Program-made: the position numbers and the translations under genes
Shown here: positions 1-64,000 of the stretch, piece after piece
Layout of the letters: every line of letters starts with the position of its first letter
Numbering within the stretch: position 1 is the stretch's first letter
From: Myxococcales bacterium
GTDB lineage: Bacteria > Myxococcota > B64-G9
DNA length: 64,000 nt
Assembly: GCA_012798435.1 (NCBI GenBank)
Contig: JAAZNF010000001.1
Span: 1 to 64,000 of the forward strand
Reading direction: 5' to 3'
Notes under the pieces: generated by a model
What the model was told of the DNA's origin: nothing
The model's database searches: none
What the model saw: only the letters and a program-made list of their open reading frames with translations

Positions 1-1717
1 CGGCCACCGGCGCCGCTCCCGCGTCCACCGCGGCGGCGTCCGGGGGGGTGCCGGGTTCCCCGGGAGCGCCGTCGTCCACCGGAGGGCCGAACCATTTCTG
101 AATGAACAGGAACGCGCCCACCGTGAGCCCGCCGCCGAGGAGCACGAACAACACCACCCACAGCCAGGCCCGCCGACCTCCCCGGGAGACCGCCACGCGC
201 TCGACCTCCTCGGTCCCCTCGCGGGGCGGCTGCACCAGCCTACCGATCACGACCGGGGCCTCAGGCTGGGCCGGCGCCGCGGGGAGCGGGTAGCTCGGGG
301 CGGGAGGCGGCACCGTCTCCGGCGCAGGAGCGCTCGGACGGCCCGTATCCGCGGGCCGGTACTCGACCTGGAACAGATCTTCATCCGCCGTCGAGGCTGC
401 CGGCGCCTGCGAACTCTGCTGCCCCTCCGGGATCACCGGCGCCGCCACCGCGGCCGGGGTGGGCTCCTCCGGGACCAGGTCCTCCGGCGCCAGCTCCTCG
501 AGTTCCAGCACGCCCTCGCCGATCGGAGCGGCCTGAAGCGCATCCTCCGGGACGAGGCCCGGTTCGAGTGGCGGGACGGCCTCCTGCGCCACCGGCGGCC
601 GGGGCGCGCCGGCGGAGGGCTCGGTGGGGGTCTTCTCGCTCAACCCGCGCGGCATCTGGACCCGCTGGGTGTTCTCGGACGGCACCCACACCGGCGGCTG
701 GAACGGCTGGGTCTTCTCCTCGAAATCGTCCTTCGGCGGGGGCCGCTGCACCTGGGTGGCGGCGCCTTCCCGCAGCCGCTGGAGCTGGCGCACCAGCTCG
801 TCGATCTGCGAGCGCGACTCGGCGAGCTCCTGGCGCAAGCGATCCCGCTCCCGGCGCACCTCGGCCGCCGCCGCCGCGTCCTGCCCCTGCCGCTCGGCGG
901 AGGTCTTGAGGTCGGCGCGCAGCCGCTCGGTCTCGCGCTCGCGCTGCTCCAGCATCTGGCCCGAGGCCATGCGCGTGCGCGCCATCTCGTCCTTGAGCTT
1001 CTGGATCTCGGCCTGCAGCGTCTCGCGTTCGACCCGCAGCTCATCCTGCCCGGCCGCCGCCCGCCGCGCCTGCTCCAGATCCTTTTGAAGGCGGGCGATC
1101 TCGGACTGGAGCCGGGCCGCCTCCTCCCGGGCGCGCGAAAGTTCCTGCTCGCGCTGTAGCATCTGAGGCTGGGCCTCGCGCGTTTTTTGCAGCTCCTTCT
1201 CCCGCTCGGCCAGCGTCTTGCGAGCGGCCTCCAGCTCCGTCTTGAGCGAGCGGGCCTCATCGGCGCCGGCCTTGAGGCGGCCGAGCTGGGTGTCCTTCTC
1301 CTCGATGGTCCGCTGGGCGGCCCGCAAGTCGCGCCGCAGCCGGTCGCGCTCCTCCTCGGCCGACTGGGCCCGTTGCAGGAGCAGGTTGTCGGTCTTGAGC
1401 GGCGGCGGCTGGGAGAGCGAGGGACGGCGGTTGAGCTCGCCCTGCAGCTCGGCCACCCTCTTCTCGGCCAGCAGCGCGCGCTGGGTGAGCATGTCCACCT
1501 GCTCGCGCAGGCGCTTGCCGTCCGCCGTCTCCCCCGCCCCCGCCGGCGCGCCCTTGCGGGAGAGGGCCAGCTCCTCCTCGAGCTTCTTGACCGATTTCTC
1601 GGCCGACTCCTTGGCCGCCTTGAGATCCCACTGGAACTCCTCGCGCTCCTCGGCGAGCTTCTGCTCCAGCTCGGCGATACGATGTTTCAGCGTCGAGATT
1701 TCCGGCGAGTCTGGCAT
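1..1717 (-). CDS. Coiled-coil protein with C-terminal membrane segment (partial, 3' end beyond window)
   Basis: The first 572 residues are visible; the gene continues past the window edge. Start ATG at 1717 has an AGGA motif 9 nt upstream and lies 16 nt after the stop of the acyl-CoA dehydrogenase, so the two are probably co-transcribed. Residues about 5-330 are a charged heptad-type coiled coil (runs such as LEQKLAEEREEF and REQEL). Next comes a proline/glutamate-rich linker, then one hydrophobic segment at about 515-540 (VVLFVLLGGGLTVGAFLFIQ) preceded by RGGRR. The visible tail is Ala/Pro/Asp-rich. The layout suggests a large cytoplasmic coiled coil anchored in the inner membrane with a periplasmic C-terminus. 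No enzymatic motif is visible and I do not recognise a named family. Several other frames here are also open, but only this frame gives regular coiled-coil composition. Confidence 0.85.
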   Translation of the reverse strand, partial: MPDSPEISTLKHRIAELEQKLAEEREEFQWDLKAAKESAEKSVKKLEEELALSRKGAPAGAGETADGKRLREQVDMLTQRALLAEKRVAELQGELNRRPSLSQPPPLKTDNLLLQRAQSAEEERDRLRRDLRAAQRTIEEKDTQLGRLKAGADEARSLKTELEAARKTLAEREKELQKTREAQPQMLQREQELSRAREEAARLQSEIARLQKDLEQARRAAAGQDELRVERETLQAEIQKLKDEMARTRMASGQMLEQRERETERLRADLKTSAERQGQDAAAAAEVRRERDRLRQELAESRSQIDELVRQLQRLREGAATQVQRPPPKDDFEEKTQPFQPPVWVPSENTQRVQMPRGLSEKTPTEPSAGAPRPPVAQEAVPPLEPGLVPEDALQAAPIGEGVLELEELAPEDLVPEEPTPAAVAAPVIPEGQQSSQAPAASTADEDLFQVEYRPADTGRPSAPAPETVPPPAPSYPLPAAPAQPEAPVVIGRLVQPPREGTEEVERVAVSRGGRRAWLWVVLFVLLGGGLTVGAFLFIQKWFGPPVDDGAPGEPGTPPDAAAVDAGAAPVA

Positions 1718-1733
1718 GCGCTGGCGTCCTGGG

Positions 1734-2963
1734 TTACTCGAAGATCTTCTCTGCGCTGGCCTCGTACGAAGCGGCGTCGGCCTCGACGTCGCGCCCGCTC
1801 GGCCCGCGCGCGAGCAGCTCCTTGTAGTACTCGTGCTGCACCAGGAGGTTCATCACCTCGTTGGTCCCGGTCCAGATGAGGCTGAGGCGGGCGTCGCGCA
1901 GCAGCCGCTCCACCGGGTACACGTCGGTGTAGCCGATGCCGCCCATGGCTTGCATGGCGTCGTTCACCGTCTGCCAGCAGGCTTCGGTACAGAACTTCTT
2001 GGCCTCGGACACCAGCCGGCGCGGGTCGGCGCCCGAGTCGGCCTGGCGCGCCGCGGCGAAGAGCAGCGCCCGCGCCGCGTCCATGCGGGTCACCGACTCG
2101 GCGATGCGGAAGCTCACGCCCTGGAACTCGCGGATCTTCTGGCCGAAGGCTCGCCGGTGCTCGGTGTAGCGCGCCGCCACCTCCAGCGCCGCCCGGCCCA
2201 GCCCCACCGCCCCGGCGGCCGAGGTGAGCCGCTCGGGCACCATCATGCGGTTGAACACCATGGCCCCGCCGTTGAGCGGGCCGACCAGGTTGCGGGCCGG
2301 CACGCGCACCTCGTCGAAGCGGATGCGCGCGGTGCCACCGCCGCGGGTCCCCATCAGGTTGTAGAGGTATTCCACCTTGAGTCGAGCATCGCGCTCGACC
2401 AGGAAGGCCGACAGGCCCTTGTGCCCGGGCACTCCCTCGGCCGCGGTGCGGGCGTACACCAGGAACAGATCCGCCCCCTCGCCGCCCACGATGAAGCGCT
2501 TTTGTCCGGTGAGGACGAAGTGGTCCCCGTCGGCCACCGCCTTGCAGGCCGCGCCGAAGAAGTCCGACCCGCCGCGTGGCTCGGTGAGGGCCTCGGCACA
2601 GAACAGCTCGGCCCGGATGATGGCACCGAGGTATTTTCTCTTCTGCTCCTCGGTGCCGAAGGCCACCAGGCTCTCGCCCACGATGGAGGGCATGACGTAG
2701 TTGCAGCCCAGCGCCGTGCCCAGCACCCCCACCTCCTCGATGGCCGCCACCTCCGCGGTCCAGGGGAGATTCCGCCCGCCGAAGGCCTCGGGAAAGCGCA
2801 GGCCGAGGAGGTTCCTCTTGGCCGCGGCGCGGATGAAGTCCTTGGCGAAGCGCACCTCCTCGCGGTCCATGCGCCGCACCAGCTCGGCGGGAACCTCGTC
2901 CTTGACGAAACGGCGGACTTCTTCCACCAGGGCACGGGTACGCTCGTCGAACAGGACGTCCAT
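1734..2963 (-). CDS. Acyl-CoA dehydrogenase, LCAD/IVD-like active site
   Basis: This 409-aa flavoprotein should oxidise an acyl-CoA to the 2-enoyl-CoA with FAD and pass electrons to electron-transfer flavoprotein. The N-terminal helical domain is followed by the FAD signature CAEALTEPRGGSD (near residue 127), then RAFGQKIREFQG and MGGIGYTDVYPVERLLRDARL. At the usual catalytic-glutamate position, where short- and medium-chain enzymes read YEGT, this protein has IWTGTNEV. A glutamate in FCTEACWQTVNDAMQ aligns, counting back from the GG pair, with the base of isovaleryl-CoA and long-chain dehydrogenases. The ATG at 2963 has GAGGAG 6 nt upstream; an in-frame start 78 nt earlier would lie in the promoter. 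The substrate cannot be told. The downstream partner is a coiled-coil membrane protein, not a beta-oxidation gene. Confidence 0.96.
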   Translation of the reverse strand: MDVLFDERTRALVEEVRRFVKDEVPAELVRRMDREEVRFAKDFIRAAAKRNLLGLRFPEAFGGRNLPWTAEVAAIEEVGVLGTALGCNYVMPSIVGESLVAFGTEEQKRKYLGAIIRAELFCAEALTEPRGGSDFFGAACKAVADGDHFVLTGQKRFIVGGEGADLFLVYARTAAEGVPGHKGLSAFLVERDARLKVEYLYNLMGTRGGGTARIRFDEVRVPARNLVGPLNGGAMVFNRMMVPERLTSAAGAVGLGRAALEVAARYTEHRRAFGQKIREFQGVSFRIAESVTRMDAARALLFAAARQADSGADPRRLVSEAKKFCTEACWQTVNDAMQAMGGIGYTDVYPVERLLRDARLSLIWTGTNEVMNLLVQHEYYKELLARGPSGRDVEADAASYEASAEKIFE

Positions 2964-3012
2964 GACGCTCCTCGGGCGCCGCGCGTTGTGGCGGGGCGGA
3001 TGAGTCGGGGCC

Positions 3013-3041
3013 AAAATAGCCAAGCGCGGCGAGAGTGTCAA
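3013..3041 (-). promoter_or_regulatory. Sigma-70-type promoter of the acyl-CoA dehydrogenase gene
   Basis: On the minus strand a perfect TTGACA is followed after 17 nt by TATTTT. The predicted transcript starts near 3006, giving a leader of about 43 nt before the ATG at 2963. Confidence 0.7.
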
Positions 3042-3339
3042 ACGATATCCTCGACTTGCGGCCCGCCACCTACGGCCAGGCCGTGCTCCAGATGAAGCGG
3101 GGTGCGGCGGCTCGCTTCGACGAGCTTCGAAACACCATCGACGCCGTCGGCTCGCGCACGGTCACTATCCTTTGATTATTTCTCTTGAATAATCAACATG
3201 TTAGGGGCATTTCCGGGGATTTCCGGGGTGGCTGGCACCTATTCCTGCCCTATTCCTGCCTATTCCTGGGCACACACGGCCAGCGCGTTCGCGCGCAATG
3301 TCGAACCCGGGCGACCTTCGCCCGAATGAAACTGGCAGC

Positions 3340-3359
3340 CCGGGCAGATATCTGCCCGG
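3340..3359. repeat. 20-bp perfect palindrome
   Basis: CCGGGCAGAT is followed directly by its reverse complement ATCTGCCCGG, with no spacer. It is centred about 137 bp before the start of the operon at 3487. A spacerless palindrome suits a dimeric DNA-binding protein better than an RNA hairpin. No binder is known. Confidence 0.6.
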
Positions 3360-3425
3360 CCCGGTGATAAATCGTGCGGCGTCTTTCGGGGATGTGACCG
3401 GCAACAGCCCAGACAGATGTCTCCG

Positions 3426-3465
3426 CCCGGGCGCGGCTCGCAAACGGTTCGCGCGTGCGCCCGGG
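3426..3465. repeat. Inverted repeat overlapping the putative promoter of the 3487 operon
   Basis: CCCGGGCGC (3426-3434) and GCGCCCGGG (3457-3465) form 9-bp perfect arms with a 22-nt spacer. The right arm sits between the tentative -35 (3448) and -10 (3472) of the operon, where an operator would be expected. Confidence 0.45.
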
Positions 3466-3486
3466 TTGTGCTACCATCACCGTTCC

Positions 3487-5349
3487 ATGATAGGGCTCCC
3501 GTCTCGACACCTGCCCGACCGGTTGCTTCTGCTCCTCGTGCTCCTGCTCGCCGGCTGCGGCGCGGCGCAGCCCCCGGCCCACTGGGAGTTTTTGGACCTC
3601 CACGGGACGCCCTACGAGCAGGGCCGGATCCAGGGGGAGCGCTTCTCCTCCAGGATGCGCTCGATCTACACCCAGCTCCTCACCACCTCGATCCTCCCCT
3701 ACCTCAACCGCGAGCGGCCCTCCATCGCCGAGATGCTGTGGACCTACCAGGACCCGAAGTACGACGACGGGCGCTTCTCCACGCTGCTCTTTACCGAGAG
3801 CGCCCAGAACCTGTGGGGCTTCTTCCCCGCCGAATACCAGGAGGAGCTCCAGGGCCTGGCCGACGGCTCGGGCATGCCGCTCGAAGAAGTATTGGTGCTC
3901 AACACCTTCATGGACACGCTGATGGCCTTTCGCGCCATCACCTACTTCATCCGCGACCAGTCCTCGCCGCACCTTGTCGAGATCGAGTTCTCGCTGGCCG
4001 GGCAGGACGGCGCGGACAACGACGGCGACGGCGAGACCGACGAGGCCGGCGAGGGCACGCTCGCCTTCGAGCCCGACCCCTGGGTGAACTTCGTCGAGGT
4101 GCCGCCCGAGACGGAAGTGTCGCTGTGCCTTTCCGACCCGGACGGGGTGAACCCCGAGCTGGTGCGCATCCAGACCGGCGACGCGAGCTTTCGCCCCGGC
4201 GACCCGGGCCTCACCGCCGGGACCTGCGGCAGCCAGGGCCAGGACCTGCGCGTGACCCTGCGCCCGCCCGGGGGGTTCCCGGCGGCCACCTACGTCTCGC
4301 TGATCGTCTCGGCCGGCGACCGGCGCGTGATCGAAGACCCGCCGCCGCCCAAGGCCAACATGGCCCGCGAGGTGCGCTTCGGCTTTTCCACCCGCGGCTT
4401 CGGCGGCAAGCCGGGCGAGATCCCCGAGCTCTCCTTCGACGACGGCCGCAGCCAACCCGGGCCCTTCGGCTTCGCCGTCCGCGGCGCGGCCACCCTCGAC
4501 GGCGCGCCCCTGCTGGCCCACCACTTCAGCCTGCTGGACTCCAACACCGCCCACAAGCACACCGCGCTAATCTACCACCACCCGGCCTCGGGGCTGGCGC
4601 ACGCCACCGCCGGCTGGACCGGCTGCGCCTTCGGCTTTTCGGGGATGAACCAGGCCGGCCTGGCCATCGCGGCCAACCCCTGCGAGTCGCTCAACAACCC
4701 GCTCACCGCGGAGTTCCGGCGCGACCTGTTCCTGGCGCGCCTGGTCTCCAGCGGCATCCCGGCGGGGATCCTGCTCCGCATGGCGCTGTCCCAGGCCTCC
4801 AGCGTGGCCGAGGCGCTGCCCATCCTCCAGGCCGCGCCCAAGACCTTCGGCTGGTGCTGGCTGCTGGCCGACGCCGCGGGCGAGCTTACGCTCCTCGAGA
4901 CCACCAGCGACATCATGCAGGACGGCAGCGGCTCCATGGTGATCCGCCCCGGGGACCGCGACGCCCGCGGGAGACTGCTCGCCAGCGCCGGCGCGGACGA
5001 CCTGCGGCTCAACGTCCACTTTCGCGCCAACCTTTCCGATCTCGAGCTCGCCTTCCTGGGATATGCGCTGCGCCCCCAACGCTACTTCTCCAACTACTAC
5101 TTCCGCTCGGTGCGCTCCCACCACCTGCTGGGGCAGGAGCTCGCCGACCGACTGGGCGCGCTGGACGCGGCCGCGGCCGAGGAGATCCTCGCGCATCCTT
5201 CGCTTCGCGACGCGCGCGACAGCATGAACGCGGTGGTGTTCGAGCCGGCGGCGCGCCGCCTGCATTTTGCCATGGGCCAGGTGCCGGCCACCGACGGGCC
5301 GTTCTACACCCTGGACCTTGCCGCCCAACCGCCCGAGGTGACGCCGTGA
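3487..5349 (+). CDS. C45/AAT-like Ntn-hydrolase-family lipoprotein lacking the usual nucleophile
   Basis: This 620-aa protein starts at ATG 3487 and has a lipoprotein signal ending LLLAGC, so it should be lipid-anchored in the periplasm or outer membrane. The body resembles acyl-CoA:6-aminopenicillanate acyltransferase-like (peptidase C45) proteins: HGTPYEQGRIQGERF near residue 40, GLADGSGMPLEEVLVLN, GCAFGFSGMNQAGLAIAANPC and TFGWCWLLADAAGELTLLE. Where family members carry the autocatalytic Cys (a DGCTxFA-type motif), this one reads PGPFGFAVRGAATLDG, and the later N-x-D is HHFS. An inserted stretch (about residues 175-320) contains a calcium-loop-like DNDGDGETDE. It may have lost acylase activity or use other residues. 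No clear Shine-Dalgarno precedes the ATG. It is the first gene of an operon, with a 4-bp overlap to the next. Confidence 0.75.
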   Translation: MIGLPSRHLPDRLLLLLVLLLAGCGAAQPPAHWEFLDLHGTPYEQGRIQGERFSSRMRSIYTQLLTTSILPYLNRERPSIAEMLWTYQDPKYDDGRFSTLLFTESAQNLWGFFPAEYQEELQGLADGSGMPLEEVLVLNTFMDTLMAFRAITYFIRDQSSPHLVEIEFSLAGQDGADNDGDGETDEAGEGTLAFEPDPWVNFVEVPPETEVSLCLSDPDGVNPELVRIQTGDASFRPGDPGLTAGTCGSQGQDLRVTLRPPGGFPAATYVSLIVSAGDRRVIEDPPPPKANMAREVRFGFSTRGFGGKPGEIPELSFDDGRSQPGPFGFAVRGAATLDGAPLLAHHFSLLDSNTAHKHTALIYHHPASGLAHATAGWTGCAFGFSGMNQAGLAIAANPCESLNNPLTAEFRRDLFLARLVSSGIPAGILLRMALSQASSVAEALPILQAAPKTFGWCWLLADAAGELTLLETTSDIMQDGSGSMVIRPGDRDARGRLLASAGADDLRLNVHFRANLSDLELAFLGYALRPQRYFSNYYFRSVRSHHLLGQELADRLGALDAAAAEEILAHPSLRDARDSMNAVVFEPAARRLHFAMGQVPATDGPFYTLDLAAQPPEVTP

Positions 5350-6566
5350 GCGGCCCGGCGCGCCTCCTGGTCGCCGCCACGCTGGCCGGGCTGCTGCTCG
5401 CCCCCAGAGCAGCCCGGGCCGGCCGGCCCAGCGAGACCCTGCCGAAGAACACCTTCCTGCTCGACGCCGCCTACGTGCACTCGTTCCTCAACCATGCCTA
5501 TGGCAACGACGGCGAGCACACCCAGCTCATCGACAAGCTCTACCGCTACGAACCGGGCGGGGGCCTCCAGGGCATCATCATCCCCGACGCCCGGGTGACC
5601 TACCAGCTCCTGGTGCTGAAACTCCAGTACGGCCTCACCGACGACCTCAGCCTGGGGGTGGGCGTGCCGGTGGTGCTGGCCACCACGGTGGAGCCGCGCC
5701 TGTCCTGGGTCCCGGGCGACTACATGTGGTGGCTGGGACGCAGCTACACCGAGCAGGACTTCTGGGATTGGGCCGCCAGCATGGGCCAGCCCCGCCCGGG
5801 CACCTGGAGCGGCAACCGCGGCGCGCTCTCGGATCTGGTGCTGGGGGCACGCTGGCGCTTCTCCGACCGCATCCCGGCGCTCTCCGGGACCGAGCTGCGC
5901 CTGGCCTTCGCCACCTACGGCGTGCTGCCCACCGGCCGCCAGAAGGACCCCGAGGAGATCGTGGCCACCGGCACCACCACCTGGGACCTGCACTTCCAGG
6001 GCGAGCTGGGCTTCCACCTCGGCGCCGACTGGACCGTGCCCGGCGCCGACCGCCGCCTGACCGTCGGGCTGGACACCTTCTACGAGATCCTGTTCCGGCA
6101 CCGCTACACCACGCCCCGGGGAACCATCCACCCTCTCATCCTCACCCTGGCGCCCTACGTGGGCGACAGCTACACCCTCGACCCGGGAGATTTTCTGGGC
6201 TTTACGCTGTCGTTCGAGGCCATCCTGGCGCGCGGCCCCGTCGGCGCGAACTGGCTCACCGAGCGGGTGGATGATCCCGAGAGCCTGCCACCGCTGCTCG
6301 TGTTCAGCCTCGGCTACTCGTTCACCTGGCTGTTCCAGTCCGACTGGCAGTCGCAGTCGGCCATCTGGGACTGGAGCCAGGAGAAGCTGTGGCGGCCGGG
6401 CTACAAGAACCGGCTCACCGCCGAGATCGTGCTTTCGCTGCTACGGTACGGCTGGCCGCTGCAAGTGGTGGTGGGCTACTCCAACCTGTCGTGGATCCCG
6501 GGCAAGAACTGCCGGGCCACCGACACCTTGAGCGTGGGCCTGCGCGCCCCGGCCAAGTTCTTCTGA
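5346..6566 (+). CDS. Predicted outer-membrane beta-barrel protein
   Basis: GTG 5346 overlaps the preceding stop (GTGA), implying translational coupling. The product is 406 aa with a signal peptide (LLVAATLAGLLLAPRAARA). The mature part alternates hydrophobic and polar residues as in transmembrane beta strands (VTYQLLVLKLQYGLTDDLSLGVGVPVV, given only to show the pattern length class: short turns between strands), is rich in Tyr, Trp and Gly, and ends in phenylalanine (AKFF), a usual outer-membrane insertion signal. No plug or TonB box is visible. I do not recognise a named family. Its place between two acylase-type lipoproteins suggests it carries their substrate or product across the outer membrane. 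Confidence 0.7.
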   Translation: MSGPARLLVAATLAGLLLAPRAARAGRPSETLPKNTFLLDAAYVHSFLNHAYGNDGEHTQLIDKLYRYEPGGGLQGIIIPDARVTYQLLVLKLQYGLTDDLSLGVGVPVVLATTVEPRLSWVPGDYMWWLGRSYTEQDFWDWAASMGQPRPGTWSGNRGALSDLVLGARWRFSDRIPALSGTELRLAFATYGVLPTGRQKDPEEIVATGTTTWDLHFQGELGFHLGADWTVPGADRRLTVGLDTFYEILFRHRYTTPRGTIHPLILTLAPYVGDSYTLDPGDFLGFTLSFEAILARGPVGANWLTERVDDPESLPPLLVFSLGYSFTWLFQSDWQSQSAIWDWSQEKLWRPGYKNRLTAEIVLSLLRYGWPLQVVVGYSNLSWIPGKNCRATDTLSVGLRAPAKFF

Positions 6567-6584
6567 CCCGACCGCGAGGAACGC

Positions 6585-9104
6585 ATGACCAAGCGAAAAT
6601 ATCTCCGTCCGTCGCTCACCCTCGGGCTCGCCGCCACCATGCTGGGCCTGCTCTGTGCCGGCTGCGCGCTCTCCGCCTACATGGGGTACCGCAGCAGCCC
6701 CGACTACCCCCGCGCCGAGGGCGCGGCCGAGCTCGAGATCCCCGGCCTGTCCGCCCCGGCAAAGGTGCTCTTCGATCCGCAGGGCGTGCCGCACGTGCGG
6801 GCCGAAAACGAAGCGGATCTGTTGCGCGCCGCCGGCTACCTGATGGCGCGCGAGCGTTTCTTCGAGATGGATCTTCTGCGCCGCATCGCCCGCGGCCGGC
6901 TCAGCGAGCTGACGGGAGAGCAGCCCCTGATGGGCACCACCACGGTGGACTTCGACCGGCTCATGCGCGGCTGGGGGCTGGAGGCCGGCGCCGAACAGGA
7001 CGCGCGCGAGGTGGACGGCGAGCTGCGCGCGCTGCTCGAGGCCTTCGCCGCCGGCGTCAACGCCGGGGCCGCGCGCCACCGCCCCATCGAGCACCGGCTG
7101 ATCGGGGTGGACCCCGAGCCCTGGACCGTGGTGGACACCTTCGCGGTGGGCCGGCTCACCGCCTGGAGCGTGACGCACAACTGGAGCCAGGAGATCTCGC
7201 GGCTCCTGCTGGCGCTGTACCTCGGTCCCGACCGGGCCGAGGCGCTGTACCCGCCGCGCCCGTGGCCGGGCGGGATCAGCCTGCCCCTCGACGCCCCGAG
7301 CCACGCGCTGCCGCCGTCGCTGGTGCCCGAGGCGCGCGAGCTCTTGCCGAAGGCGCCGCTGAAGCCGAAGCAATCGCCGGAGGCGCAGTCCGCCGCCTGG
7401 CTCTCGCCATCCCTCTTCGCGCTCGGAAGCAACGCCTGGGCGGCGGGCGGCGGGCACACCCGCTCAAAAAAGCCCATGCTGGCCAGCGATCCGCACCTCA
7501 CCCACATGCTGCCCTCCATGATGATGCAGATCCACCTCCAGTGCCCCGAGTGGGAGGCCATCGGCATCACCGTGCCGGGCTTGCCGTACGTGCTCATCGG
7601 CCACAACACGCGCGTGGCCTGGGGCATGACCTCGGCGGTGGCCGACGTGGTGGACTTCTACCTGGAGAAGCCCGACCCGAACGATCCCGCCCGGGTGCTC
7701 GCGCCCGCAGGCCCGGTGGCGCTCTCGGAGCAGACCATCGAGATCGGCGTGCGCGAGGGCGGCCAGGTGAAGAAGCAATCCTTCCGCCTGCGCCGCTCGC
7801 CCAACGGGCCGCTGGTGCAGGATCTCTACCCGGGCAAGCTCCCCGAGTGGGCGCCGCCGGTGGCCCTGCACTTGGACCCGGGCTCGATGGTGGACGGCCT
7901 GTCCCGCATCCGCCAGAGCCAGAAGACGCGCTCGGTCGCCGAGCACCATAAGATCCTCTCGGGGGTGGCCGCCCCGGCCAGCGTTTACCTCGCCGTGGAC
8001 GTGGACGGGGGGCTGGCGCTCTTCACCTCGGGCCGCATCCCGATCCGCGAGGGGTTCTTGGGTACCTTCCCCGTCCCCGGCTGGCTCGAGGCCTATCAGT
8101 GGAAGGGCTTCGTCCCGGCGGGCGAGCTTCCGCACCGCCTGGCCGGCCCCGATGAAGTGCTGGCGCACGCGAACGGCCTGGTGTGGGACCCCGCGCGCGC
8201 CCCGTTCCCGTTCCACATCGACTCGGCGCCCTCGTACCGCTTCGACCGCATCGTGGAACTGCTGAAGGCCACCACCCGCCACGACGCCGCCTCCTTCGCT
8301 CGCATCCACCGCGACGTGCACGTGCTGCGCGCCGAGCGGGTGTTGCCCTTCATCCTCGAGGACCTGGAGCGCCTGCCCGAGCGCTCCGAGCTCGAGGATC
8401 GCGCCCTGGAGAAACTCGTCGCCTGGGACCGCCAGGCCACGCCGGACTCGATCGGCGCCATGCTGTTCTTCGAGACCTACCGCCAGGCGGGGCGGCTGGC
8501 CCTCGACGACGAGATCCCCGAGGCGGCGCGCACCTTCGTGCTGGAGCAGCGCTACTCCACCCACATGACCGACCTGTGGTTCGAGGAGGCGCGCCACCCG
8601 GTGTGGGACGACCTCGGCACCGAACGGACCGAGGGGCGGGCCGAGATCGTGCAGCGGGCCTTCCGCCTGGCGCTCGCCGAGCTCAAAGTGCGGCTCGGCC
8701 CCAACCTCGAGACCTGGGGCTGGGGCCGGCTGCACCGGCTGGACCTGCGCCACGCGCTCGGGGGCAAGGCCATCCTGGCCGGGCTCTTCAACCTGCCACC
8801 GCACCCCATGCCGGGGGCGCTGGACACGGTGTGGAAGGCGCACTTCGACGTCGGCCACCCGAGCGATCCCTACCGGGTCATGGCCGGGCCGGTGTTCCGC
8901 CTGATCGCCGACGCGGCCGACCTTTCGCGCGCGCGCTGGATCCTCGACACCGGCGCCTCGGGCTGGCCCGGCTCGCCGCACTACCTGGACCAGCACCCGC
9001 TGTGGCTGCGCGGCGAGTACGCACCGATGCTCTCGGACTGGAAGGCCCTGGAACGCCGCGCCCGTGGCCAGCTTCGGCTGCTCCCGGAGGGAAAGGCCAA
9101 GTGA
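6585..9104 (+). CDS. Penicillin-acylase-family (peptidase S45) N-terminal-nucleophile hydrolase
   Basis: This 839-aa protein belongs to the penicillin/acyl-homoserine-lactone acylase family, whose members hydrolyse amide bonds of N-acyl compounds. An uncleaved precursor self-processes before a serine: FALGSNAWA places Ser282 as the new N-terminus and nucleophile, followed by the family's SKKPMLASDPHL and GHNTRVAWGMT. A later LAHANGL may hold the oxyanion Asn. The start ATG 6585 follows a GAGGA motif. The N-terminus has a hydrophobic signal ending LLCAGC, probably lipidated, although Cys at -3 is unusual. Length is normal for the family. Unlike its C45-like neighbour it keeps the catalytic serine, so it is the likely active amidase of this operon. 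The acyl substrate is unknown. Confidence 0.93.
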   Translation: MTKRKYLRPSLTLGLAATMLGLLCAGCALSAYMGYRSSPDYPRAEGAAELEIPGLSAPAKVLFDPQGVPHVRAENEADLLRAAGYLMARERFFEMDLLRRIARGRLSELTGEQPLMGTTTVDFDRLMRGWGLEAGAEQDAREVDGELRALLEAFAAGVNAGAARHRPIEHRLIGVDPEPWTVVDTFAVGRLTAWSVTHNWSQEISRLLLALYLGPDRAEALYPPRPWPGGISLPLDAPSHALPPSLVPEARELLPKAPLKPKQSPEAQSAAWLSPSLFALGSNAWAAGGGHTRSKKPMLASDPHLTHMLPSMMMQIHLQCPEWEAIGITVPGLPYVLIGHNTRVAWGMTSAVADVVDFYLEKPDPNDPARVLAPAGPVALSEQTIEIGVREGGQVKKQSFRLRRSPNGPLVQDLYPGKLPEWAPPVALHLDPGSMVDGLSRIRQSQKTRSVAEHHKILSGVAAPASVYLAVDVDGGLALFTSGRIPIREGFLGTFPVPGWLEAYQWKGFVPAGELPHRLAGPDEVLAHANGLVWDPARAPFPFHIDSAPSYRFDRIVELLKATTRHDAASFARIHRDVHVLRAERVLPFILEDLERLPERSELEDRALEKLVAWDRQATPDSIGAMLFFETYRQAGRLALDDEIPEAARTFVLEQRYSTHMTDLWFEEARHPVWDDLGTERTEGRAEIVQRAFRLALAELKVRLGPNLETWGWGRLHRLDLRHALGGKAILAGLFNLPPHPMPGALDTVWKAHFDVGHPSDPYRVMAGPVFRLIADAADLSRARWILDTGASGWPGSPHYLDQHPLWLRGEYAPMLSDWKALERRARGQLRLLPEGKAK

Positions 9105-9105
9105 C

Positions 9106-10257
9106 GTGATCGATCCCCTGCTCGTCGCCGGCTACCTGGCCGCGCCGCTTTTCGTGCTGTGGCTGTGCCTGCGCTTTGCCATCGCCCGCAAGATCGGCGC
9201 GGTCATCCTGTGCTACCTCATCGGTATCGCCTTCGGAAACAGCGGGCTCGATCTTTCGGCCCAGCAGGGGACACTCTCCCACCTGCAAGAGATCGCGGTG
9301 GGGCTGGCCTTGCCGCTGCTGCTCATGAGCTCGAACGCGCGGCGCTGGATCCCGGTGGCCGGGCGGGCGCTCGGGGCCTTCGGCATCGCGGTGCTCGCGG
9401 TGTGCCTGGTCACGCTGGGCGGCGCGCTGTTGCTCTCCGCCCGGCCCGACGCCTGGCAGGTCGCCGGCATGTCCGCCGCGGTGTACAGCGGCGGCACCCC
9501 CAACCTGGCGGCGGTGGCCGAGGCGCTGGCCATCCCCAACGACACCTTCATCGTCTTCCACACCTACGACACCGCGGTGTCGCTCCTGTACATCCTGTTC
9601 ATGTCCTCGCTGGCCCGCCCGCTGCTGCTGCGCTGGCTGCGCCCCTTCCAGGCGGCGGGCGGCGCGGCGAACGGCGCCGACCTGAACGTGGAGAGCCTGT
9701 CGGCTTTCTCCGACATGCTGCGGGGCCGGCGCGCCGTCCGGCTGTTGCTTTCGCTGTGCGCCGCCGGCGCCATGATGGCCGCCGCCTACGGCGCGGGCCT
9801 GCTGGTGCCCGGCAACGCCCGCTCGGCGGTGAGCATCCTCACCCTGACCTCGCTGGGGATCGTCGCCTCGCTGCTGCCCGCGCTGCACCGCATCGAGCGC
9901 ACCTTCCAGCTCGGCTTCTACCTGCTCATGGTGTTCTGCCTGGTGGTGGGGACGCGGGCCAACCTGCGCTCGCTCGCCGACATCCAGTGGGATCTGCTGC
10001 TGTTCGTCGCGGCGGTGATCTTCGGCTCGCTGCTCGTGGCCCTTCCGTTGTGCCGCATCTTCCGGGTGGACGCCGACACCTGCATCGTGACGCACGTCTC
10101 GGCCATCTGCTCGCCGCCCTTCGTGCCGGTGGTGACCGCCGCCATCCGCAACGCCGAGCTTTTACCGGTGGGCATCACCACCGGCATCGTGGGCTACGCG
10201 GTGGGGAACTACCTGGGCATCGGCCTGGCCTGGGCGGTCCGTTGGATGCTATCGTGA
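9106..10257 (+). CDS. DUF819-family integral membrane protein, probable carrier
   Basis: GTG 9106 lies 1 nt after the acylase stop; a GGAGGG sits 15 nt upstream. The product is 383 aa with about ten hydrophobic segments. Two similar halves each hold a glycine-rich break, e.g. AAVYSGGTPNLAAVAEAL near residue 125 and CSPPFVPVVTAAIRN near 345. This matches the DUF819/YjcL group of putative secondary carriers as I remember it. The position between an extracytoplasmic acylase and a cytoplasmic PLP lyase suggests uptake of a released amine or acid, which is inference. A GTGA overlap at the end would allow coupling to the next gene. Confidence 0.8.
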   Translation: MIDPLLVAGYLAAPLFVLWLCLRFAIARKIGAVILCYLIGIAFGNSGLDLSAQQGTLSHLQEIAVGLALPLLLMSSNARRWIPVAGRALGAFGIAVLAVCLVTLGGALLLSARPDAWQVAGMSAAVYSGGTPNLAAVAEALAIPNDTFIVFHTYDTAVSLLYILFMSSLARPLLLRWLRPFQAAGGAANGADLNVESLSAFSDMLRGRRAVRLLLSLCAAGAMMAAAYGAGLLVPGNARSAVSILTLTSLGIVASLLPALHRIERTFQLGFYLLMVFCLVVGTRANLRSLADIQWDLLLFVAAVIFGSLLVALPLCRIFRVDADTCIVTHVSAICSPPFVPVVTAAIRNAELLPVGITTGIVGYAVGNYLGIGLAWAVRWMLS

Positions 10258-10274
10258 AACCCGAGGAACCCATC

Positions 10275-11720
10275 ATGACCACCGTTCGACTCCCCGAAAA
10301 CGGCCGCCCGCCCGAAGAGGTGCTGGCACAGATGGACCGCATGGCGGCGGACGATCCGCGCTGGCGGGAGGGCCGCACCTTCTCCCTGGTGTACCACGCC
10401 GGGGAGGCGCACAACCGCTTCCTGCACCGGGCCTACGAGAAGTTCTTCTCCGAGAACGGCCTCAACCCCACGGCCTTCCGGAGCCTGAAGAGGTTCGAGA
10501 GCGAGATCGTGCAGATCAGCGCCGCGCTCCTCGGCGGAGACGAGAACACGGTCGGCCTGCTCACCGCCGGCGGCACCGAGAGCATCCTGCTGGCGCTCAA
10601 GACCTACCGCGATCGCTTCCGCCACCGTCTGCGCCTGCCCGGCAAGCCGCGCGTGCTGGTCCCCGCCTCGGCGCACGTGGCCTTCGAGAAGGCGGCCGAG
10701 TACTTCGACCTTCACCTGGTGCGTGTGCCGCTGGCAGGCGATTTTCGCGTGGACCTCGGCGCCCTGCGGCGGCGGCTCTTGCCCGGGACCGCCCTGGTGG
10801 TGGCCTCGGCGCCCTGCTACCCCTACGGGGTGATCGACGACGTGGCCGAGATCGGCGAGCTATGCAAGAGGCGCGGCATCCCGCTGCACGTGGACGCCTG
10901 CCTGGGCGGCTTTTTGCTGCCGTTCCTCCACAAGCTCGGCGAGCCCATCCCGCCTTGGGACTTCCGCGTCCCCGGCGTCACCTCCATCTCGGCCGATCTC
11001 CACAAGTACGGCTACGCCGCCAAGGGCGCCTCGGTGCTGCTGTGGCGGAGCATGGAGTACATGCGCCACCAGTTCTTCGTCTCCACCGACTGGTGCGGCG
11101 GGGTGTTCGCCTCCGCGGGCATCCTGGGAACGCGCCCGGGCGGAGGGTACGCCGCGGCCTGGGGCGCGCTCCAGGTCCTGGGCGAGAAGGGCTACCTCGA
11201 GCTGCACGGCAAGGCCCTGCGCGCCGCGCGGCGCATCATGGACGGCATCCGGGCCATCCCCGGGCTGGAGGTGCTGGGCGCCCCCCCGGCCACCATCTTC
11301 GCCTACCGCTCCACGGACCCGCGGGTGAACATCTTCGCCGTCGGCGACCGCCTGGCCGCGCGCGGCTGGCACGTCGACCGCCAGCAGCGTCCCTCCTGCC
11401 TGCACGCCATGATCACGGCCGCGCACGAAGCGGTGGCCGAGAGCTTTCTTACCGACCTGCGCGCGGCGGTGGAGGAGGTGCGCGCGCGCCCCGAGCTGGC
11501 GAAGGAGGGCGAGGCGGCCATGTACGGCCTCATCGCCCACGTGCCGCTGCGCGGCATGATCCGCAAGAACGTACTGCGCATGATGGAGGCGCTCTATGGC
11601 CACGGCGGTGAGCAGCCCGACCTGGCCGGCGAGGCCTCCGCCGGAGAGCCGGTGACGCGCTGGGCGGTGCGGATGCTGCCCTTTCTGGAAAAGCTCTCGA
11701 AGCTCTTTCGCAAGGGATGA
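10275..11720 (+). CDS. PLP-dependent sphingosine-1-phosphate-lyase-like decarboxylase/lyase
   Basis: This 481-aa fold-type I PLP enzyme matches the sphingosine-1-phosphate lyase branch of the group II decarboxylase family. It has TAGGTESILLALKTYRD for cofactor phosphate binding, PASAHVAFEKAAEYF for ring stacking, HVDACLGGF for the Asp that holds the pyridine nitrogen, and SADLHKYGYAAKGAS with Lys244 as the Schiff-base lysine. Eukaryotic lyases read ADTHKYG there. The ATG at 10275 has GAGGA 8 nt upstream; an in-frame GTG at 10254 overlapping the previous stop is less likely. There is no membrane anchor, so it is cytoplasmic. True S1P cleavage needs a phosphorylated long-chain base, and no kinase gene is present, so a related amine phosphate or amino acid could be the substrate. 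Confidence 0.9.
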   Translation: MTTVRLPENGRPPEEVLAQMDRMAADDPRWREGRTFSLVYHAGEAHNRFLHRAYEKFFSENGLNPTAFRSLKRFESEIVQISAALLGGDENTVGLLTAGGTESILLALKTYRDRFRHRLRLPGKPRVLVPASAHVAFEKAAEYFDLHLVRVPLAGDFRVDLGALRRRLLPGTALVVASAPCYPYGVIDDVAEIGELCKRRGIPLHVDACLGGFLLPFLHKLGEPIPPWDFRVPGVTSISADLHKYGYAAKGASVLLWRSMEYMRHQFFVSTDWCGGVFASAGILGTRPGGGYAAAWGALQVLGEKGYLELHGKALRAARRIMDGIRAIPGLEVLGAPPATIFAYRSTDPRVNIFAVGDRLAARGWHVDRQQRPSCLHAMITAAHEAVAESFLTDLRAAVEEVRARPELAKEGEAAMYGLIAHVPLRGMIRKNVLRMMEALYGHGGEQPDLAGEASAGEPVTRWAVRMLPFLEKLSKLFRKG

Positions 11721-11781
11721 TCGGCGGAGCGGCGACGTCGATGAGCAGCCGCGCCATGTCGCCAATTATCGCGGCGCGCAA

Positions 11782-11837
11782 GGCGGATCCTCCATGCAGC
11801 GGAGCCGGCTTGGGGCGAGCAGTTAGGAGGACCCGCC
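11782..11837. terminator. Terminator-like hairpin after the acylase/lyase operon
   Basis: Twelve-base arms GGCGGATCCTCC and GGAGGACCCGCC pair with one mismatch around a 32-nt loop, 61 bp after the stop at 11720. There is no T-tract, so it may only stabilise or mark the mRNA end. The rest of 11721-11905 shows nothing else clear. Confidence 0.3.
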
Positions 11838-11905
11838 GTTAAGCAGCCGCGCCTCTGCTATCTGTTCGCGGCGCGCAGGGTGAGCAAGCCGCCGCGATTG
11901 CTTCT

Positions 11906-11935
11906 TTGACACGCGGCCCTCGCTCGCTGTATGTT
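11906..11935 (+). promoter_or_regulatory. Sigma-70-type promoter of the RHH gene
   Basis: TTGACA (11906-11911), an 18-nt spacer and TATGTT (11930-11935). A start near 11942 would give a leader of about 67 nt before the ATG at 12009. Confidence 0.75.
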
Positions 11936-12008
11936 TTGTCCGGTCTGGCGGCACCAGCTTGCCGGGGGACGGCCCTGGTCCCCCGGCGTACCACCGAGGA
12001 GAACAAGC

Positions 12009-12257
12009 ATGGATTCCGAGACCAACGAGAGGCGATCGGGACAGGATCGGCGTTCGGGAGCCGACCGGCGCAAGCGCAGCGTCTATCTGCCGGAGGAGAT
12101 TCAGGTCCAGATCGAGCACGAGGCCGACCGGCAGAAGCGCACGTTCTCCTGGATCCTCCAGCAGGCCTGGCGCATCGCCCGGCCCGAGATCCGAAAGATG
12201 CCCTCCATCAATCTCCACGACGAGTCCGACGACGAGCCGAGCGAGCCGAGCGCCTGA
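12009..12257 (+). CDS. Small ribbon-helix-helix-like protein (TIGR04563-like)
   Basis: The 82-aa product starts at ATG 12009 with GAGGAG 8 nt upstream. It opens with a basic, charged tail (RRSGQDRRSGADRRKR). A ribbon-helix-helix-type core follows: KRSVYLPEEIQVQIEHEA, then DRQKRTFSWILQQAWRIARPEI. The strand plus two helices and the SWILQQAW(R/K)IAR pattern match a short protein family I recall from Deltaproteobacteria/Myxococcota (TIGR04563). Such proteins probably bind DNA as dimers; target genes are unknown. The C-terminus is acidic (DESDDEPSEPSA). It is transcribed alone from its own strong promoter. Confidence 0.8.
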   Translation: MDSETNERRSGQDRRSGADRRKRSVYLPEEIQVQIEHEADRQKRTFSWILQQAWRIARPEIRKMPSINLHDESDDEPSEPSA

Positions 12258-12325
12258 GATTCAGGCGTTGCGATCATAAAAAAGAGTCGTATGGGCGACG
12301 TGCGTCCGCACCTTTGCGCGAGGCG

Positions 12326-12790
12326 TCAGCGGCCGGCCTTCTCGAAGCGGATGGGCCAGCGGCCGACCTCCTCGTCATCAACGGTAAGCACGATCTGGTA
12401 CCGGCCGGGGCGCAGCACCTCGAGTTTCTCCCACTCCAGGATCTGGGACACCTTCCCTCGCTGGCCGAAATCCATGTAGCCGTCGAGGTCGAGCAGGGAG
12501 TCGTCCTCCTTGTCCACCACCGACATGTTGAAGCTCACCCGCCCGCGGGCGCTCTTGCTGGAGAGGGTGACGCAGCTCTCCATGTGCTCCAAGCTGGCCG
12601 GGAAATTCTTGAAGTAGTACACCTGGCGCGCCGCCTTCTTGGCGTAGCACACGCCGCGCCCGTCGAAGCCGACTTTCTCGGCGGTGACGAAGCGCACCAC
12701 CTCGAAGTTCTTGGCCCGATCGGCCCGCGCGGCCAGCGCCGGAAAGAGCGCCGCAAGGATCGCGCCGACGATCGCAAAACGTGTCCTCAT
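12326..12790 (-). CDS. Small exported protein of unknown function
   Basis: The 154-aa product has a classical signal peptide (FAIVGAILAALFPALAARA, cleavage near residue 23) and no lipobox. The mature part is predicted beta-rich and carries two cysteines (GVCYAKK, ESCVTL) that could form a disulfide in the periplasm. It ends RPGRYQIVLTVDDEEVGRWPIRFEKAGR-like, reminiscent of an Ig-type last strand (description only). I do not recognise the family. GAGGGAG lies about 8 nt before the ATG. It converges on the RHH gene with 68 bp between them and no clear terminator. Confidence 0.75.
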   Translation of the reverse strand: MRTRFAIVGAILAALFPALAARADRAKNFEVVRFVTAEKVGFDGRGVCYAKKAARQVYYFKNFPASLEHMESCVTLSSKSARGRVSFNMSVVDKEDDSLLDLDGYMDFGQRGKVSQILEWEKLEVLRPGRYQIVLTVDDEEVGRWPIRFEKAGR

Positions 12791-12962
12791 CCTGGCTCCC
12801 TCGCATCCCCCGCGACAGGAACAGGATGAAAGAAATTCAATATGTTTTCAAGTTCTACCCGTGGTGTGGGCGAGGTTGCGCACAACGAACCGGCCGGCGC
12901 CGCCCGCAAATGGGAACGCCTCGAAATCACTAAGTTTTTCAGATCCGGCGCCAGCCGAGATA

Positions 12963-12992
12963 TTGACGGGCCAGGGTGGATCTGCCTATACT
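12963..12992 (+). promoter_or_regulatory. Sigma-70-type promoter of the OmpA/cysteine-rich operon
   Basis: TTGACG (12963-12968), an 18-nt spacer and TATACT (12987-12992). It overlaps an upstream in-frame ATG at 12976, which argues that translation starts at GTG 13045. Confidence 0.75.
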
Positions 12993-13044
12993 CGTTTGGT
13001 TTTCCCATGGGACGGATGGAGTATCTTTCGCACAAGGAGTGACC

Positions 13045-14703
13045 GTGAGACCCGCATCCTTGGCATTCGGGTTGGGGGCGCTTCTTCTGCTGTCGGCGCA
13101 GGCCCTGGCGCAGCCGGCGGCCCAGCTTCGCGTCCCCATGGAGCGTTACTCGCTGCTTCCCTACCTCGAGGAGGACGCCTTGTTCGTGCAGGGCAGCATG
13201 CTCCCCGACAACTGGCGGCTCGACCTCTCGCTGGGGCTCAAGTACGTGCACCAGCCCTGGCGCATCTTCGTCACCCCCGACGAGATGCAGGCGCCGGTGG
13301 AGGACATGTTGCAGATCCGGCCGGGGGTCTCCTTCAACTTCCGTGGCTACCTCCAGGCGGCGGTGGTGGTGCCGTTCTCGCACCAGGTGGCCGGGCAGGC
13401 CACCAACTTCCCCACCCTCCAGAACCCCGAGGGGATGCACCTCCTCGACCCGGAGATTTTCCTGCGGGTGCCGTTCTTTCGAAAACGCATCGGCGGCTTC
13501 GGAGCGGGCGCCGGGGCTCAACTGTTCATCCCCGCCGGCGAGGACTCGGACTTCGTGGGCGCCGGGCGCTTCCGGGCGGCGCTACACCTGGGCGCAGACT
13601 TCGTGCTGGGATCGTTCGCCGCGGCCCTCAACGCCGGGGTGCTGCTCCAGGAATCCAAGGAGGTGCTGGAGACCCAGGTGGGCTCGGAATTCTTCCTGCG
13701 GCCGGCGGTGAGCTATCTCTTTCCCGTCGGGGGCTACGGCTTCGGCATCATGGCCGAGGCCAACCTGGCGACGGCGCTCTCGAGCTTCTTCTCCGAGCGC
13801 AACGGCAACGCCTTCCAGGTGGTGTTCTCGCTGCTGCTTCGGCCGCGCGACGCCGCCGAGGGCGGCTTCTACGCCATCGCCGGGGGCGGCTCGCGCCTCC
13901 AGGGCGGGGGCTACGCCGTGCCCATCGCCAACATGGACGCCCGGCTGGGCTACGGAGTGGTGTTCAAGGAGGGCGGCGCCTCCGCGTCCGAGGACGTCGA
14001 GGCCAAGTCCCAGCCAGCCGCCAAGACCGCCCCACAGACCGTCGCCTCCGCGGGTGCCGGCACCGGGACTTCCGCAGGGGCCTCGGGCCAGGAGACCTAC
14101 GAGTCGCCAGAGGACGGCAAGCCGGCGGCCGCCCCGGAAGGGAAACGGCCGCGGGTGACGGATCTCGACGGCGGCGAGGTGCCGCCCCCGCCGGTTGAGG
14201 TGGCCGATACCCGCGGCATCCCGGCGCGCGGACCGACCGGTGTGCTCGATTACATCCGCGTCAGTTTCGGCACCGGGCTGCCCGGTCCCACCGGCGCGGG
14301 GAGCGGCAGCGCCGAGCTGCCCGAGGGTGTTCGAAGCCAGGTCCAGGAGAACCGCGAACGCATCCTGCAGGCCGCCCGCGCGCCCGGGGCGCGGCTGGTG
14401 GTCATCGGCTTCACCGACAAGTGCTTCGAGGGGCCGCCGTTCCTGGCCGCGGCCTACAACCAGGAGCTGGGCAAGCGCCGGGCGCAGGCCATGGTGGCTT
14501 TGCTTCGTGACGTGCTGGGCGCGGACTTCAACTCGCTGGACGTCCGCGTGCGAAGCCTCGGCTGGCGCTGCGCCAACCCGCGCTGCCAGTGCGGCAACCC
14601 CCAGATGGCGGAGTGCGCCGCGGACCGCAAGGTGGAGATCGCGGTGCAGTTTTCGGACGAGGAGTACCGTTGCCCCGAAGGCGACTACTGGCTGGCTCGC
14701 TGA
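13045..14703 (+). CDS. Outer-membrane protein with C-terminal OmpA peptidoglycan-binding domain
   Basis: The GTG start at 13045 has AAGGAG 6 nt upstream, giving 552 aa with a signal peptide (LGALLLLSAQALA). Residues about 30-310 look like a beta barrel (repeated Gly/aromatic strands, e.g. GVSFNFRGYLQAAVVVPF). A low-complexity Ala/Pro/Glu linker runs to about 420. The last about 130 residues are OmpA-like: LVVIGFTDKC, NQELGKRRAQAMVALL and AADRKVEIAVQF; the ADRKVEI segment matches the usual DxxxR peptidoglycan contact. An unusual cysteine cluster (RCANPRCQCGNP plus ECAAD) is inserted before the final strand. It should tether the outer membrane to the cell wall. Only 29 bp separate it from the cysteine-rich lipoprotein gene, so they are co-transcribed. 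Confidence 0.88.
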   Translation: MRPASLAFGLGALLLLSAQALAQPAAQLRVPMERYSLLPYLEEDALFVQGSMLPDNWRLDLSLGLKYVHQPWRIFVTPDEMQAPVEDMLQIRPGVSFNFRGYLQAAVVVPFSHQVAGQATNFPTLQNPEGMHLLDPEIFLRVPFFRKRIGGFGAGAGAQLFIPAGEDSDFVGAGRFRAALHLGADFVLGSFAAALNAGVLLQESKEVLETQVGSEFFLRPAVSYLFPVGGYGFGIMAEANLATALSSFFSERNGNAFQVVFSLLLRPRDAAEGGFYAIAGGGSRLQGGGYAVPIANMDARLGYGVVFKEGGASASEDVEAKSQPAAKTAPQTVASAGAGTGTSAGASGQETYESPEDGKPAAAPEGKRPRVTDLDGGEVPPPPVEVADTRGIPARGPTGVLDYIRVSFGTGLPGPTGAGSGSAELPEGVRSQVQENRERILQAARAPGARLVVIGFTDKCFEGPPFLAAAYNQELGKRRAQAMVALLRDVLGADFNSLDVRVRSLGWRCANPRCQCGNPQMAECAADRKVEIAVQFSDEEYRCPEGDYWLAR

Positions 14704-14732
14704 ACCGGCGGCCTGCGCCGGATGAGGTAATC

Positions 14733-17700
14733 ATGAGAAGAGCAATTTTCTTGACGATGGCGCTTGTGCTTCTGGCGGCGGTGGGGAGCTGCAACCCGGG
14801 CGTTCACCTCAACCCCTGCCCCGACGGCGGAACCCTGGTGAACGGCGCCTGCACCAGCGGCCAGTGCGGCGACCGCCTGTGCCCGCCGGGGTTCTATTGC
14901 GACAACGCCACCACCGAGTGCCGCGAGCTCACCTGCGTGAACGTGGTGTGCGATCCGCCGCTGGTGTGCTCTGGCGGCCACTGCTACCCCACCTCGTGCA
15001 GCGAGTCGAACCCCTGCCCCGGCGCGGGCGACGTGTGCATCGACAACACCTGCGTCTCCCAGGGCTGCGTGGGCGTGGACTGCCCGCCGAATCAGGTGTG
15101 CGCCGCCGGCAAGTGCTACCCCACCTCGTGCAGCTCCACCAAGCCCTGCCCCGGGGTCGGCGAGGTGTGCGTCGAGGACGAATGCGTCCAGCCGAGCTGT
15201 GTCGGCGTCACCTGTCCGGCGGGCCAGGTGTGCGCCAACGGGCGCTGCTATCCCACCGACTGCAACGAGGTGGGCTGCTACACCGAGTTCGAGGTGTGCG
15301 AGAACGGCCGTTGCGTGTCAAAATCCTGCGCCAACGTCACCTGCCCGCCGAACCAGGCCTGCTCCAACGGGCAGTGCTTCCCGGTGGACTGCAACGGCCA
15401 GAACTGCTGGGACTTCGGCCAGGTGTGTTACGAGGACCAGTGCGTATGGCAGGACTGCATCGGGGTCACCTGCCCCGCCGGCCAGGTCTGCGCCCGCGGG
15501 AGCTGCCTGGGCGACAGTTGCGGCTCGGTGTCCTGCCCGGTCGACCACGTGTGCTACGACGGCGTGTGCGTCAAGGTGAACTGCGTGGGCATGCAGTGCC
15601 CGGCCGGCCAGATCTGCGCCGACGGCGAGTGCGTGGCCACCGACTGCACCCAGACCGGCTGCGGCCCCACCGAGGTGTGCGTGGGCGGCCAGTGCGTCCC
15701 CAATGACTGCGCCCACATCACCTGCCCGGCCGGCCAGGTCTGCGCCGCGGACCTGCAGTGCTACCCGGAGGACTGCGCCACGCCGTGCCTGCACTACGAG
15801 GTGTGCGTCGGCGGCGTGTGCACCGACCAGCTGTGCATCGGGGTGAGCTGCCCCGGCACCCAGATCTGCATCGGCGGCCAGTGCCGCGAGCCCGACTGCG
15901 GCGGCACAGACTGCGCCGCCGACGAGGTGTGCGAGAACGGCATCTGCGTGAAGCGCGAGTGCGCCGCCGACCGCTGTTGCCCGCCGATCCTCTGTCTGGA
16001 ATCGAACCAGTGCCAGACCTTCGCCTGCCAGGTCGGCACCTACACCTGCCTGTACGACACGGCCAACCGGCAGCCCGCCTGGGGGCTCAGCGGCAGCACC
16101 TGCACCGACGTCGATCCCTGCACCATCAACGACGCCTGCAACGGAGGCCTCTGCCAGAGCATCCCCATGCCCTGCGACCCCGGCGAGGTGTGCGTGGCCG
16201 GAGTGTGCCGCTGCGCCAGCACCGGCCCCGACTGCCAGGCGAACGAGACCTGCTGCGTGAGTATCGCAGAATGCCACGACCTCGCCGTCGACATGCAGCA
16301 CTGCGGGGCCTGCGGCCGGGTGTGCCAGCGCGACCACGCCACGGCCAGGTGCCAGGGCGGGGTGTGCAGCATCGACCAGTGTAGCCCGCTGTGGGACGAC
16401 TGCGACGCCCAGGACGGGAACGGCTGCGAGACCTCGCTGGAGACGCTGACCGATTGCGGCACCTGCCGCACCCCCTGCAGCGCCAGCGGCGCCACCACCG
16501 CCTGCGACGGCGGGGTGTGCCACATCACCAGCTGCGACTCCGGTTTCGGCGACTGCGATGGCAGCGTCGCCAACGGCTGCGAAAACACCCTGGACTCGCT
16601 CACCGACTGCGGCGCCTGCCGGGTCACCTGCGCCCGCACCAACGCCACCGCTTCCTGCGCCGGCGACGTGTGCCACATCCAGACCTGCAACCCGCTGTGG
16701 GACAACTGCAACGGCGTCGACGGCGACGGCTGCGAGACCTCGCTGGAGACGCTCAGCGACTGCAACGCCTGCAACACCCCGTGCGTGCGGGCCCACGCCA
16801 GCGCCACCTGCCAGGGCGGGACCTGCCGCATCGCCGCCTGCGATTCGCTGTACGCCAACTGCAACGGGCAGGACCCGGACGGTTGCGAAACCTCGCTGGA
16901 GACGCTGACCGACTGCGGCGCCTGCGGCATTCCGTGCCAGGCGGGGGCGGCGCAGATGACCTGCGCCGGCGGCGTCTGCCAGATCGCCAACTGCGATCCG
17001 GGCTTCGGCGACTGCGACGGGAACGTCTTGAACGGCTGCGAGAACACCCTCGACTCGCTCACCGACTGCGGCGCCTGCCGGGTGAGCTGCGCCCGGGACA
17101 ACGCCACCGCCTCCTGCGCCGGGGACGTGTGCCACATCGCAAGCTGCAACGCAGGCTTCGGCAACTGCGACGGCATCGACGGCAACGGCTGCGAGGACAC
17201 CCTGGACGGGCTCGCCAACTGCGGCGCCTGCGGCACCCCCTGCGCCCGCGCCCACGCCACCCCCTCGTGCGCCGGCGACGTGTGCCACATCGAGAGCTGC
17301 AATCCCCTGTGGGACAACTGCAACACTGTCGACGCCGACGGCTGCGAGACCTCGCTCGAGACGCTCACCGACTGCGGCGCCTGCACCACCCCGTGCTCGC
17401 GCGCCAACGCCACACCCTCCTGCGTGGGCGGAAGCTGCCACATCCAGACTTGCCAGAGCGGCTTCGGCAACTGCGACGGCATCGACGCCAACGGCTGCGA
17501 GAACACCCTGGACTCGCTCGTCGACTGCGGCGCCTGCGGCGTGTCCTGCACCCGCGATCACGCCACCGCCTCCTGCGCCGGCGACGTGTGCCACATCCAA
17601 AGCTGCACCGCCCCCTGGGACAACTGCGATGGCATCGACGCCAACGGCTGCGAGACCGACCTCAACACCACCGCGGCCCACTGCGGAAGTTGCGGCAACA

Positions 17701-18632
17701 ACTGCGGGCAGAACGCCTACTGCAACGGCGGCTCGTGCGCCTGCAACGCCAACTTCGCCAACTGCAACGGCTCCTGGGCCGACGGCTGCGAGATCGATCT
17801 TCGCGTAAATCACGACAACTGCGGGAGCTGCGGCAACAACTGCGGCGCCAACGCCTACTGCTCCTCCAGCGTCTGCAACTGCGACTCGCTGTGGGGCAAC
17901 TGCAACGCCACCTGGCTCGACGGCTGCGAGACCCCCACCAACACGCTCGTCAACTGCGGCGGTTGTGGTGTCGCCTGCGACCTGGCTCACGCCACCGAGA
18001 GCTGCAGCACCGGCACCTGCCAGATCACCGTCTGCGACAGCCTGTGGGGCAACTGCAACGGGAGTCACGCCGACGGCTGTGAGACCCAGCTCACCTCGCT
18101 CGCCAACTGCGGCGGCTGTGGCGTGCCATGCAGCCTGGACCACGCCTCGGAGTCCTGCGCCTCCGGCACCTGCCAGCTGGTGAGCTGCGACGGCGGCTGG
18201 TGGAACATCGACAACAACCAGAACAACGGCTGCGAGTGCGGCGACGGCAGCGACGCCCCCGAGACCTGCGCCGGGGCTACCAACCTGGGCACCGTGAGCC
18301 CCGGGAATCCCTCCGTCCAGGTGAGCGGCGTCATGGCCCACCGCACCGGCTACCACACCGACCAGGACTGTTTCTGGCTCACCTACAACGACCCCGATCC
18401 CGCGGCCGGCACGTTCAACATCAACCTCTCCGGAAGCGGCGTCCTCATGACCATCTGGCGCGGTGGCTGCAGCACGGCCGAGTGCGTTTCGGACGACGTG
18501 CAGTACCAGAGCCGCTGCTCGAGCCTCGGCGGGACCTGCCAGAGCGGAAACAACTTCAGCCTGTACATCTGCATCCACGCCTCGTCGAGCCCGGTGTGCT
18601 CGGCCTGGAGCCTCACCGCCACGCGCAACTGA
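14733..18632 (+). CDS. Giant cysteine-rich repeat lipoprotein
   Basis: This 1299-aa protein starts at ATG 14733 with GAGG 7 nt upstream and a lipoprotein-type signal (LVLLAAVGSC). Residues about 25-450 consist of short EGF-like units of the form C-x-GVxCPxxQVCxxGxCYPTxC. Residues about 550-1150 are twelve tandem units of 51 residues (two are 46), each like CNPLWDNCNGxDGDGCETS followed by a DCGACxxPC segment and a CxGxxCHI segment. Two unit flavours, NTLDSLTDC and TSLETLTDC, interleave. The C-terminal about 125 residues (from APETCAGATNLG) form a cysteine-paired beta domain, perhaps PPC-like. The very high cysteine content implies a disulfide-locked surface fibre. The function is unknown; adhesion or envelope structure is an inference from context with the OmpA protein. 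Confidence 0.88.
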   Translation: MRRAIFLTMALVLLAAVGSCNPGVHLNPCPDGGTLVNGACTSGQCGDRLCPPGFYCDNATTECRELTCVNVVCDPPLVCSGGHCYPTSCSESNPCPGAGDVCIDNTCVSQGCVGVDCPPNQVCAAGKCYPTSCSSTKPCPGVGEVCVEDECVQPSCVGVTCPAGQVCANGRCYPTDCNEVGCYTEFEVCENGRCVSKSCANVTCPPNQACSNGQCFPVDCNGQNCWDFGQVCYEDQCVWQDCIGVTCPAGQVCARGSCLGDSCGSVSCPVDHVCYDGVCVKVNCVGMQCPAGQICADGECVATDCTQTGCGPTEVCVGGQCVPNDCAHITCPAGQVCAADLQCYPEDCATPCLHYEVCVGGVCTDQLCIGVSCPGTQICIGGQCREPDCGGTDCAADEVCENGICVKRECAADRCCPPILCLESNQCQTFACQVGTYTCLYDTANRQPAWGLSGSTCTDVDPCTINDACNGGLCQSIPMPCDPGEVCVAGVCRCASTGPDCQANETCCVSIAECHDLAVDMQHCGACGRVCQRDHATARCQGGVCSIDQCSPLWDDCDAQDGNGCETSLETLTDCGTCRTPCSASGATTACDGGVCHITSCDSGFGDCDGSVANGCENTLDSLTDCGACRVTCARTNATASCAGDVCHIQTCNPLWDNCNGVDGDGCETSLETLSDCNACNTPCVRAHASATCQGGTCRIAACDSLYANCNGQDPDGCETSLETLTDCGACGIPCQAGAAQMTCAGGVCQIANCDPGFGDCDGNVLNGCENTLDSLTDCGACRVSCARDNATASCAGDVCHIASCNAGFGNCDGIDGNGCEDTLDGLANCGACGTPCARAHATPSCAGDVCHIESCNPLWDNCNTVDADGCETSLETLTDCGACTTPCSRANATPSCVGGSCHIQTCQSGFGNCDGIDANGCENTLDSLVDCGACGVSCTRDHATASCAGDVCHIQSCTAPWDNCDGIDANGCETDLNTTAAHCGSCGNNCGQNAYCNGGSCACNANFANCNGSWADGCEIDLRVNHDNCGSCGNNCGANAYCSSSVCNCDSLWGNCNATWLDGCETPTNTLVNCGGCGVACDLAHATESCSTGTCQITVCDSLWGNCNGSHADGCETQLTSLANCGGCGVPCSLDHASESCASGTCQLVSCDGGWWNIDNNQNNGCECGDGSDAPETCAGATNLGTVSPGNPSVQVSGVMAHRTGYHTDQDCFWLTYNDPDPAAGTFNINLSGSGVLMTIWRGGCSTAECVSDDVQYQSRCSSLGGTCQSGNNFSLYICIHASSSPVCSAWSLTATRN
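16380..18185 (+). repeat. Twelve in-frame tandem repeats of 153 bp (two of 138 bp)
   Basis: Ten units of 51 codons and two of 46 codons (units 9 and 10) add up exactly to 1806 bp, followed by a partial unit ending near 18238. Units 2, 5, 6 and 8 and units 1, 3, 4 and 7 form two sub-types. High similarity between non-adjacent units points to unequal crossing-over or conversion. The period follows the protein, so this is not a CRISPR. Confidence 0.85.
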
Positions 18633-18695
18633 ACGGTAGAAAGCGCGACGATTTCAGCTGCCCATCCTCGAAGAGTTGATATGCCAAACTCTGCG

Positions 18696-18837
18696 AGCCT
18701 TCGCTCGGCTTGTGCTGTCAAGGGTCTGCGCGGGCTGCGCCCGCTGCGATCCCTCCGGGATTCCCTCCGGTCACCCTTGACAGCAGCCGAGCTTCGGCTG
18801 GGTCTGCTGACAAGAGGAGCATGCCACCATGCTCCTC
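18696..18837 (-). repeat. Structured dispersed repeat, copy 1 (minus orientation)
   Basis: Read on the minus strand, a perfect 10-bp hairpin (GAGGAGCATG, 4-nt loop) at 18814-18837 is followed by a bulged stem at 18696-18799. The stem is AGCC, a 4-nt internal loop, CTCGGCT, GCTGTCAAGGGT, a variable loop, ACCCTTGACAGC, an ACA bulge, AGCCGAG, and GGCT. The variable loop holds two small hairpins of its own. It occupies most of the 300-bp gap 18633-18932 between two converging genes and lies downstream, in sense, of the diguanylate cyclase. The rest of the gap shows nothing clear. Confidence 0.8.
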
Positions 18838-18932
18838 CTGTGCGCGAGGACTGTCGGGTAAAACTTCGATGAAGACGCGGTCTGAACGCATCCCCCTGTT
18901 TACCGGAGTCTCTGATCTCGCTCCCGGAGGCA

Positions 18933-19862
18933 TCACTCCGGTTCGATGCGGTTGCGGCCCTTGCGCTTGGCCTCGTACATGGCCATGTCCGAGGCCACGA
19001 TGAGCTTGTCTCCGGAGTCCACCACGGGATCCGCGCAGTCGGCCACCCCGATGCTCACCGTCACCGTCTCGCCGCCGATGGCGTCGATGGCGGAGGCGTG
19101 GACCCGCTCCAGGATGCGGCGCGCCGGCAGCCGGGCCTGATCACGGGTGGTCTCGGGCAGCAGCACCACGAACTCCTCCCCGCCCCAGCGCGCCGTGGTG
19201 TCCACCTCGCGCACGCTGTCGCGGATGACGCGGGCCACCTGGCGCAGCACCTGGTCGCCGGCCTGGTGCCCGAAACGATCGTTGATGCCCTTGAAGTAAT
19301 CGATGTCCACCATCAGGCAGGAGAGCGGCGAATGGTAGCGCCGCATGCGCGAGAACTCCTTCTCCACGATGGCCATCAGCCGCCGCCGGTTGAACAGCTC
19401 GGTGAGCGAGTCGGTGACCGCCATGACCTCCACCCGCTCCAGCATCTCGGACAGCTCCTGGTTCTTGCGCCGAAGCTCGTCCATCAGCGCCTTGGTGCGC
19501 AGCGCGGCGTAGATGCGGGCATTCAGCTCGACGTCGTCGTAGGGCTTGGGCAGGTAGTCGTCGGCGCCGGCGTGCAGCCCGTCCACCCGGTCGGCCACCG
19601 CGGTCTTCACCGTCAGCATGATCACCGGCACGGCGCGAGTGTCCTCGTTCAGCTTGAGCCAGCGGCACACCTCGTGGCCGCTGATGTCCGGCAGCACCAC
19701 GTCCAAGAGCACCAGATCCGCCTTCTCGGTCTTGAGCAGCCGGATGCCCTCGGTGCCGCCCGCGGCCACCAGCACGTCGTAGCCGAAGCCCTCCAGCCGC
19801 TCGCGCGTCACCCGGGCCTCCGCCCGGTTGTCCTCGATGAGCAGGATCTTGGCCTTGGCCAT
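18933..19862 (-). CDS. Response regulator diguanylate cyclase (REC-GGDEF)
   Basis: The product is 309 aa. An N-terminal receiver domain (residues 4-117) carries the acidic pair E10/D11, phospho-acceptor D54 (LVLLDVVLP) and LPKPYDD for the conserved lysine. A short coiled linker (about 128-150) leads to a GGDEF domain with RWGGEEFVVLLP as active site. REVD five residues before GGEEF matches the product-inhibition I-site. It should make cyclic di-GMP when phosphorylated, in the style of PleD. The ATG 19862 is preceded by GGGAGG; an upstream in-frame start would put a non-REC tail on the protein. No kinase is adjacent. PilZ and other receiver proteins elsewhere in the window are possible partners. 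Confidence 0.95.
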   Translation of the reverse strand: MAKAKILLIEDNRAEARVTRERLEGFGYDVLVAAGGTEGIRLLKTEKADLVLLDVVLPDISGHEVCRWLKLNEDTRAVPVIMLTVKTAVADRVDGLHAGADDYLPKPYDDVELNARIYAALRTKALMDELRRKNQELSEMLERVEVMAVTDSLTELFNRRRLMAIVEKEFSRMRRYHSPLSCLMVDIDYFKGINDRFGHQAGDQVLRQVARVIRDSVREVDTTARWGGEEFVVLLPETTRDQARLPARRILERVHASAIDAIGGETVTVSIGVADCADPVVDSGDKLIVASDMAMYEAKRKGRNRIEPE

Positions 19863-19914
19863 GTCCACCTCCCTCCGCCGGCCGCCCTGCGCCGGCTCCA
19901 CCGGGAACTTACGG

Positions 19915-19944
19915 AGCGTATGGCAAAAGTCGGCCGCTTGTAAA
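19915..19944 (-). promoter_or_regulatory. Possible promoter of the diguanylate cyclase gene
   Basis: Minus strand: TTTACA, 18 nt, TACGCT. The spacing matches the other promoters here, but both boxes are only moderate matches. Confidence 0.4.
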
Positions 19945-20029
19945 GCGCCCGCTGCGCTTTCGGCAAGAGAAAGATCGTTTCGCGATTCAGCCAAATGAGG
20001 TATCTTCGCCTCACCCCGCGGGAGGGCCC

Positions 20030-20692
20030 ATGAGAGAGCACACGCTGCCCATCTTCATCATCGGTTCCATCGTCGCCCTGATCGCCTTCATCATCTGGCT
20101 GGTGTGGTACATGGCCAAGCGCCGGCGTGAGGCCTGGATGGCCGTGGCCGACCAGCTGGGGTTCGAGTACCACCGGCAGGACCCGGGGGTGCTGGCCGAG
20201 TTCGGCTTCTTCAAGCTCTTCAACCAGGGGCGGGCGCGCAAGGCCTACAACGTCCTGCGCGGGCGCACCCGCGAAGGCCAGGTGACCCTGGGCGACTACC
20301 GCTACACCACCGGGCACGGCAAGCACCAGCAGGTGCACGTCCAGAGCATCTGCATCCTCCGCTCCAAGGACATCCACCTGCCGCACTGTTTCTTGCGCAA
20401 GCAGATGCGGGTGTTCGACTTTTTGGGCAAGCTCTTCGGAGGCCAGGACATCAACTTCGACGAGGATCCCGAGTTCTCCAAGGCCTTCGTGCTCCAGGGC
20501 GCCGACGAGCTGGCCACCCGGCAAACCTTCCACGCCGAGGCCCGGCAGCTCTTCCTGCGCTTCCGCGGCCAGCCGGTGCAGTTCGAGTGCCTGAACGACT
20601 GCATCCTGTTCCACCGCGGCCGCACCATCAAGCCCGAGAAGGCGCGCGATCTTCTGGAAGAGGTCACGCAGATCTTGCACCTGTGGGCCTAG
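20030..20692 (+). CDS. Membrane-anchored protein of unknown function
   Basis: The 220-aa protein begins with a single hydrophobic segment (residues 7-30, IFIIGSIVALIAFIIWLVW) followed by AKRRR, so the bulk lies in the cytoplasm. The soluble domain opens with WMAVADQLGFEYH, a motif seen in many small bacterial membrane proteins of unknown role that start after the anchor with a helix and then a beta domain. No catalytic signature is visible; cysteines are scattered. GGGAGG precedes the ATG. It is divergent from the diguanylate cyclase gene with 167 bp between starts, and stands alone. I do not recognise a characterised homologue. Confidence 0.8.
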   Translation: MREHTLPIFIIGSIVALIAFIIWLVWYMAKRRREAWMAVADQLGFEYHRQDPGVLAEFGFFKLFNQGRARKAYNVLRGRTREGQVTLGDYRYTTGHGKHQQVHVQSICILRSKDIHLPHCFLRKQMRVFDFLGKLFGGQDINFDEDPEFSKAFVLQGADELATRQTFHAEARQLFLRFRGQPVQFECLNDCILFHRGRTIKPEKARDLLEEVTQILHLWA

Positions 20693-20761
20693 CGCCACCT
20701 CCGCTCGCCACACCCCTTGGCGCGAACGGGCTGGCGATCGGTGGCAGCGGGCGGGCGCAGG

Positions 20762-22282
20762 CTACCAGAAATCCACCAGGCGCAGCTCGGCCAGTTCCCC
20801 GGAAAGCTGCGCGGGACCCAGCGGGCAGAAGGACGAGCGCAAGTGCGCCCCGCGATCGTTGTCGTAGAGGTTGAGGTCCAGACCGAGGACCGCCCCGCTC
20901 TCGGGCGGGGTGACGAAGCCGAGGTCGGTCCAGGGGAGGCGGGCCTTGAAAAGGTAGCCCGCGGCCTCACGGCAATCGTTGTCGGGCGCCGGCCCGGAGA
21001 ACTCGAAGCCGAAGTACATCCCCACCGGGTTCCAGGCCCCGCCGCCGAGCTGGTCGAAGGCGGTGTCGCCGCTCAGGTTGATGAGCGCGCGCCGGGGCGG
21101 CCCCCCGCCCGGCGCGAGGACCAGCTCCACTGCGTCGTCGCGCAGCAGGTTGTCCCGATCGCCCGCGCTGCGGCGCTGGGCGCACACCACCCGGTCCTGG
21201 CTCTCGACGAGCAGCAGAAGGCCACTGCCGTCCCAGGTCGCGTACACCTCGACCGCGTCCGCGCCGGGCTCCAGGCGAAGCGAGAGCGGCTGGGCGCCGA
21301 CGTCGGAGAGCCGCCTTCCGGGCGCGAAGAAGTCGTCCACCGGCCCACGTATCCTGCGGGCATCGAGGGTGCGCGTGCGCAACCGGACCGTCCCCGAGCC
21401 ATCGGGGTAGTGCACGGGCGGGTCGTGACCGTCGGGATCGGGGTTCCAGGAGCGCGGCCAGCGCCGGGCTTGCACCGCGCCCGAGTCGTCGGCGTCGCGC
21501 CACTCCAGCCCCAGGCGCAGCTCGCGCCCGGCTTCCACCACCCCGCCCAGCAGCGACCACGGCACCGCCGCGAAAGCCGCGTAGCCGCCCGTCTGCTCCC
21601 GCGCCCGGTGGAGGATGTTCGGCTGGCCGGCCGGCCACTGGATGGCGAAGGCGTCGCGTCCCAGAAAGAATACCACGTCGTTGCCATCCCACGATTTCGC
21701 GGCGCTGTCGCGCAGGCCGTCCAGGACCACCACCAGCCCGTCACCCTTCCACCACTCGGACGCGAAGGGCGCCCGGCTGCCATCGGGTACCTCCACCTCG
21801 ACGAACAGGAACGCCCGGTTGAAGGCCAGGCTCGCGGACACCTCGTCCAGACCCAGGCTGCGGGGCACCCCCGTGGCGAGCAGGCTGGCCTGCGGATCCA
21901 CCAGCGCCGGCCCGGCGTGGGCCAGGGCGGCTGCGTCGGAGGTGAAGCCCACCACCGCCTGGCGGTCGCCCCCGGCGAGCGGCACCGGCTCCGAGAAACC
22001 CCAGGCGACCCGCTCCCCGGCCAGATCGCGCCCGAACACCTGCAAGCGGGCCTCGCCACCCGTGGCGATCTCGCCGAAGGCGACCGTGCGCTCGAAGCCC
22101 CCGAGGTCGTAGCTCTTTCCGCCCTCGACCACCACAGCGAAGGAGTGGCTCTCTGCCACCGGATCTCGGCCATCGACCGTGAGCGGCAAGAGGTCCAGGT
22201 ACAGCCGCGGCGGCGCCTCACTCGCACAGGCCACCAGCGCGAGCGCAAACCACCACCCCGAACGCCAGCACATCGCTCTCAT
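20762..22282 (-). CDS. Lipoprotein with two CBM9-like carbohydrate-binding domains
   Basis: The 506-aa product has a lipoprotein signal (WWFALALVAC). The ATG at 22282 overlaps the stop of the sigma-54 activator gene (ATGA), so the two are translationally coupled. Two regions, about residues 120-280 and 320-506, look like family-9 carbohydrate-binding (DOMON-like) beta sandwiches: AFLFVEVEVPDGS with GDGLVVVLDG, and VYATWDGSGLLLLVESQD with RDDAVELVLAP and LNLYDNDRG. Tandem CBM9-like modules usually bind sugars or act as heme/sugar sensors outside the cell. No catalytic domain is present. Coupling to an FHA regulator suggests either that its amount is tied to that regulator or that it senses a ligand; both are inference. 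Confidence 0.75.
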   Translation of the reverse strand: MRAMCWRSGWWFALALVACASEAPPRLYLDLLPLTVDGRDPVAESHSFAVVVEGGKSYDLGGFERTVAFGEIATGGEARLQVFGRDLAGERVAWGFSEPVPLAGGDRQAVVGFTSDAAALAHAGPALVDPQASLLATGVPRSLGLDEVSASLAFNRAFLFVEVEVPDGSRAPFASEWWKGDGLVVVLDGLRDSAAKSWDGNDVVFFLGRDAFAIQWPAGQPNILHRAREQTGGYAAFAAVPWSLLGGVVEAGRELRLGLEWRDADDSGAVQARRWPRSWNPDPDGHDPPVHYPDGSGTVRLRTRTLDARRIRGPVDDFFAPGRRLSDVGAQPLSLRLEPGADAVEVYATWDGSGLLLLVESQDRVVCAQRRSAGDRDNLLRDDAVELVLAPGGGPPRRALINLSGDTAFDQLGGGAWNPVGMYFGFEFSGPAPDNDCREAAGYLFKARLPWTDLGFVTPPESGAVLGLDLNLYDNDRGAHLRSSFCPLGPAQLSGELAELRLVDFW

Positions 22283-23640
22283 GGGATCTCGATCTTGTGC
22301 TTGCTCAATAGATCGCGCAGATGGTGCCGATCCAGCCCCGCCTCGCGGGCCGCCCGCGACAGGTTGCCCCCGTGGCGCTGCACCAGCTCGACCAGGTAGG
22401 CCCGCTCGAAGGACTCCACCACCCGCGCCTTGGCCCGTTTGAAGGAGATGCGCTCCCGCGCGCCCTTCCCGTCCAGGGTGCGCAGCATCTCGCGCACGAA
22501 CCCACGGGCGTCGAGGGCCCGGCCCTTCTCCAGCGCCAGCGCCCGCTCCACCGCGTTGCGCAGCTCGCGCACGTTGCCCTCCCATGGCAACGAAAGCAGC
22601 TCCTGCGTCTCGGCCAGCGAGAATTCCAGCGCCCGCTGCCCGCCGGAGAGCGCGGACACGAAGTGACTCAGCAGCCGAGGCACGTCCTCGGGCCGCTCGC
22701 GCAGCGGCGGAAGCTGCAAGGTCACCACCGCCAGCCGGTAGTACAGATCCTCGCGGAAGCGGCCGTCTTCCACCCGGGCGCGCAGATCGTCGCGGCTGGC
22801 GGCGATGACACGCACGTCGATGTCCACCGCGTGATCCGAGCCCACCGGCCGCATCTGCCGCTTCTCCAACACTCGCAGCAGCTTGGGCTGGCTGTCCAGC
22901 GGCAGGTCACCGACCTCGTCGAGCAACAGGGTCCCCCCACGCGCCTGCTCCAGGCAGCCGGCGCGATCGCTGAACGCCCCGGTGAAGGCGCCCTTGCGAT
23001 GGCCGAAGAGCTCGCTCTCCACCAGCTCGCGCGGCAGGGTGGTGCAGTCCACCACCACGAACGGCCCGCCGCCGCGTTTGCTTCGCTGGTGCACCGCCTC
23101 GGCCAGCGCCTCCTTGCCGGTGCCGGTCTCCCCTTGCAGCAGCAGCGTCAGATCGGTGGCGGCCACCTCCTCCAGCGTGGCGAAGATCTCGCGCATGCGG
23201 CGGCTGGCACCCACCACCGCGCCGAAGCGGTCGCTGCCGGAGGGCTCGCGCCGCAGGTTCTCCTCCCAGGGGGCGACCTTGATCCGCGTGCGGCCCAGGC
23301 GGAGCGAGGCCCCCAGCCCCACCACCACGTCGCGGATACGCGCCCCCTCCAGGAACGTCCCGTTGCGGCTGCCCAGGTCCACGATGCGCACGCCGTCCGC
23401 TTCGCGCCGCGCCTCCAGGTGGCGCCGCGACACCGTGTCGTCGCACAGCGGCAGGTCGCAGGCCGGATCGCTCCCGAGAACGCACGGCGTCTCTTCGATG
23501 GCGCACCACTTGCCGGCGTCCGGGCCCTCGGCCACCAGCAAGCGCAGGCGGCTCAAGTCCCGCCGGATGGAGAGCTCGGGATCGGCAAGAGAGGTGGTCG
23601 CCCTGGTCTCCGGCCCGCCCATGGGTGGCATCCTATCCAC
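22279..23640 (-). CDS. FHA-domain sigma-54-dependent transcriptional activator
   Basis: The 453-aa protein has a forkhead-associated domain (about 45-120: LGSDPACDLPLCDDTVSRRHLE, shown here as LGSDPACDLP and VSRRHLE, plus DLGSRNGTF). It binds phosphothreonine, so input is probably from a Ser/Thr kinase. The AAA+ domain follows (about 140-375), with Walker A GETGTGKE, the sigma-54 contact loop GAFTGA and Walker B GTLLLDEVGDL. A Fis-type helix-turn-helix ends the protein (NLSRAAREAGLDRHHLRDLL). This arrangement is very common in myxobacteria. The start is GTG 23640 or ATG 23631; neither has a strong ribosome site. The target promoters are unknown; I found no good -24/-12 site in the adjacent gap. 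Confidence 0.95.
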   Translation of the reverse strand: MDRMPPMGGPETRATTSLADPELSIRRDLSRLRLLVAEGPDAGKWCAIEETPCVLGSDPACDLPLCDDTVSRRHLEARREADGVRIVDLGSRNGTFLEGARIRDVVVGLGASLRLGRTRIKVAPWEENLRREPSGSDRFGAVVGASRRMREIFATLEEVAATDLTLLLQGETGTGKEALAEAVHQRSKRGGGPFVVVDCTTLPRELVESELFGHRKGAFTGAFSDRAGCLEQARGGTLLLDEVGDLPLDSQPKLLRVLEKRQMRPVGSDHAVDIDVRVIAASRDDLRARVEDGRFREDLYYRLAVVTLQLPPLRERPEDVPRLLSHFVSALSGGQRALEFSLAETQELLSLPWEGNVRELRNAVERALALEKGRALDARGFVREMLRTLDGKGARERISFKRAKARVVESFERAYLVELVQRHGGNLSRAAREAGLDRHHLRDLLSKHKIEIP

Positions 23641-23748
23641 CGCCTGTCAGGATTTGCAACATTGATCTCCACGGTTGCATCTGGCACGATAGGGTGCCGT
23701 GACAAGAACCCCGCGCCGCGCCGGGGAAGCCAAGGGAAAGGATCCGCC

Positions 23749-24894
23749 ATGCCGCGTCGAGCTTGCGTGTGGGCCGTGCTGGGATTGGGCCTGCTCTTTT
23801 CCGGACCGGCCCTGGCCCAGAAGAAAGCGCCGAAAACAACCCGGGCCGCGCTGCTGCCCATCTCGGTCAAGGACATGCCGCCGGAGCTGGCCAAGAAGCT
23901 CGGGGCCACCGTGCTGGAGGAGCTGGGTGCGCTCAAGGTGTTCGAGGTCATCCCCGGCAAGACCCTGTCGGCGTCCCTGGACGGCCTGCGCAAGAAAAAA
24001 GTCTATGCCAAGGGTTGCGAGGAGAAGAAGGCCTGCATGCAGGCGGTGGGCAAGGCGGTGAAGGCGGGGGTGCTCCTCCACCTCCAGGTGGCGCGCGCCC
24101 AGGAGGGGGTCACCCTGACCATGCGGCTGTTCGACGTGCGCACCGCCAAGGAAGTGCGCAAGGGCACCGAGTTCGGCAGCGAGGATCCCGCCGACCTGGA
24201 GCGTGCCGTCCGCTGGATCACCCGCAAGGTGTCCTCGCCCATCTTGAGCACCATCCTGCCGGGCAAGGCCAAGCTCCAGATCGACTGCGAGGAGGGCGGG
24301 GCCGACCTGTACGTCAACGGCAAGTCCTTCGGCAAGAAGACCGGCACCAGCCTCAAGGTCTCCTCGGGCGTGTTCGATCTCCTGGTCAAGAAGGAAGGCT
24401 TCGAGCCCTATCACGAGGTGATGGCGGTGTACCCGGGGGACGAGGTGCGGCTGAAGGCGGTGCTGAAGCCCGCGGAGACGACCCGGCCGGCGGTGGCGGC
24501 GGTCGAGCCCAGCGCGCCGGTCGAGCCGCCGCCGCCGCTCAAGCCGGTGGAGGGAAAACCGGAGGAGAAGAAGGAACTGCCGGCCTGGGCGGTGTTCGAT
24601 GTGCCCAAGCCGGCCGGCACCGCCGCGGCGGCGCAACCGCCGGCGGGTGGGGCCGCACCCTGGGCCGGGACGACGGCCAAGAAGGAGACCAAGCCCTTCC
24701 TGCCGGAGCCGGTGGAGGAGAAGCCGCGCGAGGAACCCGCGCGCCGGGAGAAGCGGTTCTACCAGACCTGGTGGTTCTGGACGCTGGTGGGAACGGCCGT
24801 GGCCGGTGGCGTGGGCGCCGGAACCTACTTCTTGCTCCAGGGCGGCGGTGGCGGGGGCGCGGGCACCGGCTCGGCCGCGGTGAGCTGGCAGTAG
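23749..24894 (+). CDS. Exported PEGA-domain protein with C-terminal membrane segment
   Basis: The 381-aa product starts at ATG 23749 (AAAGGA 8 nt upstream) with a signal peptide (VLGLGLLFSGPALA). Residues about 25-160 hold a domain starting RAALLPISVKDMPPELA, similar to the nucleotide-fold sensor region that precedes PEGA in many myxobacterial lipoproteins. A PEGA repeat follows (about 180-245: KLQIDCEEGGADLYVNGKSFG in pieces, e.g. GGADLYVNGKSFGKK). After a Pro/Glu linker comes a C-terminal segment with YQTWWFWTLVGTAVAGGVGAG (read as TWWFWT plus a glycine-rich helix). It is close kin in layout to the protein at 29901. PEGA domains are thought to bind envelope polymers. A lipoprotein gene follows after 15 bp. 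Confidence 0.85.
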   Translation: MPRRACVWAVLGLGLLFSGPALAQKKAPKTTRAALLPISVKDMPPELAKKLGATVLEELGALKVFEVIPGKTLSASLDGLRKKKVYAKGCEEKKACMQAVGKAVKAGVLLHLQVARAQEGVTLTMRLFDVRTAKEVRKGTEFGSEDPADLERAVRWITRKVSSPILSTILPGKAKLQIDCEEGGADLYVNGKSFGKKTGTSLKVSSGVFDLLVKKEGFEPYHEVMAVYPGDEVRLKAVLKPAETTRPAVAAVEPSAPVEPPPPLKPVEGKPEEKKELPAWAVFDVPKPAGTAAAAQPPAGGAAPWAGTTAKKETKPFLPEPVEEKPREEPARREKRFYQTWWFWTLVGTAVAGGVGAGTYFLLQGGGGGGAGTGSAAVSWQ

Positions 24895-24909
24895 CCGGCG
24901 GGAGGTCCC

Positions 24910-27642
24910 ATGATGAGCAATCGTCTACTCTCGATCCTCGGTGTCGTGCTGGCCTCGGCCGCCTGCGGGCCGGGCGAGGGCAACGTCGGCAGCGCCCGCC
25001 TGGAGCTCTCCATCTCCTTCGAGCGGGCCGGCGCGACGCGGGCCATGTTGAGCGGGCTGGTGGACACCATCCGGGTCACGGTCAGCGCCCAGGGAACCGT
25101 GCTGCGCCAGCAGAGCTTCGACTACGAGGCTTTGCAGGGGACAGTCACCGACATCCCGGTCGGCACGGGCCGGACCTTCACCGTCGAGGCCCTGGGCAAC
25201 GACACCCGTATCTACAGCGGCACGGCCGACAACATCACCATCGCGAAGAATCAAACCGCCAGCGTGCCGGTGGTCCTCGCCCCGGCCTACAGCTCGGACG
25301 TCTACCCGCCCGCGGCGGTGACCGACCTCATCGCCCGCGGGAACGGCACCACGGTCACCCTGACCTGGACCGCCAGCGGCAACGACGCCCGGGCCGGCCA
25401 GGCCCACAGCTACGACCTGCGCATCTCTCCCTCCACCATCCAGGCCGCCAACTTCGACGCCGCCACCCAGGTGAGCGACGCCCCGGCGCCCGGCGTGGCG
25501 GGGCAGGCCGAGCAGTACGTCCACGACTTCGGCACCAGCGGCACTTACCATTTCGCCCTCAAGGTGCGCGATGACGCCGGCAACTGGTCCGCCATCTCCA
25601 ACGAGGCCATCGTCACGCTCACCGGCCCGGACACCATGCCACCGGCCACGGTGGCCAACCTGACCGTGTTCATGGTGGGCTCGGACTCGGTGACGCTCAC
25701 CTGGACCGCGCCGGGCGACGACGGCAGCGCCGGCACGGTCACCGACTACGACCTGCGCTGGAGCACCGCCGAGATCACCGCCGGAAACTTCTCCTCCGCC
25801 ACCCGCGCCACGGGACCCGCGCAGAAGGTCCCCGGCGGCCAGACCGAGAGCGTGGTGGTGAACGGGCTGACCCCGGGAACGCGCTACTGGTTCGCCCTCA
25901 AGGCGGTGGACGACGCCGACAACTGGTCGGCCATGTCCAATGTGGTGAACGCCCTGATCCAGGACCAGACCCCGCCGGCCCAGGTGACCGACCTGCGCGA
26001 GACCGCGCAGACAGCCACCTCCATCACCCTGGGCTGGACCGCGCCCGGCGACGACGGCGCCAGCGGCATTGCCACCCGCTACGACATCCGCTACGCCGCC
26101 ACCGAGATCACCAGCGCCAACTTCACCCAGGCCCAGGCGGTCCAGAACCCGCCGGCGCCGCAGGCGGCGGGCGCGGCCGAGAGCGTCACCATCGCCGGCC
26201 TCACCCAGGGACAGCCCTACTACTTCGCCCTCAAGGCCTACGACGACGAGGACAACGAGGGCCCCATGTCCAACGTGGCCACCGCCACCCCCGGCGTGGT
26301 GGACACCACGCCTCCCGCGGACGTCACCAACCTGGCGGTTCAGAGCGTGGCCGAGACCTCGGTCACCCTGGCCTGGACCGCGCCCGGCGACGACGGTAGC
26401 GTCGGCACCGTGACCAGCTACGACGTGCGCATGAGCACCGCCGAGATCACCGCCGCCAACTTCGATACCGCTCAACCGGTCGCCGGACCCTCGACCATCG
26501 TGAGCGCGGGCCTTTCGCAGACGCTGGTGGTGGACAGCCTGATTCGCGGCACCCCGTACTGGTTCGCGCTCAAAGCCGCCGACGAGCGCAACAACTCGTC
26601 CGGCATCTCCAACGTCATTTCGGCCACGCCCGACGACGTCACTGCACCCCAGGCAGTCACCGATCTCGCGGCCGTCGTCGCCTCCGATACCAGCGCCACC
26701 CTCACCTGGAAAGCCCCCTACGACGACAGCGCCGTCGAGGCCGTGACCCGCTACGACATCCGCTGGAGCACCTCGACCATCGACGAGCAGAACTTCACCT
26801 CGGCCACGCAGGTTCTCAACCCTCCAGCCCCGCTGGCTCCCGGCAGCGATCAGCTGCTGGTGGTGGACTCTCTCCCGGCGGGGGCGACGGTGTACTTCGC
26901 CATCAAGGCCTTCGACGTGGCCGACAACGCCTCGGCGCTCTCCAACCCGGCATCGGCGGTGATGCGGGTGGTGCCCTCCGTCGTCACCACCCTTTCGGTG
27001 AGCGCCGTCGCCGACACCGGCGTCACGCTCACCTGGAAGGCCCCTCACGACGACACCGCCACCGAGGCCGTGGCCGCCTACGAAATCCGCTACTCGACCG
27101 GCACCATCGACGATGGCAACTTCGACCAGGCGACGCTGGTCACCAACCCGCCCACGCCCCAGGCGCCGGAGAGCGACGAGACGCTGGTCGTGAGCCCGCT
27201 CAACATCAATACTCCCTACACTTTCGCCCTGGTGGCCATCGACGAGCACGGCAACCGCTCGGCGCTGTCCAATGTGATCTCGGGCGAGCCCGGCTCCCAG
27301 GACACCACTCCGCCCGCGGCCATCGACAACCTGGCGGCGGCACCCACCGCGACGGCCGGCGAAATCCAGCTCTCCTGGACCGCTCCGGGCGACGACGGCG
27401 CAGGCGGCGGGCCGGTGGCAAGCTACGACGTGCGCTACAGCACGAGTCCCATCGATGACGCCAATTTCGCGAGCGCCACCCAGGTCTTCTGGTCGGGGAC
27501 CATCGCCGATCCGGCGAGCCAGCAGACCTTCCTCGTGACAGGGCTCACCAGCGCGACTGTGTATTATTTCGCGGTCAAGGGGGTGGACAACCGCGGGCTG
27601 CTCGCGCCGCTTTCCAACGTCCCCAGCGCCACGCCAAATTGA
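24910..27642 (+). CDS. Lipoprotein with seven fibronectin type III domains
   Basis: The 910-aa lipoprotein has a signal ending VLASAAC and a strong GGGAGG ribosome site; ATG 24910 is followed by a second ATG. Residues about 25-130 form an N-terminal beta domain (TVSAQGTVLRQQSFDYEAL region). Seven FN3 modules of about 105-115 residues follow, each opening like PPAxVTDL and carrying a TLTWTAPGDDG core, a YDLRxST strand and a WFALKAxD strand. The APGDDG loop is typical of bacterial FN3 arrays. The C-terminus ends right after module 7, with no sorting tail. It is probably a surface rod binding polymers or partner proteins. Similar modules at DNA level suggest internal duplication. Confidence 0.9.
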   Translation: MMSNRLLSILGVVLASAACGPGEGNVGSARLELSISFERAGATRAMLSGLVDTIRVTVSAQGTVLRQQSFDYEALQGTVTDIPVGTGRTFTVEALGNDTRIYSGTADNITIAKNQTASVPVVLAPAYSSDVYPPAAVTDLIARGNGTTVTLTWTASGNDARAGQAHSYDLRISPSTIQAANFDAATQVSDAPAPGVAGQAEQYVHDFGTSGTYHFALKVRDDAGNWSAISNEAIVTLTGPDTMPPATVANLTVFMVGSDSVTLTWTAPGDDGSAGTVTDYDLRWSTAEITAGNFSSATRATGPAQKVPGGQTESVVVNGLTPGTRYWFALKAVDDADNWSAMSNVVNALIQDQTPPAQVTDLRETAQTATSITLGWTAPGDDGASGIATRYDIRYAATEITSANFTQAQAVQNPPAPQAAGAAESVTIAGLTQGQPYYFALKAYDDEDNEGPMSNVATATPGVVDTTPPADVTNLAVQSVAETSVTLAWTAPGDDGSVGTVTSYDVRMSTAEITAANFDTAQPVAGPSTIVSAGLSQTLVVDSLIRGTPYWFALKAADERNNSSGISNVISATPDDVTAPQAVTDLAAVVASDTSATLTWKAPYDDSAVEAVTRYDIRWSTSTIDEQNFTSATQVLNPPAPLAPGSDQLLVVDSLPAGATVYFAIKAFDVADNASALSNPASAVMRVVPSVVTTLSVSAVADTGVTLTWKAPHDDTATEAVAAYEIRYSTGTIDDGNFDQATLVTNPPTPQAPESDETLVVSPLNINTPYTFALVAIDEHGNRSALSNVISGEPGSQDTTPPAAIDNLAAAPTATAGEIQLSWTAPGDDGAGGGPVASYDVRYSTSPIDDANFASATQVFWSGTIADPASQQTFLVTGLTSATVYYFAVKGVDNRGLLAPLSNVPSATPN

Positions 27643-27706
27643 TGGAGCCAGACGCGAGCACGAGTCCTGGCACCAGAACCGAACGAAAGGTCATCCGCGC
27701 ACCATC

Positions 27707-28393
27707 ATGATAATCCTTCGCTGGCCGAACCTTCTCATGCTCGGCAGAACCGCCGCCATCCCGAATGTGGCCAGATCGGTGCGCGCGCCTGGGCGCGCGG
27801 CGGCGAGCGGCGGCGCGCTTTTCCTTGGAGCAATGCTTTTACTGTGCTTGCCGGGGATGATCCTGGACGGCTGTCACAAGAGCGCGCCCGAGGCTCCACC
27901 GGCCGCCCGCACCCTGGCCGAGGCGCGCCAAAAGGTGCTCGATCTCTTCGGCGAGCTGGACGGCTTTACGCTCGAGAAACAGCTCGAGGTCGGCCTGGCG
28001 GGCTGCCCGGCGGTGCGCATGGAGGCGGCCTTCCTCCACCAGGGGCAGCGTCAGCGCGCCATTGTCTACGTGGTGGACCACCCCCAGCTCTTCAACGTGG
28101 TGAGCTTCATCTCCCCCGCGGACGAGGAGTTCTTCAACGCCGGCTACGACGTGTTCCAGAAGATGCTGCGCGCGCTCAAGGTGGACCGGGTCTCCGGCCA
28201 CCAGACGGTGACCGAGGCCGGCGAAGAGAAGATCCTGCGCAGCCCCGACCTGCAGCTCGAGATCCGCTACCCGGCCTCCTGGGTGTACACCCGCGACGAG
28301 GTCAACCGGGCGCTGGTGTTCTCCGGCCCGCGGGAGGAGCCGAGCTGGCTCACCACGGTGAACTTCTCCGTGATCAACAAGTGGGGTTCCTGA
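27707..28393 (+). CDS. Putative lipoprotein of unknown function
   Basis: The frame gives 228 aa from ATG 27707, but the start is unsure. An ATG at 27834 with GGAG 5 nt upstream would remove most of the basic n-region, while GTG codons near 27774 are also possible. A hydrophobic stretch (ALFLGAMLLLCLPGMIL) ends in DGC; Asp at -2 of a lipobox would favour retention in the inner membrane if Lol rules apply. The mature part is alpha/beta (VYVVDHPQLFNVVSFISP, LQLEIRYPASWVYTRDE), resembling PsbP/Mog1-type single-domain proteins. The next gene starts directly after its stop, so they share an operon. Confidence 0.65.
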   Translation: MIILRWPNLLMLGRTAAIPNVARSVRAPGRAAASGGALFLGAMLLLCLPGMILDGCHKSAPEAPPAARTLAEARQKVLDLFGELDGFTLEKQLEVGLAGCPAVRMEAAFLHQGQRQRAIVYVVDHPQLFNVVSFISPADEEFFNAGYDVFQKMLRALKVDRVSGHQTVTEAGEEKILRSPDLQLEIRYPASWVYTRDEVNRALVFSGPREEPSWLTTVNFSVINKWGS

Positions 28394-29263
28394 ATGTCGC
28401 GCCCGAGACGCACAGCGCCGGCAGGCCAGGGGAGCCTGCGTTTCGGCACCGGCGGGGTGCCGCGCTCCTCCCCCGCGCCCGACGCCGTATCGGGAGTGGA
28501 GACGGTGGCGGCCCTGGGGCTTTCGGCCATGGAGCTCGAATTCGTCCAGGGCGTGCGCCTCCAGGAGGCCTCGGCCGCGCGCATCCGCGAGCGGGCGCAG
28601 GCGCTGGACGTGGCGCTGACCTGTCACGGTCCCTACTACATCAACCTCAACGCCGCCGAGCCGGAGAAGCGCCAGGCCTCCCGGCGCCGCATCCTCGAGA
28701 CGGCGCGGGCCGCGCAGCTCGTGGGCGCGCGTTCCATCACCTTCCACGCCGCCTTCTACCTGGGGCAAGATCCCGAGGCGGTGCACCGGACGGTGCGCGA
28801 GGAGCTGCGGGGCATCGTCGAGACCTTGCGCGACGAGGGCAACACCGTGCAGATCCGCCCCGAGCTGACCGGGAAGCCCTCCCAGTACGGCTCGCTGGAG
28901 GAGCTGCTGCGGCTCTCCACCGAGGTGCCGGGGGTGTTGCCGTGCATCGACTTCTCGCACGCCCACGCGCGCTCGGGAGGAGCCCAGAACAGCGCGGCGG
29001 AGTTCGAAGAAATGCTCTCGCAGGTGCGCGCGGCCCTGGGGGCCGAGGCGCTTCTGGATCTCCACCTGCACGTGAGCGGCATCGAGTACACCCCGAAGGG
29101 CGAGCGGCGCCACCTGGATCTGCCCGCGGCCGACCTGCGCTACCAGGAGCTGCTGCGCGCGCTGGCCGCCGTTCGCGCCGGGGGGGTGCTGGTGTGCGAG
29201 AGCCCCAGCCTGGAAGAGGACGCGCTGCGCATGCAGCGGCTGTATCGAACGCTGAAAGCCTGA
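28394..29263 (+). CDS. Endonuclease IV-like TIM-barrel protein (AP endonuclease family 2)
   Basis: The 289-aa protein matches the xylose-isomerase-like TIM barrel of endonuclease IV (Nfo), which cuts DNA 5' of abasic sites with a three-metal centre. Expected ligands can be seen in order: TCHGPYYIN (His), ITFHAAFYLG (His), RPELTGK (Glu), CIDFSHAHAR (Asp, His), LHLHVSGIE (His) and CESPSLEED (Glu). The N-terminus RFGTGGVPRSS and the compact length fit the archaeal/thermophile-like branch rather than E. coli Nfo. It starts right after the upstream stop with only a weak ribosome site, implying coupling. A sugar isomerase role cannot be ruled out. Confidence 0.82.
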   Translation: MSRPRRTAPAGQGSLRFGTGGVPRSSPAPDAVSGVETVAALGLSAMELEFVQGVRLQEASAARIRERAQALDVALTCHGPYYINLNAAEPEKRQASRRRILETARAAQLVGARSITFHAAFYLGQDPEAVHRTVREELRGIVETLRDEGNTVQIRPELTGKPSQYGSLEELLRLSTEVPGVLPCIDFSHAHARSGGAQNSAAEFEEMLSQVRAALGAEALLDLHLHVSGIEYTPKGERRHLDLPAADLRYQELLRALAAVRAGGVLVCESPSLEEDALRMQRLYRTLKA

Positions 29264-29290
29264 GGAGCACTTTCCGGCGGGAGGAACGCC

Positions 29291-29842
29291 ATGGATCGCG
29301 ACCAGGCCGTGCAACTCATGGAGAGCAAGATCCAGAACCTCAACCTGCGCCGCCACATGCTGGCGACGGAGGCGGTGATGCGCGCGCTGGCGCGAAGACT
29401 CGGCGAGGACGAGGTGTTGTGGGGGCTCACCGGCCTGGTCCACGACATCGATCTGGAGCAGGGCGGCCAGGATCCCTCGGCCCACGCCCGCCTGGCGGCC
29501 GAGTGGCTGGAGGGCAAGCTCCCGCCCGAGGCCCTGGCCGCCATCCGCGCCCACAACGGCGAGCGCCTGCACATCGAGCGCCGGACACGTTTCGAGCACG
29601 CCCTGGCCGCGGCCGAGACCGTGACCGGTCTGGTGGTGGCCGCCACCCTGGTGTTGCCCGGCAAGAAAATCGCCGAGCTCAAAGCCCAGAGCGTTCTGAA
29701 GCGCATGAAGGAGCCGCGCTTTGCGGCGGGCGTCAACCGCGACATCGTGCGCGAGTGCGAGCTGCTACCGGTGCCGCTTCCCGAATTTGTCTCCCTGGCG
29801 GTCGAGGCCATGCGTCCGCTGGCGCCGGAGCTGGGGCTGTAG
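29291..29842 (+). CDS. HD-domain phosphohydrolase
   Basis: The 183-aa protein is a compact HD-superfamily metal-dependent hydrolase of the HDIG type. NLRRHMLATEAVM holds the first His, GLTGLVHDIDLE the HD pair, AIRAHNG another His and ALAAAETVTGLVVAATLV the last-helix acidic region. Family members act on nucleotides or phosphoesters; the substrate is unknown. GGGAGG precedes the ATG and the gene follows the endonuclease-IV-like gene by 27 bp, so the two probably form an operon, which loosely suggests nucleic-acid or nucleotide maintenance. Confidence 0.88.
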   Translation: MDRDQAVQLMESKIQNLNLRRHMLATEAVMRALARRLGEDEVLWGLTGLVHDIDLEQGGQDPSAHARLAAEWLEGKLPPEALAAIRAHNGERLHIERRTRFEHALAAAETVTGLVVAATLVLPGKKIAELKAQSVLKRMKEPRFAAGVNRDIVRECELLPVPLPEFVSLAVEAMRPLAPELGL

Positions 29843-29850
29843 CGCAGTGC

Positions 29851-29880
29851 TTGATGCGGGCCGCACGGCCGGCCTATACT
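29851..29880 (+). promoter_or_regulatory. Sigma-70-type promoter of the second PEGA gene
   Basis: TTGATG (29851-29856), an 18-nt spacer and TATACT (29875-29880). The leader would be about 14 nt to ATG 29901. Confidence 0.7.
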
Positions 29881-29900
29881 GGGGACAGGTAGGGCAATCC

Positions 29901-30743
29901 ATGAGAAGGCCAAGCGCATCTTTTGCAATGCGAGCGACGCTGTGGGCGTTGGGGTGCTTGCTGCTGCTCGGTGCAGAGACCGCCTTCGCCCGGACGCCGA
30001 AGCCCGCCCCCAAGCCCGCCGCCAGGCCCGGCACCGGCAACCTCCTGTTCACCTCGATGACCGAGGACATCAAGGTGTACCTGGACGGCGCCTTCATCGG
30101 CAAGACGCCCTTTGCGAAACCCGTCCCGGTCAAGGCAGGCAAGCACAAGCTCAAGGCCACCAAGCCCGGCTACAGCAACCTGGAGGCCGAGGTGGTCATC
30201 CGGGCCGGGCGCACCGAGGAGTTCCCGCTGGACCTCATGCCCTTCTCGGGGCTGGTCAAGTTCGCCGCCAACATCGAGGGCGCCGAAGTGTATGTGGACA
30301 ACAACCTGGTGGGTCACATCCCGCTGGTCCAGGAAGTGTCCATCGGCGACCACAAGGTGCAGATCGTGAAGGAGGGGTACGAGGACTTCACCGCCACCAT
30401 CAACGTCAAGGCCGGCGAGAAGCACTTCATCGAGGCCAACCTCGCCCCCTTCAAGGACTTCTCGCCCGAGGTGCTGGCCATGGCGGCGGCGGCCAAGGAG
30501 AAGGAGGAGGCCGACAAGCGAGCCGCGGCCGAGATGTTGCGCGCCGAGTCCGCCCCTCCCCCGCCGCCCGCCTGGTACGAGGGCCTGCACCGCAAGTGGT
30601 GGTTCTGGACCGCGGTGGGCGTGGCCGCGGTCACCGCGGTGGCGGTGCCGGTAGCTCTGAGCGCCGGCGGTGGCGCCTCCCCGCTGGACCGCCACACCCA
30701 GGGCCCGCACGCCGTGATCGACCTGGCCCGCCCGGGCCCCTGA
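29901..30743 (+). CDS. Exported protein with two PEGA domains and C-terminal membrane segment
   Basis: The 280-aa protein starts at ATG 29901 and has a signal peptide (LWALGCLLLLGAETAFA). Two PEGA repeats follow: about 48-110 (VYLDGAFIGKTPFAKPVPVKAG) read in short pieces as VYLDGAFIGKTPF, and about 115-180 (VYVDNNLVGHIPL, IVKEGYEDF). An Ala/Glu/Lys helix and a Pro stretch lead to LHRKWWFWTAVGVAAVTAV near residue 232, a membrane helix matching the WWFWT element of the PEGA protein at 23749. The tail is short and hydrophilic. It is expected in the periplasm, bound to the inner membrane. It is transcribed alone from its own promoter. Confidence 0.85.
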   Translation: MRRPSASFAMRATLWALGCLLLLGAETAFARTPKPAPKPAARPGTGNLLFTSMTEDIKVYLDGAFIGKTPFAKPVPVKAGKHKLKATKPGYSNLEAEVVIRAGRTEEFPLDLMPFSGLVKFAANIEGAEVYVDNNLVGHIPLVQEVSIGDHKVQIVKEGYEDFTATINVKAGEKHFIEANLAPFKDFSPEVLAMAAAAKEKEEADKRAAAEMLRAESAPPPPPAWYEGLHRKWWFWTAVGVAAVTAVAVPVALSAGGGASPLDRHTQGPHAVIDLARPGP

Positions 30744-30780
30744 GCGATCGCCCGGAAACAACCGCCGACCTTGCTCGACC

Positions 30781-30815
30781 CTCGCGGCGCGCGCCTCACC
30801 CCGCGCTCGCGCGAG
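30781..30815. terminator. Hairpin between converging genes
   Basis: CTCGCGGCGCG pairs with CGCGC and CGCGAG across a 3-nt bulge. It sits in the 105-bp gap between the PEGA gene and the opposing membrane-protein gene. There is no T-tract on either side, so intrinsic termination is uncertain. Confidence 0.35.
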
Positions 30816-30848
30816 AGAGACATCTGAAACTTCATCAAAGATGGACAG

Positions 30849-33206
30849 CTACTGAGGGGAGGGTTCGCCGGAAGCGGCCGCGATCTTTCCCGAACCGACG
30901 CGGCGCGCCAGCAGGATGGCCGCCGTCCCCAGCAGGTACACCAGCGCCGCCAGCAGTTGCACGGCGCGAAAGCCCAGGTTCAGCGACAGCGCGACCGTGA
31001 GCACCGACCCCAGCACCGAGGCCGCGCCGTTGATGCCCCAAGCCCACGGCACCAGCACCCGGGCCGGGCCCTGGAGCAAGCGCACGCCCAGCGGCAACAT
31101 CTGCCCCATCCACACCGCGGGCAAGAAAAGCAACGCCGCAGCCAGCACCACGCGCCAGATGGCGGGCCACCCCATGCACGCCGAGAACAGCGGCCCGAGC
31201 AGCAGCGCGTAGGCCGCCACGATGAGCAGCACCACAGCGCAGCTCGTGACCAGGCGGCGCGGCGCCCGCTCCAGCGGCAGGTTGCGGGTGCGCAGGCTGC
31301 CCAACCCCGTGCCCAGCAGCAGCACCGTCAGCACCACGCCGGTGGCGTACACCGGGTGGCCCAGAAAGAGGATGAAGTGCTGCATCCAGGATATCTCCAG
31401 CGCGATGAACCCCACCCCGATGGCGAAGAAGTAGCCGAGGTGCAGCACGCCCCGCGCCGGCACGGCGCCGAGATCCCGCCGGGCGCGGAAGAGGAGCGGC
31501 AGTCCGAACACCAGGAGCACCAGCGAAAGCACTACCATCATCAACAACCGCAACACCCGCACGCCGAGATCGTTCTTGTCCGGGTCGGACAGCATGCGGC
31601 TCAAGAAGTCTTTGGGCCGGGTGGTGTAGAAGAAGAACGGCCGGTCGTCCGTGGGCGGCGAGATGTCGAAGGCGGTGCCCTCCCACAGCGGCCGGGGATC
31701 GGCGGCGCGCGCCAGATCGTCGATCAGCTCGCCGGGCCGCGCGGGCGCATCGGGATCGTACAGCACCCGCAGGCCGTCCGCAGCGCAGGTCCGGCGCAGC
31801 GTCTCCAACTCCTCGCTCGAGAACGGCGTGCGCTTGACCAGCAGCGTGCCCATGCGCGCGTCGGCGCCCACGAACAGGTGGCGCGCGCGCCCGCTCACCC
31901 CCAGGTCCGACAGGGCGGCCAGCGCGATCGCCAGCAAGCGCTCGAACTCGCGCGGCGGCTTTCGCAGCCAGCGGGTCATGCTGAGCACGCCGTCGTCTTC
32001 GAGGTGCGAGAGGAAGTCGACGAAGGCCTCGCGGGTGTAGAGGTTGTTCTCGGACAGGGTGAAGGCCCCGGCGCTGCTGGCGGCCCAGGTGTCGACCAGG
32101 GTGGCCTGGATGCTGCTGAAACGCTCGCGGCTGCGGCGCACGAAGCTGCGCCCCTCTCCCACGGTCACCTCCACCCCCGGCTGGCGGTAGAGATCCCCCG
32201 AGTATTCGGCGAAACGCCGGCCCATGACCTCGTCAACGATGAGCCGGTTGAGCTCCACCCCGCGGATGCGCCGTACACCGCGGGACAAGGCGCTCACGAT
32301 GTCGGCCCCGCCGCCCGGACCGATGATCAGCGCCTGCCCGTCGTTCTTCAGGGCGTACACCAGGGCCGCCACCCGGCTCTCGGAGAAACGGTTCGCCGCG
32401 TTGCGCCCTCCCTGCCAGGCCTCCCGGGCGAAGATGCGCGTGGCGGCGTCCGAGTCGATGTTGAGCCACAGGAAGTCCTCCGGGGTGCGTGACACTGTCA
32501 CCCGCGAGTAGGCGTTCCAGCCTTCGTAGAGCACGGCGCGCTCGTCCACCGCCTTGACCGAGGGGATGGCGAACAGGTGCACCCGGCTGTCCAGGCCGCA
32601 CAGCGCCCACAGCAGCGCGCTCGGTATCACCGCCACCCAGCGTGCCCACCGCCGTTCCCACAGAAAGGCCAGGGCGGCACTCGCCCCCAGGGCGCCGGCG
32701 CACAGCACCGCCGCCGGCCCCCCCAGCCACTGCAGCGCCGCCAGGCTGAGCAGGCAGCCCGCGGCCGCCCCGGCCAGGTCGAAGAAGTACAATCGACCCA
32801 CGTGGTCCGGGTGCAGGGTGATGAGCAGCGAGACCACCATGCCGCAGAAGAAGAACGGCAGGGCCACCCCGGCGAAGAGGAGCCCCAGCGGCAGCAGTCC
32901 GGCCAGATCCAGCTCGGGGGGGATGCGGATCCGCAGGGCGAGCACAAGCGCCAGGACCACGCTCAGGCCGAACAGCAGCGCATGCCGGGCCAGCGCGCCG
33001 GAGCAACTCTCGGCCGCGTAGCGCCCTTGCCGGAAAAACAGCGTCACCCCGGCCGCGCCGATGCCGAACAACGCCATGCTCACGACCAGGAAGGCGAAGT
33101 GGTAGAACAACGTCACCGAGAAGATGCGCGTGCAGCACAGTTCCAGCATCAGGCCGGCCGCGCTCACCAGCGCGATGCCGGCGTACCTGGCACCGCTCGG
33201 TTTCAT
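30849..33206 (-). CDS. Polytopic membrane protein with spermidine-synthase-like domain
   Basis: The 785-aa protein has seven or so hydrophobic segments in residues 1-235, a soluble methyltransferase-fold domain (about 245-560) and another six segments to about 770. In the soluble part, ALIIGPGGGADIVSAL is the SAM-type nucleotide loop and IRGVELN the acidic strand end, as in aminopropyltransferases. However, the catalytic DxxxDP region is replaced by LVDTWAASSAGAF, so polyamine synthesis is unlikely. Such fused membrane proteins are frequent in environmental genomes and uncharacterised. ATG 33206 overlaps the lipase stop (ATGA), implying coupling. Confidence 0.8.
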   Translation of the reverse strand: MKPSGARYAGIALVSAAGLMLELCCTRIFSVTLFYHFAFLVVSMALFGIGAAGVTLFFRQGRYAAESCSGALARHALLFGLSVVLALVLALRIRIPPELDLAGLLPLGLLFAGVALPFFFCGMVVSLLITLHPDHVGRLYFFDLAGAAAGCLLSLAALQWLGGPAAVLCAGALGASAALAFLWERRWARWVAVIPSALLWALCGLDSRVHLFAIPSVKAVDERAVLYEGWNAYSRVTVSRTPEDFLWLNIDSDAATRIFAREAWQGGRNAANRFSESRVAALVYALKNDGQALIIGPGGGADIVSALSRGVRRIRGVELNRLIVDEVMGRRFAEYSGDLYRQPGVEVTVGEGRSFVRRSRERFSSIQATLVDTWAASSAGAFTLSENNLYTREAFVDFLSHLEDDGVLSMTRWLRKPPREFERLLAIALAALSDLGVSGRARHLFVGADARMGTLLVKRTPFSSEELETLRRTCAADGLRVLYDPDAPARPGELIDDLARAADPRPLWEGTAFDISPPTDDRPFFFYTTRPKDFLSRMLSDPDKNDLGVRVLRLLMMVVLSLVLLVFGLPLLFRARRDLGAVPARGVLHLGYFFAIGVGFIALEISWMQHFILFLGHPVYATGVVLTVLLLGTGLGSLRTRNLPLERAPRRLVTSCAVVLLIVAAYALLLGPLFSACMGWPAIWRVVLAAALLFLPAVWMGQMLPLGVRLLQGPARVLVPWAWGINGAASVLGSVLTVALSLNLGFRAVQLLAALVYLLGTAAILLARRVGSGKIAAASGEPSPQ

Positions 33207-34099
33207 GGGCGCTTCCAGGCCGCGCTCTCTCCGTACAGGGCGCGCACCGCCACCTGCGCCGCGCGCGAGCAGTACAGAGGCTGCGCGTGACCGATCTTGT
33301 GGATGTAGTGGTTGCGGGCCTCGGGGTACGGCAGGATGGCGTTGTTGGGGGGCCAGATCATGGGGTCCAGGCTGTAGTACACGGAGGTCCACTCGATGCC
33401 CGGGTCGAGGGGGCGCGCGTTCAGCTCGCGCAGGAAGCGGCTGCCGGGGATGAGCTGCATCCCGCTCTCTCCCTGTACCTTGCGGATATAGGGGAGCAGC
33501 GCCGCCGCCTGGCGCACGCCCCGGTGGGGCAGCGCCGCCAACCCGGCCCAGGTCCCTTGATGGGGCGAGGACAGGAACAGGCACTTCTTCACCGGCAGGC
33601 CGCCGGCCAGGCCGTGCTGCACGGCGGCCCGGATGATCATCCCGCCCTGGGAGTGCCCCAGCAGGTAGACCTCCCGGGGCCGGATCTCGCCGAGCAGATC
33701 CCGCAAGTGATCGCATAGCTGCTCGGCCGACAGGGTGAGATCCTGGCTGTAGGGAAAATCCGAGAACACCCAGGTGAAGGCGTCGAAGATGTCCAGCCCG
33801 AGCAGCCGCTCCAGCCGGTAGAACTGGCGCGGGGTTTCCATGTACCCGGGCACCATCACCAGGAGGCGCGACTGGCCCTGGTAGCGGGCCAGGCGCTCCC
33901 GCCGGTAGTCCTGGCCGTAGAGCATCTGCTGCGAGACGTGGATGCCGCCGTCGAGGAAGTTCTTGCCCACGAAGAAGGCCTCCTCGAGGGCGGAGAGCAG
34001 GAGCGCCAGCGAATCCTGGAACTCCTGGGGCGGCAGCAACTTGCGGTTGAACCGCTGCCAGCGCCGGCGCAAGGATTGCGGGATCTCGGGCAGCTTCAC
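33203..34099 (-). CDS. Alpha/beta-hydrolase, lipase/acyltransferase type
   Basis: The 298-aa protein is a cytoplasmic-looking alpha/beta hydrolase (no signal peptide). The nucleophile elbow is LLGHSQGGMI (Ser near residue 160). LLVMVPGYMETPRQFYRLERLL in outline (short form LVMVPGYME) is the oxyanion strand, and the final NHYIHKIGHAQPLY offers the catalytic His. The pattern fits triacylglycerol lipase class I.1/PGAP1-like esterases. GTG 34099 overlaps the upstream stop (GTGA) and its own stop overlaps the next start, so three genes are translationally chained. The substrate is probably a lipid ester, by context with membrane genes. Confidence 0.85.
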   Translation of the reverse strand: MKLPEIPQSLRRRWQRFNRKLLPPQEFQDSLALLLSALEEAFFVGKNFLDGGIHVSQQMLYGQDYRRERLARYQGQSRLLVMVPGYMETPRQFYRLERLLGLDIFDAFTWVFSDFPYSQDLTLSAEQLCDHLRDLLGEIRPREVYLLGHSQGGMIIRAAVQHGLAGGLPVKKCLFLSSPHQGTWAGLAALPHRGVRQAAALLPYIRKVQGESGMQLIPGSRFLRELNARPLDPGIEWTSVYYSLDPMIWPPNNAILPYPEARNHYIHKIGHAQPLYCSRAAQVAVRALYGESAAWKRP

Positions 34100-34362
34100 G
34101 CGCCGGCCTCCGGCGGGTCCTCCGGCGCCTTCTCCGGCGGCGCAGCCGTCTCGGCCGCGGCCTCGGCGACCCGCTGCCTTCGGGCCCGCACCCGGATGAC
34201 GATGGACACCACCATGCCCACGAAAAGGCCTGCCAGCATGCCGTACAGGATGGGCACCGAGCTTCCCTGGAGGGTACCCTGGCCGCCGACCAGGTAACCG
34301 ATCCCGCCGCCGATCACCGTACAGATGCTGAGCCAGGGCATGTACGCCGCTTTGATGGGCAT
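34096..34362 (-). CDS. Small two-helix membrane protein
   Basis: The 88-aa product starts at ATG 34362 with GGAGAGG just upstream. It has two hydrophobic segments with glycine zippers (CTVIGGGIGYLVGG and PILYGMLAGLFVGMVVSIVI). A basic stretch (RVRARRQR) and an acidic, proline-rich tail follow. No enzyme motif is present. It is the first gene of the lipase/membrane-protein operon and may be a small accessory subunit. A start 36 nt further upstream is possible but lacks a ribosome site. Confidence 0.75.
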   Translation of the reverse strand: MPIKAAYMPWLSICTVIGGGIGYLVGGQGTLQGSSVPILYGMLAGLFVGMVVSIVIRVRARRQRVAEAAAETAAPPEKAPEDPPEAGA

Positions 34363-34543
34363 GGGCCTCTCCTCGTTCGTCGCCGGGCATGAAACCACGA
34401 CGAACGGAGAAAGTCCACTCCCGCGACCTGGGACGTTTTTCCCCGCCAGAACAATGGCTTGCCAGGCATCCCCGAAATGTCAGAGGGGGGTGCTACGGTT
34501 CGGGCGAGATGGACGACCGGCCGACCGCGGCCAGGAGGAATCC

Positions 34544-34774
34544 ATGCAAGCCATCCGCGCTCTCGTCAAGCTCTCCGAACATTGCCCCGAGTGCGGCGCC
34601 CTGCTGGTGCGGGTGGGCCGTGCCGGCGTATGCCCGCACTGCGACTGCGAGGTGGAGGACGACCTGGAGACCTTCCCCGTCCGCCTCCTGCGCCTCGCGC
34701 CCGAGGGCCGCACGTCGCCATCCCCCGCCGCACAGGACGATCTCCCGACCGACCTCTCCGAGGAAGCCGCGTGA
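34544..34774 (+). CDS. Small zinc-ribbon protein
   Basis: The 76-aa product has a strong AGGAGGA ribosome site 7 nt before ATG 34544. One zinc ribbon is formed by CPECG (Cys 15 and 18) and CPHCDC, spaced about 14 residues apart. The C-terminal half is low-complexity and acidic. Such one-ribbon proteins bind nucleic acid or protein partners; a role cannot be assigned. The gene converges with cardiolipin synthase, 12 bp between stops. Confidence 0.75.
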   Translation: MQAIRALVKLSEHCPECGALLVRVGRAGVCPHCDCEVEDDLETFPVRLLRLAPEGRTSPSPAAQDDLPTDLSEEAA

Positions 34775-34786
34775 CGGACAGAGGCC

Positions 34787-36274
34787 TCACAACACCGGCG
34801 ACAGGGCGCGGGCGAACCCCTCGGAGAGCCGGCGCCACACGTTCTTGCGCCGGACCGATTCCAGGGTCACCGGGCGAGCCCGCGCCAGATCGTCCTCGAA
34901 GATGCGCTGCATGCGCTCGGCGAAGCTCGTGCCGGTGACCAGCACGTTGCACTCGAAGTTCAGCCGGAAGGAGCGGATGTCCATGTTCGCCGAGCCGACG
35001 GTGCTCCAGGTGCCGTCGATGACCATGGTCTTGGCGTGCAGCACCCCCGGCCGGTGTTCCCAGATGCGGACCCCCGCCTCGAGCAGCTCCCGGTAGAACG
35101 AGCGCCCGGCCACCTGGACCAGGCGCATGTCCGACCGGCCGGGGAGCAGCAGCCGCACGTCCACGCCGCGGAAGGCGGCGGTCTTGAGCGCCTCCAGCAT
35201 GGCCGGATCCGGCACGAAGTACGGGGTGGTGATGAAGATGCTGCGCTCGGCGCGCGAGATGGCGGTGAAGAACACCGCGTGGAGGTTCTCGTGGGCGTGG
35301 TCGGGGCCGGAGTCGACCACCTGCACCAGGTCATCCCCGGCGGGCGCGATGGCCGGAAAGTGATCGAGCGAGATCAGATCCTGCCGGGTGGCGAAGAACC
35401 AGTCCTCGGCGAAGGTCTCCTGGAGCCGCCACACCGCCGGCCCGCGTAGCTCGAGGTGCGTATCCCGCCAGGGGCCGAGCCGCCGCTTGCGCCCGCGGTA
35501 CTCGTCGCCGATGTTCAGCCCACCGGTGAACCCGATCCGCCCGTCCACCACCAGGATCTTACGGTGGTTGCGCAGGTTGGGGCGCCAGTGGGGCGAGAAG
35601 GGCAGCACCGGCATGAAGCGGGCGAAATGGGCGCCGGCCTCCTCGAGCGGCCGCACGAAACGCCGCCCCAGCGCGTGCGAGCCGAAACCGTCCACCAGCA
35701 GGCGCACCTCCAGGCCCTCGCGCGCCTTCTTCATCAAGGCCTCGCGAAAGCGCAGCCCGGCCTCGTCCTCGCGGTAGATGTACGTCATCATGTGCACGTT
35801 GCGCTCGGCCCCCAGGATGGCGCGCTCCATCTCGACGTAGCAGCGCTCGCCCTCCACGAAGACGTCCACCGCGTTGCCGGGGAAGAGCGGGCCCTCGCTG
35901 AGGCGGGCCGCCACCCGGGCGATGGAGCGGCACGGTTCGGCCAGGCGCTCGATCACGCTGTTTTCGCAACAGGGCCGCTTCGGCCCGATGCCCTGCAGGC
36001 TCTGGTTGATGGCCACCCGGTAGCGCACCTTGCGCTTGGCCCGGCGCCGCACCCGGGTCCGGCCGATGAGGAAGAAGAGCAGCGCCCCCAGCCACGGCAG
36101 GAAGGCGATCACCAGGATCCAGGCGAAGGTGGCCCCGGCCTCCTTCTGCGAGAGCAAGATGCGGGGGATGAGCAAGAAGGCCATCAGGTAGCCGGCCACC
36201 GTGACCAGCGTGACCAGGACCTGCCAGGGGATCTCGAAGGAGGCGCCCACGGGCCGGCATTGTAGCAGATTCAT
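34787..36274 (-). CDS. cls: Cardiolipin synthase (phospholipase D family)
   Basis: The 495-aa enzyme condenses two phosphatidylglycerols to cardiolipin at the inner membrane. Two N-terminal membrane segments (about 18-38 and 45-70: VTLVTVAGYLMAFLLI and FAWILVIAFLPWLGALLFFL) precede two phospholipase D motifs: NHRKILVVDGRIGFTGGLN (near 245) and VLHAKTMVIDGTWSTVGSAN (near 410), both with intact HxK and the following Asp. ATG 36274 lacks a ribosome site. A TACAAT box on the minus strand at 36259-36264 would put a transcript start near the in-frame GTG at 36250, so the true start may be that GTG on a leaderless mRNA. Length is normal for the family. Confidence 0.94.
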   Translation of the reverse strand: MNLLQCRPVGASFEIPWQVLVTLVTVAGYLMAFLLIPRILLSQKEAGATFAWILVIAFLPWLGALLFFLIGRTRVRRRAKRKVRYRVAINQSLQGIGPKRPCCENSVIERLAEPCRSIARVAARLSEGPLFPGNAVDVFVEGERCYVEMERAILGAERNVHMMTYIYREDEAGLRFREALMKKAREGLEVRLLVDGFGSHALGRRFVRPLEEAGAHFARFMPVLPFSPHWRPNLRNHRKILVVDGRIGFTGGLNIGDEYRGRKRRLGPWRDTHLELRGPAVWRLQETFAEDWFFATRQDLISLDHFPAIAPAGDDLVQVVDSGPDHAHENLHAVFFTAISRAERSIFITTPYFVPDPAMLEALKTAAFRGVDVRLLLPGRSDMRLVQVAGRSFYRELLEAGVRIWEHRPGVLHAKTMVIDGTWSTVGSANMDIRSFRLNFECNVLVTGTSFAERMQRIFEDDLARARPVTLESVRRKNVWRRLSEGFARALSPVL

Positions 36275-36318
36275 GCCGGGCAAGGCGAGCCAGGCCTTCG
36301 CGCGGCAGATCGCCCTGA

Positions 36319-36364
36319 TCGCGTCTGGCCGCGCTTGCTCTTGCGGCATCGCGGCCAGACGCGA
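36319..36364. repeat. 40-bp hairpin repeat, copy A
   Basis: Perfect 15-bp arms (TCGCGTCTGGCCGCG and its complement) enclose a 16-nt loop. The inner 40 nt (36322-36361) match 59000-59039 at 34 of 40 positions, including the loop core GCTCTT-CGGC. Confidence 0.75.
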
Positions 36365-36444
36365 AGGGATTTTTACCCGGTCGCGCTGACTGCCTGGGCC
36401 ATGCGAACCGGCGCACCGGAAGTTTGACAAGATCTTCTTGGGAC

Positions 36445-36570
36445 AGGAAGAGCAGGCCCGCAGGCTCTTCCTATCAGCGGATTCAGCCGGAGCCCGACCG
36501 CAGTCAAGGGCGAGCGTAGCGAGTCGCGAAGCGATCGCAGACCCTTGACGGCACAGGTCGGGCGAAGGCT
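36445..36570 (+). repeat. Structured dispersed repeat, copy 2 (plus orientation)
   Basis: A perfect 9-bp hairpin (AGGAAGAGC, 10-nt loop) is followed by AGCC, GGAG, CCCGACC, GCAGTCAAGGG, a 31-nt loop, CCCTTGACGGC, an ACA bulge, GGTCGGG, CGAA and GGCT. Compared with copy 1 the 7-bp outer helix differs at three positions, each with its partner changed to match. One A-G mismatch lies in the inner helix. Confidence 0.8.
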
Positions 36571-36697
36571 ACCGGAGCGTGAAATCACGCGCGAACGCAC
36601 TGGCCACGTGGGCCCCGCTTCCGCGCGGCAGGTGGTCGACATCTCGCAGGTGGGTGCGAGAGCAACATTTTTGGCAAAGCCGGGGCGAAGGCCAGGT

Positions 36698-37201
36698 TCA
36701 GACGAAGCGCAGGCTGGCCAGGAAGGACGGCAGGGTGTTCCAGCGGAAGTAGAGCACGGACTTCGAGATGTCCTTGCCGGACCCGAGGTCGGTGATGGTG
36801 CCGTAGCAGGTGGCGTGGGTGCGGTGCAGGTTCCAGGGCCGGATGTTGACCTTCTCGCCGATGTAGCGGTAGGGGCGGCCCGCGGCATCCTTGAAGTCGA
36901 AGGTGTAGCGGATCTTGGCGCCCGAGAAGTACAAGAGGTCGAGCCGCCCGCGGCAGGGGGCGTCCTCGACCAGGCCATCGACCGTGACGGTGCCCTCGAG
37001 GAAATTCGACATGAAATTCGCGTCGCGCGGGTTGAGGTAGGGCCACAGGCGGCGGGTGCCCCAGGTCACCCGGAAGGACATCGGCCGCTCGCCGGCCGGC
37101 CCGGCGCCCTCCACGAAGCGGTGGGTCCCGCTCATCACCTCGTCCATGGCGAATCCGATTCGCCGCTCGCGCAGCATCTTCTTCAGCGCGCCGGTATCCA
37201 T
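36698..37201 (-). CDS. Conserved-looking protein of unknown function
   Basis: The 167-aa protein has no signal peptide. It starts at ATG 37201 with GGAGGAG 7 nt upstream and ends FLASLRFV. The sequence is beta-rich with many aromatics (MSGTHRFVEGAG, VTWGTRRLWPYLNP, YTFDFKDAAGRPYRYIGEK, ATCYGTITDL). The opening FxMDEVMSGTHRF resembles a domain I recall attached to GMC oxidoreductases and other lipid-linked enzymes, where FxExMxG starts a lipocalin-like barrel; that link is tentative. It is transcribed alone from a promoter with a perfect -10 box. Confidence 0.7.
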   Translation of the reverse strand: MDTGALKKMLRERRIGFAMDEVMSGTHRFVEGAGPAGERPMSFRVTWGTRRLWPYLNPRDANFMSNFLEGTVTVDGLVEDAPCRGRLDLLYFSGAKIRYTFDFKDAAGRPYRYIGEKVNIRPWNLHRTHATCYGTITDLGSGKDISKSVLYFRWNTLPSFLASLRFV

Positions 37202-37235
37202 GGTGCTCTCCTCCAGGAAACGAGATTGTGGCGGC

Positions 37236-37263
37236 ATTATACGTTTTTTGACGCGACGCGCAA
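37236..37263 (-). promoter_or_regulatory. Promoter with perfect -10 box
   Basis: Minus strand: TTGCGC, 16 nt, TATAAT. The leader to ATG 37201 would be about 28 nt and includes the GGAGGAG ribosome site. Confidence 0.65.
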
Positions 37264-37462
37264 CAAAAAACGACCTCGGCTTCCCGGCGCCGCCGCGAGG
37301 CCACAGGCGACCAACTCCGTCGGCTGCGAACGGTCCTTTCTCTTTCGAGATCCGGGAACTTTCCAGTGCCGGTGTAAGACGAACCGCGTTTACCCCGCGG
37401 TAGTTTTCGTTGACACTGTCTTATGATTGGGTTACTGGTTCTTGCGGAGGTGGACCACTCCG

Positions 37463-39775
37463 ATGCCGGGTGAGACGGGCGCCGATCTCTCGAAACTCGA
37501 GTACGAGTTCGCCACCAATCCGAACTCCGAGGCCTTCCTGCCGCTGGCCCGCGCCTATCTGAGCATGGGCCGGTACGTGGAGGCGATGGTCGTCTGCAAG
37601 CGCGGCATCAAGGCCCACCCCGACCTGGCCACCGGCCGTCTGCTGATGGCCCAGATCTACGCCGACCAGGCCAAACACCAGAAGGCTATCGAGGAGCTCA
37701 CCAGCCTCCTCAAGCAGAGCCCGGAGAACGGCGACGCCAACCGCCTGATGGGGCTCATCCATCTCAAGCTCTCCAAGCAAGACGAGGCGGTGAGCTACCT
37801 CAAGAAGGCCATCGACTGCGATCCGGGTGACCGGCAGGCGAAGGAAGCCCTGCTCAAGATGGGGGTGGACTACGTCCCGGCCAGCGCCAAGCCTGCTCCG
37901 GCGCCGGTCGAGGCGATGCCGCCGCAGCAGCGCTTCACCCCGGCGGGGGGCATCGCCCGGGCCAAAATCGAGACTCCCGCCACCACGCCGGCCGGGGGAA
38001 TCCCGGCCACCCCGCGGCCCACCCCGGCCGCGGGCATCCCGGTCTCCGAGCGCCCCACCGAGCGCGCCATGCCGCCCGTGGCCCCGGCCCGTCCGGCGCC
38101 CACCCCGCAACGAAAGCGCATCGCCGACATCTACAACGAGATGGAGGTCTCGAAGCGCGGCAAGCCGCGCCGCGGGCTGCGCACCACGCTCATCCTGGGC
38201 GGGGTGCTGTTCTTCGGCTTCCTCATCTACGTGGCCTACGCCTACTACTCGGGGCAGCGTCAGAAGGAGATCAACAACCACCTACAGGCCGGCCGCAGCT
38301 TCTTCAACAAGGACTCGTTCGACGGCTACCAGAAGGCGCTCAAGGAGTACCGCGCCATCTACAAGCTCGACTCCAAGCACCCCGAGGCCGTCTCGCGGGG
38401 CGCCTTCATCTGCGCGGTGCTCTTCGGCGAGTTCGGCCAGGGCAAGGAGCTGATCACCGAGGGGCAGAAGTTCCTGGCCGAGGGCCAGTCGCTGGAGCAG
38501 CCCCCCAGCCTGCTCACCGCGGCCAAGGCCCTGATGATCGCCTACGGCGGAGGCAGCCTCAACGACGCAGTGAAGGTCCTCGAGGAGGCGCTGAAGAAGC
38601 AAGACAAGTCTCCGGTGCTGCAGACCGCCCTCGGCATGATCCTGATGGTGCAGGGCAAGCTCCTCGACGCCAAGGAGCCGCTGCTGGCCGGCGCGGGCGG
38701 CGGCGATATCCGTGCCAAGGTGGCGCTGGGCGAGTGGGCCATGCGCCGCTCCATGTACCGCGAGGCGGTCAACGCCTTCAGCCAGGCCCTGCAGAGCGAC
38801 CGCGACCACGTGCGGGCCATCCTGCTCTCCTCGCTCACCCTGCTGCTGCGCGGCAACAACCTGGGCGACAACCAGACGGTGGCCACCGCCATGAAGCGCT
38901 TCTCCGAAGAGCTGGAGAAGGACGCCTCCGACCGCGAGAAGCTGCTGGCCCGCCTCATCCAGATCGCCCTGCGCGCCCGGGACGAGCGGGAGAAGCCCAA
39001 AGCGCTCGCCGAGCTCATCGAGCTGGCCAAGAAGGAAGTCGGCAACGAGACCATCCAGTTCGTGGCCGCCCGCGAGCTGCGGCGCGCCGGCAAGCTCGCC
39101 GAAGCCAAGGAGGCCATCGAGCGGGCGCTGCGGCTGAACAGCTCGCGGCCCGATTTCGCGCTGGAGGACGCCGAGATCGCGCTGGCCCGCGGCGACTTCG
39201 AGACCGCCCGCAGCCGGGCGTTGCGGGTACAGACCATGGATCCCGACAGCGGGTTGAGCAAGCTGCTCGCCGGCGACGCCTACCGGGCCGAGTCGCGCTC
39301 GGAGAAGATCGCCGACAAGGCCGAGAAGACGGCCCTGTTGGAGAAGGCCTTCAAGTACTACAACGAGGCCAAGAACTCGATGGACACCGAGGTGTTCGCG
39401 CACCTGCGCCTCGGGCAGCTCTACCTCGAGCCGCTGAAGCTCGACCGCGACATGGCCCAGGAGGAGCTCGGCATCGCCTTCCAGCAGCTCGGGCCGCTGG
39501 GCTACCGGCGCGAGGCGGCCGAGGCCGGCTACCTGCTGGCCAAGATCTTCGCCGGGAAGAACCTCATCGACAAGTTCGTGGCGGTGCTCAACCAGACCAT
39601 GAACCTCGATCCGAGCTACGGCCCGCCCTTCTGCCTGATGGCCATCAACATCCCCCTCGACACCGACGACAACCGCGGCAAGGCCAAGGACCTGTGCGAG
39701 AAGTGCGTGGCGTTGGTCTCGGCCACCGACTCGACGCAGTGCCGCGAGATCCTCAAGAAGGTCGGCGGGCGGTAG
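37463..39775 (+). CDS. Tetratricopeptide-repeat membrane protein
   Basis: The 770-aa protein starts at ATG 37463 (GGAGG 12 nt upstream; GTG 37450 is an alternative). Residues 1-130 are three to four TPRs (FLPLARAYLSMGRYVEAM, RLLMAQIYADQAKHQKAI, NRLMGLIHLKLSKQDEAV). A Pro/Ala linker and one membrane helix (about 246-268, TLILGGVLFFGFLIYVAYAYY in short form LILGGVLFFGFLIYVAYAY) follow. A long C-terminal array of TPR-like helices covers 275-770. The N-terminal TPRs would be cytoplasmic and the large C-terminal array periplasmic. It probably acts as a scaffold for an envelope complex. TTGACA at 37406 lacks a good -10 partner. The next gene, a lipoprotein, follows after 91 bp. Confidence 0.88.
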   Translation: MPGETGADLSKLEYEFATNPNSEAFLPLARAYLSMGRYVEAMVVCKRGIKAHPDLATGRLLMAQIYADQAKHQKAIEELTSLLKQSPENGDANRLMGLIHLKLSKQDEAVSYLKKAIDCDPGDRQAKEALLKMGVDYVPASAKPAPAPVEAMPPQQRFTPAGGIARAKIETPATTPAGGIPATPRPTPAAGIPVSERPTERAMPPVAPARPAPTPQRKRIADIYNEMEVSKRGKPRRGLRTTLILGGVLFFGFLIYVAYAYYSGQRQKEINNHLQAGRSFFNKDSFDGYQKALKEYRAIYKLDSKHPEAVSRGAFICAVLFGEFGQGKELITEGQKFLAEGQSLEQPPSLLTAAKALMIAYGGGSLNDAVKVLEEALKKQDKSPVLQTALGMILMVQGKLLDAKEPLLAGAGGGDIRAKVALGEWAMRRSMYREAVNAFSQALQSDRDHVRAILLSSLTLLLRGNNLGDNQTVATAMKRFSEELEKDASDREKLLARLIQIALRARDEREKPKALAELIELAKKEVGNETIQFVAARELRRAGKLAEAKEAIERALRLNSSRPDFALEDAEIALARGDFETARSRALRVQTMDPDSGLSKLLAGDAYRAESRSEKIADKAEKTALLEKAFKYYNEAKNSMDTEVFAHLRLGQLYLEPLKLDRDMAQEELGIAFQQLGPLGYRREAAEAGYLLAKIFAGKNLIDKFVAVLNQTMNLDPSYGPPFCLMAINIPLDTDDNRGKAKDLCEKCVALVSATDSTQCREILKKVGGR

Positions 39776-39866
39776 AGTTCGTTTTTCGCACACCAGGACG
39801 GATGCGCACCGCTGAGCCGACGGGGAATGCGGCGAGCGGTTTCCGACAGGGAGAGGACCGATATCG

Positions 39867-42545
39867 ATGACGGGCCGCGCGTGGAACATGTATTCGTTCG
39901 CCGCGGCGCCCGGGCGGGCGATGGCCCTGCGCCGGTTCGCCATCTCCATCCTCATTTGCCTGACCGCATCTTGCGAGCGCGGGCCGGCGTGCCGGGGCCC
40001 GGCGGACTGCCCGTCGGGAAGCCGCTGCCGCGCCGGCCGCTGCGAGTATCCCTTCGCGGACCGGGATGGCGACGGCCTGCCCGATGCGCTGGATCCCTGC
40101 CCCGATCTGGATCCGGGCGAGGAGCTGTGGAAGCTCCAGTTGTCGGATCGAGACGGCGACGGCGTGGGCGATGTGTGCGACGTCTGCCCGGAGGCGCGCG
40201 ATCCCGGCCAGCGGGACGCCGACGGGGACGGCCGGGGGGACGCCTGCGCCGATGCTCTCGGCGAAAACGAGTCCGCCAACGACTCGGTCGCACGCTTGCT
40301 GCGGCTGCCGTTCGACGTACCGCTGGACGGATATGTTGGCCTCCCCGCCGATGGGCCCGACCGGGATCTGTTTCTCTTTTCGGCCGAGGAAGGAGAGGGC
40401 TTCTCGTTCTCGGCGGCGCCCTGGCCCTCGGGCTCCCGGTGCGATCCCGTCCTGGCGGTGCGGGACCTGGCCACCTTCGGCCAGGAGTTCTTCCGGGCCA
40501 GCGACGACGACGGACAGAGCCGCGCCGCGCGCCTGGACATCGTCGCCCCGCGCGCCGGAGACTATGTGCTGGAGATCGGGCACTTCGCCAACTGGTTCAA
40601 TCCCGCCGAAGCGGAGGGCGGCATCCGCTTCGGCTACCGCCTGCGGGCCTGCCGTGGCCTGGGCCCGGAGGAAGAACTCCCCCTCGACTGGCAGAACAGG
40701 ATGCTGACCATCCCGTCCGGCCGCCTGCGCTCGTTTCTGCTGCGGCCCACCGCGCCCACCATGATCGAGGTCGCCGCGCGCGGTGCCGGCCTGGCCGATC
40801 CGGAGATCGGCGTGCAGGACGTCGCCAGCGGAAGAATCCTGGCCTGGCAGGACGATCGGCCCGACTGTCCTGGCAGCAAGGACGCCCGCTTGCTCCTGTG
40901 CCTCGATGAGAAGCCGGTCCGGCTCTGGGTCGGCCACCTGGGGCTCGGCGGTGCGCCGGCCGACATCGAGCTCTCGCTGCACTCCGCCCGACCTCCGCCG
41001 GCGCCCACGCGACTCGAGCGACTCACCGCGGCCGGCACGGCGCTCTTCGCCCTTGCGCCCGGGGCTGGACCGCGGCGGATCCGCGTTGTCGGCCGTGGCG
41101 GATTCAGCCCGGCCTTGCGCGCCTTCGCATGCCCCAAGGGCGCGGTACCCGACACCCCGGCCCGCTGCGACCTGGGAGCGGCAGACGAGTGCGGCATGGG
41201 CTTCTACGCGGAGGCAGGCGTCAGCCTGTACATGGAGGTGTCCGCGCGCGCCGCCAGCGGCTGCATGGGCCCCTTCCACCAGCCGGCTTTTACGGTGGAA
41301 GAACTCGCCGCAAAGGCGCCGGCCGAGCTGGCACCGGGGTCGACCACGATCACGCTCGCGCCGGGCGAGCTGGGCTCGTTCGCGTTTGCCGCGCAGCCCG
41401 ACCAGCGCCTCGTCTTCCAGGCCAGATTGGACGGCGATCCGGCCGCCCGTCCCTGGCTGCAGCTGCGCCGCCAAGACGGGACCCTGCTGGCCCGCGCGGC
41501 CACCGCTGCGGATCGCCCCGAATCGGGCGCCCGACTCGTCTGGATCCACCCGCTGGCGGAGGAACTCCGCTTGCTGCTCGGCGACGAACGCGGCGGGGCG
41601 CGGCGCGCCCGGCTCGATTTCTTGCGCCAGGATGTGGATCTGGCGCCCCTGGCGGAGGGCGACGGCCAAAACGATGACTTGGGCCAGGCCCAGGACGCGG
41701 GCCCCATTCCCTTTCTGCTGGCCGGATCCGTTGGCGGCGACGATCCGGCGGACGTGTTTCTGCTCTCGACGCCGCCCGGCGCGGCGCTCTCGGTGCGCTC
41801 CTGGGCCGGCGCCCCCGAACCCCCGGATACCATCCTCACGCTCTTCGACGGCGCGGGCCGGGCGCTCCTCTGGTCGGACGACGCCGAGGACAGCCGGCTG
41901 GCCCGGCTCCCCCCACTGGCCGTGGCGCGCGCCGAGGAATTCTACCTCCGCATCGAGGCACGGCGGGCGACGCCCTACCGCCTGGAAGTATCTCTGGAGC
42001 GGTTGGATCCGAACGCGCCGGTCCCGCCTCGGTATGGCGATCTGTTGATCAACGAGGTGCTGCTCTCCGCGGGCGGCGAGGACGTCAACGGCGACGGAGC
42101 GCTCGATGACGGGGACCAGTACCTGGAGCTGGCCAGCCTCTCGCCGCTGCTGCTGGATGTCTCGGACACCTGGCTGGTCACTCGCCTGGGGTTCTTTCGT
42201 TTTCCCGTGGACACCGTGCTCGAGCCGGGAGAGGTGATCCTGGTGTTCAACGCGCCGGCAGCGCCAGCAGGGTTCCCGGTGCGTGTTTTCGGACGCGGCG
42301 GCCGCGCGGCCTGGTTCGAGGCCGGATACCAGGCGCTTCGTGTCTATCAGGGTTCGGCGGCGGGATGGCTGCCCGAGCCGCTCGAAGCCGTCTCCCTGTC
42401 CTCCACCGCAGCCGCTGGAGAATCGCTGAACCGCCTGCGGGATCTGGACCCCGAGCGCATCTTGCGTCCGCACCGGTTTGTGGTAGGCTCTGTCGAGAAT
42501 CGCTCGCCCGGGCGACGGGCCGACGGCCGGGAGTTCGCCCGGTAA
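39867..42545 (+). CDS. Lipoprotein with thrombospondin type 3 repeats and lamin-tail domain
   Basis: The 892-aa lipoprotein has a lipobox LTASC near residue 36. The start is ATG 39867 (GAGAGGA upstream) or ATG 39921. Residues about 60-130 carry calcium-binding type 3 repeats (ADRDGDGLPDALDPCPD, SDRDGDGVGDVCDVCPE, DADGDGRGDAC). The long middle contains three or more PPC-like beta sandwiches (e.g. RDLFLFSAEEGEGFSFS, ADVFLLSTPPGAALSV). The C-terminal about 170 residues form a lamin-tail domain (LLINEVLLSAGGEDVNGDGA, YLELASLSPLLLDVSD). Such proteins are secreted or surface-exposed, often in heterotrophs that bind large substrates. Its role here is unknown. A BamE-like gene follows after 17 bp. 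Confidence 0.85.
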   Translation: MTGRAWNMYSFAAAPGRAMALRRFAISILICLTASCERGPACRGPADCPSGSRCRAGRCEYPFADRDGDGLPDALDPCPDLDPGEELWKLQLSDRDGDGVGDVCDVCPEARDPGQRDADGDGRGDACADALGENESANDSVARLLRLPFDVPLDGYVGLPADGPDRDLFLFSAEEGEGFSFSAAPWPSGSRCDPVLAVRDLATFGQEFFRASDDDGQSRAARLDIVAPRAGDYVLEIGHFANWFNPAEAEGGIRFGYRLRACRGLGPEEELPLDWQNRMLTIPSGRLRSFLLRPTAPTMIEVAARGAGLADPEIGVQDVASGRILAWQDDRPDCPGSKDARLLLCLDEKPVRLWVGHLGLGGAPADIELSLHSARPPPAPTRLERLTAAGTALFALAPGAGPRRIRVVGRGGFSPALRAFACPKGAVPDTPARCDLGAADECGMGFYAEAGVSLYMEVSARAASGCMGPFHQPAFTVEELAAKAPAELAPGSTTITLAPGELGSFAFAAQPDQRLVFQARLDGDPAARPWLQLRRQDGTLLARAATAADRPESGARLVWIHPLAEELRLLLGDERGGARRARLDFLRQDVDLAPLAEGDGQNDDLGQAQDAGPIPFLLAGSVGGDDPADVFLLSTPPGAALSVRSWAGAPEPPDTILTLFDGAGRALLWSDDAEDSRLARLPPLAVARAEEFYLRIEARRATPYRLEVSLERLDPNAPVPPRYGDLLINEVLLSAGGEDVNGDGALDDGDQYLELASLSPLLLDVSDTWLVTRLGFFRFPVDTVLEPGEVILVFNAPAAPAGFPVRVFGRGGRAAWFEAGYQALRVYQGSAAGWLPEPLEAVSLSSTAAAGESLNRLRDLDPERILRPHRFVVGSVENRSPGRRADGREFAR

Positions 42546-42562
42546 TCGAGGCGGGAGGTTGA

Positions 42563-42940
42563 ATGTTCCAGCGAACACGCGTTGCCAGGACCTGCGCCTT
42601 GGGCCTTCTGCTGCTGGCTTGGCTCGGGATTTCCGCCTGCGTGGACGAGACCCCACGGGTCACCCGGGGCCGGGACTTCCCCCTGGAACGAATGGCCGCT
42701 ATCAAGAAAGGCATCAGCACCCAGGCCAGCGTCCAGGAGCTGCTGGGAGAGCCCTACCGCAAGGAAAAACTCACCGACCGCCGCGAGCGCTGGCAGTACT
42801 TCGTGCGTTGGGAGACCCAGCACGCCATCCTGGGCGTGATCCCCGGCAGCATGGACGTCACCGAGAAGCAACTCGACGTGACCTTCGAGGGCAATTTCGT
42901 CGACAGTTTCTCGAAAGAAATCAATAACTTCTCCGAGTGA
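42563..42940 (+). CDS. BamE/SmpA-like small lipoprotein
   Basis: The 125-aa lipoprotein has a signal ending LGISAC and GGGAGG 6 nt before ATG 42563. The body matches the SmpA/OmlA (BamE) fold: LERMAAIKKGISTQASVQELLGEPYRK (short form IKKGISTQASVQELLGEP), then strand pairs ERWQYFVRWE and QLDVTFEGNFVDSF. BamE itself supports outer-membrane protein assembly, but many unrelated lipoproteins share this fold. Here it follows a surface lipoprotein gene and may be a helper for it. It ends 16 bp from the converging response-regulator gene. Confidence 0.82.
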   Translation: MFQRTRVARTCALGLLLLAWLGISACVDETPRVTRGRDFPLERMAAIKKGISTQASVQELLGEPYRKEKLTDRRERWQYFVRWETQHAILGVIPGSMDVTEKQLDVTFEGNFVDSFSKEINNFSE

Positions 42941-42956
42941 TACCCGCGCCCGCCAC

Positions 42957-43613
42957 CTACACGTCGATCAAGCCCTGCCGGATGCCCTCGGTGATGGCCT
43001 CCACGCGGTTGGACACCGACAGCTTGGCGTAGATGTGCTCCAGGTGGGTGCGGATGGTGGCCCGGCTCACCTTGAGCACCCGGGCCGCCTCGGCGTTGGA
43101 CAGGCCCTTGGCGATGACCTGGAGGATCTCCACCTCCCGGGCGGTGAGCTGCGGGACCGGCTCCTCGGCCCCGGGCGAAGGCGCCGGCTGGGACATGAAG
43201 TGCCGCAGCAGGCTGCGGGCCAGGTTGGGCTGGATGACGCTGCCACCGGCGTGCACCTCTTGAATGGCGTCCACGATCTTCTCCGCCTCCATGCCCTTGA
43301 GCAGGTAGCCCGAGGCCCCGGCCTGGATGGCCTCCAGCACCTTCTCCTCCTCATCGAAGATGGTGAAGATCAAGATCTCCATGCCGGGGAAGCGCTTGCG
43401 CACCTCCCGGGTCACCTCGATACCGTTCATGTGCGGCAGGCCCAGATCCAGCAGCAAGACGTGTGGCGCGGCCGCCGCCAGCGATTCCAGGGCCTCCTCG
43501 CCGGAGAGCGCCTTGCCCACGATCTGGATGGCCGGAAACTTGTCCAGCAGCTTGATGAGGTTCTTGAGGATCTTGGGTTGATCCTCCACCACGAAGACTC
43601 GGATGGCATCCAT
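42957..43613 (-). CDS. NarL/FixJ-type response regulator
   Basis: The 218-aa regulator has a receiver domain (E10/D11, phospho-acceptor D56 in LLLDLGLPHMNG, Lys in LLKGME) and a LuxR-type helix-turn-helix (about 150-215: LTAREVEILQVIAKGLSNAE, VSRATIRTHLEHIYAKL). It is expected to act as a DNA-binding dimer when phosphorylated by the kinase encoded 9 bp upstream. Its targets are not visible; the divergently placed lipoprotein gene at 45019 is a candidate by position. Confidence 0.96.
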   Translation of the reverse strand: MDAIRVFVVEDQPKILKNLIKLLDKFPAIQIVGKALSGEEALESLAAAAPHVLLLDLGLPHMNGIEVTREVRKRFPGMEILIFTIFDEEEKVLEAIQAGASGYLLKGMEAEKIVDAIQEVHAGGSVIQPNLARSLLRHFMSQPAPSPGAEEPVPQLTAREVEILQVIAKGLSNAEAARVLKVSRATIRTHLEHIYAKLSVSNRVEAITEGIRQGLIDV

Positions 43614-43622
43614 GGCTCCTCC

Positions 43623-44861
43623 TCAGACGTTTTGGGCCGACGGCCGCGCCGCCGCCGGGTCGGCGACCGGGATCTGGTAGGTGATGCGGCAGCCGCGCCC
43701 CGGCTCGCTCCACACGTCCAGAGTTCCGCCGAGTTGACGGGCCCGCTCCCGCATGTTGCCGAGCCCGTAGTGATGCCGCAGATCGCCCTGGAAGGCGAAT
43801 CCCGCGCCGTCGTCCTCGACGCACAGGCACAGCTTCCCCTCCCGATGGTGCAGCGTGACCCGTACCGTCTTGGCCTTGGCGTGCTTGCGCACGTTCGTCA
43901 GCGCCTCCTGCAACACGCGGAAGGTGGCCAGCTGCACCGGGCTCTCCAGCCGCGGGATGGCGCCCTGCACCAGAAACTCCACCGCAAGCCCGGTGCGCTG
44001 CTGGAAGGTGACGCAGTAGTCCTCGAGCGAGGGGACCATCTCGAAGTCCTCCCGCATCATGGAGATCGACCGCCGCAGCTCGTCGATGCTCTCCTCGGCC
44101 ACGCCCTTGAGCTCGCCGATCTCCTGCTTCAGATCCTCGTCGCGGGCCAGGCTGTTCAGGTACTCGGCTTGCAGGATCAGGCTGGACAGCGAGGCCCCCA
44201 GGCCGTCATGGATCTCCCGTGAGAGGCGGTTGCGCTCCTCCACCACCGCCATCTGGCGCAGGTTCTCCTGCAGCTTGACGATCTCGTGGTGTTGGCTGTC
44301 CTCGCGCTCGTTGAGGTACACGATCACGTACACTACGATGAAGTTGATCGCCGAGTACCACACCAGCAGGAAGATGTCCTCCAGTTCCAAAATTCGACCC
44401 GGGATCTCGGTGTCGATCTTGGCCACGATGGGGAGGGTGAGCAGCGGCGGGATGATGGCCAGGGGGTTCGGGAACAGCAGGGCGAAGAAGATGGTGTAGA
44501 TGAGCTGGGTGGGGAGCACCGGACTCTTGAGCCCACCCGAGTAGGCGATCATGTACACCAGCACCAGCAGGTCGAGGCACAGGCTGACGAAGGTGGCCAC
44601 CTTGCCCAGCGCCCCACGCTCGATGAGCAGGTAGTTGCCCACGCTGTAGGCGATCATCACGAAGTACCACACGAAGGCCGCCTTGCCTTGCGTGCCGAAG
44701 GCGGCCGACCAGCGGGGAATGGCCAGGATGCCCAGCCCGATGGTGAGGAAGGCCAGCCGGGCGTAGAACAGGGTCCGGCCGCGGGTGACGAACTTCCGGT
44801 GCCCCCAGTCCAATTCGGGCACGCGCGCGCTCAAGCGGGAAAGCCAGGCGGCGAGTTTCAC
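43623..44861 (-). CDS. Membrane sensor histidine kinase (HisKA_3 type)
   Basis: The 412-aa kinase pairs with the adjacent NarL-type regulator. About six hydrophobic segments lie between residues 28 and 185, with no large periplasmic loop, so the signal is probably sensed within the membrane. The dimerisation motif is EERNRLSREIHDGLGASLSS with the phospho-accepting His. The ATPase domain shows FRVLQEALTNVRKHAKA (N box), CVEDDGAGF (G1) and YGLGNMRERARQLGG (G2). The GTG at 44861 has no ribosome site but begins 6 nt after a -10 box, so the mRNA may be leaderless. Longer in-frame starts would precede that promoter. Confidence 0.93.
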   Translation of the reverse strand: MKLAAWLSRLSARVPELDWGHRKFVTRGRTLFYARLAFLTIGLGILAIPRWSAAFGTQGKAAFVWYFVMIAYSVGNYLLIERGALGKVATFVSLCLDLLVLVYMIAYSGGLKSPVLPTQLIYTIFFALLFPNPLAIIPPLLTLPIVAKIDTEIPGRILELEDIFLLVWYSAINFIVVYVIVYLNEREDSQHHEIVKLQENLRQMAVVEERNRLSREIHDGLGASLSSLILQAEYLNSLARDEDLKQEIGELKGVAEESIDELRRSISMMREDFEMVPSLEDYCVTFQQRTGLAVEFLVQGAIPRLESPVQLATFRVLQEALTNVRKHAKAKTVRVTLHHREGKLCLCVEDDGAGFAFQGDLRHHYGLGNMRERARQLGGTLDVWSEPGRGCRITYQIPVADPAAARPSAQNV

Positions 44862-44867
44862 CAGGGC

Positions 44868-44897
44868 AAGGTAGCACCCGGCCGCAAAACCTGTCAA
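44868..44897 (-). promoter_or_regulatory. Promoter giving a probable leaderless kinase mRNA
   Basis: Minus strand: TTGACA, 18 nt, TACCTT, then 6 nt to GTG 44861. Transcription starting at the usual 7th base would begin on the start codon. Confidence 0.65.
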
Positions 44898-45018
44898 TCC
44901 GTCAAGGGTTGACCGCACCTCGCCCAAGCACGTCGCCAGGGGGCCTACCCTTGCGACCGGGCTCGTGCTAGACTTCCTTTCGGAAACGATGAACCACGGA
45001 TCAACGAAGGAGCGTTCC

Positions 45019-47283
45019 ATGGAACTTCGCCGAGGTTGGTGGAGGCTCTTTCTGGCGGGCGCGGCGTTGTGGGGGCTGCTCGCCTGCGGGGACTCGAGCT
45101 GTGGCTGTGTGGCGCCGCTGGAGCGACCGCTCTCGGATGGGGCGCGGGTGTACGACGCGGTACAGACCCGCATCACCCCGGCGGCGTTCTCCTTCATCGA
45201 GGGCAACCTGGCCACCATCCTGGGGATGTTCCTCCAGGACGGGCTGGTGTTTACCGTGCCGCGCAGCGACCAGCGCTTCTGCGCCCCGCCCTTCAACTGG
45301 CCGTGCTTCGACATCCAGATCTGCCGTAACGGCTGCGTGCTGACCGCCGCCATCCAGTCGGCCACCATCGGGCGCCAACCACCGGACACCCTGCCGCTGT
45401 CCGCGCGCATCGCGGTGTCCGGCACCATCACCCTGGAAGGCGACCTCGACTGCGACTTCCCCATCAACATCAACAACAAGCTGGTGCGGGCCGACATCAA
45501 GCTCCTCATCGACAGCCGCGACCACTTCCTCACCTTCGACGTGACCAATGTGCAGCTCTCGTTCGCCAGCAGCGACTACTCCATCCAGTGCCCCTGGTGG
45601 TACGACTGGCTGTTCGAACTCCTCAAGAGCACCATCACCAACATGCTGAACGACCAGATCGCCGATCAGCTCGACTCGGCCATCGACGACCAGCTGGCCC
45701 AGGCCACCTGCCTGCCCTGCGACTTCTACACCGCCGGCTGCCCGGCCGGCTCCTCCTGCGACGGCGACTTCTGCGTCGACAGCCAGGGGAACTGCCTCAC
45801 CCGGCCGCTGGGCATGGCGGGCAAGCTCGAGCTGGCCGACCTCCTCGGCGACGCCATCCCCGGCATGCGGGCCTCGCTGGACCTGCTGCTCGCCGCCGGG
45901 CAGTGGCTGAGCGCCACGGCCGACCCGGTGGTGCCCAACCAGGGCGTGGAGGTGCGGGTGATCGGCGGCGCCGACGCCGCGCGCAATTCCTGCGTGCCGC
46001 TCCCCGATCCCGCCGAGATCCCGCCCAACGCCGCGCCCGCGCGCATGCCGTTCACCGACGCGGTGCCGGGCAGCGGCCTGCCCTATCAGGTGGGCATCGG
46101 CGTCTCGGACGCCTTCGTGGACTGGATGCTGTACAAGGCGCAGCAAGGCGGCGCGTTGTGCCTGAGCATCGGCAGCGACACCACAGACATGTTGAGCTCC
46201 AGCACCCTGAGCGCCCTGATGGGCTCGCTGGACACGCTCACAGCGGGACGAAACGTGCCGGTGCTGCTCAAGCTCACCCCCACCCGCGTGCCGCGCGCGG
46301 AGATCGGCGCCGGCAGTTTCACCACCGACCCGGACGGCAACCGAGTGGTGGCGGATCCGCTGCTGCACCTTTTCCTGGACGGGCTGGCCATCGACTTCTA
46401 CGCCCGCCTCGACGAGCGCTGGACGCGGCTGGTGCGGCTCACCCAGGACGTCTCGCTGGACCTGGCCATCGACTTCACCCCCGACAACCGAATCGTCCCG
46501 ATGTTTGGAGACGAGAGCATCCACATCGAGAACGTCCGCGCCAGCCACTACGAGCTGCTGGCGGAGAACCCGGCGGCGCTGGAACAGCTGGTGCCCATGC
46601 TGGTGGGCTTTGCGCTGCCCATGCTCACCGGGGCCATCGATCCCATCGAGCTCCCGCCCATCGAGGGCTTCGCGCTGACCATCCTGGCGGTGCAGGGCGA
46701 CGTGCCGCGGAGCGGGACGCCGTACTACGAGTTCATCGGCCTGTACGCCGACCTGGCCATGGCGCCGGTCAACCCGGTGCCGCGGCGCACCCTGGCGGCC
46801 GTGGAGGAGCTGCGCCAGCCCGACCGCGCGCTCATGTCTATCCGCAACCCCTCGGGGCCGAAGGTGCCGGAGGTGGTGCTGCGGGTGGGCGCGGACGCGG
46901 GACCGGAGGCGGAGTTCTCGGTGCGGGTGGACAACGGCGCCTGGCAGCCCTTCGTGCGCGGGCCGCGCGTGGTGGTGCGCGACCGGCGCCTTGCGCTCCT
47001 CGGGCCACACACCATCCAGGTGCGCGCCCGCAGCGTGGGCGACTACCGCAGCCTGGACGTGAAGGGCACCGCCGTGACGGTGGTGATCGATCCGCCGGCC
47101 GATCCCGTGTTGGCCGCCTGGATCGACGGGCTGCTCCCCCGCCCGACACCCGCCGAGGGCGTGGCCTTGCGTGCCGCGCCGGACGCCGAGTCCACCGGCT
47201 GCGCCACCACCGGAGGTGGCTCGCTCTTGTCGCTCCCGCTCTTGTGGCTCGCGCGGCGAAGACGCGCCGGGCAATCGGCGTAG
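45019..47283 (+). CDS. MYXO-CTERM lipoprotein, paralogue 1
   Basis: The 754-aa product starts at ATG 45019 (AAGGAG upstream) with a lipoprotein signal (GAALWGLLACGD). The C-terminus is a MYXO-CTERM-like sorting tail: TGCATTGG, a short hydrophobic helix (LLSLPLLWLA) and RRRR. The body is beta-rich with a central cysteine knot (CLPCDFYTAGCPAGSSC). Repeated amphipathic strands such as ITLEGDLDCDFPININN and HFLTFDVTNVQLSFAS could suit a lipid-binding TULIP-like fold; this is only a guess. It is a full-length paralogue of the protein at 59051-61180, sharing FTPDNR, PDPAEIPP, RSGTPYYEF and GDYRSLDV. The role is unknown; it is expected at the cell surface. Confidence 0.85.
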   Translation: MELRRGWWRLFLAGAALWGLLACGDSSCGCVAPLERPLSDGARVYDAVQTRITPAAFSFIEGNLATILGMFLQDGLVFTVPRSDQRFCAPPFNWPCFDIQICRNGCVLTAAIQSATIGRQPPDTLPLSARIAVSGTITLEGDLDCDFPININNKLVRADIKLLIDSRDHFLTFDVTNVQLSFASSDYSIQCPWWYDWLFELLKSTITNMLNDQIADQLDSAIDDQLAQATCLPCDFYTAGCPAGSSCDGDFCVDSQGNCLTRPLGMAGKLELADLLGDAIPGMRASLDLLLAAGQWLSATADPVVPNQGVEVRVIGGADAARNSCVPLPDPAEIPPNAAPARMPFTDAVPGSGLPYQVGIGVSDAFVDWMLYKAQQGGALCLSIGSDTTDMLSSSTLSALMGSLDTLTAGRNVPVLLKLTPTRVPRAEIGAGSFTTDPDGNRVVADPLLHLFLDGLAIDFYARLDERWTRLVRLTQDVSLDLAIDFTPDNRIVPMFGDESIHIENVRASHYELLAENPAALEQLVPMLVGFALPMLTGAIDPIELPPIEGFALTILAVQGDVPRSGTPYYEFIGLYADLAMAPVNPVPRRTLAAVEELRQPDRALMSIRNPSGPKVPEVVLRVGADAGPEAEFSVRVDNGAWQPFVRGPRVVVRDRRLALLGPHTIQVRARSVGDYRSLDVKGTAVTVVIDPPADPVLAAWIDGLLPRPTPAEGVALRAAPDAESTGCATTGGGSLLSLPLLWLARRRRAGQSA

Positions 47284-47299
47284 GGTCGCCGGGCCGGTC

Positions 47300-47321
47300 G
47301 CCCCGGCGAGGGCGGCGGGGC
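47300..47321. terminator. Weak hairpin between converging genes
   Basis: GCCCCG and CGGGGC form a 6-bp stem with a 10-nt loop in the 48-bp gap, followed by AAAA on the plus strand (TTTT on the minus strand before the stem). Only weakly terminator-like. Confidence 0.25.
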
Positions 47322-47331
47322 AAAATGGCTC

Positions 47332-47838
47332 TCAGAAGCCGGGGGCCTTGCACAGCCTCACGAGCACCCTGCCACCCATTTTCAAGATCGTGATCCGATC
47401 CATGATCCCCCGCCTCAGGTGTTTGGCGAGGTGCCGCCACTGCCACTCGAATTCCTTGGCGGTTTTCGCCCCGGCGTTTGCAGGATCGGCCGCTGCCACC
47501 GCCTTCAGGGCATAGTACGCGCTCCCGGCGGCATGTTGGGGGACGTGCGCGGTCCCCAGCGCGTGACCGGCCGCGCGCGCGGCAAAGCAAGCCGCCTCGT
47601 TCTCTTTCGCATCCCGGGCGGCCGCATGGGCCGCGAGCGCGACCCTTCGGACCTCGGCCATCTTGAACACGCCGGTGCGAACCCAGCTCCGGCATGCCGC
47701 GATGGCCTCTCGAGGGCGCCCGTCTTTCGGGTACGCCTGCTCGAAGAAGGGGAGCACTCGTTCCGCGCATGCGGCGGCCCAGGTCGCCAGCAGCCTCTGG
47801 TCTTCAGGACCGTATTTCTTGTAGCTGAATTTCCCCAT
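47332..47838 (-). CDS. Imm-5-like putative immunity protein
   Basis: The 168-aa protein starts MGKFSYKKYGPEDQRLLATW. It is all-helical, with alanine- and histidine-rich helices (ACAERVLPFFEQAYPKDGRP, AAHAAARDAKENEAACFAARA in part, HALGTAHVPQHAAGSAYYALKA in part). This matches a family annotated as putative immunity protein in polymorphic-toxin surveys, where KYGPEDQRxLATWAADCAERVLPLFE is the typical opening. No toxin gene adjoins it. No ribosome site precedes ATG 47838; the upstream 130 bp are less GC-rich than the surroundings and include TATCTAAT on the minus strand, a possible -10. The gene could be a horizontally acquired orphan immunity gene, or the family may have another role. Confidence 0.75.
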   Translation of the reverse strand: MGKFSYKKYGPEDQRLLATWAAACAERVLPFFEQAYPKDGRPREAIAACRSWVRTGVFKMAEVRRVALAAHAAARDAKENEAACFAARAAGHALGTAHVPQHAAGSAYYALKAVAAADPANAGAKTAKEFEWQWRHLAKHLRRGIMDRITILKMGGRVLVRLCKAPGF

Positions 47839-47975
47839 CAACGAAAAAACCCGCCCATTAGATAGGCCGACAAAAAAGGGCCATCGACGAACGGGTGATT
47901 TTTCTTTCAGCGACTTTCGCCGGAGGCCAACCGCTTTCCGGGCGCACGCATGGCGTGTCAGCAGGACTGCGCTCG

Positions 47976-48536
47976 CTACGCCCGCACCACCGCCGGCACC
48001 AGCGGACCGCGCCACTCGATGCGCTTGTCCTTCGCCGACAGGGAAGCGACGCGCTCCTCCTGCGCGGCCGAGGAGCGCAGCAGCACCACCCCCTCGGGCG
48101 GCGGGCGCCCGGCCAGCGCCGAGAGCCACAGGCCGAGGGCCTCGTCGGCATCCACCGAGCCCAGGCGGCGCGCGGGAACCTCGATGGCGGCGCTCTTCCA
48201 GCGAGCGCGCGCCACCACCCCGGCGAGGTGTCCGAGGAGCACGGCGAGCTTTTCGCGATCCAGCCGGCCCGATTCTCCCAGGCCGAAGAGAAGCAGAAAG
48301 GGCGCGCCGATGCGACCGCGGCTGTCGGTCAGGAGCGCCTCGCGCTCCTCGGCCCGGAAGGCGCCCTCCTGAAGCAGCCGGCTCAAGCGGCCGTTCAGCC
48401 GCCAGTCGGCCAGCCCCGCCGCGCCGGGCAGCGGCCGGTCGATGCGCAACAAGGGAAGCACCAACACCTGCGCCGGCATGCGGTCGAGCGAGGGAAGCGA
48501 GAGCGGCAGGGAGACGAGGCGCAGTTCGCCGGCCAT
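47976..48536 (-). CDS. Peptidase M17 N-terminal-domain-like protein
   Basis: The 186-aa protein starts at ATG 48536, 1 nt past the nusB stop (GAGG lies 9 nt upstream inside nusB); ATG 48545, overlapping nusB, is an alternative. The sequence (VLVLPLLRIDRPLPGAAGLADWRLNGRLSRLLQEGAF in outline: LADWRLNGRLSRLLQ; PFLLLFGLG) resembles the macro-like N-terminal domain of leucyl aminopeptidases. The catalytic metal-binding domain is absent, so it should not be a peptidase. A similar gene sits beside nusB in some myxobacterial genomes as I recall. Its function is unknown; it is probably co-transcribed with ribBA-ribH-nusB. Confidence 0.7.
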   Translation of the reverse strand: MAGELRLVSLPLSLPSLDRMPAQVLVLPLLRIDRPLPGAAGLADWRLNGRLSRLLQEGAFRAEEREALLTDSRGRIGAPFLLLFGLGESGRLDREKLAVLLGHLAGVVARARWKSAAIEVPARRLGSVDADEALGLWLSALAGRPPPEGVVLLRSSAAQEERVASLSAKDKRIEWRGPLVPAVVRA

Positions 48537-48537
48537 G

Positions 48538-48948
48538 TCAGCCATCCTCGATGTCTTCGGCCAGCTTGTCCAGGATGCCATTGATGAAGGCCCAGGAGTC
48601 CTCGGCGCCGTAGTGGCGGGCGATCTCGATGGCCTCGTTGAGCACCACGCGCTTGGGTGCGTCCTTGAGGAAGCGCAGCTCGAAGGTGGCCATGCGCAAA
48701 ATGTTGCGGTCCACCGCCGCCATGCGGCTGATGCGCCAGTGCGCGCTGACCTCCTGGATGGCGGCGTCGATCTCGGACAGGCGCTCCATGGTGCCCCGCA
48801 CCAGCGTCTCGGCGAACTCCCGCCCCTCGGCCTGCGGCTCGAAGTCTTCAAAGTAGCGGGCCAGCGCCTCCTCGTGCGGCACGCCCCCGACCTCGCGCGC
48901 GTAGAGGACCTTCAGGGCGTGCTCGCGGGCTTTGCGTCGGGCACCCAT
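48538..48948 (-). CDS. nusB: Transcription antitermination factor NusB
   Basis: The 136-aa protein is NusB, which with NusE (S10) binds boxA RNA to promote rRNA antitermination. Diagnostic motifs are RRKAREHALKVLYARE near the N-terminus, IDAAIQEVSAHWRISRM, VDRNILRMATFELRFL, and RVVLNEAIEIARHYGAEDS, with NGILDKLA at the end. Length is typical. It starts 4 bp after the ribH stop region, in the order ribBA-ribH-nusB that is common in bacteria. Confidence 0.98.
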   Translation of the reverse strand: MGARRKAREHALKVLYAREVGGVPHEEALARYFEDFEPQAEGREFAETLVRGTMERLSEIDAAIQEVSAHWRISRMAAVDRNILRMATFELRFLKDAPKRVVLNEAIEIARHYGAEDSWAFINGILDKLAEDIEDG

Positions 48949-48952
48949 TGCC

Positions 48953-49444
48953 TCAAGCGCGCGCCTTGGCGCCGCGGCGCCCCGTCTGGCGGAACAGGCT
49001 GGCCATCTCGATGGCGGACAGGGCCGCGTCGAATCCCTTGTTGCCCATCTTGCTGCCGCCGCGCTCGATAGCCTGCTCCAGGTTCTCGGCGGTGATCACG
49101 CCCATGCCGATGGCCACCGGGTGCTCCAGGCTCACCGCCGCCACCCCCTTGAACACCTCCGCGGCGATGAGATCGAAGTGCGGCGTCCCGCCGCGGATGA
49201 GACACCCCAGGCATACGATGGCGTCCACCGCGCCCGCCTCGGCCAGGCGTTTCACCGCCGCCGGCAGCTCGAAGGCCCCCGGCACGCGCACCACGGTGAT
49301 GTCGCCGTCGTCCGCCCCGTGGCGCAACAGGGCGTCCAGCGCCCCCTCCAGCAGGCGTTCGCTCACGAAGTTGTTGAAGCGGCTCACCACCAGCGCCACT
49401 TTCAACCCCTTGGCCTCGTAGCGACCCTCCACGATCCTGGGCAT
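48953..49444 (-). CDS. ribH: 6,7-dimethyl-8-ribityllumazine synthase
   Basis: The 163-aa enzyme joins 5-amino-6-ribitylaminouracil with dihydroxybutanone phosphate, the penultimate riboflavin step, and forms icosahedral shells in many bacteria. Motifs: [76 protein letters not shown] in short pieces ([14 protein letters not shown]), and [14 protein letters not shown]. The catalytic His is in TPHFD. It starts 1 nt after the ribBA stop. Confidence 0.98.
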
Positions 49445-49445
49445 G

Positions 49446-50711
<1,266 letters not shown>

Positions 50712-50720
50712 GGCGCCGGT

Positions 50721-50749
50721 ACGCTATCCCACCCGGTCCGATCTTGCAA
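50721..50749 (-). promoter_or_regulatory. Promoter of the ribBA operon
   Basis: Minus strand: TTGCAA, 17 nt, TAGCGT, then 9 nt to ATG 50711. The leader would be only 2-3 nt. Confidence 0.5.
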
Positions 50750-50784
50750 ACGAAAAGTGCCCGGGCCCGGCCCACAGGCCTCAC

Positions 50785-50814
50785 TTGCCTCGCGCCCCGG
50801 CCCGATGGTACAGT
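50785..50814 (+). promoter_or_regulatory. Promoter of the MshEN-REC-TPR gene
   Basis: TTGCCT, 18 nt, TACAGT, then a leader of about 38 nt containing GGAGGG before GTG 50859. Confidence 0.55.
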
Positions 50815-50858
50815 GCGCCGCGGTTCCTGTCGGAGAAACCACCCGGAGGGTCGCCGCC

Positions 50859-52271
50859 GTGGCTCAGAAAGTTCCCATCGGAAAGCTCCTGATCCAGAAA
50901 AAGACCATCGACCAGGCCCAGCTCGGTCAGGCCCTGGAGAGGCAGCGCCAATCCGGCGGAAAACTGGCGTCCTCGCTGCTGGAGCTCGGCCTGGCCGCTG
51001 AGGAGGACCTGTTGCTCGCGCTGGGCGAGCAGATGGGGCTTCCGGCGGTCGATCTATCACAGACCGTGTTGCCGCTATCGGCGCTCGATCTCATCCCCGA
51101 GGCGGTAGCCCTGCAGTCCCGGATTCTTCCGCTGCGGGTGGAACCGGACCGTGTGTTGCTGGCCATGGCCAACCCCGAGGACCGACAGGTGATGGACGAG
51201 GTGGCCTTCATCTGCGGCCGCAAGGTCGAGCCCTACGTGGTGCTGGAGGCCCGCCTGGCCGCCGTCACCCGGGAGGCGTTCTCGCTGCACAAGCGCGATC
51301 CCAGCGCCAAGTTCTTCCGCGGCGAGCGGGCCGCTCCTCCCAGCGACCGAGAGGACCCCGCGGGTTACCTGGCCATCGTCTCCCAGGCGCTCCCCGAGCC
51401 GGACGTCCACATCGAGTCCGACGAGGAGCTGATCTCCATCGAGGTCGCCACCAGCGAGGAGGAGCTGCGTGCGGCAGCCGAGAAGCCGCCCTCTCAGCCG
51501 GCGGATGACCGGCCGTTGGTGCTGGTGGTGGACGACGAGGAAGACATCGTGCGCATGCTGGAGAAGGCCCTCACCGCGGAGGGGTTTCGGGTGGTGTCGG
51601 CGGCCCGGGGCCTGGAGGCGCTGCAGGCGGTCAAGGCCCACCGGCCGCGGCTGGTGTTGCTGGACGCCATGCTGCCCGAGATCCACGGTTTCGAGATCTG
51701 CCGCAAGATCAAGTCTAGCCAGCGTTTCGGAAAGACCCCGGTGGTGATGATCAGCGCTGTCTACAAGGGTTGGCGCTACGCCCAGGACGTGATGGAGACC
51801 TACGGGGCCGACGACTTCTTCGAGAAACCCTTCCGCCTGATCCCGCTGGTGAAGCGGGTCAAGGAGCTGCTGAACGCGGGGCAGCCGCCGGTCGAGTCGC
51901 AGGCCGCCGACAACCAGGCGGTGGACGAGGCCTACCGCAAGGGCGTCTCCCTCTACCGACAAAAGCAATACAACGAGGCGGAGGCCGAGCTCCGCCGCGC
52001 CTGTTCGCTGGACCCGTTCGTGGCCAATATCCACTACGCCCTGGCCAATGTGCTGCTGGCCAAGAACCAGGTGTACGAGGCCATCCGAGAGTACGAGCAG
52101 ACCATCGAGCTCAAGCCCAACCTGTTCACCCCGCTGCGCAACCTGGCCATCCTGTACCAGAAAAAGGGCTTCAAGAACAAGGCGGTAGAGATGTGGGAGC
52201 GCGCCCTGCGCTGCAGTCCCAGCGAGGCGGTGCGAAACCAGGTGAAAGAGCAGCTCATCAAGCTCCTGTAG
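50859..52271 (+). CDS. MshEN - receiver - TPR signalling protein
   Basis: The 470-aa protein joins three modules. Residues 1-140 are a GspE/MshE N-terminal domain ([22 protein letters not shown] read as [47 protein letters not shown]). In MshE this domain binds cyclic di-GMP through RLGxx and L-x3-G motifs. A receiver domain covers about 210-325 ([24 protein letters not shown] with the Asp, FFEKPFR with the Lys). Two or three TPRs follow ([39 protein letters not shown]). There is no output enzyme, so it should act by protein contact. GTG 50859 has GGAGGG 9 nt upstream. The AgmX-like gene follows 72 bp later. Confidence 0.9.
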
Positions 52272-52343
52272 GCGTACTGGGCAGACCGCCGGATCGTTCG
52301 GCGAACTCGTCCGTCCGTACGAGAGAACACCCGGAGCCGCAAG

Positions 52344-54269
52344 GTGAAGTTCTCCTGTAAAAAGTGCCGAGCCCAGTACTCTATTGCCGACGAGAAGGTC
52401 CGCGGCAAGGTCATCAAGGTACGCTGCAAGCGCTGCCAGCAGCTGATCATCGTGCGTGAGCCGGATGACCGGCCCGTGACGGCGGAACCCGCGGCGGACG
52501 ATGGCGGCATGCTGCAGGACGCCAGCCTGGAGCTGGAGTTCGAGCATGCTTTCCGCGACCTGTACCGTTCCGGCCTCGAGAAGTCCGCGGCGGCCTCGGC
52601 CGCGCCAGCGGCCCCGCCCATGCCACCCCTCGCTTCCCCCGACCTCGAATCGGTCTGGTTTTACGGTCTGGACGGCAGCGAGGAGGGGCCCTTTACCCTG
52701 GTGGAGATGGAGGAGCACCTGCGCCAGGGGCGGCTCACCCCGGATCACTTCGCCTGGCGCGACGGAATGGAGGACTGGAAGCCGCTCTCCGAGGTCCCCG
52801 AGCTGGCCCAGCTGATGCCGCGCGATGGAGGGACGGCGAGAGCCGAGGCGCGCCGCCGAGCGGTCGAGGCCGAGCGCGAGGAAGCCTTCCGGGCACGCCT
52901 GCAGGCCCGGCGCAAGACGATGCCGCCCGCGCCGGAGCCGCCCCCGGTCGAGGTCCTCCAGGAAAAGAAGCAGCCCAAGGAAGAAGCGCAACGCCAGGAT
53001 CTGGAGCGAAAGCAGGCCGAGGAGAAGAAGAAAGAAGAGGAGCGCCGGCGCAAGGAAGAGCGAAAGCAGGAGGAGCGGCGCCGGGAGGAGGAGGACGCCC
53101 GGCGGCGCGAGGATGCGAAGCGGGAAGAGGAGCGGCGCTGCGAGGCGGAACGCCGCGCGGAGGAGGCCCGACGCCGGGAGGCCGAGGAGCGAGAGCGGCG
53201 GCGCAAGAAAGACGAGAGCCGCATCGCCGAGCATTTCTTCTCCCGCGGTGAACTCGCTGCCGAGACGGATGCCCCGCTCCCCCCACCGCCCGTGGTGGAC
53301 GCCGAGGAGGCCGCGCGGGAGCTGCAACAGGAGTCGCTGGCCGAGGAGGAAGCGGCGCTGCCGGGCGAGGTTCCAAGTGGGGTCTCCGGAACCAGCCCGA
53401 TGCCTGGCGAGATCTCCGACATCATCGTACGCCAGGCCGGAGTGGCCTCGGGCGGGCGCCGTATGGGCGTGGCGCTGCTGCTCATCTTCGGCATCCTGGG
53501 CCTGGCCGGAGGTATGCTGGCACTAGCCTTCAGCCAGGGGTGGTTTTCCCCTCCCTCCACCACCCGCACCTCCGCCCCGGGCACCGGTCACAGCTCGGCC
53601 GGCGACGTCGCACCCTTGAGCGAGGAGGAGGCCCGCAAGCTCCGCGCCCAGATCTGGGACGTGAAGCACCCCGCGCGCGCCGCCCCCGCGCCTGCCAGCT
53701 CTTCCGGCGGCCGTGTGGCGACCAGCGCCACGCCCTCCGATCCGAGCCCGGTCCTCAGCGAACGCGAGAAGGAGCTGTTGGCCTTTTATCAGCAGCAGGA
53801 TCAGAACCGCAGCGAGGCTACGCCCCGCGTGCCGGCGGCCGGGTTGATCGGGCCCGCCGTACTCTCACCGGATCTGCCCACCTCCACGCCGATCTCCCCG
53901 GAGGCGGGCAAGCTCCCCGACAAAGGGCCGGAGGCGCGCCCCGATGCGCCCGCCCCTGTCGCCGGCCCCCAGCGACTCACCGAAGAGCAGATCCGCACCG
54001 TCATCCAGCTCCACTACCGCCAGGTCAAGAACTGCCTGGAGCGCCAGCTCAAGCGCGACGCCTCGCTCACCGGAATGCTGCAGGTGGTGGCGCGGGTGCA
54101 GCCGGACGGCAGCGTGCAATCCGCCGCCATCGGCACCCCCCGCTTCAAGGGCAGCGTGCTGGAGACGTGCCTGGTCAAGACGGTGCGCCGCTGGCGCTTC
54201 CCCTCCTTCGCCGGCGAGGCCTACGAGGTCACCTTCCCGCTGTTGCTCTCGGCCCAGCAGGACTATTGA
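52344..54269 (+). CDS. AgmX/TonB-like protein with zinc ribbon, GYF domain and coiled coil
   Basis: The 641-aa protein starts at GTG 52344 (GGAG upstream). An MJ0042-type zinc ribbon (KFSCKKCRAQYSIADEKVRG, KVRCKRCQQLI) is followed by a GYF_2 domain (about 103-155: WFYGLDGSEEGPFTLVEM, RDGMEDWKPLSEVPEL). A highly charged Glu/Arg coiled coil covers about 165-300, and a single membrane helix about 378-400 (GVALLLIFGILGLAGGMLALAF in short form LLLIFGILGLAGGML). A periplasmic Pro-rich stretch leads to a TonB-like C-terminal domain (IRTVIQLHYRQVKNCLERQL, CLVKTVRRWRFPSF). This order matches AgmX-type proteins tied to gliding motility and outer-membrane energy transfer in myxobacteria. ExbBD genes are not in the window. 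Its stop lies 7 bp from the converging HD gene. Confidence 0.88.
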   Translation: MKFSCKKCRAQYSIADEKVRGKVIKVRCKRCQQLIIVREPDDRPVTAEPAADDGGMLQDASLELEFEHAFRDLYRSGLEKSAAASAAPAAPPMPPLASPDLESVWFYGLDGSEEGPFTLVEMEEHLRQGRLTPDHFAWRDGMEDWKPLSEVPELAQLMPRDGGTARAEARRRAVEAEREEAFRARLQARRKTMPPAPEPPPVEVLQEKKQPKEEAQRQDLERKQAEEKKKEEERRRKEERKQEERRREEEDARRREDAKREEERRCEAERRAEEARRREAEERERRRKKDESRIAEHFFSRGELAAETDAPLPPPPVVDAEEAARELQQESLAEEEAALPGEVPSGVSGTSPMPGEISDIIVRQAGVASGGRRMGVALLLIFGILGLAGGMLALAFSQGWFSPPSTTRTSAPGTGHSSAGDVAPLSEEEARKLRAQIWDVKHPARAAPAPASSSGGRVATSATPSDPSPVLSEREKELLAFYQQQDQNRSEATPRVPAAGLIGPAVLSPDLPTSTPISPEAGKLPDKGPEARPDAPAPVAGPQRLTEEQIRTVIQLHYRQVKNCLERQLKRDASLTGMLQVVARVQPDGSVQSAAIGTPRFKGSVLETCLVKTVRRWRFPSFAGEAYEVTFPLLLSAQQDY

Positions 54270-54276
54270 AACACGC

Positions 54277-56028
54277 TCATTCGATGCGGCGGCTGAAGGT
54301 CTTGATGTTCAAGAGATCCACCGCCTGCTCCTGGCGGGCGTCGGAGCGGTTCTCCAGGCCCGGGCCCATGCTCTCGATGCGGTAGGGGCGAAAGCTCGAC
54401 TGGTCGGGGTGGGTCAGGTGGCGCTGCTCCATCTCGGTGCGGATGAGCGCCGGGTACACCAGGAACGACTCCAGGATGGCCTTGAAGGCCACCAGCACCT
54501 CAGCCTGCTTGTCGCGCCGGCGCTCCAGCTCGTCCAGGTTGGACTTGCGGCCCAGGATGACCTCGTTGAACAGGTAGATGAGCCCGTCGAAGTACCCGCC
54601 GCGCCCCGGCGGGGTGATGCGCCGGAAGGCCCGGGTGGCCTTGTAGCCGTCCAGCTCCTTCTCCAAGAACTGGATCATCTCGCCCCCCAAGAACTCCCGC
54701 TCCAAGAACTCGATGTCCTCCAGGATCTGGTACAGGGCGGCCACCTTGGGCTTGTTGATGAACTTCACCTCGATCAGGCGCCGCTCCTCGGTGTTGAACG
54801 ACGGCCGCCGGAACTTGTCCTCCACCGCCTGGAGCAGGTAGATGTTCTTGAAGCCCGTGCCGTACAGCCGTTTGGAAATGGAAAACCCCGCGTTCCGGTC
54901 CATGTCGCGCGTGTTGTTCAGCCGGTCCAGGATCTTGATCAGGATCTCGCGGAAGGCGTTGCGACGCACCTCCTCCTTCGAGTAGTACTCGCCCATGGCG
55001 GTCTGGTAGAAGTTGTGCACATGCGTCAGGTAGTCGTCCAGCAGCAGGGGAGCGGCGTCGAACTCCGGCTCGATCTCCGAGATCAGCCGGTCCCGCGACA
55101 TGCGGTCCAGCTCCTCGTCGGCCTTGGGGTAGAGCAGGTTGCGCAGATAGGTGTAGTAGCTGGTGTCCCGGGTGCGGGACAGCTTGGCTACGATCTCGGC
55201 GATGGAGTGCAGCGTCTCGTAGTAGCGCCCCGCCACCGGGAAGTTGCGCACGTGATCGTATAGCGCCAGCCCGGTCTGAAAGAAGATCCCCGAGGCGTGG
55301 TCGTTGAAGGCCTCGATGTACTTTTGCAAGATGCGATGGCGCAGCGCCACCGGGACCTCTTTCATGCGCTTGCCGCAGCACTCCCCGTACTGGGAGTCCA
55401 GAAGCTCCCGGTTGATCAGCTCCTCGGTCCACTCGTCCTGGCGCTCCTCCAGGATGTCGTGCAGCAAGGTCCCGATGATGGTGATGTCGGACAGGCCGTT
55501 CTTGGCCGCGCCGCGCGCGGCTTCGATGGAGTGAATGGCCGCCGGGCGCCGGGTCTTGCGCGGCACATGGCGCAGCATGCGGCACAGGTAGTTGATGGAG
55601 AACTGCAGCAGGGAGATGGAGTGCGCCGAGTGATCGCCCTCGGCGCCGGCCAAGAGGTAGGTGGTCAGCTCTCGCAGGATGCGGGCGTGGGTGGCGTTGA
55701 TGGTGTAGTACGAGTTGAGCAGCTGGATGCGCTTCTCGTAGGGAAGGCGGGCGGCTTCGCGGACGCGCTCGCGGGCCTGGGCGTTGAAGGCCGCCGGGTT
55801 GCGCTCGATCTCGTCGAAGAACGGCTCCAGCGCCCGGATCTTGCGGGTGAGGAAGTCCGCGTTCCTGCCGAACTCCTGCACCTTGCGTTGCTCCTCGAGC
55901 AGGCACTCGGCGAGCGACAGGAGCTGCCCTTCCCCCATCTCCACCTTGAGCTCGCCATAGGTGATCTGCCCCCCCCGACCTTCCTTGTCGTAGTAGGTGA
56001 TGAGACGGTTGCCGACGCTTTCATCCAT
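54277..56028 (-). CDS. RelA/SpoT-type HD-domain protein without synthetase domain
   Basis: The 583-aa protein has a central HD hydrolase domain like the ppGpp hydrolase of SpoT: HSIEAARGAAKNGLSDITII, LLHDILEE (HD pair), and LIKILDRLNNTRDMD, which matches the SpoT element KLADRLHNMR with His replaced by Asn. No GTP-binding synthetase domain, TGS or ACT domain follows. The N-terminal about 150 residues are helical and charged, and the C-terminal 180 residues are mixed (FINKPKVAALYQILEDIEFLE in part). If active, it would degrade alarmones or similar nucleotides. ATG 56028 has no ribosome site and lies 10 nt after a -10 box. Confidence 0.78.
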   Translation of the reverse strand: MDESVGNRLITYYDKEGRGGQITYGELKVEMGEGQLLSLAECLLEEQRKVQEFGRNADFLTRKIRALEPFFDEIERNPAAFNAQARERVREAARLPYEKRIQLLNSYYTINATHARILRELTTYLLAGAEGDHSAHSISLLQFSINYLCRMLRHVPRKTRRPAAIHSIEAARGAAKNGLSDITIIGTLLHDILEERQDEWTEELINRELLDSQYGECCGKRMKEVPVALRHRILQKYIEAFNDHASGIFFQTGLALYDHVRNFPVAGRYYETLHSIAEIVAKLSRTRDTSYYTYLRNLLYPKADEELDRMSRDRLISEIEPEFDAAPLLLDDYLTHVHNFYQTAMGEYYSKEEVRRNAFREILIKILDRLNNTRDMDRNAGFSISKRLYGTGFKNIYLLQAVEDKFRRPSFNTEERRLIEVKFINKPKVAALYQILEDIEFLEREFLGGEMIQFLEKELDGYKATRAFRRITPPGRGGYFDGLIYLFNEVILGRKSNLDELERRRDKQAEVLVAFKAILESFLVYPALIRTEMEQRHLTHPDQSSFRPYRIESMGPGLENRSDARQEQAVDLLNIKTFSRRIE

Positions 56029-56038
56029 GAGCGAAAAA

Positions 56039-56067
56039 AGTCTAGCCCCCGCGTCCCATGGTGTCAA
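56039..56067 (-). promoter_or_regulatory. Promoter of the RelA/SpoT-type HD gene
   Basis: Minus strand: perfect TTGACA, 17 nt, TAGACT, then 10 nt to ATG 56028. The leader would be about 3-4 nt. Confidence 0.65.
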
Positions 56068-56081
56068 ACAACGCGCCGGCC

Positions 56082-56111
56082 TTGACAACTCGGCGCGCGG
56101 ACCCCTATTCT
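56082..56111 (+). promoter_or_regulatory. Promoter of the PilZ-receiver gene
   Basis: TTGACA (56082-56087), 18 nt, TATTCT (56106-56111). The leader of about 17 nt holds GAGGGG before GTG 56135. It is divergent from the HD-gene promoter, 14 bp apart between -35 boxes. Confidence 0.7.
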
Positions 56112-56134
56112 GGCCCGCACAGAGGGGCCCTTGC

Positions 56135-56923
56135 GTGGGAGCCAGCGTGGGACAGGAAGACAAGAGCGGCGATGAGCGGCGCCAGTACGAGCGGCGCAAC
56201 CTGATCCTGCGGGTGGACTACAACGACGCCGCCCAGTTCCTCAAGGACTACACCGAGAATGTCTCCGAGGGCGGGGTGTTCATCGCCACCAACCAGAGCT
56301 ATGCGCCCGGCGACCGCGTCGAGTTCGAGGTGAGCTTCCCGGGCCTCCTCGACGCGGTGGCCATGAAGGGCGTGGTGCGCTGGATTCGCCCCGCCTCCCC
56401 CGGCAACGACGCCGGGATCGGGATCCAGTTCGACGAGGAGCCGGGGCCCGAGGGCGGGTTTCTGCGCCGCCTCCAGGCCCGCGGCAAGCTCGACTCCGAC
56501 CCGGAGGAGGTCGCCTTCCGCATCCTGCTGGTCGAGGACAACGTGGTGGTGCGGGACATGTTCCGCTTCGGCCTGCAGAAGTTCACCACCCAGTTCCAGC
56601 TCAGCCGCACCCGCATCGAGGTGGACGAGGCCGGGGACGGCAAGCAGGCCTGGGACCTCATCCAGAAGAAGCCCTTCCACCTGTTGATCATCGACCTGTA
56701 CATGCCGGTGATGGACGGCGGGACGCTCATCCAACGCATTCGCGAGACCGAGGCCACGAAAGCGACCCCCATCCTGGTGGTCAGCTCGGGAGGCCACGAG
56801 GGCCGGCTGACCGCGGCCCAGGCCGGCGCCGACGTGTACCTGGACAAGCCGATCAAGCTACGCCAGATGACCGAAACCATCGCCACCCTGATCGCGCTCG
56901 GTCACCGCCCCCGGCGAAAGTAA
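56135..56923 (+). CDS. PilZ - receiver protein
   Basis: The 262-aa protein begins at GTG 56135 (GAGGGG upstream; GTG 56147 possible). The N-terminal PilZ domain (about 14-115) has DERRQYERRNLILRVDYND containing the RxxxR-type motif, and TENVSEGGVFIATN matching the D/NxSxxG c-di-GMP element. A receiver domain (about 133-258) shows ILLVEDNVVVRDMFRFGL, LLIIDLYMPVMDGG with the Asp, and VYLDKPIKL with the Lys. It is probably a c-di-GMP-responsive switch, as in other myxobacterial PilZ-REC proteins, and could respond to the diguanylate cyclase at 18933. A gene follows 6 bp later. Confidence 0.92.
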   Translation: MGASVGQEDKSGDERRQYERRNLILRVDYNDAAQFLKDYTENVSEGGVFIATNQSYAPGDRVEFEVSFPGLLDAVAMKGVVRWIRPASPGNDAGIGIQFDEEPGPEGGFLRRLQARGKLDSDPEEVAFRILLVEDNVVVRDMFRFGLQKFTTQFQLSRTRIEVDEAGDGKQAWDLIQKKPFHLLIIDLYMPVMDGGTLIQRIRETEATKATPILVVSSGGHEGRLTAAQAGADVYLDKPIKLRQMTETIATLIALGHRPRRK

Positions 56924-56929
56924 CCCGAC

Positions 56930-57610
56930 ATGGCCCAGCTGGATCCGGTCGCCAAGGAACTCAGCGAGAAGCTCGACGAGTTGGAGCAGCGCATCGACCG
57001 ATTGCGCTCCCTGTACGAGCAGTTCTTTCAGGGCATCGAGCGGGTGGAGCCGACCCTGGAGCGGGACGCCATCCACCGCCAGCTCATCGAGCTCAGGACG
57101 ATCAAGACACGCAACACCGGGCTGCGTTTCCGCATCAACCAGATGGTGGCCCGCTACACCACCTACGAGAACTACTGGGGGCGAGTGGTCAAGCAGATCC
57201 AGGACGGCACCTACCAGCGCGACGTGTTCAAGGCCCGCTTCCACGCCAAGCTGCGCGAGGAGAAGGAGCGTGCCAGGAAGAAAGGCCCGGAGAAGGAGCA
57301 GCCGGCCGCGGCGCAACCCGATCTGCAACCCGGTGCCGGCGCGCCCGCCGCCGCCCGGCCCGGCGTGGCCTCTCCGGCCGCCGGGCTCTCCGAGGAGCAC
57401 ATCGAGGCCATCTACCAGGCCTACACCACCGCCAAGCGGCGCTGCCGGGAGTCCACCCAGGGCATCACCAAGGAGTCCCTGGCGGCGAGCCTGCGCAAAC
57501 AGCTCCCCGCCATTCTGAAGCAGTACAAGTGCTCGGCGGTGGAATTCAAGGTCGTGATCAAGGACGGCAAGGCCATCCTCAAGGCCATCCCCAAGACCGG
57601 CCGCGACTGA
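56930..57610 (+). CDS. Coiled-coil protein, MXAN_5187-C-like
   Basis: The 226-aa protein starts at ATG 56930. Residues 1-40 form a coiled coil (LSEKLDELEQRIDRLRSLYEQFF read as LDELEQRIDRLRSLYEQFF). The stretch FFQGIERVEPTLERDAIHRQL, TRNTGLRFRINQMVARYTTYE (part) and WGRVVKQIQDGTYQRD fits a myxobacterial family I recall as MXAN_5187 C-terminal domain. After a Pro/Ala linker the last 80 residues (about 145-226: HIEAIYQAYTTAKRRCRE, CSAVEFKVVIKDGKAILKA) form a separate alpha/beta module. There is no signal peptide. It is co-transcribed with the PilZ-REC gene, suggesting a partner in the same signalling line. The stop is 9 bp from a converging gene. Confidence 0.75.
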   Translation: MAQLDPVAKELSEKLDELEQRIDRLRSLYEQFFQGIERVEPTLERDAIHRQLIELRTIKTRNTGLRFRINQMVARYTTYENYWGRVVKQIQDGTYQRDVFKARFHAKLREEKERARKKGPEKEQPAAAQPDLQPGAGAPAAARPGVASPAAGLSEEHIEAIYQAYTTAKRRCRESTQGITKESLAASLRKQLPAILKQYKCSAVEFKVVIKDGKAILKAIPKTGRD

Positions 57611-57619
57611 ATCAGACGA

Positions 57620-58333
57620 TCAGCCACCGGCCCGCGCCTCGTCCTTGCGGCGCGCCGCCTCCATGAGCAGGAACCCGAGTGGCCTCTCGATGGCACGCTT
57701 CTCGTAAAACGCCGCGCGCTCCAGGACCAGCTCCGCGCCCTCCCAGGCGAGGAGCTCCAGGGCCGCTTCTTCTCCGCTCTTGTCACCGAGCCCGGCCTGC
57801 CACAGCTCCCCTTCCATGAACGCCAGCCACCCGTCTCGCCCATCCGGGTGCAACATGCGAACCACGGCGGTCTGGCGCTCGAGGTTGAGCAGTTGCACGA
57901 AGCCCGCGACGGAGATCCCGTTCAGAAATCCGGCGGTCGGATCCTCGGGTTTCGAGCGTAGCACCTGGCTGATGGTCTGCTCCAACTCCGCAAGGTCAAT
58001 TGGTTTATGTAGAAACCGGACCGCTCCACATTGCCGAAGTCGCTCTTCCAGATCCGGTGTCCCGTAGGCGCTCATGGCCATGAAGCGCATGCCAGGATAG
58101 CGCTTGCGGCAGTGGAGCAAGAGTTCCAGCCCGCTCATGCCCGGCAGGCGCAGGTCCGAGATCAACAGATCCGGCCGGTGGCGTTCGACGAGCCGCAGCG
58201 CTTTCTCGGCGGACTCGACGGCCATCACCGCGAAGCCCGCCTCGTTCTCACGCAGCCAGGCCGAGGCCCCCTTGAGCCAGCTCAACTCATCGTCGACGAG
58301 CAGCACCAATCGGTCAGACAGCGATGGTTCCAC
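57620..58333 (-). CDS. Receiver - PATAN (DUF4388-like) response regulator
   Basis: The 237-aa protein has an N-terminal receiver (VLLVDDELSWLKG, D60 in LLISDLRLPGMSG, Lys in FLHKPIDL). A C-terminal PATAN-type domain (about 130-230: ISVAGFVQLLNLERQTAVVRM read as GFVQLLNLERQTAVV; GWLAFMEGELWQAGLGDKSG; ALELLAWEGAEL) follows. PATAN regulators often control surface motility by protein contacts. The GTG start at 58333 lies 6 nt after a -10 box and has no ribosome site. It is divergent from the single-receiver gene, and their promoters overlap. Confidence 0.88.
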   Translation of the reverse strand: MEPSLSDRLVLLVDDELSWLKGASAWLRENEAGFAVMAVESAEKALRLVERHRPDLLISDLRLPGMSGLELLLHCRKRYPGMRFMAMSAYGTPDLEERLRQCGAVRFLHKPIDLAELEQTISQVLRSKPEDPTAGFLNGISVAGFVQLLNLERQTAVVRMLHPDGRDGWLAFMEGELWQAGLGDKSGEEAALELLAWEGAELVLERAAFYEKRAIERPLGFLLMEAARRKDEARAGG

Positions 58334-58339
58334 TCACAC

Positions 58340-58368
58340 AGGATATTCCAGGAGGCCCTGATTGACAA
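58340..58368 (-). promoter_or_regulatory. Minus-strand promoter of the REC-PATAN gene
   Basis: TTGTCA, 17 nt, TATCCT, then 6 nt to GTG 58333. Its -35 box overlaps that of the plus-strand promoter. Confidence 0.6.
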
Positions 58369-58391
58369 CCGGCGCCGGGGCAGGATACCGT
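58362..58391 (+). promoter_or_regulatory. Plus-strand promoter of the single-receiver gene
   Basis: TTGACA (58362-58367), 18 nt, TACCGT (58386-58391). Leader about 22 nt with AAGGAG before ATG 58420. Confidence 0.6.
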
Positions 58392-58419
58392 CGCAAAGGA
58401 AGCTATCAAGGAGCCTCCC

Positions 58420-58809
58420 ATGAGCAAGACGGAGAGGAATCTGCCGCTCATCCTGGTGGCCGACGACGATCTGGAGATCCAGAAGATGGTCGAGGCCGCG
58501 CTGAAGTCCATCGGCGCGCCGCTGGTCTTCGCCTCCTCCGGCGACGAGGCCGTCGAGAAGTTCCTCACCGAGAAGCCGCGCCTGGTCATCCTGGACGTGA
58601 TGATGCCCGGGCTCTCCGGCTGGGAGGTGGTCAAGTACATCCGCGAACGCGACCCGGAGAAGAAGACGCTGATCCTCATGCTCACCGGCATCGGCGAGCG
58701 CCTCAACGCCGCCACCTCGCCGCTCATCGGGGCGGACGACTTTTTGGACAAGCCCTTCGCCTTCGCCACCCTGGCCGAGAAGGTCCGCCGCCTGCTGGAA
58801 AAGACCTGA
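58420..58809 (+). CDS. Single-domain response regulator (CheY-like)
   Basis: The 129-aa protein is one receiver domain: LILVADDDLEIQKMVEAAL with the acidic triad, D59 in RLVILDVMMPGLSGWE, the Thr in LILMLTGIGE and Lys in DFLDKPFAF. AAGGAG lies 8 nt before ATG 58420. No output domain is present, so it signals by binding partners or passes phosphate in a relay. It shares a control region with the REC-PATAN gene. Confidence 0.96.
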   Translation: MSKTERNLPLILVADDDLEIQKMVEAALKSIGAPLVFASSGDEAVEKFLTEKPRLVILDVMMPGLSGWEVVKYIRERDPEKKTLILMLTGIGERLNAATSPLIGADDFLDKPFAFATLAEKVRRLLEKT

Positions 58810-58999
58810 ACGTTCGCCACGCAACCATCCCGGCGCCTCTGGTGCCGCGCGCATCGCACGCTTTTGATCGACCTGGATCGTTGCGATATTTGCCCGGCGA
58901 GGTTGCCTTTGGGACTGAAGTCGCGTTCCCGCGCGCCAGGCTGCCTCACCGGTGTCGGCCCCATGACCCGTTGAACACTCGATGAAGGGTTCGCGTTTT

Positions 59000-59039
59000 C
59001 GTCTGGCCGCACTCGCTCTTTCGGCGTTGCGGTCAGACG
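59000..59039. repeat. 40-bp hairpin repeat, copy B
   Basis: CGTCTGGCCGC pairs with GCGGTCAGACG (one G-T wobble) around an 18-nt loop. It matches 36322-36361 at 34 of 40 positions. It lies just before the stop of the converging MYXO-CTERM gene; the rest of 58810-59050 shows nothing clear. Confidence 0.7.
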
Positions 59040-59050
59040 CCAGATGTCGC

Positions 59051-61180
59051 TTATCGCGCCTGGCCGCGGCGGCGCAGCAGCAGCAAGGCCGGCAGCCACA
59101 GCAGCCCGCCCGGAGGCTGGTGGGCGCAACCGGCGCCCTGCGGCTCTTCGGACAGGACCTTTTGCAGCTCGCCCGCGGGCTCCGGGTCCGAGCGCAGCGG
59201 CGTCACCCGATGGAGCGCGCCGTCCAGCACCCAACCCTGACCGGTCACGTCCAGGGTGCGGTAGTCGCCGATCTTGCGGGCGCGCGCCTGGAGGTGGTGC
59301 CGGCCCTGGTCGACGGGGAGCGCGAACTCGGCCACCGGCCCGGTACGGAACGGGCTCCAGAACCCCCGGTCGGCCCGCACCTGGATCTCCTCGCCCGGCG
59401 CCACCGCGAAATGCGCCTTCTGGCCATCCCACCATAGCAGCTCGGCCGGACCCGCCGGGGGAGGCGGTGGCGGCGGAGAAAATGACAGGTTGGCGTAGAT
59501 GGACATGAAGTCGTAGTAGTTGGTGCCGCTGCGCTTTGCGTCTCCTTGCAGCGACAGCACCTGCAGCACGAAGCCCTGCAGGTCGGGGATGGCGATCTCG
59601 TCCAGCGCGCCCGAGAGTTGGGGCAGGGCGATGGCCAGCAGGCGCGGGATGGCCTCCTGGATGCGCGCAGGCTCCTCGGCCAGGAGCTCGTAACGGATGA
59701 GCTGGGGATTGGTCACCACCACGCTGTTCTCGTCCAGGATGGGGATCACCCGGTTGTCCGGGGTGAACTGCAGCGCCAGGCGCACCTCGAGATCCTGGGC
59801 GATGGAGAGCAGGAGCAGCCAGCGCCCATGGAGCTTCATCCAGAAGTCGAGCCGCAGGCCGGGCAAGAACACGTACAGGATGGGCTCGTCCACCGAGCCG
59901 TCGGGCCGGAAGCTGCCGCGCCCCACCTGGATGTTCGGCGGGTGCAACGGGTGCATCTCCAGGCGCACCGGCAGATTCGCGCCCTCCGAAAGGTCGGCGA
60001 CCGAAGGCAGGATGAGCGAGAGCGTCTGCGACGAGAGCAGGTCCAGCCCGTAGGAGTCGATGGTCAGGCACAGGAAGCCGCTGCGCCACACCTGGTAGAT
60101 GAGGTGGTCCAGGTACTTGTCGGCGATGGCCACGCCCAGCATGTAGGGGTCGCCACGCCCCGGGATCACCGCGCCGAAGTTCAGCGTGGGCGCCGCGCCC
60201 ACCGGCGGGATCTCGGAGGGGTCCGGCTCGGGCACGCAGGCGGCGCGATCGGAATAGCTTCCGCCGATCACCCGCAGATCCAGGCCCTCCGCGCGCACGA
60301 AGGGCTGGGTGCCCACCGGCTGGGCCTGCCCCGGGGTGATCAGGAGATCGATCCAGGCCGTGTTGCCGGGGGCGACAGAAGCTAGCAGCTCGCCCAGCTG
60401 CACCCGCCCCGCCAGGCCCTGGGGTTTCACCAGGCAGCGGCCGCCGCTCTGGCAGAAGCCGCCGCTGCAAAACGAGGGGCTGGGGCAACCCGATAGGTAG
60501 AAGTCGCACGGCAGGCAGGTCTGCTCGGAGACGAGCTTGTCGACCTCCTGGTTGATGCGCGGGCCGATCTGGGAGTTCAGGACCCCGGTGATGTAGTCCT
60601 TCAGGAGTTCGAGCAGCCAGTCGTACACCGCCGGGCACTGGATGTCGTACTCGCGGCTCTCGAGGGTGATGGTCATGTCGGCCACGTCGAAGGTGAAGAA
60701 CCCTGTGGCGTTGTCCGCCATCAGCACCACCAGGGCGTTGATGAGCTTGTTGCGGATGTTCAGGGGAAAGCCGCAGTGGCCCAGCGCCGAGTCGATGGTG
60801 ATGGTGCCGGAGACGTTGATGTGGGCGGAGAGGTTCACCCGGTCGGGGGAGACGAGCGTCAGGGCCGAGTCCAGCAGGTCCACGTGGAGGGGGCAGGGGG
60901 TCTGACAGATGGTGAGGTTCACGCCCAGGATGGAGGTGTTGCTGGTCGGCAGGTTGAAGTTGAGGCCGTCCTCGAGCAGGGATTCCAGGATCACCGGCAG
61001 GTTCTGGCTCACGTACTGCAAGGCCGAGGGGTTGAGCCGCAGCTGGGCCCCGTCGTACACCCGGGGCTGGGCGGGGAACGGGCCCGTCAACTTTCCGGCG
61101 CAGCCGCCGCAGCTGGTGTCGGAACAGGCGCAGGCGAGCAGCAAACCCAAGGCAGCGCCGAGGCGCAGGCAGGCTTTCAT
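59051..61180 (-). CDS. MYXO-CTERM lipoprotein, paralogue 2
   Basis: The 709-aa product starts at ATG 61180 (GGAGGG upstream) with a lipoprotein signal (LGAALGLLLACAC). The C-terminus is MYXO-CTERM-like: GAGCAHQPPGG, a hydrophobic stretch LLWLPALLLL and RRRG. It aligns along its whole length with the protein at 45019: the cysteine cluster CLPCDFYLSGCPSPSFC, then PEPDPSEIPP, FTPDNRVIPI, QGDAKRSGTNYYDF and KIGDYRTLDV. A polyproline run (PPPPPPP) splits the main body from the last beta domain. The role is unknown; it is presumably surface-exposed. It is divergent from the pgsC-pgsW genes. Confidence 0.85.
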   Translation of the reverse strand: MKACLRLGAALGLLLACACSDTSCGGCAGKLTGPFPAQPRVYDGAQLRLNPSALQYVSQNLPVILESLLEDGLNFNLPTSNTSILGVNLTICQTPCPLHVDLLDSALTLVSPDRVNLSAHINVSGTITIDSALGHCGFPLNIRNKLINALVVLMADNATGFFTFDVADMTITLESREYDIQCPAVYDWLLELLKDYITGVLNSQIGPRINQEVDKLVSEQTCLPCDFYLSGCPSPSFCSGGFCQSGGRCLVKPQGLAGRVQLGELLASVAPGNTAWIDLLITPGQAQPVGTQPFVRAEGLDLRVIGGSYSDRAACVPEPDPSEIPPVGAAPTLNFGAVIPGRGDPYMLGVAIADKYLDHLIYQVWRSGFLCLTIDSYGLDLLSSQTLSLILPSVADLSEGANLPVRLEMHPLHPPNIQVGRGSFRPDGSVDEPILYVFLPGLRLDFWMKLHGRWLLLLSIAQDLEVRLALQFTPDNRVIPILDENSVVVTNPQLIRYELLAEEPARIQEAIPRLLAIALPQLSGALDEIAIPDLQGFVLQVLSLQGDAKRSGTNYYDFMSIYANLSFSPPPPPPPAGPAELLWWDGQKAHFAVAPGEEIQVRADRGFWSPFRTGPVAEFALPVDQGRHHLQARARKIGDYRTLDVTGQGWVLDGALHRVTPLRSDPEPAGELQKVLSEEPQGAGCAHQPPGGLLWLPALLLLRRRGQAR

Positions 61181-61203
61181 GAGTTCCCTCCGCGGTTGGA
61201 AGG

Positions 61204-61233
61204 AGCCTACCACCACCCGAGCCCGTGGCTCAA
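61204..61233 (-). promoter_or_regulatory. Possible promoter of MYXO-CTERM paralogue 2
   Basis: Minus strand: TTGAGC, 18 nt, TAGGCT, leader about 17 nt. Confidence 0.45.
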
Positions 61234-61260
61234 GCGGCGGAAGCGGCCGGTCAATTGTGC

Positions 61261-61289
61261 TTGCTCCGCTTCCGGTCCGGCGCTAACAT
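61261..61289 (+). promoter_or_regulatory. Possible promoter of pgsC-pgsW
   Basis: TTGCTC, 17 nt, TAACAT, leader about 55 nt. Confidence 0.4.
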
Positions 61290-61349
61290 CCGGCCCGGCG
61301 CAATGCCTCGGCGCGGCGCGCGAGCGCAACCCGCGCGGGAGCGACGTCA

Positions 61350-61838
61350 GTGGAACACTACATCCCCTCGTCGGAGAACCTCATCACCAACGCCATCGGC
61401 ATCGGGCTGGTGGTGAGCTTGATCTTCTCGGAGAGCATGGGGCTGGCCGCCGGCGGCATGGTGGTGCCGGGCTACATCGCGCTCAACCTGCGCGATCCCA
61501 TAAAGGTCCTCATGACCTTGCTGCTGGGCATCGCCACCTACTTCATCGTGCGCCTCATCGCCCAGTTCACCATCCTGTTCGGCCGGCGCCGCACCGTGGT
61601 CATCATCCTGGTGGGTTTCCTGCTCGGGGCCTTCTTCCGCAGCCCCTTCATGTCGTTACCGCTGGGGCAGCTCTCGCTGGACCTCGGCGCCATCGGCTAC
61701 ATCATCCCGGGCCTGGTGGCCCTGTGGATCGATCGCCAGGGCCTGGTCGAGACCAGCGCCACGCTGATCACCTCTGGGGTGCTGGTGAAGCTCGTCATGA
61801 TCGTCATCTACGGCGGGGAGATGTACGAATGGCTCTGA
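61350..61838 (+). CDS. pgsC: PgsC/CapC-like poly-gamma-glutamate membrane protein
   Basis: The 162-aa protein starts at GTG 61350 (GGGAG upstream) and has four to five hydrophobic segments. The early SESMGLAAGGMVVPGYIAL is the hallmark of CapC/PgsC, the membrane partner of the poly-gamma-glutamate ligase. Later segments include LGAIGYIIPGLVALWIDRQG. Length is close to the Bacillus protein (149 aa). The ligase gene pgsB/capB and the export gene pgsA are not in the window. The next gene overlaps its end by 10 bp. Confidence 0.9.
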   Translation: MEHYIPSSENLITNAIGIGLVVSLIFSESMGLAAGGMVVPGYIALNLRDPIKVLMTLLLGIATYFIVRLIAQFTILFGRRRTVVIILVGFLLGAFFRSPFMSLPLGQLSLDLGAIGYIIPGLVALWIDRQGLVETSATLITSGVLVKLVMIVIYGGEMYEWL

Positions 61839-63013
61839 TCTGGAGGCCCGGCAAGGCCAGCCGCGGGGTGCTGTTGCTCACCGCGGCCCTGGCGGTGATG
61901 GGGTACCTCCTGGTCGAGGGCTTCCCCCAGAAGGTCAAGAAGGCCCACTACAGCGAGAAGCTGCGCGCCGCGCGCCAGATGGAGAAGGGTATGGAGGCCA
62001 TCCGCCAGGCGCGCCTGGCCATCTTCGGCCGCATCAACCCCGAGACCGACCCCGCCGGCACGGGGATGATCGGCGAGCCGCTCACGCCGATCACCTCCAA
62101 GGCCGGCAAACTCTCGGCCAAGCAGGCCGCGGCCAACCCCAACTTCGCAGCGCTCCTGGTGCAGTTCTACAAGAAGGCCGGCCTGAAAGAGGGCGACGTG
62201 GTGGCCCTGGCCTTCTCGGGCTCGTTTCCCTCGCTCAACCTGGCCGCTCTGACCGCCGCGGAAACTCTCAAGCTGAAACCGGTGCCCATCGTCTCCCTGT
62301 CGGCCTCACAGTTCGGAGCCAACAACCCCGAGTTCACCTGGCTGGACATGGAGCGGATTCTGTTCGAGAAGGGCCTCATTCGCACCCGCTCGGTGGCAGC
62401 GTCACTCGGCGGCCACGAGGACCGCGGCAAGGGTCTGAGCCCGGAGGGCGTGCGCTTGCTGCGGGAGGCCATCCGGCGAAACCCGGGGGTCGAGTTCATC
62501 GACCCGGCCTCGCTGAGCGCGAGCATCGACCTGCGCACCAACGTCTACCAGGAGGCCGCGGGGGACAAACCCATCGCGGCCTACGTCAACGTCGGCGGCG
62601 GCATCGGCAGCGTGGGCAGCACCCTGGTCAAGCAATCCTTCAAGCCCGGGCTCAACCTGTCGGTGCCCGAGGCAGCGGGCTTGGCCGACTCGGTGATGAC
62701 CCGCATGGCGAAGAACGGCGTCCCGGTCATCCATCTCGTTTACATCGAAAAGCTGGCCCGGCAGCACGGCATCATCATCCATCCCGATCGCCGTGGCCGG
62801 GCGGGCGAGGGCCGGCTGTTTCTGGCCAAGGGCTACAACCTGTACATCGTGTGGGGGGTGCTGGCCGGCCTGTGCCTCTCGCTCTTCGTGTTGCTGCGGC
62901 TCGACTTTCGCACCTACATGCTCCGCTTCGTGGGCATGCTCTCCCACCCCCGGAAACGGAACGGTGGCGAAGGGGCGCCGCAGGGCAGCGTCCCACCGGC
63001 GCCTCGCCCCTGA
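61829..63013 (+). CDS. pgsW: Poly-gamma-glutamate system protein (PgsW-like)
   Basis: The 394-aa protein starts at ATG 61829, overlapping pgsC by 10 bp. A membrane anchor (about 14-30, VLLLTAALAVMGYLL) precedes a soluble domain with GDVVALAFSGSFPSLNLAAL, PIVSLSASQFGANNPEFTW, and YVNVGGGIGSVGSTLVK. A second membrane helix (about 348-368, LYIVWGVLAGLCLSLFVLL) lies near the C-terminus. This fits the poly-gamma-glutamate system protein family found next to capC in several phyla. Its biochemistry is not known. With no ligase beside it, the pair may make or move something other than a capsule. Confidence 0.85.
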   Translation: MALIWRPGKASRGVLLLTAALAVMGYLLVEGFPQKVKKAHYSEKLRAARQMEKGMEAIRQARLAIFGRINPETDPAGTGMIGEPLTPITSKAGKLSAKQAAANPNFAALLVQFYKKAGLKEGDVVALAFSGSFPSLNLAALTAAETLKLKPVPIVSLSASQFGANNPEFTWLDMERILFEKGLIRTRSVAASLGGHEDRGKGLSPEGVRLLREAIRRNPGVEFIDPASLSASIDLRTNVYQEAAGDKPIAAYVNVGGGIGSVGSTLVKQSFKPGLNLSVPEAAGLADSVMTRMAKNGVPVIHLVYIEKLARQHGIIIHPDRRGRAGEGRLFLAKGYNLYIVWGVLAGLCLSLFVLLRLDFRTYMLRFVGMLSHPRKRNGGEGAPQGSVPPAPRP

Positions 63014-63096
63014 GGTGCGAATCTCAGGATGTCGCAAGGGGGCTCGTCCCCTTGAACCCCCGGTACCTCACCCCGAAATCATCCTCTCCATCGAAG

Positions 63097-63210
63097 ATGA
63101 AGGGAATGTCTGCATTCCCTTCATGGATGCCAGGACAACTGGAGCCCGACCGCTGTCAGTGGCGAGCGAAGCGATCGAAGACCATTGACAGCACAGGTCG
63201 GGCGGAGGCT
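63097..63210 (+). repeat. Structured dispersed repeat, copy 3 (plus orientation)
   Basis: A perfect 12-bp hairpin (ATGAAGGGAATG, 4-nt loop; 63097-63124) precedes GGAG, CCCGACC, GCTGTCAGTGG, a 19-nt loop, CCATTGACAGC, the ACA bulge, GGTCGGG and GGCT. Relative to copies 1 and 2 the inner helix shows one further compensated pair (G-C to T-A) and one G-T wobble. It lies in sense 84 bp after pgsW, in the 260-bp gap 63014-63273; nothing else is evident there. Confidence 0.8.
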
Positions 63211-63273
63211 ACACCGTAAAGCAGCCGCGCCCTGGGCCACTTTCGCGAAGCGAATCCCGACGGGACTGCGGGA

Positions 63274-63774
63274 TCAGAGGTGCTTGAGCAGGAACTGGGT
63301 CAGCAGCTCCTCGTCGCTGGGCTCCGGCTTCTGCTCGCCGGCCCCTGGCGCCGCCGGCTCCTCGGGCTTCACCGCGGGCAGATTGGGCTGGGTGCGCCGG
63401 TCGGAGAGCGAGAGGTTCTTTCCCGCCGGGGCCTTCTTGGCGGTGAGCAGGACCGGGGCGGCCGCCGGCGGGGGCGTCTCGATCTTGACCTCGCCCATGA
63501 ACCCTTCCTGGATGGCGTACACCACGTCGCCGACGATCACCGACTCGCCGCAGCGCTCCACCCCCATCTGGCGCAGCTGCTCGGCGGTCTTGACCTTGCC
63601 GATGAGCTTCTGCTGGTCCTCGCCGCTCTCGACCTTGACGAAGCGCACCGCCTCGACCAGATCCAGTATTCGCCCGTCGGCCTTGATGGTGATGCGGTTG
63701 TTCTCGAGGGAAACCTTGTCCTGCTCGACCCAGGCGGTCAGCGTCTCCTGCGAGATGAAGAGGTACCGCACCAT
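63274..63774 (-). CDS. Hypothetical protein
   Basis: The 166-aa protein starts at ATG 63774 (MVRYLFISQETLTAWVEQDK) with GGGAGG about 14 nt upstream. There is no signal peptide. Residues 1-105 look like a compact alpha/beta domain (TIKADGRILDLVEAVRFVKVE in part, MGVERCGESVIVGDVVYAI in part). The rest is a Pro/Ala/Glu tail ending EELLTQFLLKHL. The opening reads like proteins that bind a partner through a short beta domain; no family is recognised. It follows a partial gene by 54 bp in the same direction. Confidence 0.7.
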   Translation of the reverse strand: MVRYLFISQETLTAWVEQDKVSLENNRITIKADGRILDLVEAVRFVKVESGEDQQKLIGKVKTAEQLRQMGVERCGESVIVGDVVYAIQEGFMGEVKIETPPPAAAPVLLTAKKAPAGKNLSLSDRRTQPNLPAVKPEEPAAPGAGEQKPEPSDEELLTQFLLKHL

Positions 63775-63828
63775 GCTCTCTCGTAACCTCCCATCACAAA
63801 AGCAGAATATCACCAGCGCCCGAAGCGG

Positions 63829-64000
63829 TCAAGGAAGCGGCCGGCCGGCCCGCTGGATGTTGAGGCCCAGCACTGGCCAGTCCCGGTAGGAGAGGCTGCG
63901 CTTCACGAACGTGGCGAGTGGCTCGTCGATGACGCGGCGGATCTTCTTGGGCACGGCGTGGCGCAGGTAAACGCCGTCGGGCTTCCTCACCACGATGCCC
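63829..64000 (-). CDS. C-terminal fragment of a gene running off the window
   Basis: The last 56 codons and stop are visible on the minus strand: IVVRKPDGVYLRHAVPKK, then VIDEPLATFVKRSLSYRDWP, ending IQRAGRPLP. Codon use is normal. The piece is too short for a family assignment. It is the upstream neighbour, likely in one operon, of the hypothetical gene at 63274. Confidence 0.6.
   Translation of the reverse strand, partial: GIVVRKPDGVYLRHAVPKKIRRVIDEPLATFVKRSLSYRDWPVLGLNIQRAGRPLP

What the first reader, a model, noticed from the sequence alone, without database searches (positions are those of the whole stretch)
36445..36570. Dispersed structured element with compensatory base changes (three copies)
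Copies at 18696-18837 (minus), 36445-36570 and 63097-63210 (plus) share one architecture: AGCC, 4-nt internal loop, 7-bp helix, 11-12-bp helix, loop with a conserved GATCG-AGAC, returning strands with an ACA bulge, then GGCT. The outer helix is CTCGGCT/AGCCGAG in copy 1 and CCCGACC/GGTCGGG in copies 2 and 3, i.e. three paired substitutions. Copy 3 adds one more paired change (G-C to T-A) in the inner helix. Such covariation indicates selection for a folded RNA or single-stranded DNA. Possibilities: a REP-like element moved by an unseen Y1 transposase, a 3'-end mRNA structure, or a small RNA. I know no named family that matches, but could not search.
Basis: partly seen in the sequence, partly recalled or inferred. 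Interest (0 to 1): 0.8.

Follow-up and report, generated by a model that had tools for sequence, protein, structure and literature searches.

The report
Dispersed foldback repeat with minihairpin head
The three copies belong to a family of about 60 short, self-folding DNA repeats scattered between the genes of one uncultured bacterium (probably a myxobacterial relative); they look like relatives in kind of REP/BIME repeats, but are larger, built from unusually stable "GNA" minihairpins, and found nowhere else searched.

Summary
Three window copies share one fold, and the genome has about 60 clear copies (59 at E<1e-14, 74 at E<=0.01). In 56 full-length copies 95% of pairs are standard, and there are 197 two-sided changes against 69 in shuffles.
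Each copy is about 137 nt: an upstream hairpin, a linker, and a long hairpin whose loops are nearly all G-N-A. It has a GNA/GRA internal loop and usually three apical C(GNA)G minihairpins. That motif is known for extreme stability in DNA (PMC4686876). GNA loops lie on one strand only (114 GNA against 2 TNC; genome background 310 against 303).
Copies are extragenic and avoid divergent promoters (2 of 42). They show no target duplications, are mosaic with other repeat modules, and are absent from 194 other genomes of the phylum and all other collections searched.
Best reading: a new REP/BIME-like miniature element, spread in trans, probably through a folded single strand. The enzyme is unknown. 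Two partial Y1 (RAYT-like) genes exist, but the palindrome beside them is different. The GTAG tag and 20-50-nt size that define REPs are not met, so it works like a REP but is not filed as one.

The parts
36436..36572 (+). Element copy 2, full 137-nt unit
   Evidence: CM R1 hit, 146.6 bits, E 6e-28
36445..36472 (+). Upstream hairpin P0 (AGGAAGAGC...GCTCTTCCT)
   Evidence: Sequence; columns 13-22 with 27-39 of A2, 94-95% paired, six of ten pairs with two-sided changes
36485..36570 (+). Main hairpin: foot AGCC/GGCT (36485-36488/36567-36570), 8-bp stem (36492-36499/36556-36563), 11-bp stem (36500-36510/36542-36552)
   Evidence: Sequence; helices 3-5, 95-98% paired
36489..36491 (+). 5' side of the 3x3 internal loop (GGA; GNA in the family), opposite GAA at 36564-36566
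   Evidence: G and A of the GNA side invariant 56/56; opposite side G 55/56, A 56/56
36511..36523 (+). Apical minihairpin 1: C-GA-GC(GTA)GC-GA-G with tandem G.A mismatches
   Evidence: GNA in 48/56; pair 81-94 covaries C-G/T-A
36524..36534 (+). Apical minihairpin 2: TCGC(GAA)GCGA
   Evidence: GNA in 39/52; pair 97-103 is G-C in 31 and C-G in 18 copies
36535..36541 (+). Apical minihairpin 3: TC(GCA)GA
   Evidence: GNA in 50/56; pair 106-130 is C-G 28, T-A 20
36553..36555 (+). ACA bulge on the returning strand
   Evidence: Columns 142-144: mostly R-N-A, last A 52/56
18694..18848 (-). Element copy 1, with an additional apical minihairpin (GCGGGC-GCA-GCCCGC)
   Evidence: CM R1 hit, 117.7 bits; sequence
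63088..63212 (+). Element copy 3, one apical minihairpin fewer, degenerate foot (AACT/GGCT)
   Evidence: CM R1 hit, 114 bits; sequence
36322..36361 (+). Upstream hairpin module Ah (GCGTCTGGCCGCG...CGCGGCCAGACGC), found upstream of about a fifth of copies and also alone
   Evidence: nhmmer family, 46.7 bits; 12 of 57 copies carry it upstream by simple pattern

Best explanation
It is a family of miniature, non-coding, dispersed repeats of the REP/BIME kind: about 60 copies of a 137-nt unit without a gene, copied in trans to many 3' extragenic sites and combined with other hairpin modules into mosaics. The element strand folds, as a single strand, into an upstream hairpin plus a long stem crowned by C(GNA)G minihairpins. 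The most likely use of the fold is recognition and protection of a single-stranded DNA intermediate by a HUH (Y1-type) or similar single-strand transposase. SHOWN here: dispersal, copy number, conserved fold, strand-specific GNA loops, extragenic placement with avoidance of divergent promoters, random orientation, absence of target duplication, mosaic structure, restriction to this genome among those searched. INFERRED: that copies move at all today, that the intermediate is DNA, and which enzyme acts.
For: Copy number and dispersal. Covariation. GNA loops in three apical hairpins and GNA/GRA in the internal loop; control against all triloop hairpins in 849 kb of the same genome. C(GNA)G is the extraordinarily stable DNA minihairpin (PMC4686876). 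G.T and A.C mispairs equally frequent (43 and 39 in stems) whereas tRNAs of the same genome have 18 and 0. 43 of 44 sampled copies outside genes; convergent 18, tandem 22, divergent 2, against 49/79/68 available spacers of at least 150 nt; this is the published REP distribution (PMC3733652). Orientation 13 same/9 opposite in tandem spacers. Sharp 3' boundary at GGCTA. No TSD. Unique flanking genes. Mosaic modules and half-copies broken at one place. Two Y1 genes present.
Against: No empty site could be shown, because no close relative of this species is held. The strict GTAG tag of RAYT substrates is absent: the complement of the 3' end reads GTAGCC in only 25 of 65 copies. The palindrome upstream of the Y1 gene on C75 (GTCCGGATTT...AAATCCGGAC), with a similar imperfect one at the C125 gene, is unrelated to the element. 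Nearest-neighbour identity is 77-95%, median 85%, so there is no sign of a recent burst. No bias to one replication strand (18/26, from weak GC skew).
Confidence: 0.55

Rival explanations
1. An RNA element of the host: a 3'-UTR structure (mRNA stabiliser, attenuator, terminator aid) or small RNA, domesticated at many sites and kept by selection on the transcript.
For: Most copies lie downstream of genes, many between convergent genes; several stand just before intrinsic-terminator-like sequences (L003, L013); stems change about three times less than the linker between sister copies, and 9 of 26 pair differences are compensated.
Against: Orientation to genes is random (13/9); no excess of G-U over A-C; loops are GNA triloops rather than RNA tetraloops; no Rfam match; absent from all relatives, even those of the same family.
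Confidence: 0.2
2. A structure without a function of its own: copies spread by homologous or template-switch recombination between extragenic spacers, and palindrome correction by intrastrand template switching produces paired changes without selection on folding.
For: Paired changes are found with few wobble intermediates; upstream hairpin and main stem variants reassort freely; half-copies break in the palindrome.
Against: Correction would erase the GNA/GRA internal loop, the tandem G.A mismatches (53 of 54) and the ACA bulge, but these are among the most conserved unpaired features; it does not explain GNA triloops with free N.
Confidence: 0.12
3. A classical MITE mobilised by a DDE transposase.
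For: Size (about 140 nt), copy number and lack of coding match.
Against: No terminal inverted repeats at the ends, no target-site duplication; sampled proteins show no multi-copy transposase family.
Confidence: 0.06
4. The non-coding RNA or recombination site of a known guided or site-specific system: TnpB omega RNA, IS110 bridge RNA, retron or group II intron RNA, or integron attC.
For: Long bulged hairpins with a variable tip are reminiscent of attC sites and guide RNAs; one reverse-transcriptase gene exists.
Against: No TnpB (control rings) and no IS110 transposase (control rings); no integron integrase above cut-off; no attC-type RYYYAAC/GTTRRRY ends in the sequence; only one RT gene, against some 60 copies in unrelated places; no Rfam match.
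Confidence: 0.04

Closest known systems
REP sequences and BIMEs with RAYT/TnpA-REP (REPtrons; GTAG families)
   Same: Dispersed extragenic palindromes, tens of copies or more, located between unidirectional and convergent genes, mosaic with other motifs, imperfect stem with conserved mismatch or bulge; Y1 genes in the genome
   Different: About 137 nt instead of 20-50 nt, two hairpins with a row of apical minihairpins, no strict GTAG tag, palindrome at the genome's Y1 genes unrelated
TIRtrons (RAYT-like TIRYT genes with TIR repeat families; PMC3733652)
   Same: The genome's Y1 gene on C75 has an unrelated palindrome upstream (and C125 a similar imperfect one), and repeat families occur
   Different: No link shown between that palindrome and this element
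Bacterial MITEs (NEMIS, ERIC, RUP)
   Same: 70-300 bp, dispersed, extragenic, strong secondary structure
   Different: No terminal inverted repeats and no target duplication found
Integron attC sites
   Same: Long imperfect hairpin with internal loop, extrahelical bases and variable tip, read as folded single strand (from general knowledge)
   Different: No R-box core sequences, no cassette arrays seen, no integron integrase over the cut-off
GNA DNA minihairpins (d(GCGAAGC); PMC4686876)
   Same: Identical motif: C(GNA)G with short G-C stem
   Different: Described there as short stable oligonucleotides, not as a row of heads on a genomic repeat

Membership tests
REP/BIME (GTAG families) | High copy number, dispersed, extragenic palindromes | tested here: met
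   About 60 copies; 43 of 44 sampled outside genes
REP/BIME (GTAG families) | Location between unidirectional or convergent genes, rare between divergent genes | tested here: met
   22/18/2, p=3e-5 against available spacers
REP/BIME (GTAG families) | Conserved terminal GTAG (or CGTC) tetranucleotide | tested here: not met
   Complement of the 3' end is GTAG in 25 of 65 copies, otherwise ATAG, CTAG and others
REP/BIME (GTAG families) | 20-50-nt unit | tested here: not met
   137-nt unit, 122-155 nt range of full-length hits
REP/BIME (GTAG families) | Cognate RAYT gene flanked by the same repeat | tested here: inconclusive
   Two Y1 genes, both cut by contig ends; visible 5' flanks carry a different palindrome
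MITE | Terminal inverted repeats and target-site duplication | tested here: not met
   No TSD signal; ends TCCT.. and ..GGCTA are not complementary
Known Rfam RNA | Match above gathering score | tested here: not met
   0 matches in window; best sub-threshold 13.9 bits against 45
TnpB omega RNA / IS110 bridge RNA | Nuclease or transposase gene in the genome | tested here: not met
   PF07282 and PF01548 absent, controls ring; genome 97% complete
Integron attC | RYYYAAC/GTTRRRY ends and an integron integrase | tested here: not met
   Ends are (C)AGCC/GGCT(A); TIGR02249 below cut-off
Element acting as folded ssDNA | Binding or processing of the single strand by an enzyme | not testable with these tools
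   Needs biochemistry

The most novel reading that the evidence does not exclude
A new class of miniature mobile element whose transposable form is a folded DNA single strand with a head of consecutive C(GNA)G minihairpins, recognised by an enzyme that reads GNA turns rather than a GTAG tag. This would be a naturally evolved use of the extraordinarily stable DNA minihairpin.
Probability: 0.25. Interest if true: 0.8.

Novelty: new variant of a known kind. Interest (0 to 1): 0.58.

Why it matters
If right, it widens REP/BIME-like repeats from short tagged palindromes to large multi-hairpin elements without the tag, and gives a natural genomic example of a fold assembled from GNA DNA minihairpins. 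Copies keep the fold through many paired changes, so they offer a ready alignment for finding the enzyme that reads it. It also warns that strong covariation in bacterial genomes need not mean a structured RNA: the balance of G-T against A-C mispairs and the loop type can help tell DNA folds from RNA folds.

Tried and rejected
Searches for the element elsewhere found nothing: genome contigs, viral contigs, phylum genomes by CM and by pattern, plasmids and phages. The collection scans have no positive control because the own genome may be left out there; the pattern itself was checked on the window. Y2/IS91 transposase: none, but the control genomes did not ring either, so this is uninformative. 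Replication-strand bias: none, but GC skew is weak. An argument that private mutations fall equally in stems and loops was dropped: the measure is biased by hypervariable columns, and a sister-pair count shows stems changing at 6% against 17% in the linker. GTAG tag: looked suggestive (TAG conserved) but fails as a strict tag.

Full report
Observation. The three copies were read directly. A blastn search of the genome in which the window lies (G000, 5.05 Mb, 129 contigs) with copy 2 gave 44 matches, 40 of them at E 3e-20 or better. A covariance model built from 31 copies finds 74 places at E<=0.01, 59 of them below 1e-14. Most hits are 137 nt long, with variants of 122-155 nt.

Anatomy. From 5' to 3' on the element strand: a short conserved start (TCCTGgaaCAGGA or TCTTCgatGAAGA); an upstream hairpin GAGGAGCATG-CCTG-CATGCTCCTC; a linker (aTatcaGCGattTC); then the main hairpin. 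The main hairpin has a foot AGCC/GGCT, a symmetric internal loop G-N-A/G-R-A, an 8-bp stem, a 3-nt bulge (mostly ACA) on the returning strand, and an 11-bp stem. The head is a row of minihairpins: C-GA-GC(GNA)GC-GA-G with tandem G.A mismatches, TCGC(GNA)GCGA, and YY(GNA)RR. Copy 1 and several others carry an extra minihairpin (GCGGGC-GCA-GCCCGC flanked by GCA/GCA). Copy 3 and a few others lack one.

Covariation. In 56 distinct full-length copies, 95.1% of 2,267 pair cells are standard, against 88.5% in shuffles. 197 cells have both sides changed (shuffles 69), and 19 of 41 pairs have at least one two-sided change (shuffles 10.9). No shuffle of 500 reaches any of the five measures, and sliding the strands by one to three columns drops pairing to 30-40%. 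Some pairs are evenly split (63-150: C-G 25, T-A 25; 71-139: T-A 24, C-G 21), and one is a double transversion (97-103: G-C 31, C-G 18). Variants of the upstream hairpin and of the main stem occur in all combinations, so they changed repeatedly or recombined. Related copies share changes, so these counts are cells and not independent events.

RNA or DNA. Three points favour a DNA fold; none is proof. First, the loops. GNA occupies the three apical loops in 48/56, 39/52 and 50/56 copies, with all four bases at N, and the GNA side of the internal loop in all copies. Among all triloop hairpins in 849 kb of the same genome outside the elements, GNA (310) and its complement TNC (303) are equally rare, 5.7% and 5.6%; inside the elements the counts are 114 and 2. 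C(GNA)G with two or more G-C pairs is the mini-hairpin DNA reported with Tm near 78 C and nuclease resistance (PMC4686876). Second, mispairs in the stems are G.T 43 and A.C 39; an RNA under selection should tolerate G-U more than A-C, as the tRNAs of this genome do (18 and 0). ARAGORN's own rules help that control, so the contrast is only indicative. Third, orientation relative to neighbouring genes is random.

Genomic setting. With a simple codon-usage gene caller on 849 kb, 43 of 44 copies lie outside genes: 18 between convergent, 22 between tandem and 2 between divergent genes, while spacers of at least 150 nt number 49, 79 and 68 (p=3e-5 for avoidance of divergent spacers). In the window, copies 1 and 3 lie between convergent gene ends and copy 2 lies in a tandem spacer, antisense to both genes. 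Genes next to copies show no recurrent family. The family conservation ends sharply at GGCTA on the 3' side; no target-site duplication is found.

Mosaic. Upstream of the 137-nt unit stands either a hairpin Ah (GCGTCTGGCCGCG...CGCGGCCAGACGC) or one or more units of AAAACCTGCTGACAAGGAAAA; by simple patterns these are seen in 12 and 14 of 57 copies. Ah also occurs alone. A second family, B (GGCGGGTCCTCC...GGAGGACCCGCC with an outer GGCGCG/CGCGCC), has 12 copies in the sample. At C91:40782-41054 a B copy lies between the 5' half and the 3' half of an element, and other half-copies also end near positions 69-73. This resembles the mosaic organisation of BIMEs.

Who moves it. The genome holds two genes with Y1_Tnp (RAYT-like) domains, both truncated by contig ends. 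Upstream of the one on C75 lies a palindrome GTCCGGATTT...AAATCCGGAC, and near the one on C125 a similar imperfect one; neither is related to the element. RAYT-like genes with unrelated terminal repeats are known as TIRYTs (PMC3733652). TnpB and IS110 transposases are absent where controls ring, and no integron integrase exceeds its cut-off. The acting enzyme therefore remains unknown.

Distribution. None of eight same-family genomes and none of the other genomes of the phylum has a match (195 searched with the own genome). Two scans of GTDB contigs, two of viral contigs, and plasmid and phage searches found nothing. Copies are 77-95% identical to their nearest relative, so the family is not freshly expanded. 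Stems change about three times less than the linker between sister copies, and about a third of pair differences are compensated, which fits selection on the fold during spread.

Membership. It behaves like REP/BIME repeats by distribution, copy number and mosaic make-up, but fails two defining features of REPs: the GTAG/CGTC tag (25 of 65 copies) and the 20-50-nt size (PMC8266576). I therefore call it a new variant of the REP/BIME kind by behaviour and do not file it as a REP.

Noticed in passing
window 11767-11870: Copy of a second dispersed foldback family (B: GGCGGGTCCTCC...GGAGGACCCGCC within GGCGCG/CGCGCC), 12 copies in 849 kb, at times next to or inside the main element
   Followed up: partly
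window 59000-59039: Stand-alone copy of hairpin module Ah
   Followed up: partly
window 36322-36361: Ah hairpin upstream of copy 2; its 3' part followed by a T run also scores as terminator-like (36349-36364)
   Followed up: partly
L115 783-1053 (C91:40782-41054): Element split into 5' and 3' halves around a B copy, a possible nested insertion
   Followed up: partly
L132 13000-13035; L133 about 440-475; L121 487-522 and 18759: Palindrome GTCCGGATTT...AAATCCGGAC upstream of the Y1 gene on C75, a similar imperfect one at the Y1 gene on C125, and related copies in L121: possibly their own REP/TIR family
   Followed up: partly
L098 10459, L107 16623 and 17773, L112 9961 and others: AAAACCTGCTGACAAGGAAAA units, often in tandem and usually just upstream of the element, sometimes without it
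   Followed up: partly
L105 1520-1604, L111 2645-2727, L120 5931-6013: Further conserved repeat of about 85 bp (CGCGAACGGGTCCTGCC...TCTCTCCCGAAAGATCGTTC), three copies in 849 kb
   Followed up: no
window 14757-18632: Long predicted gene next to copy 1 with internal DNA repeats at 16300-18180; similar repeats in L096 and L132
   Followed up: no
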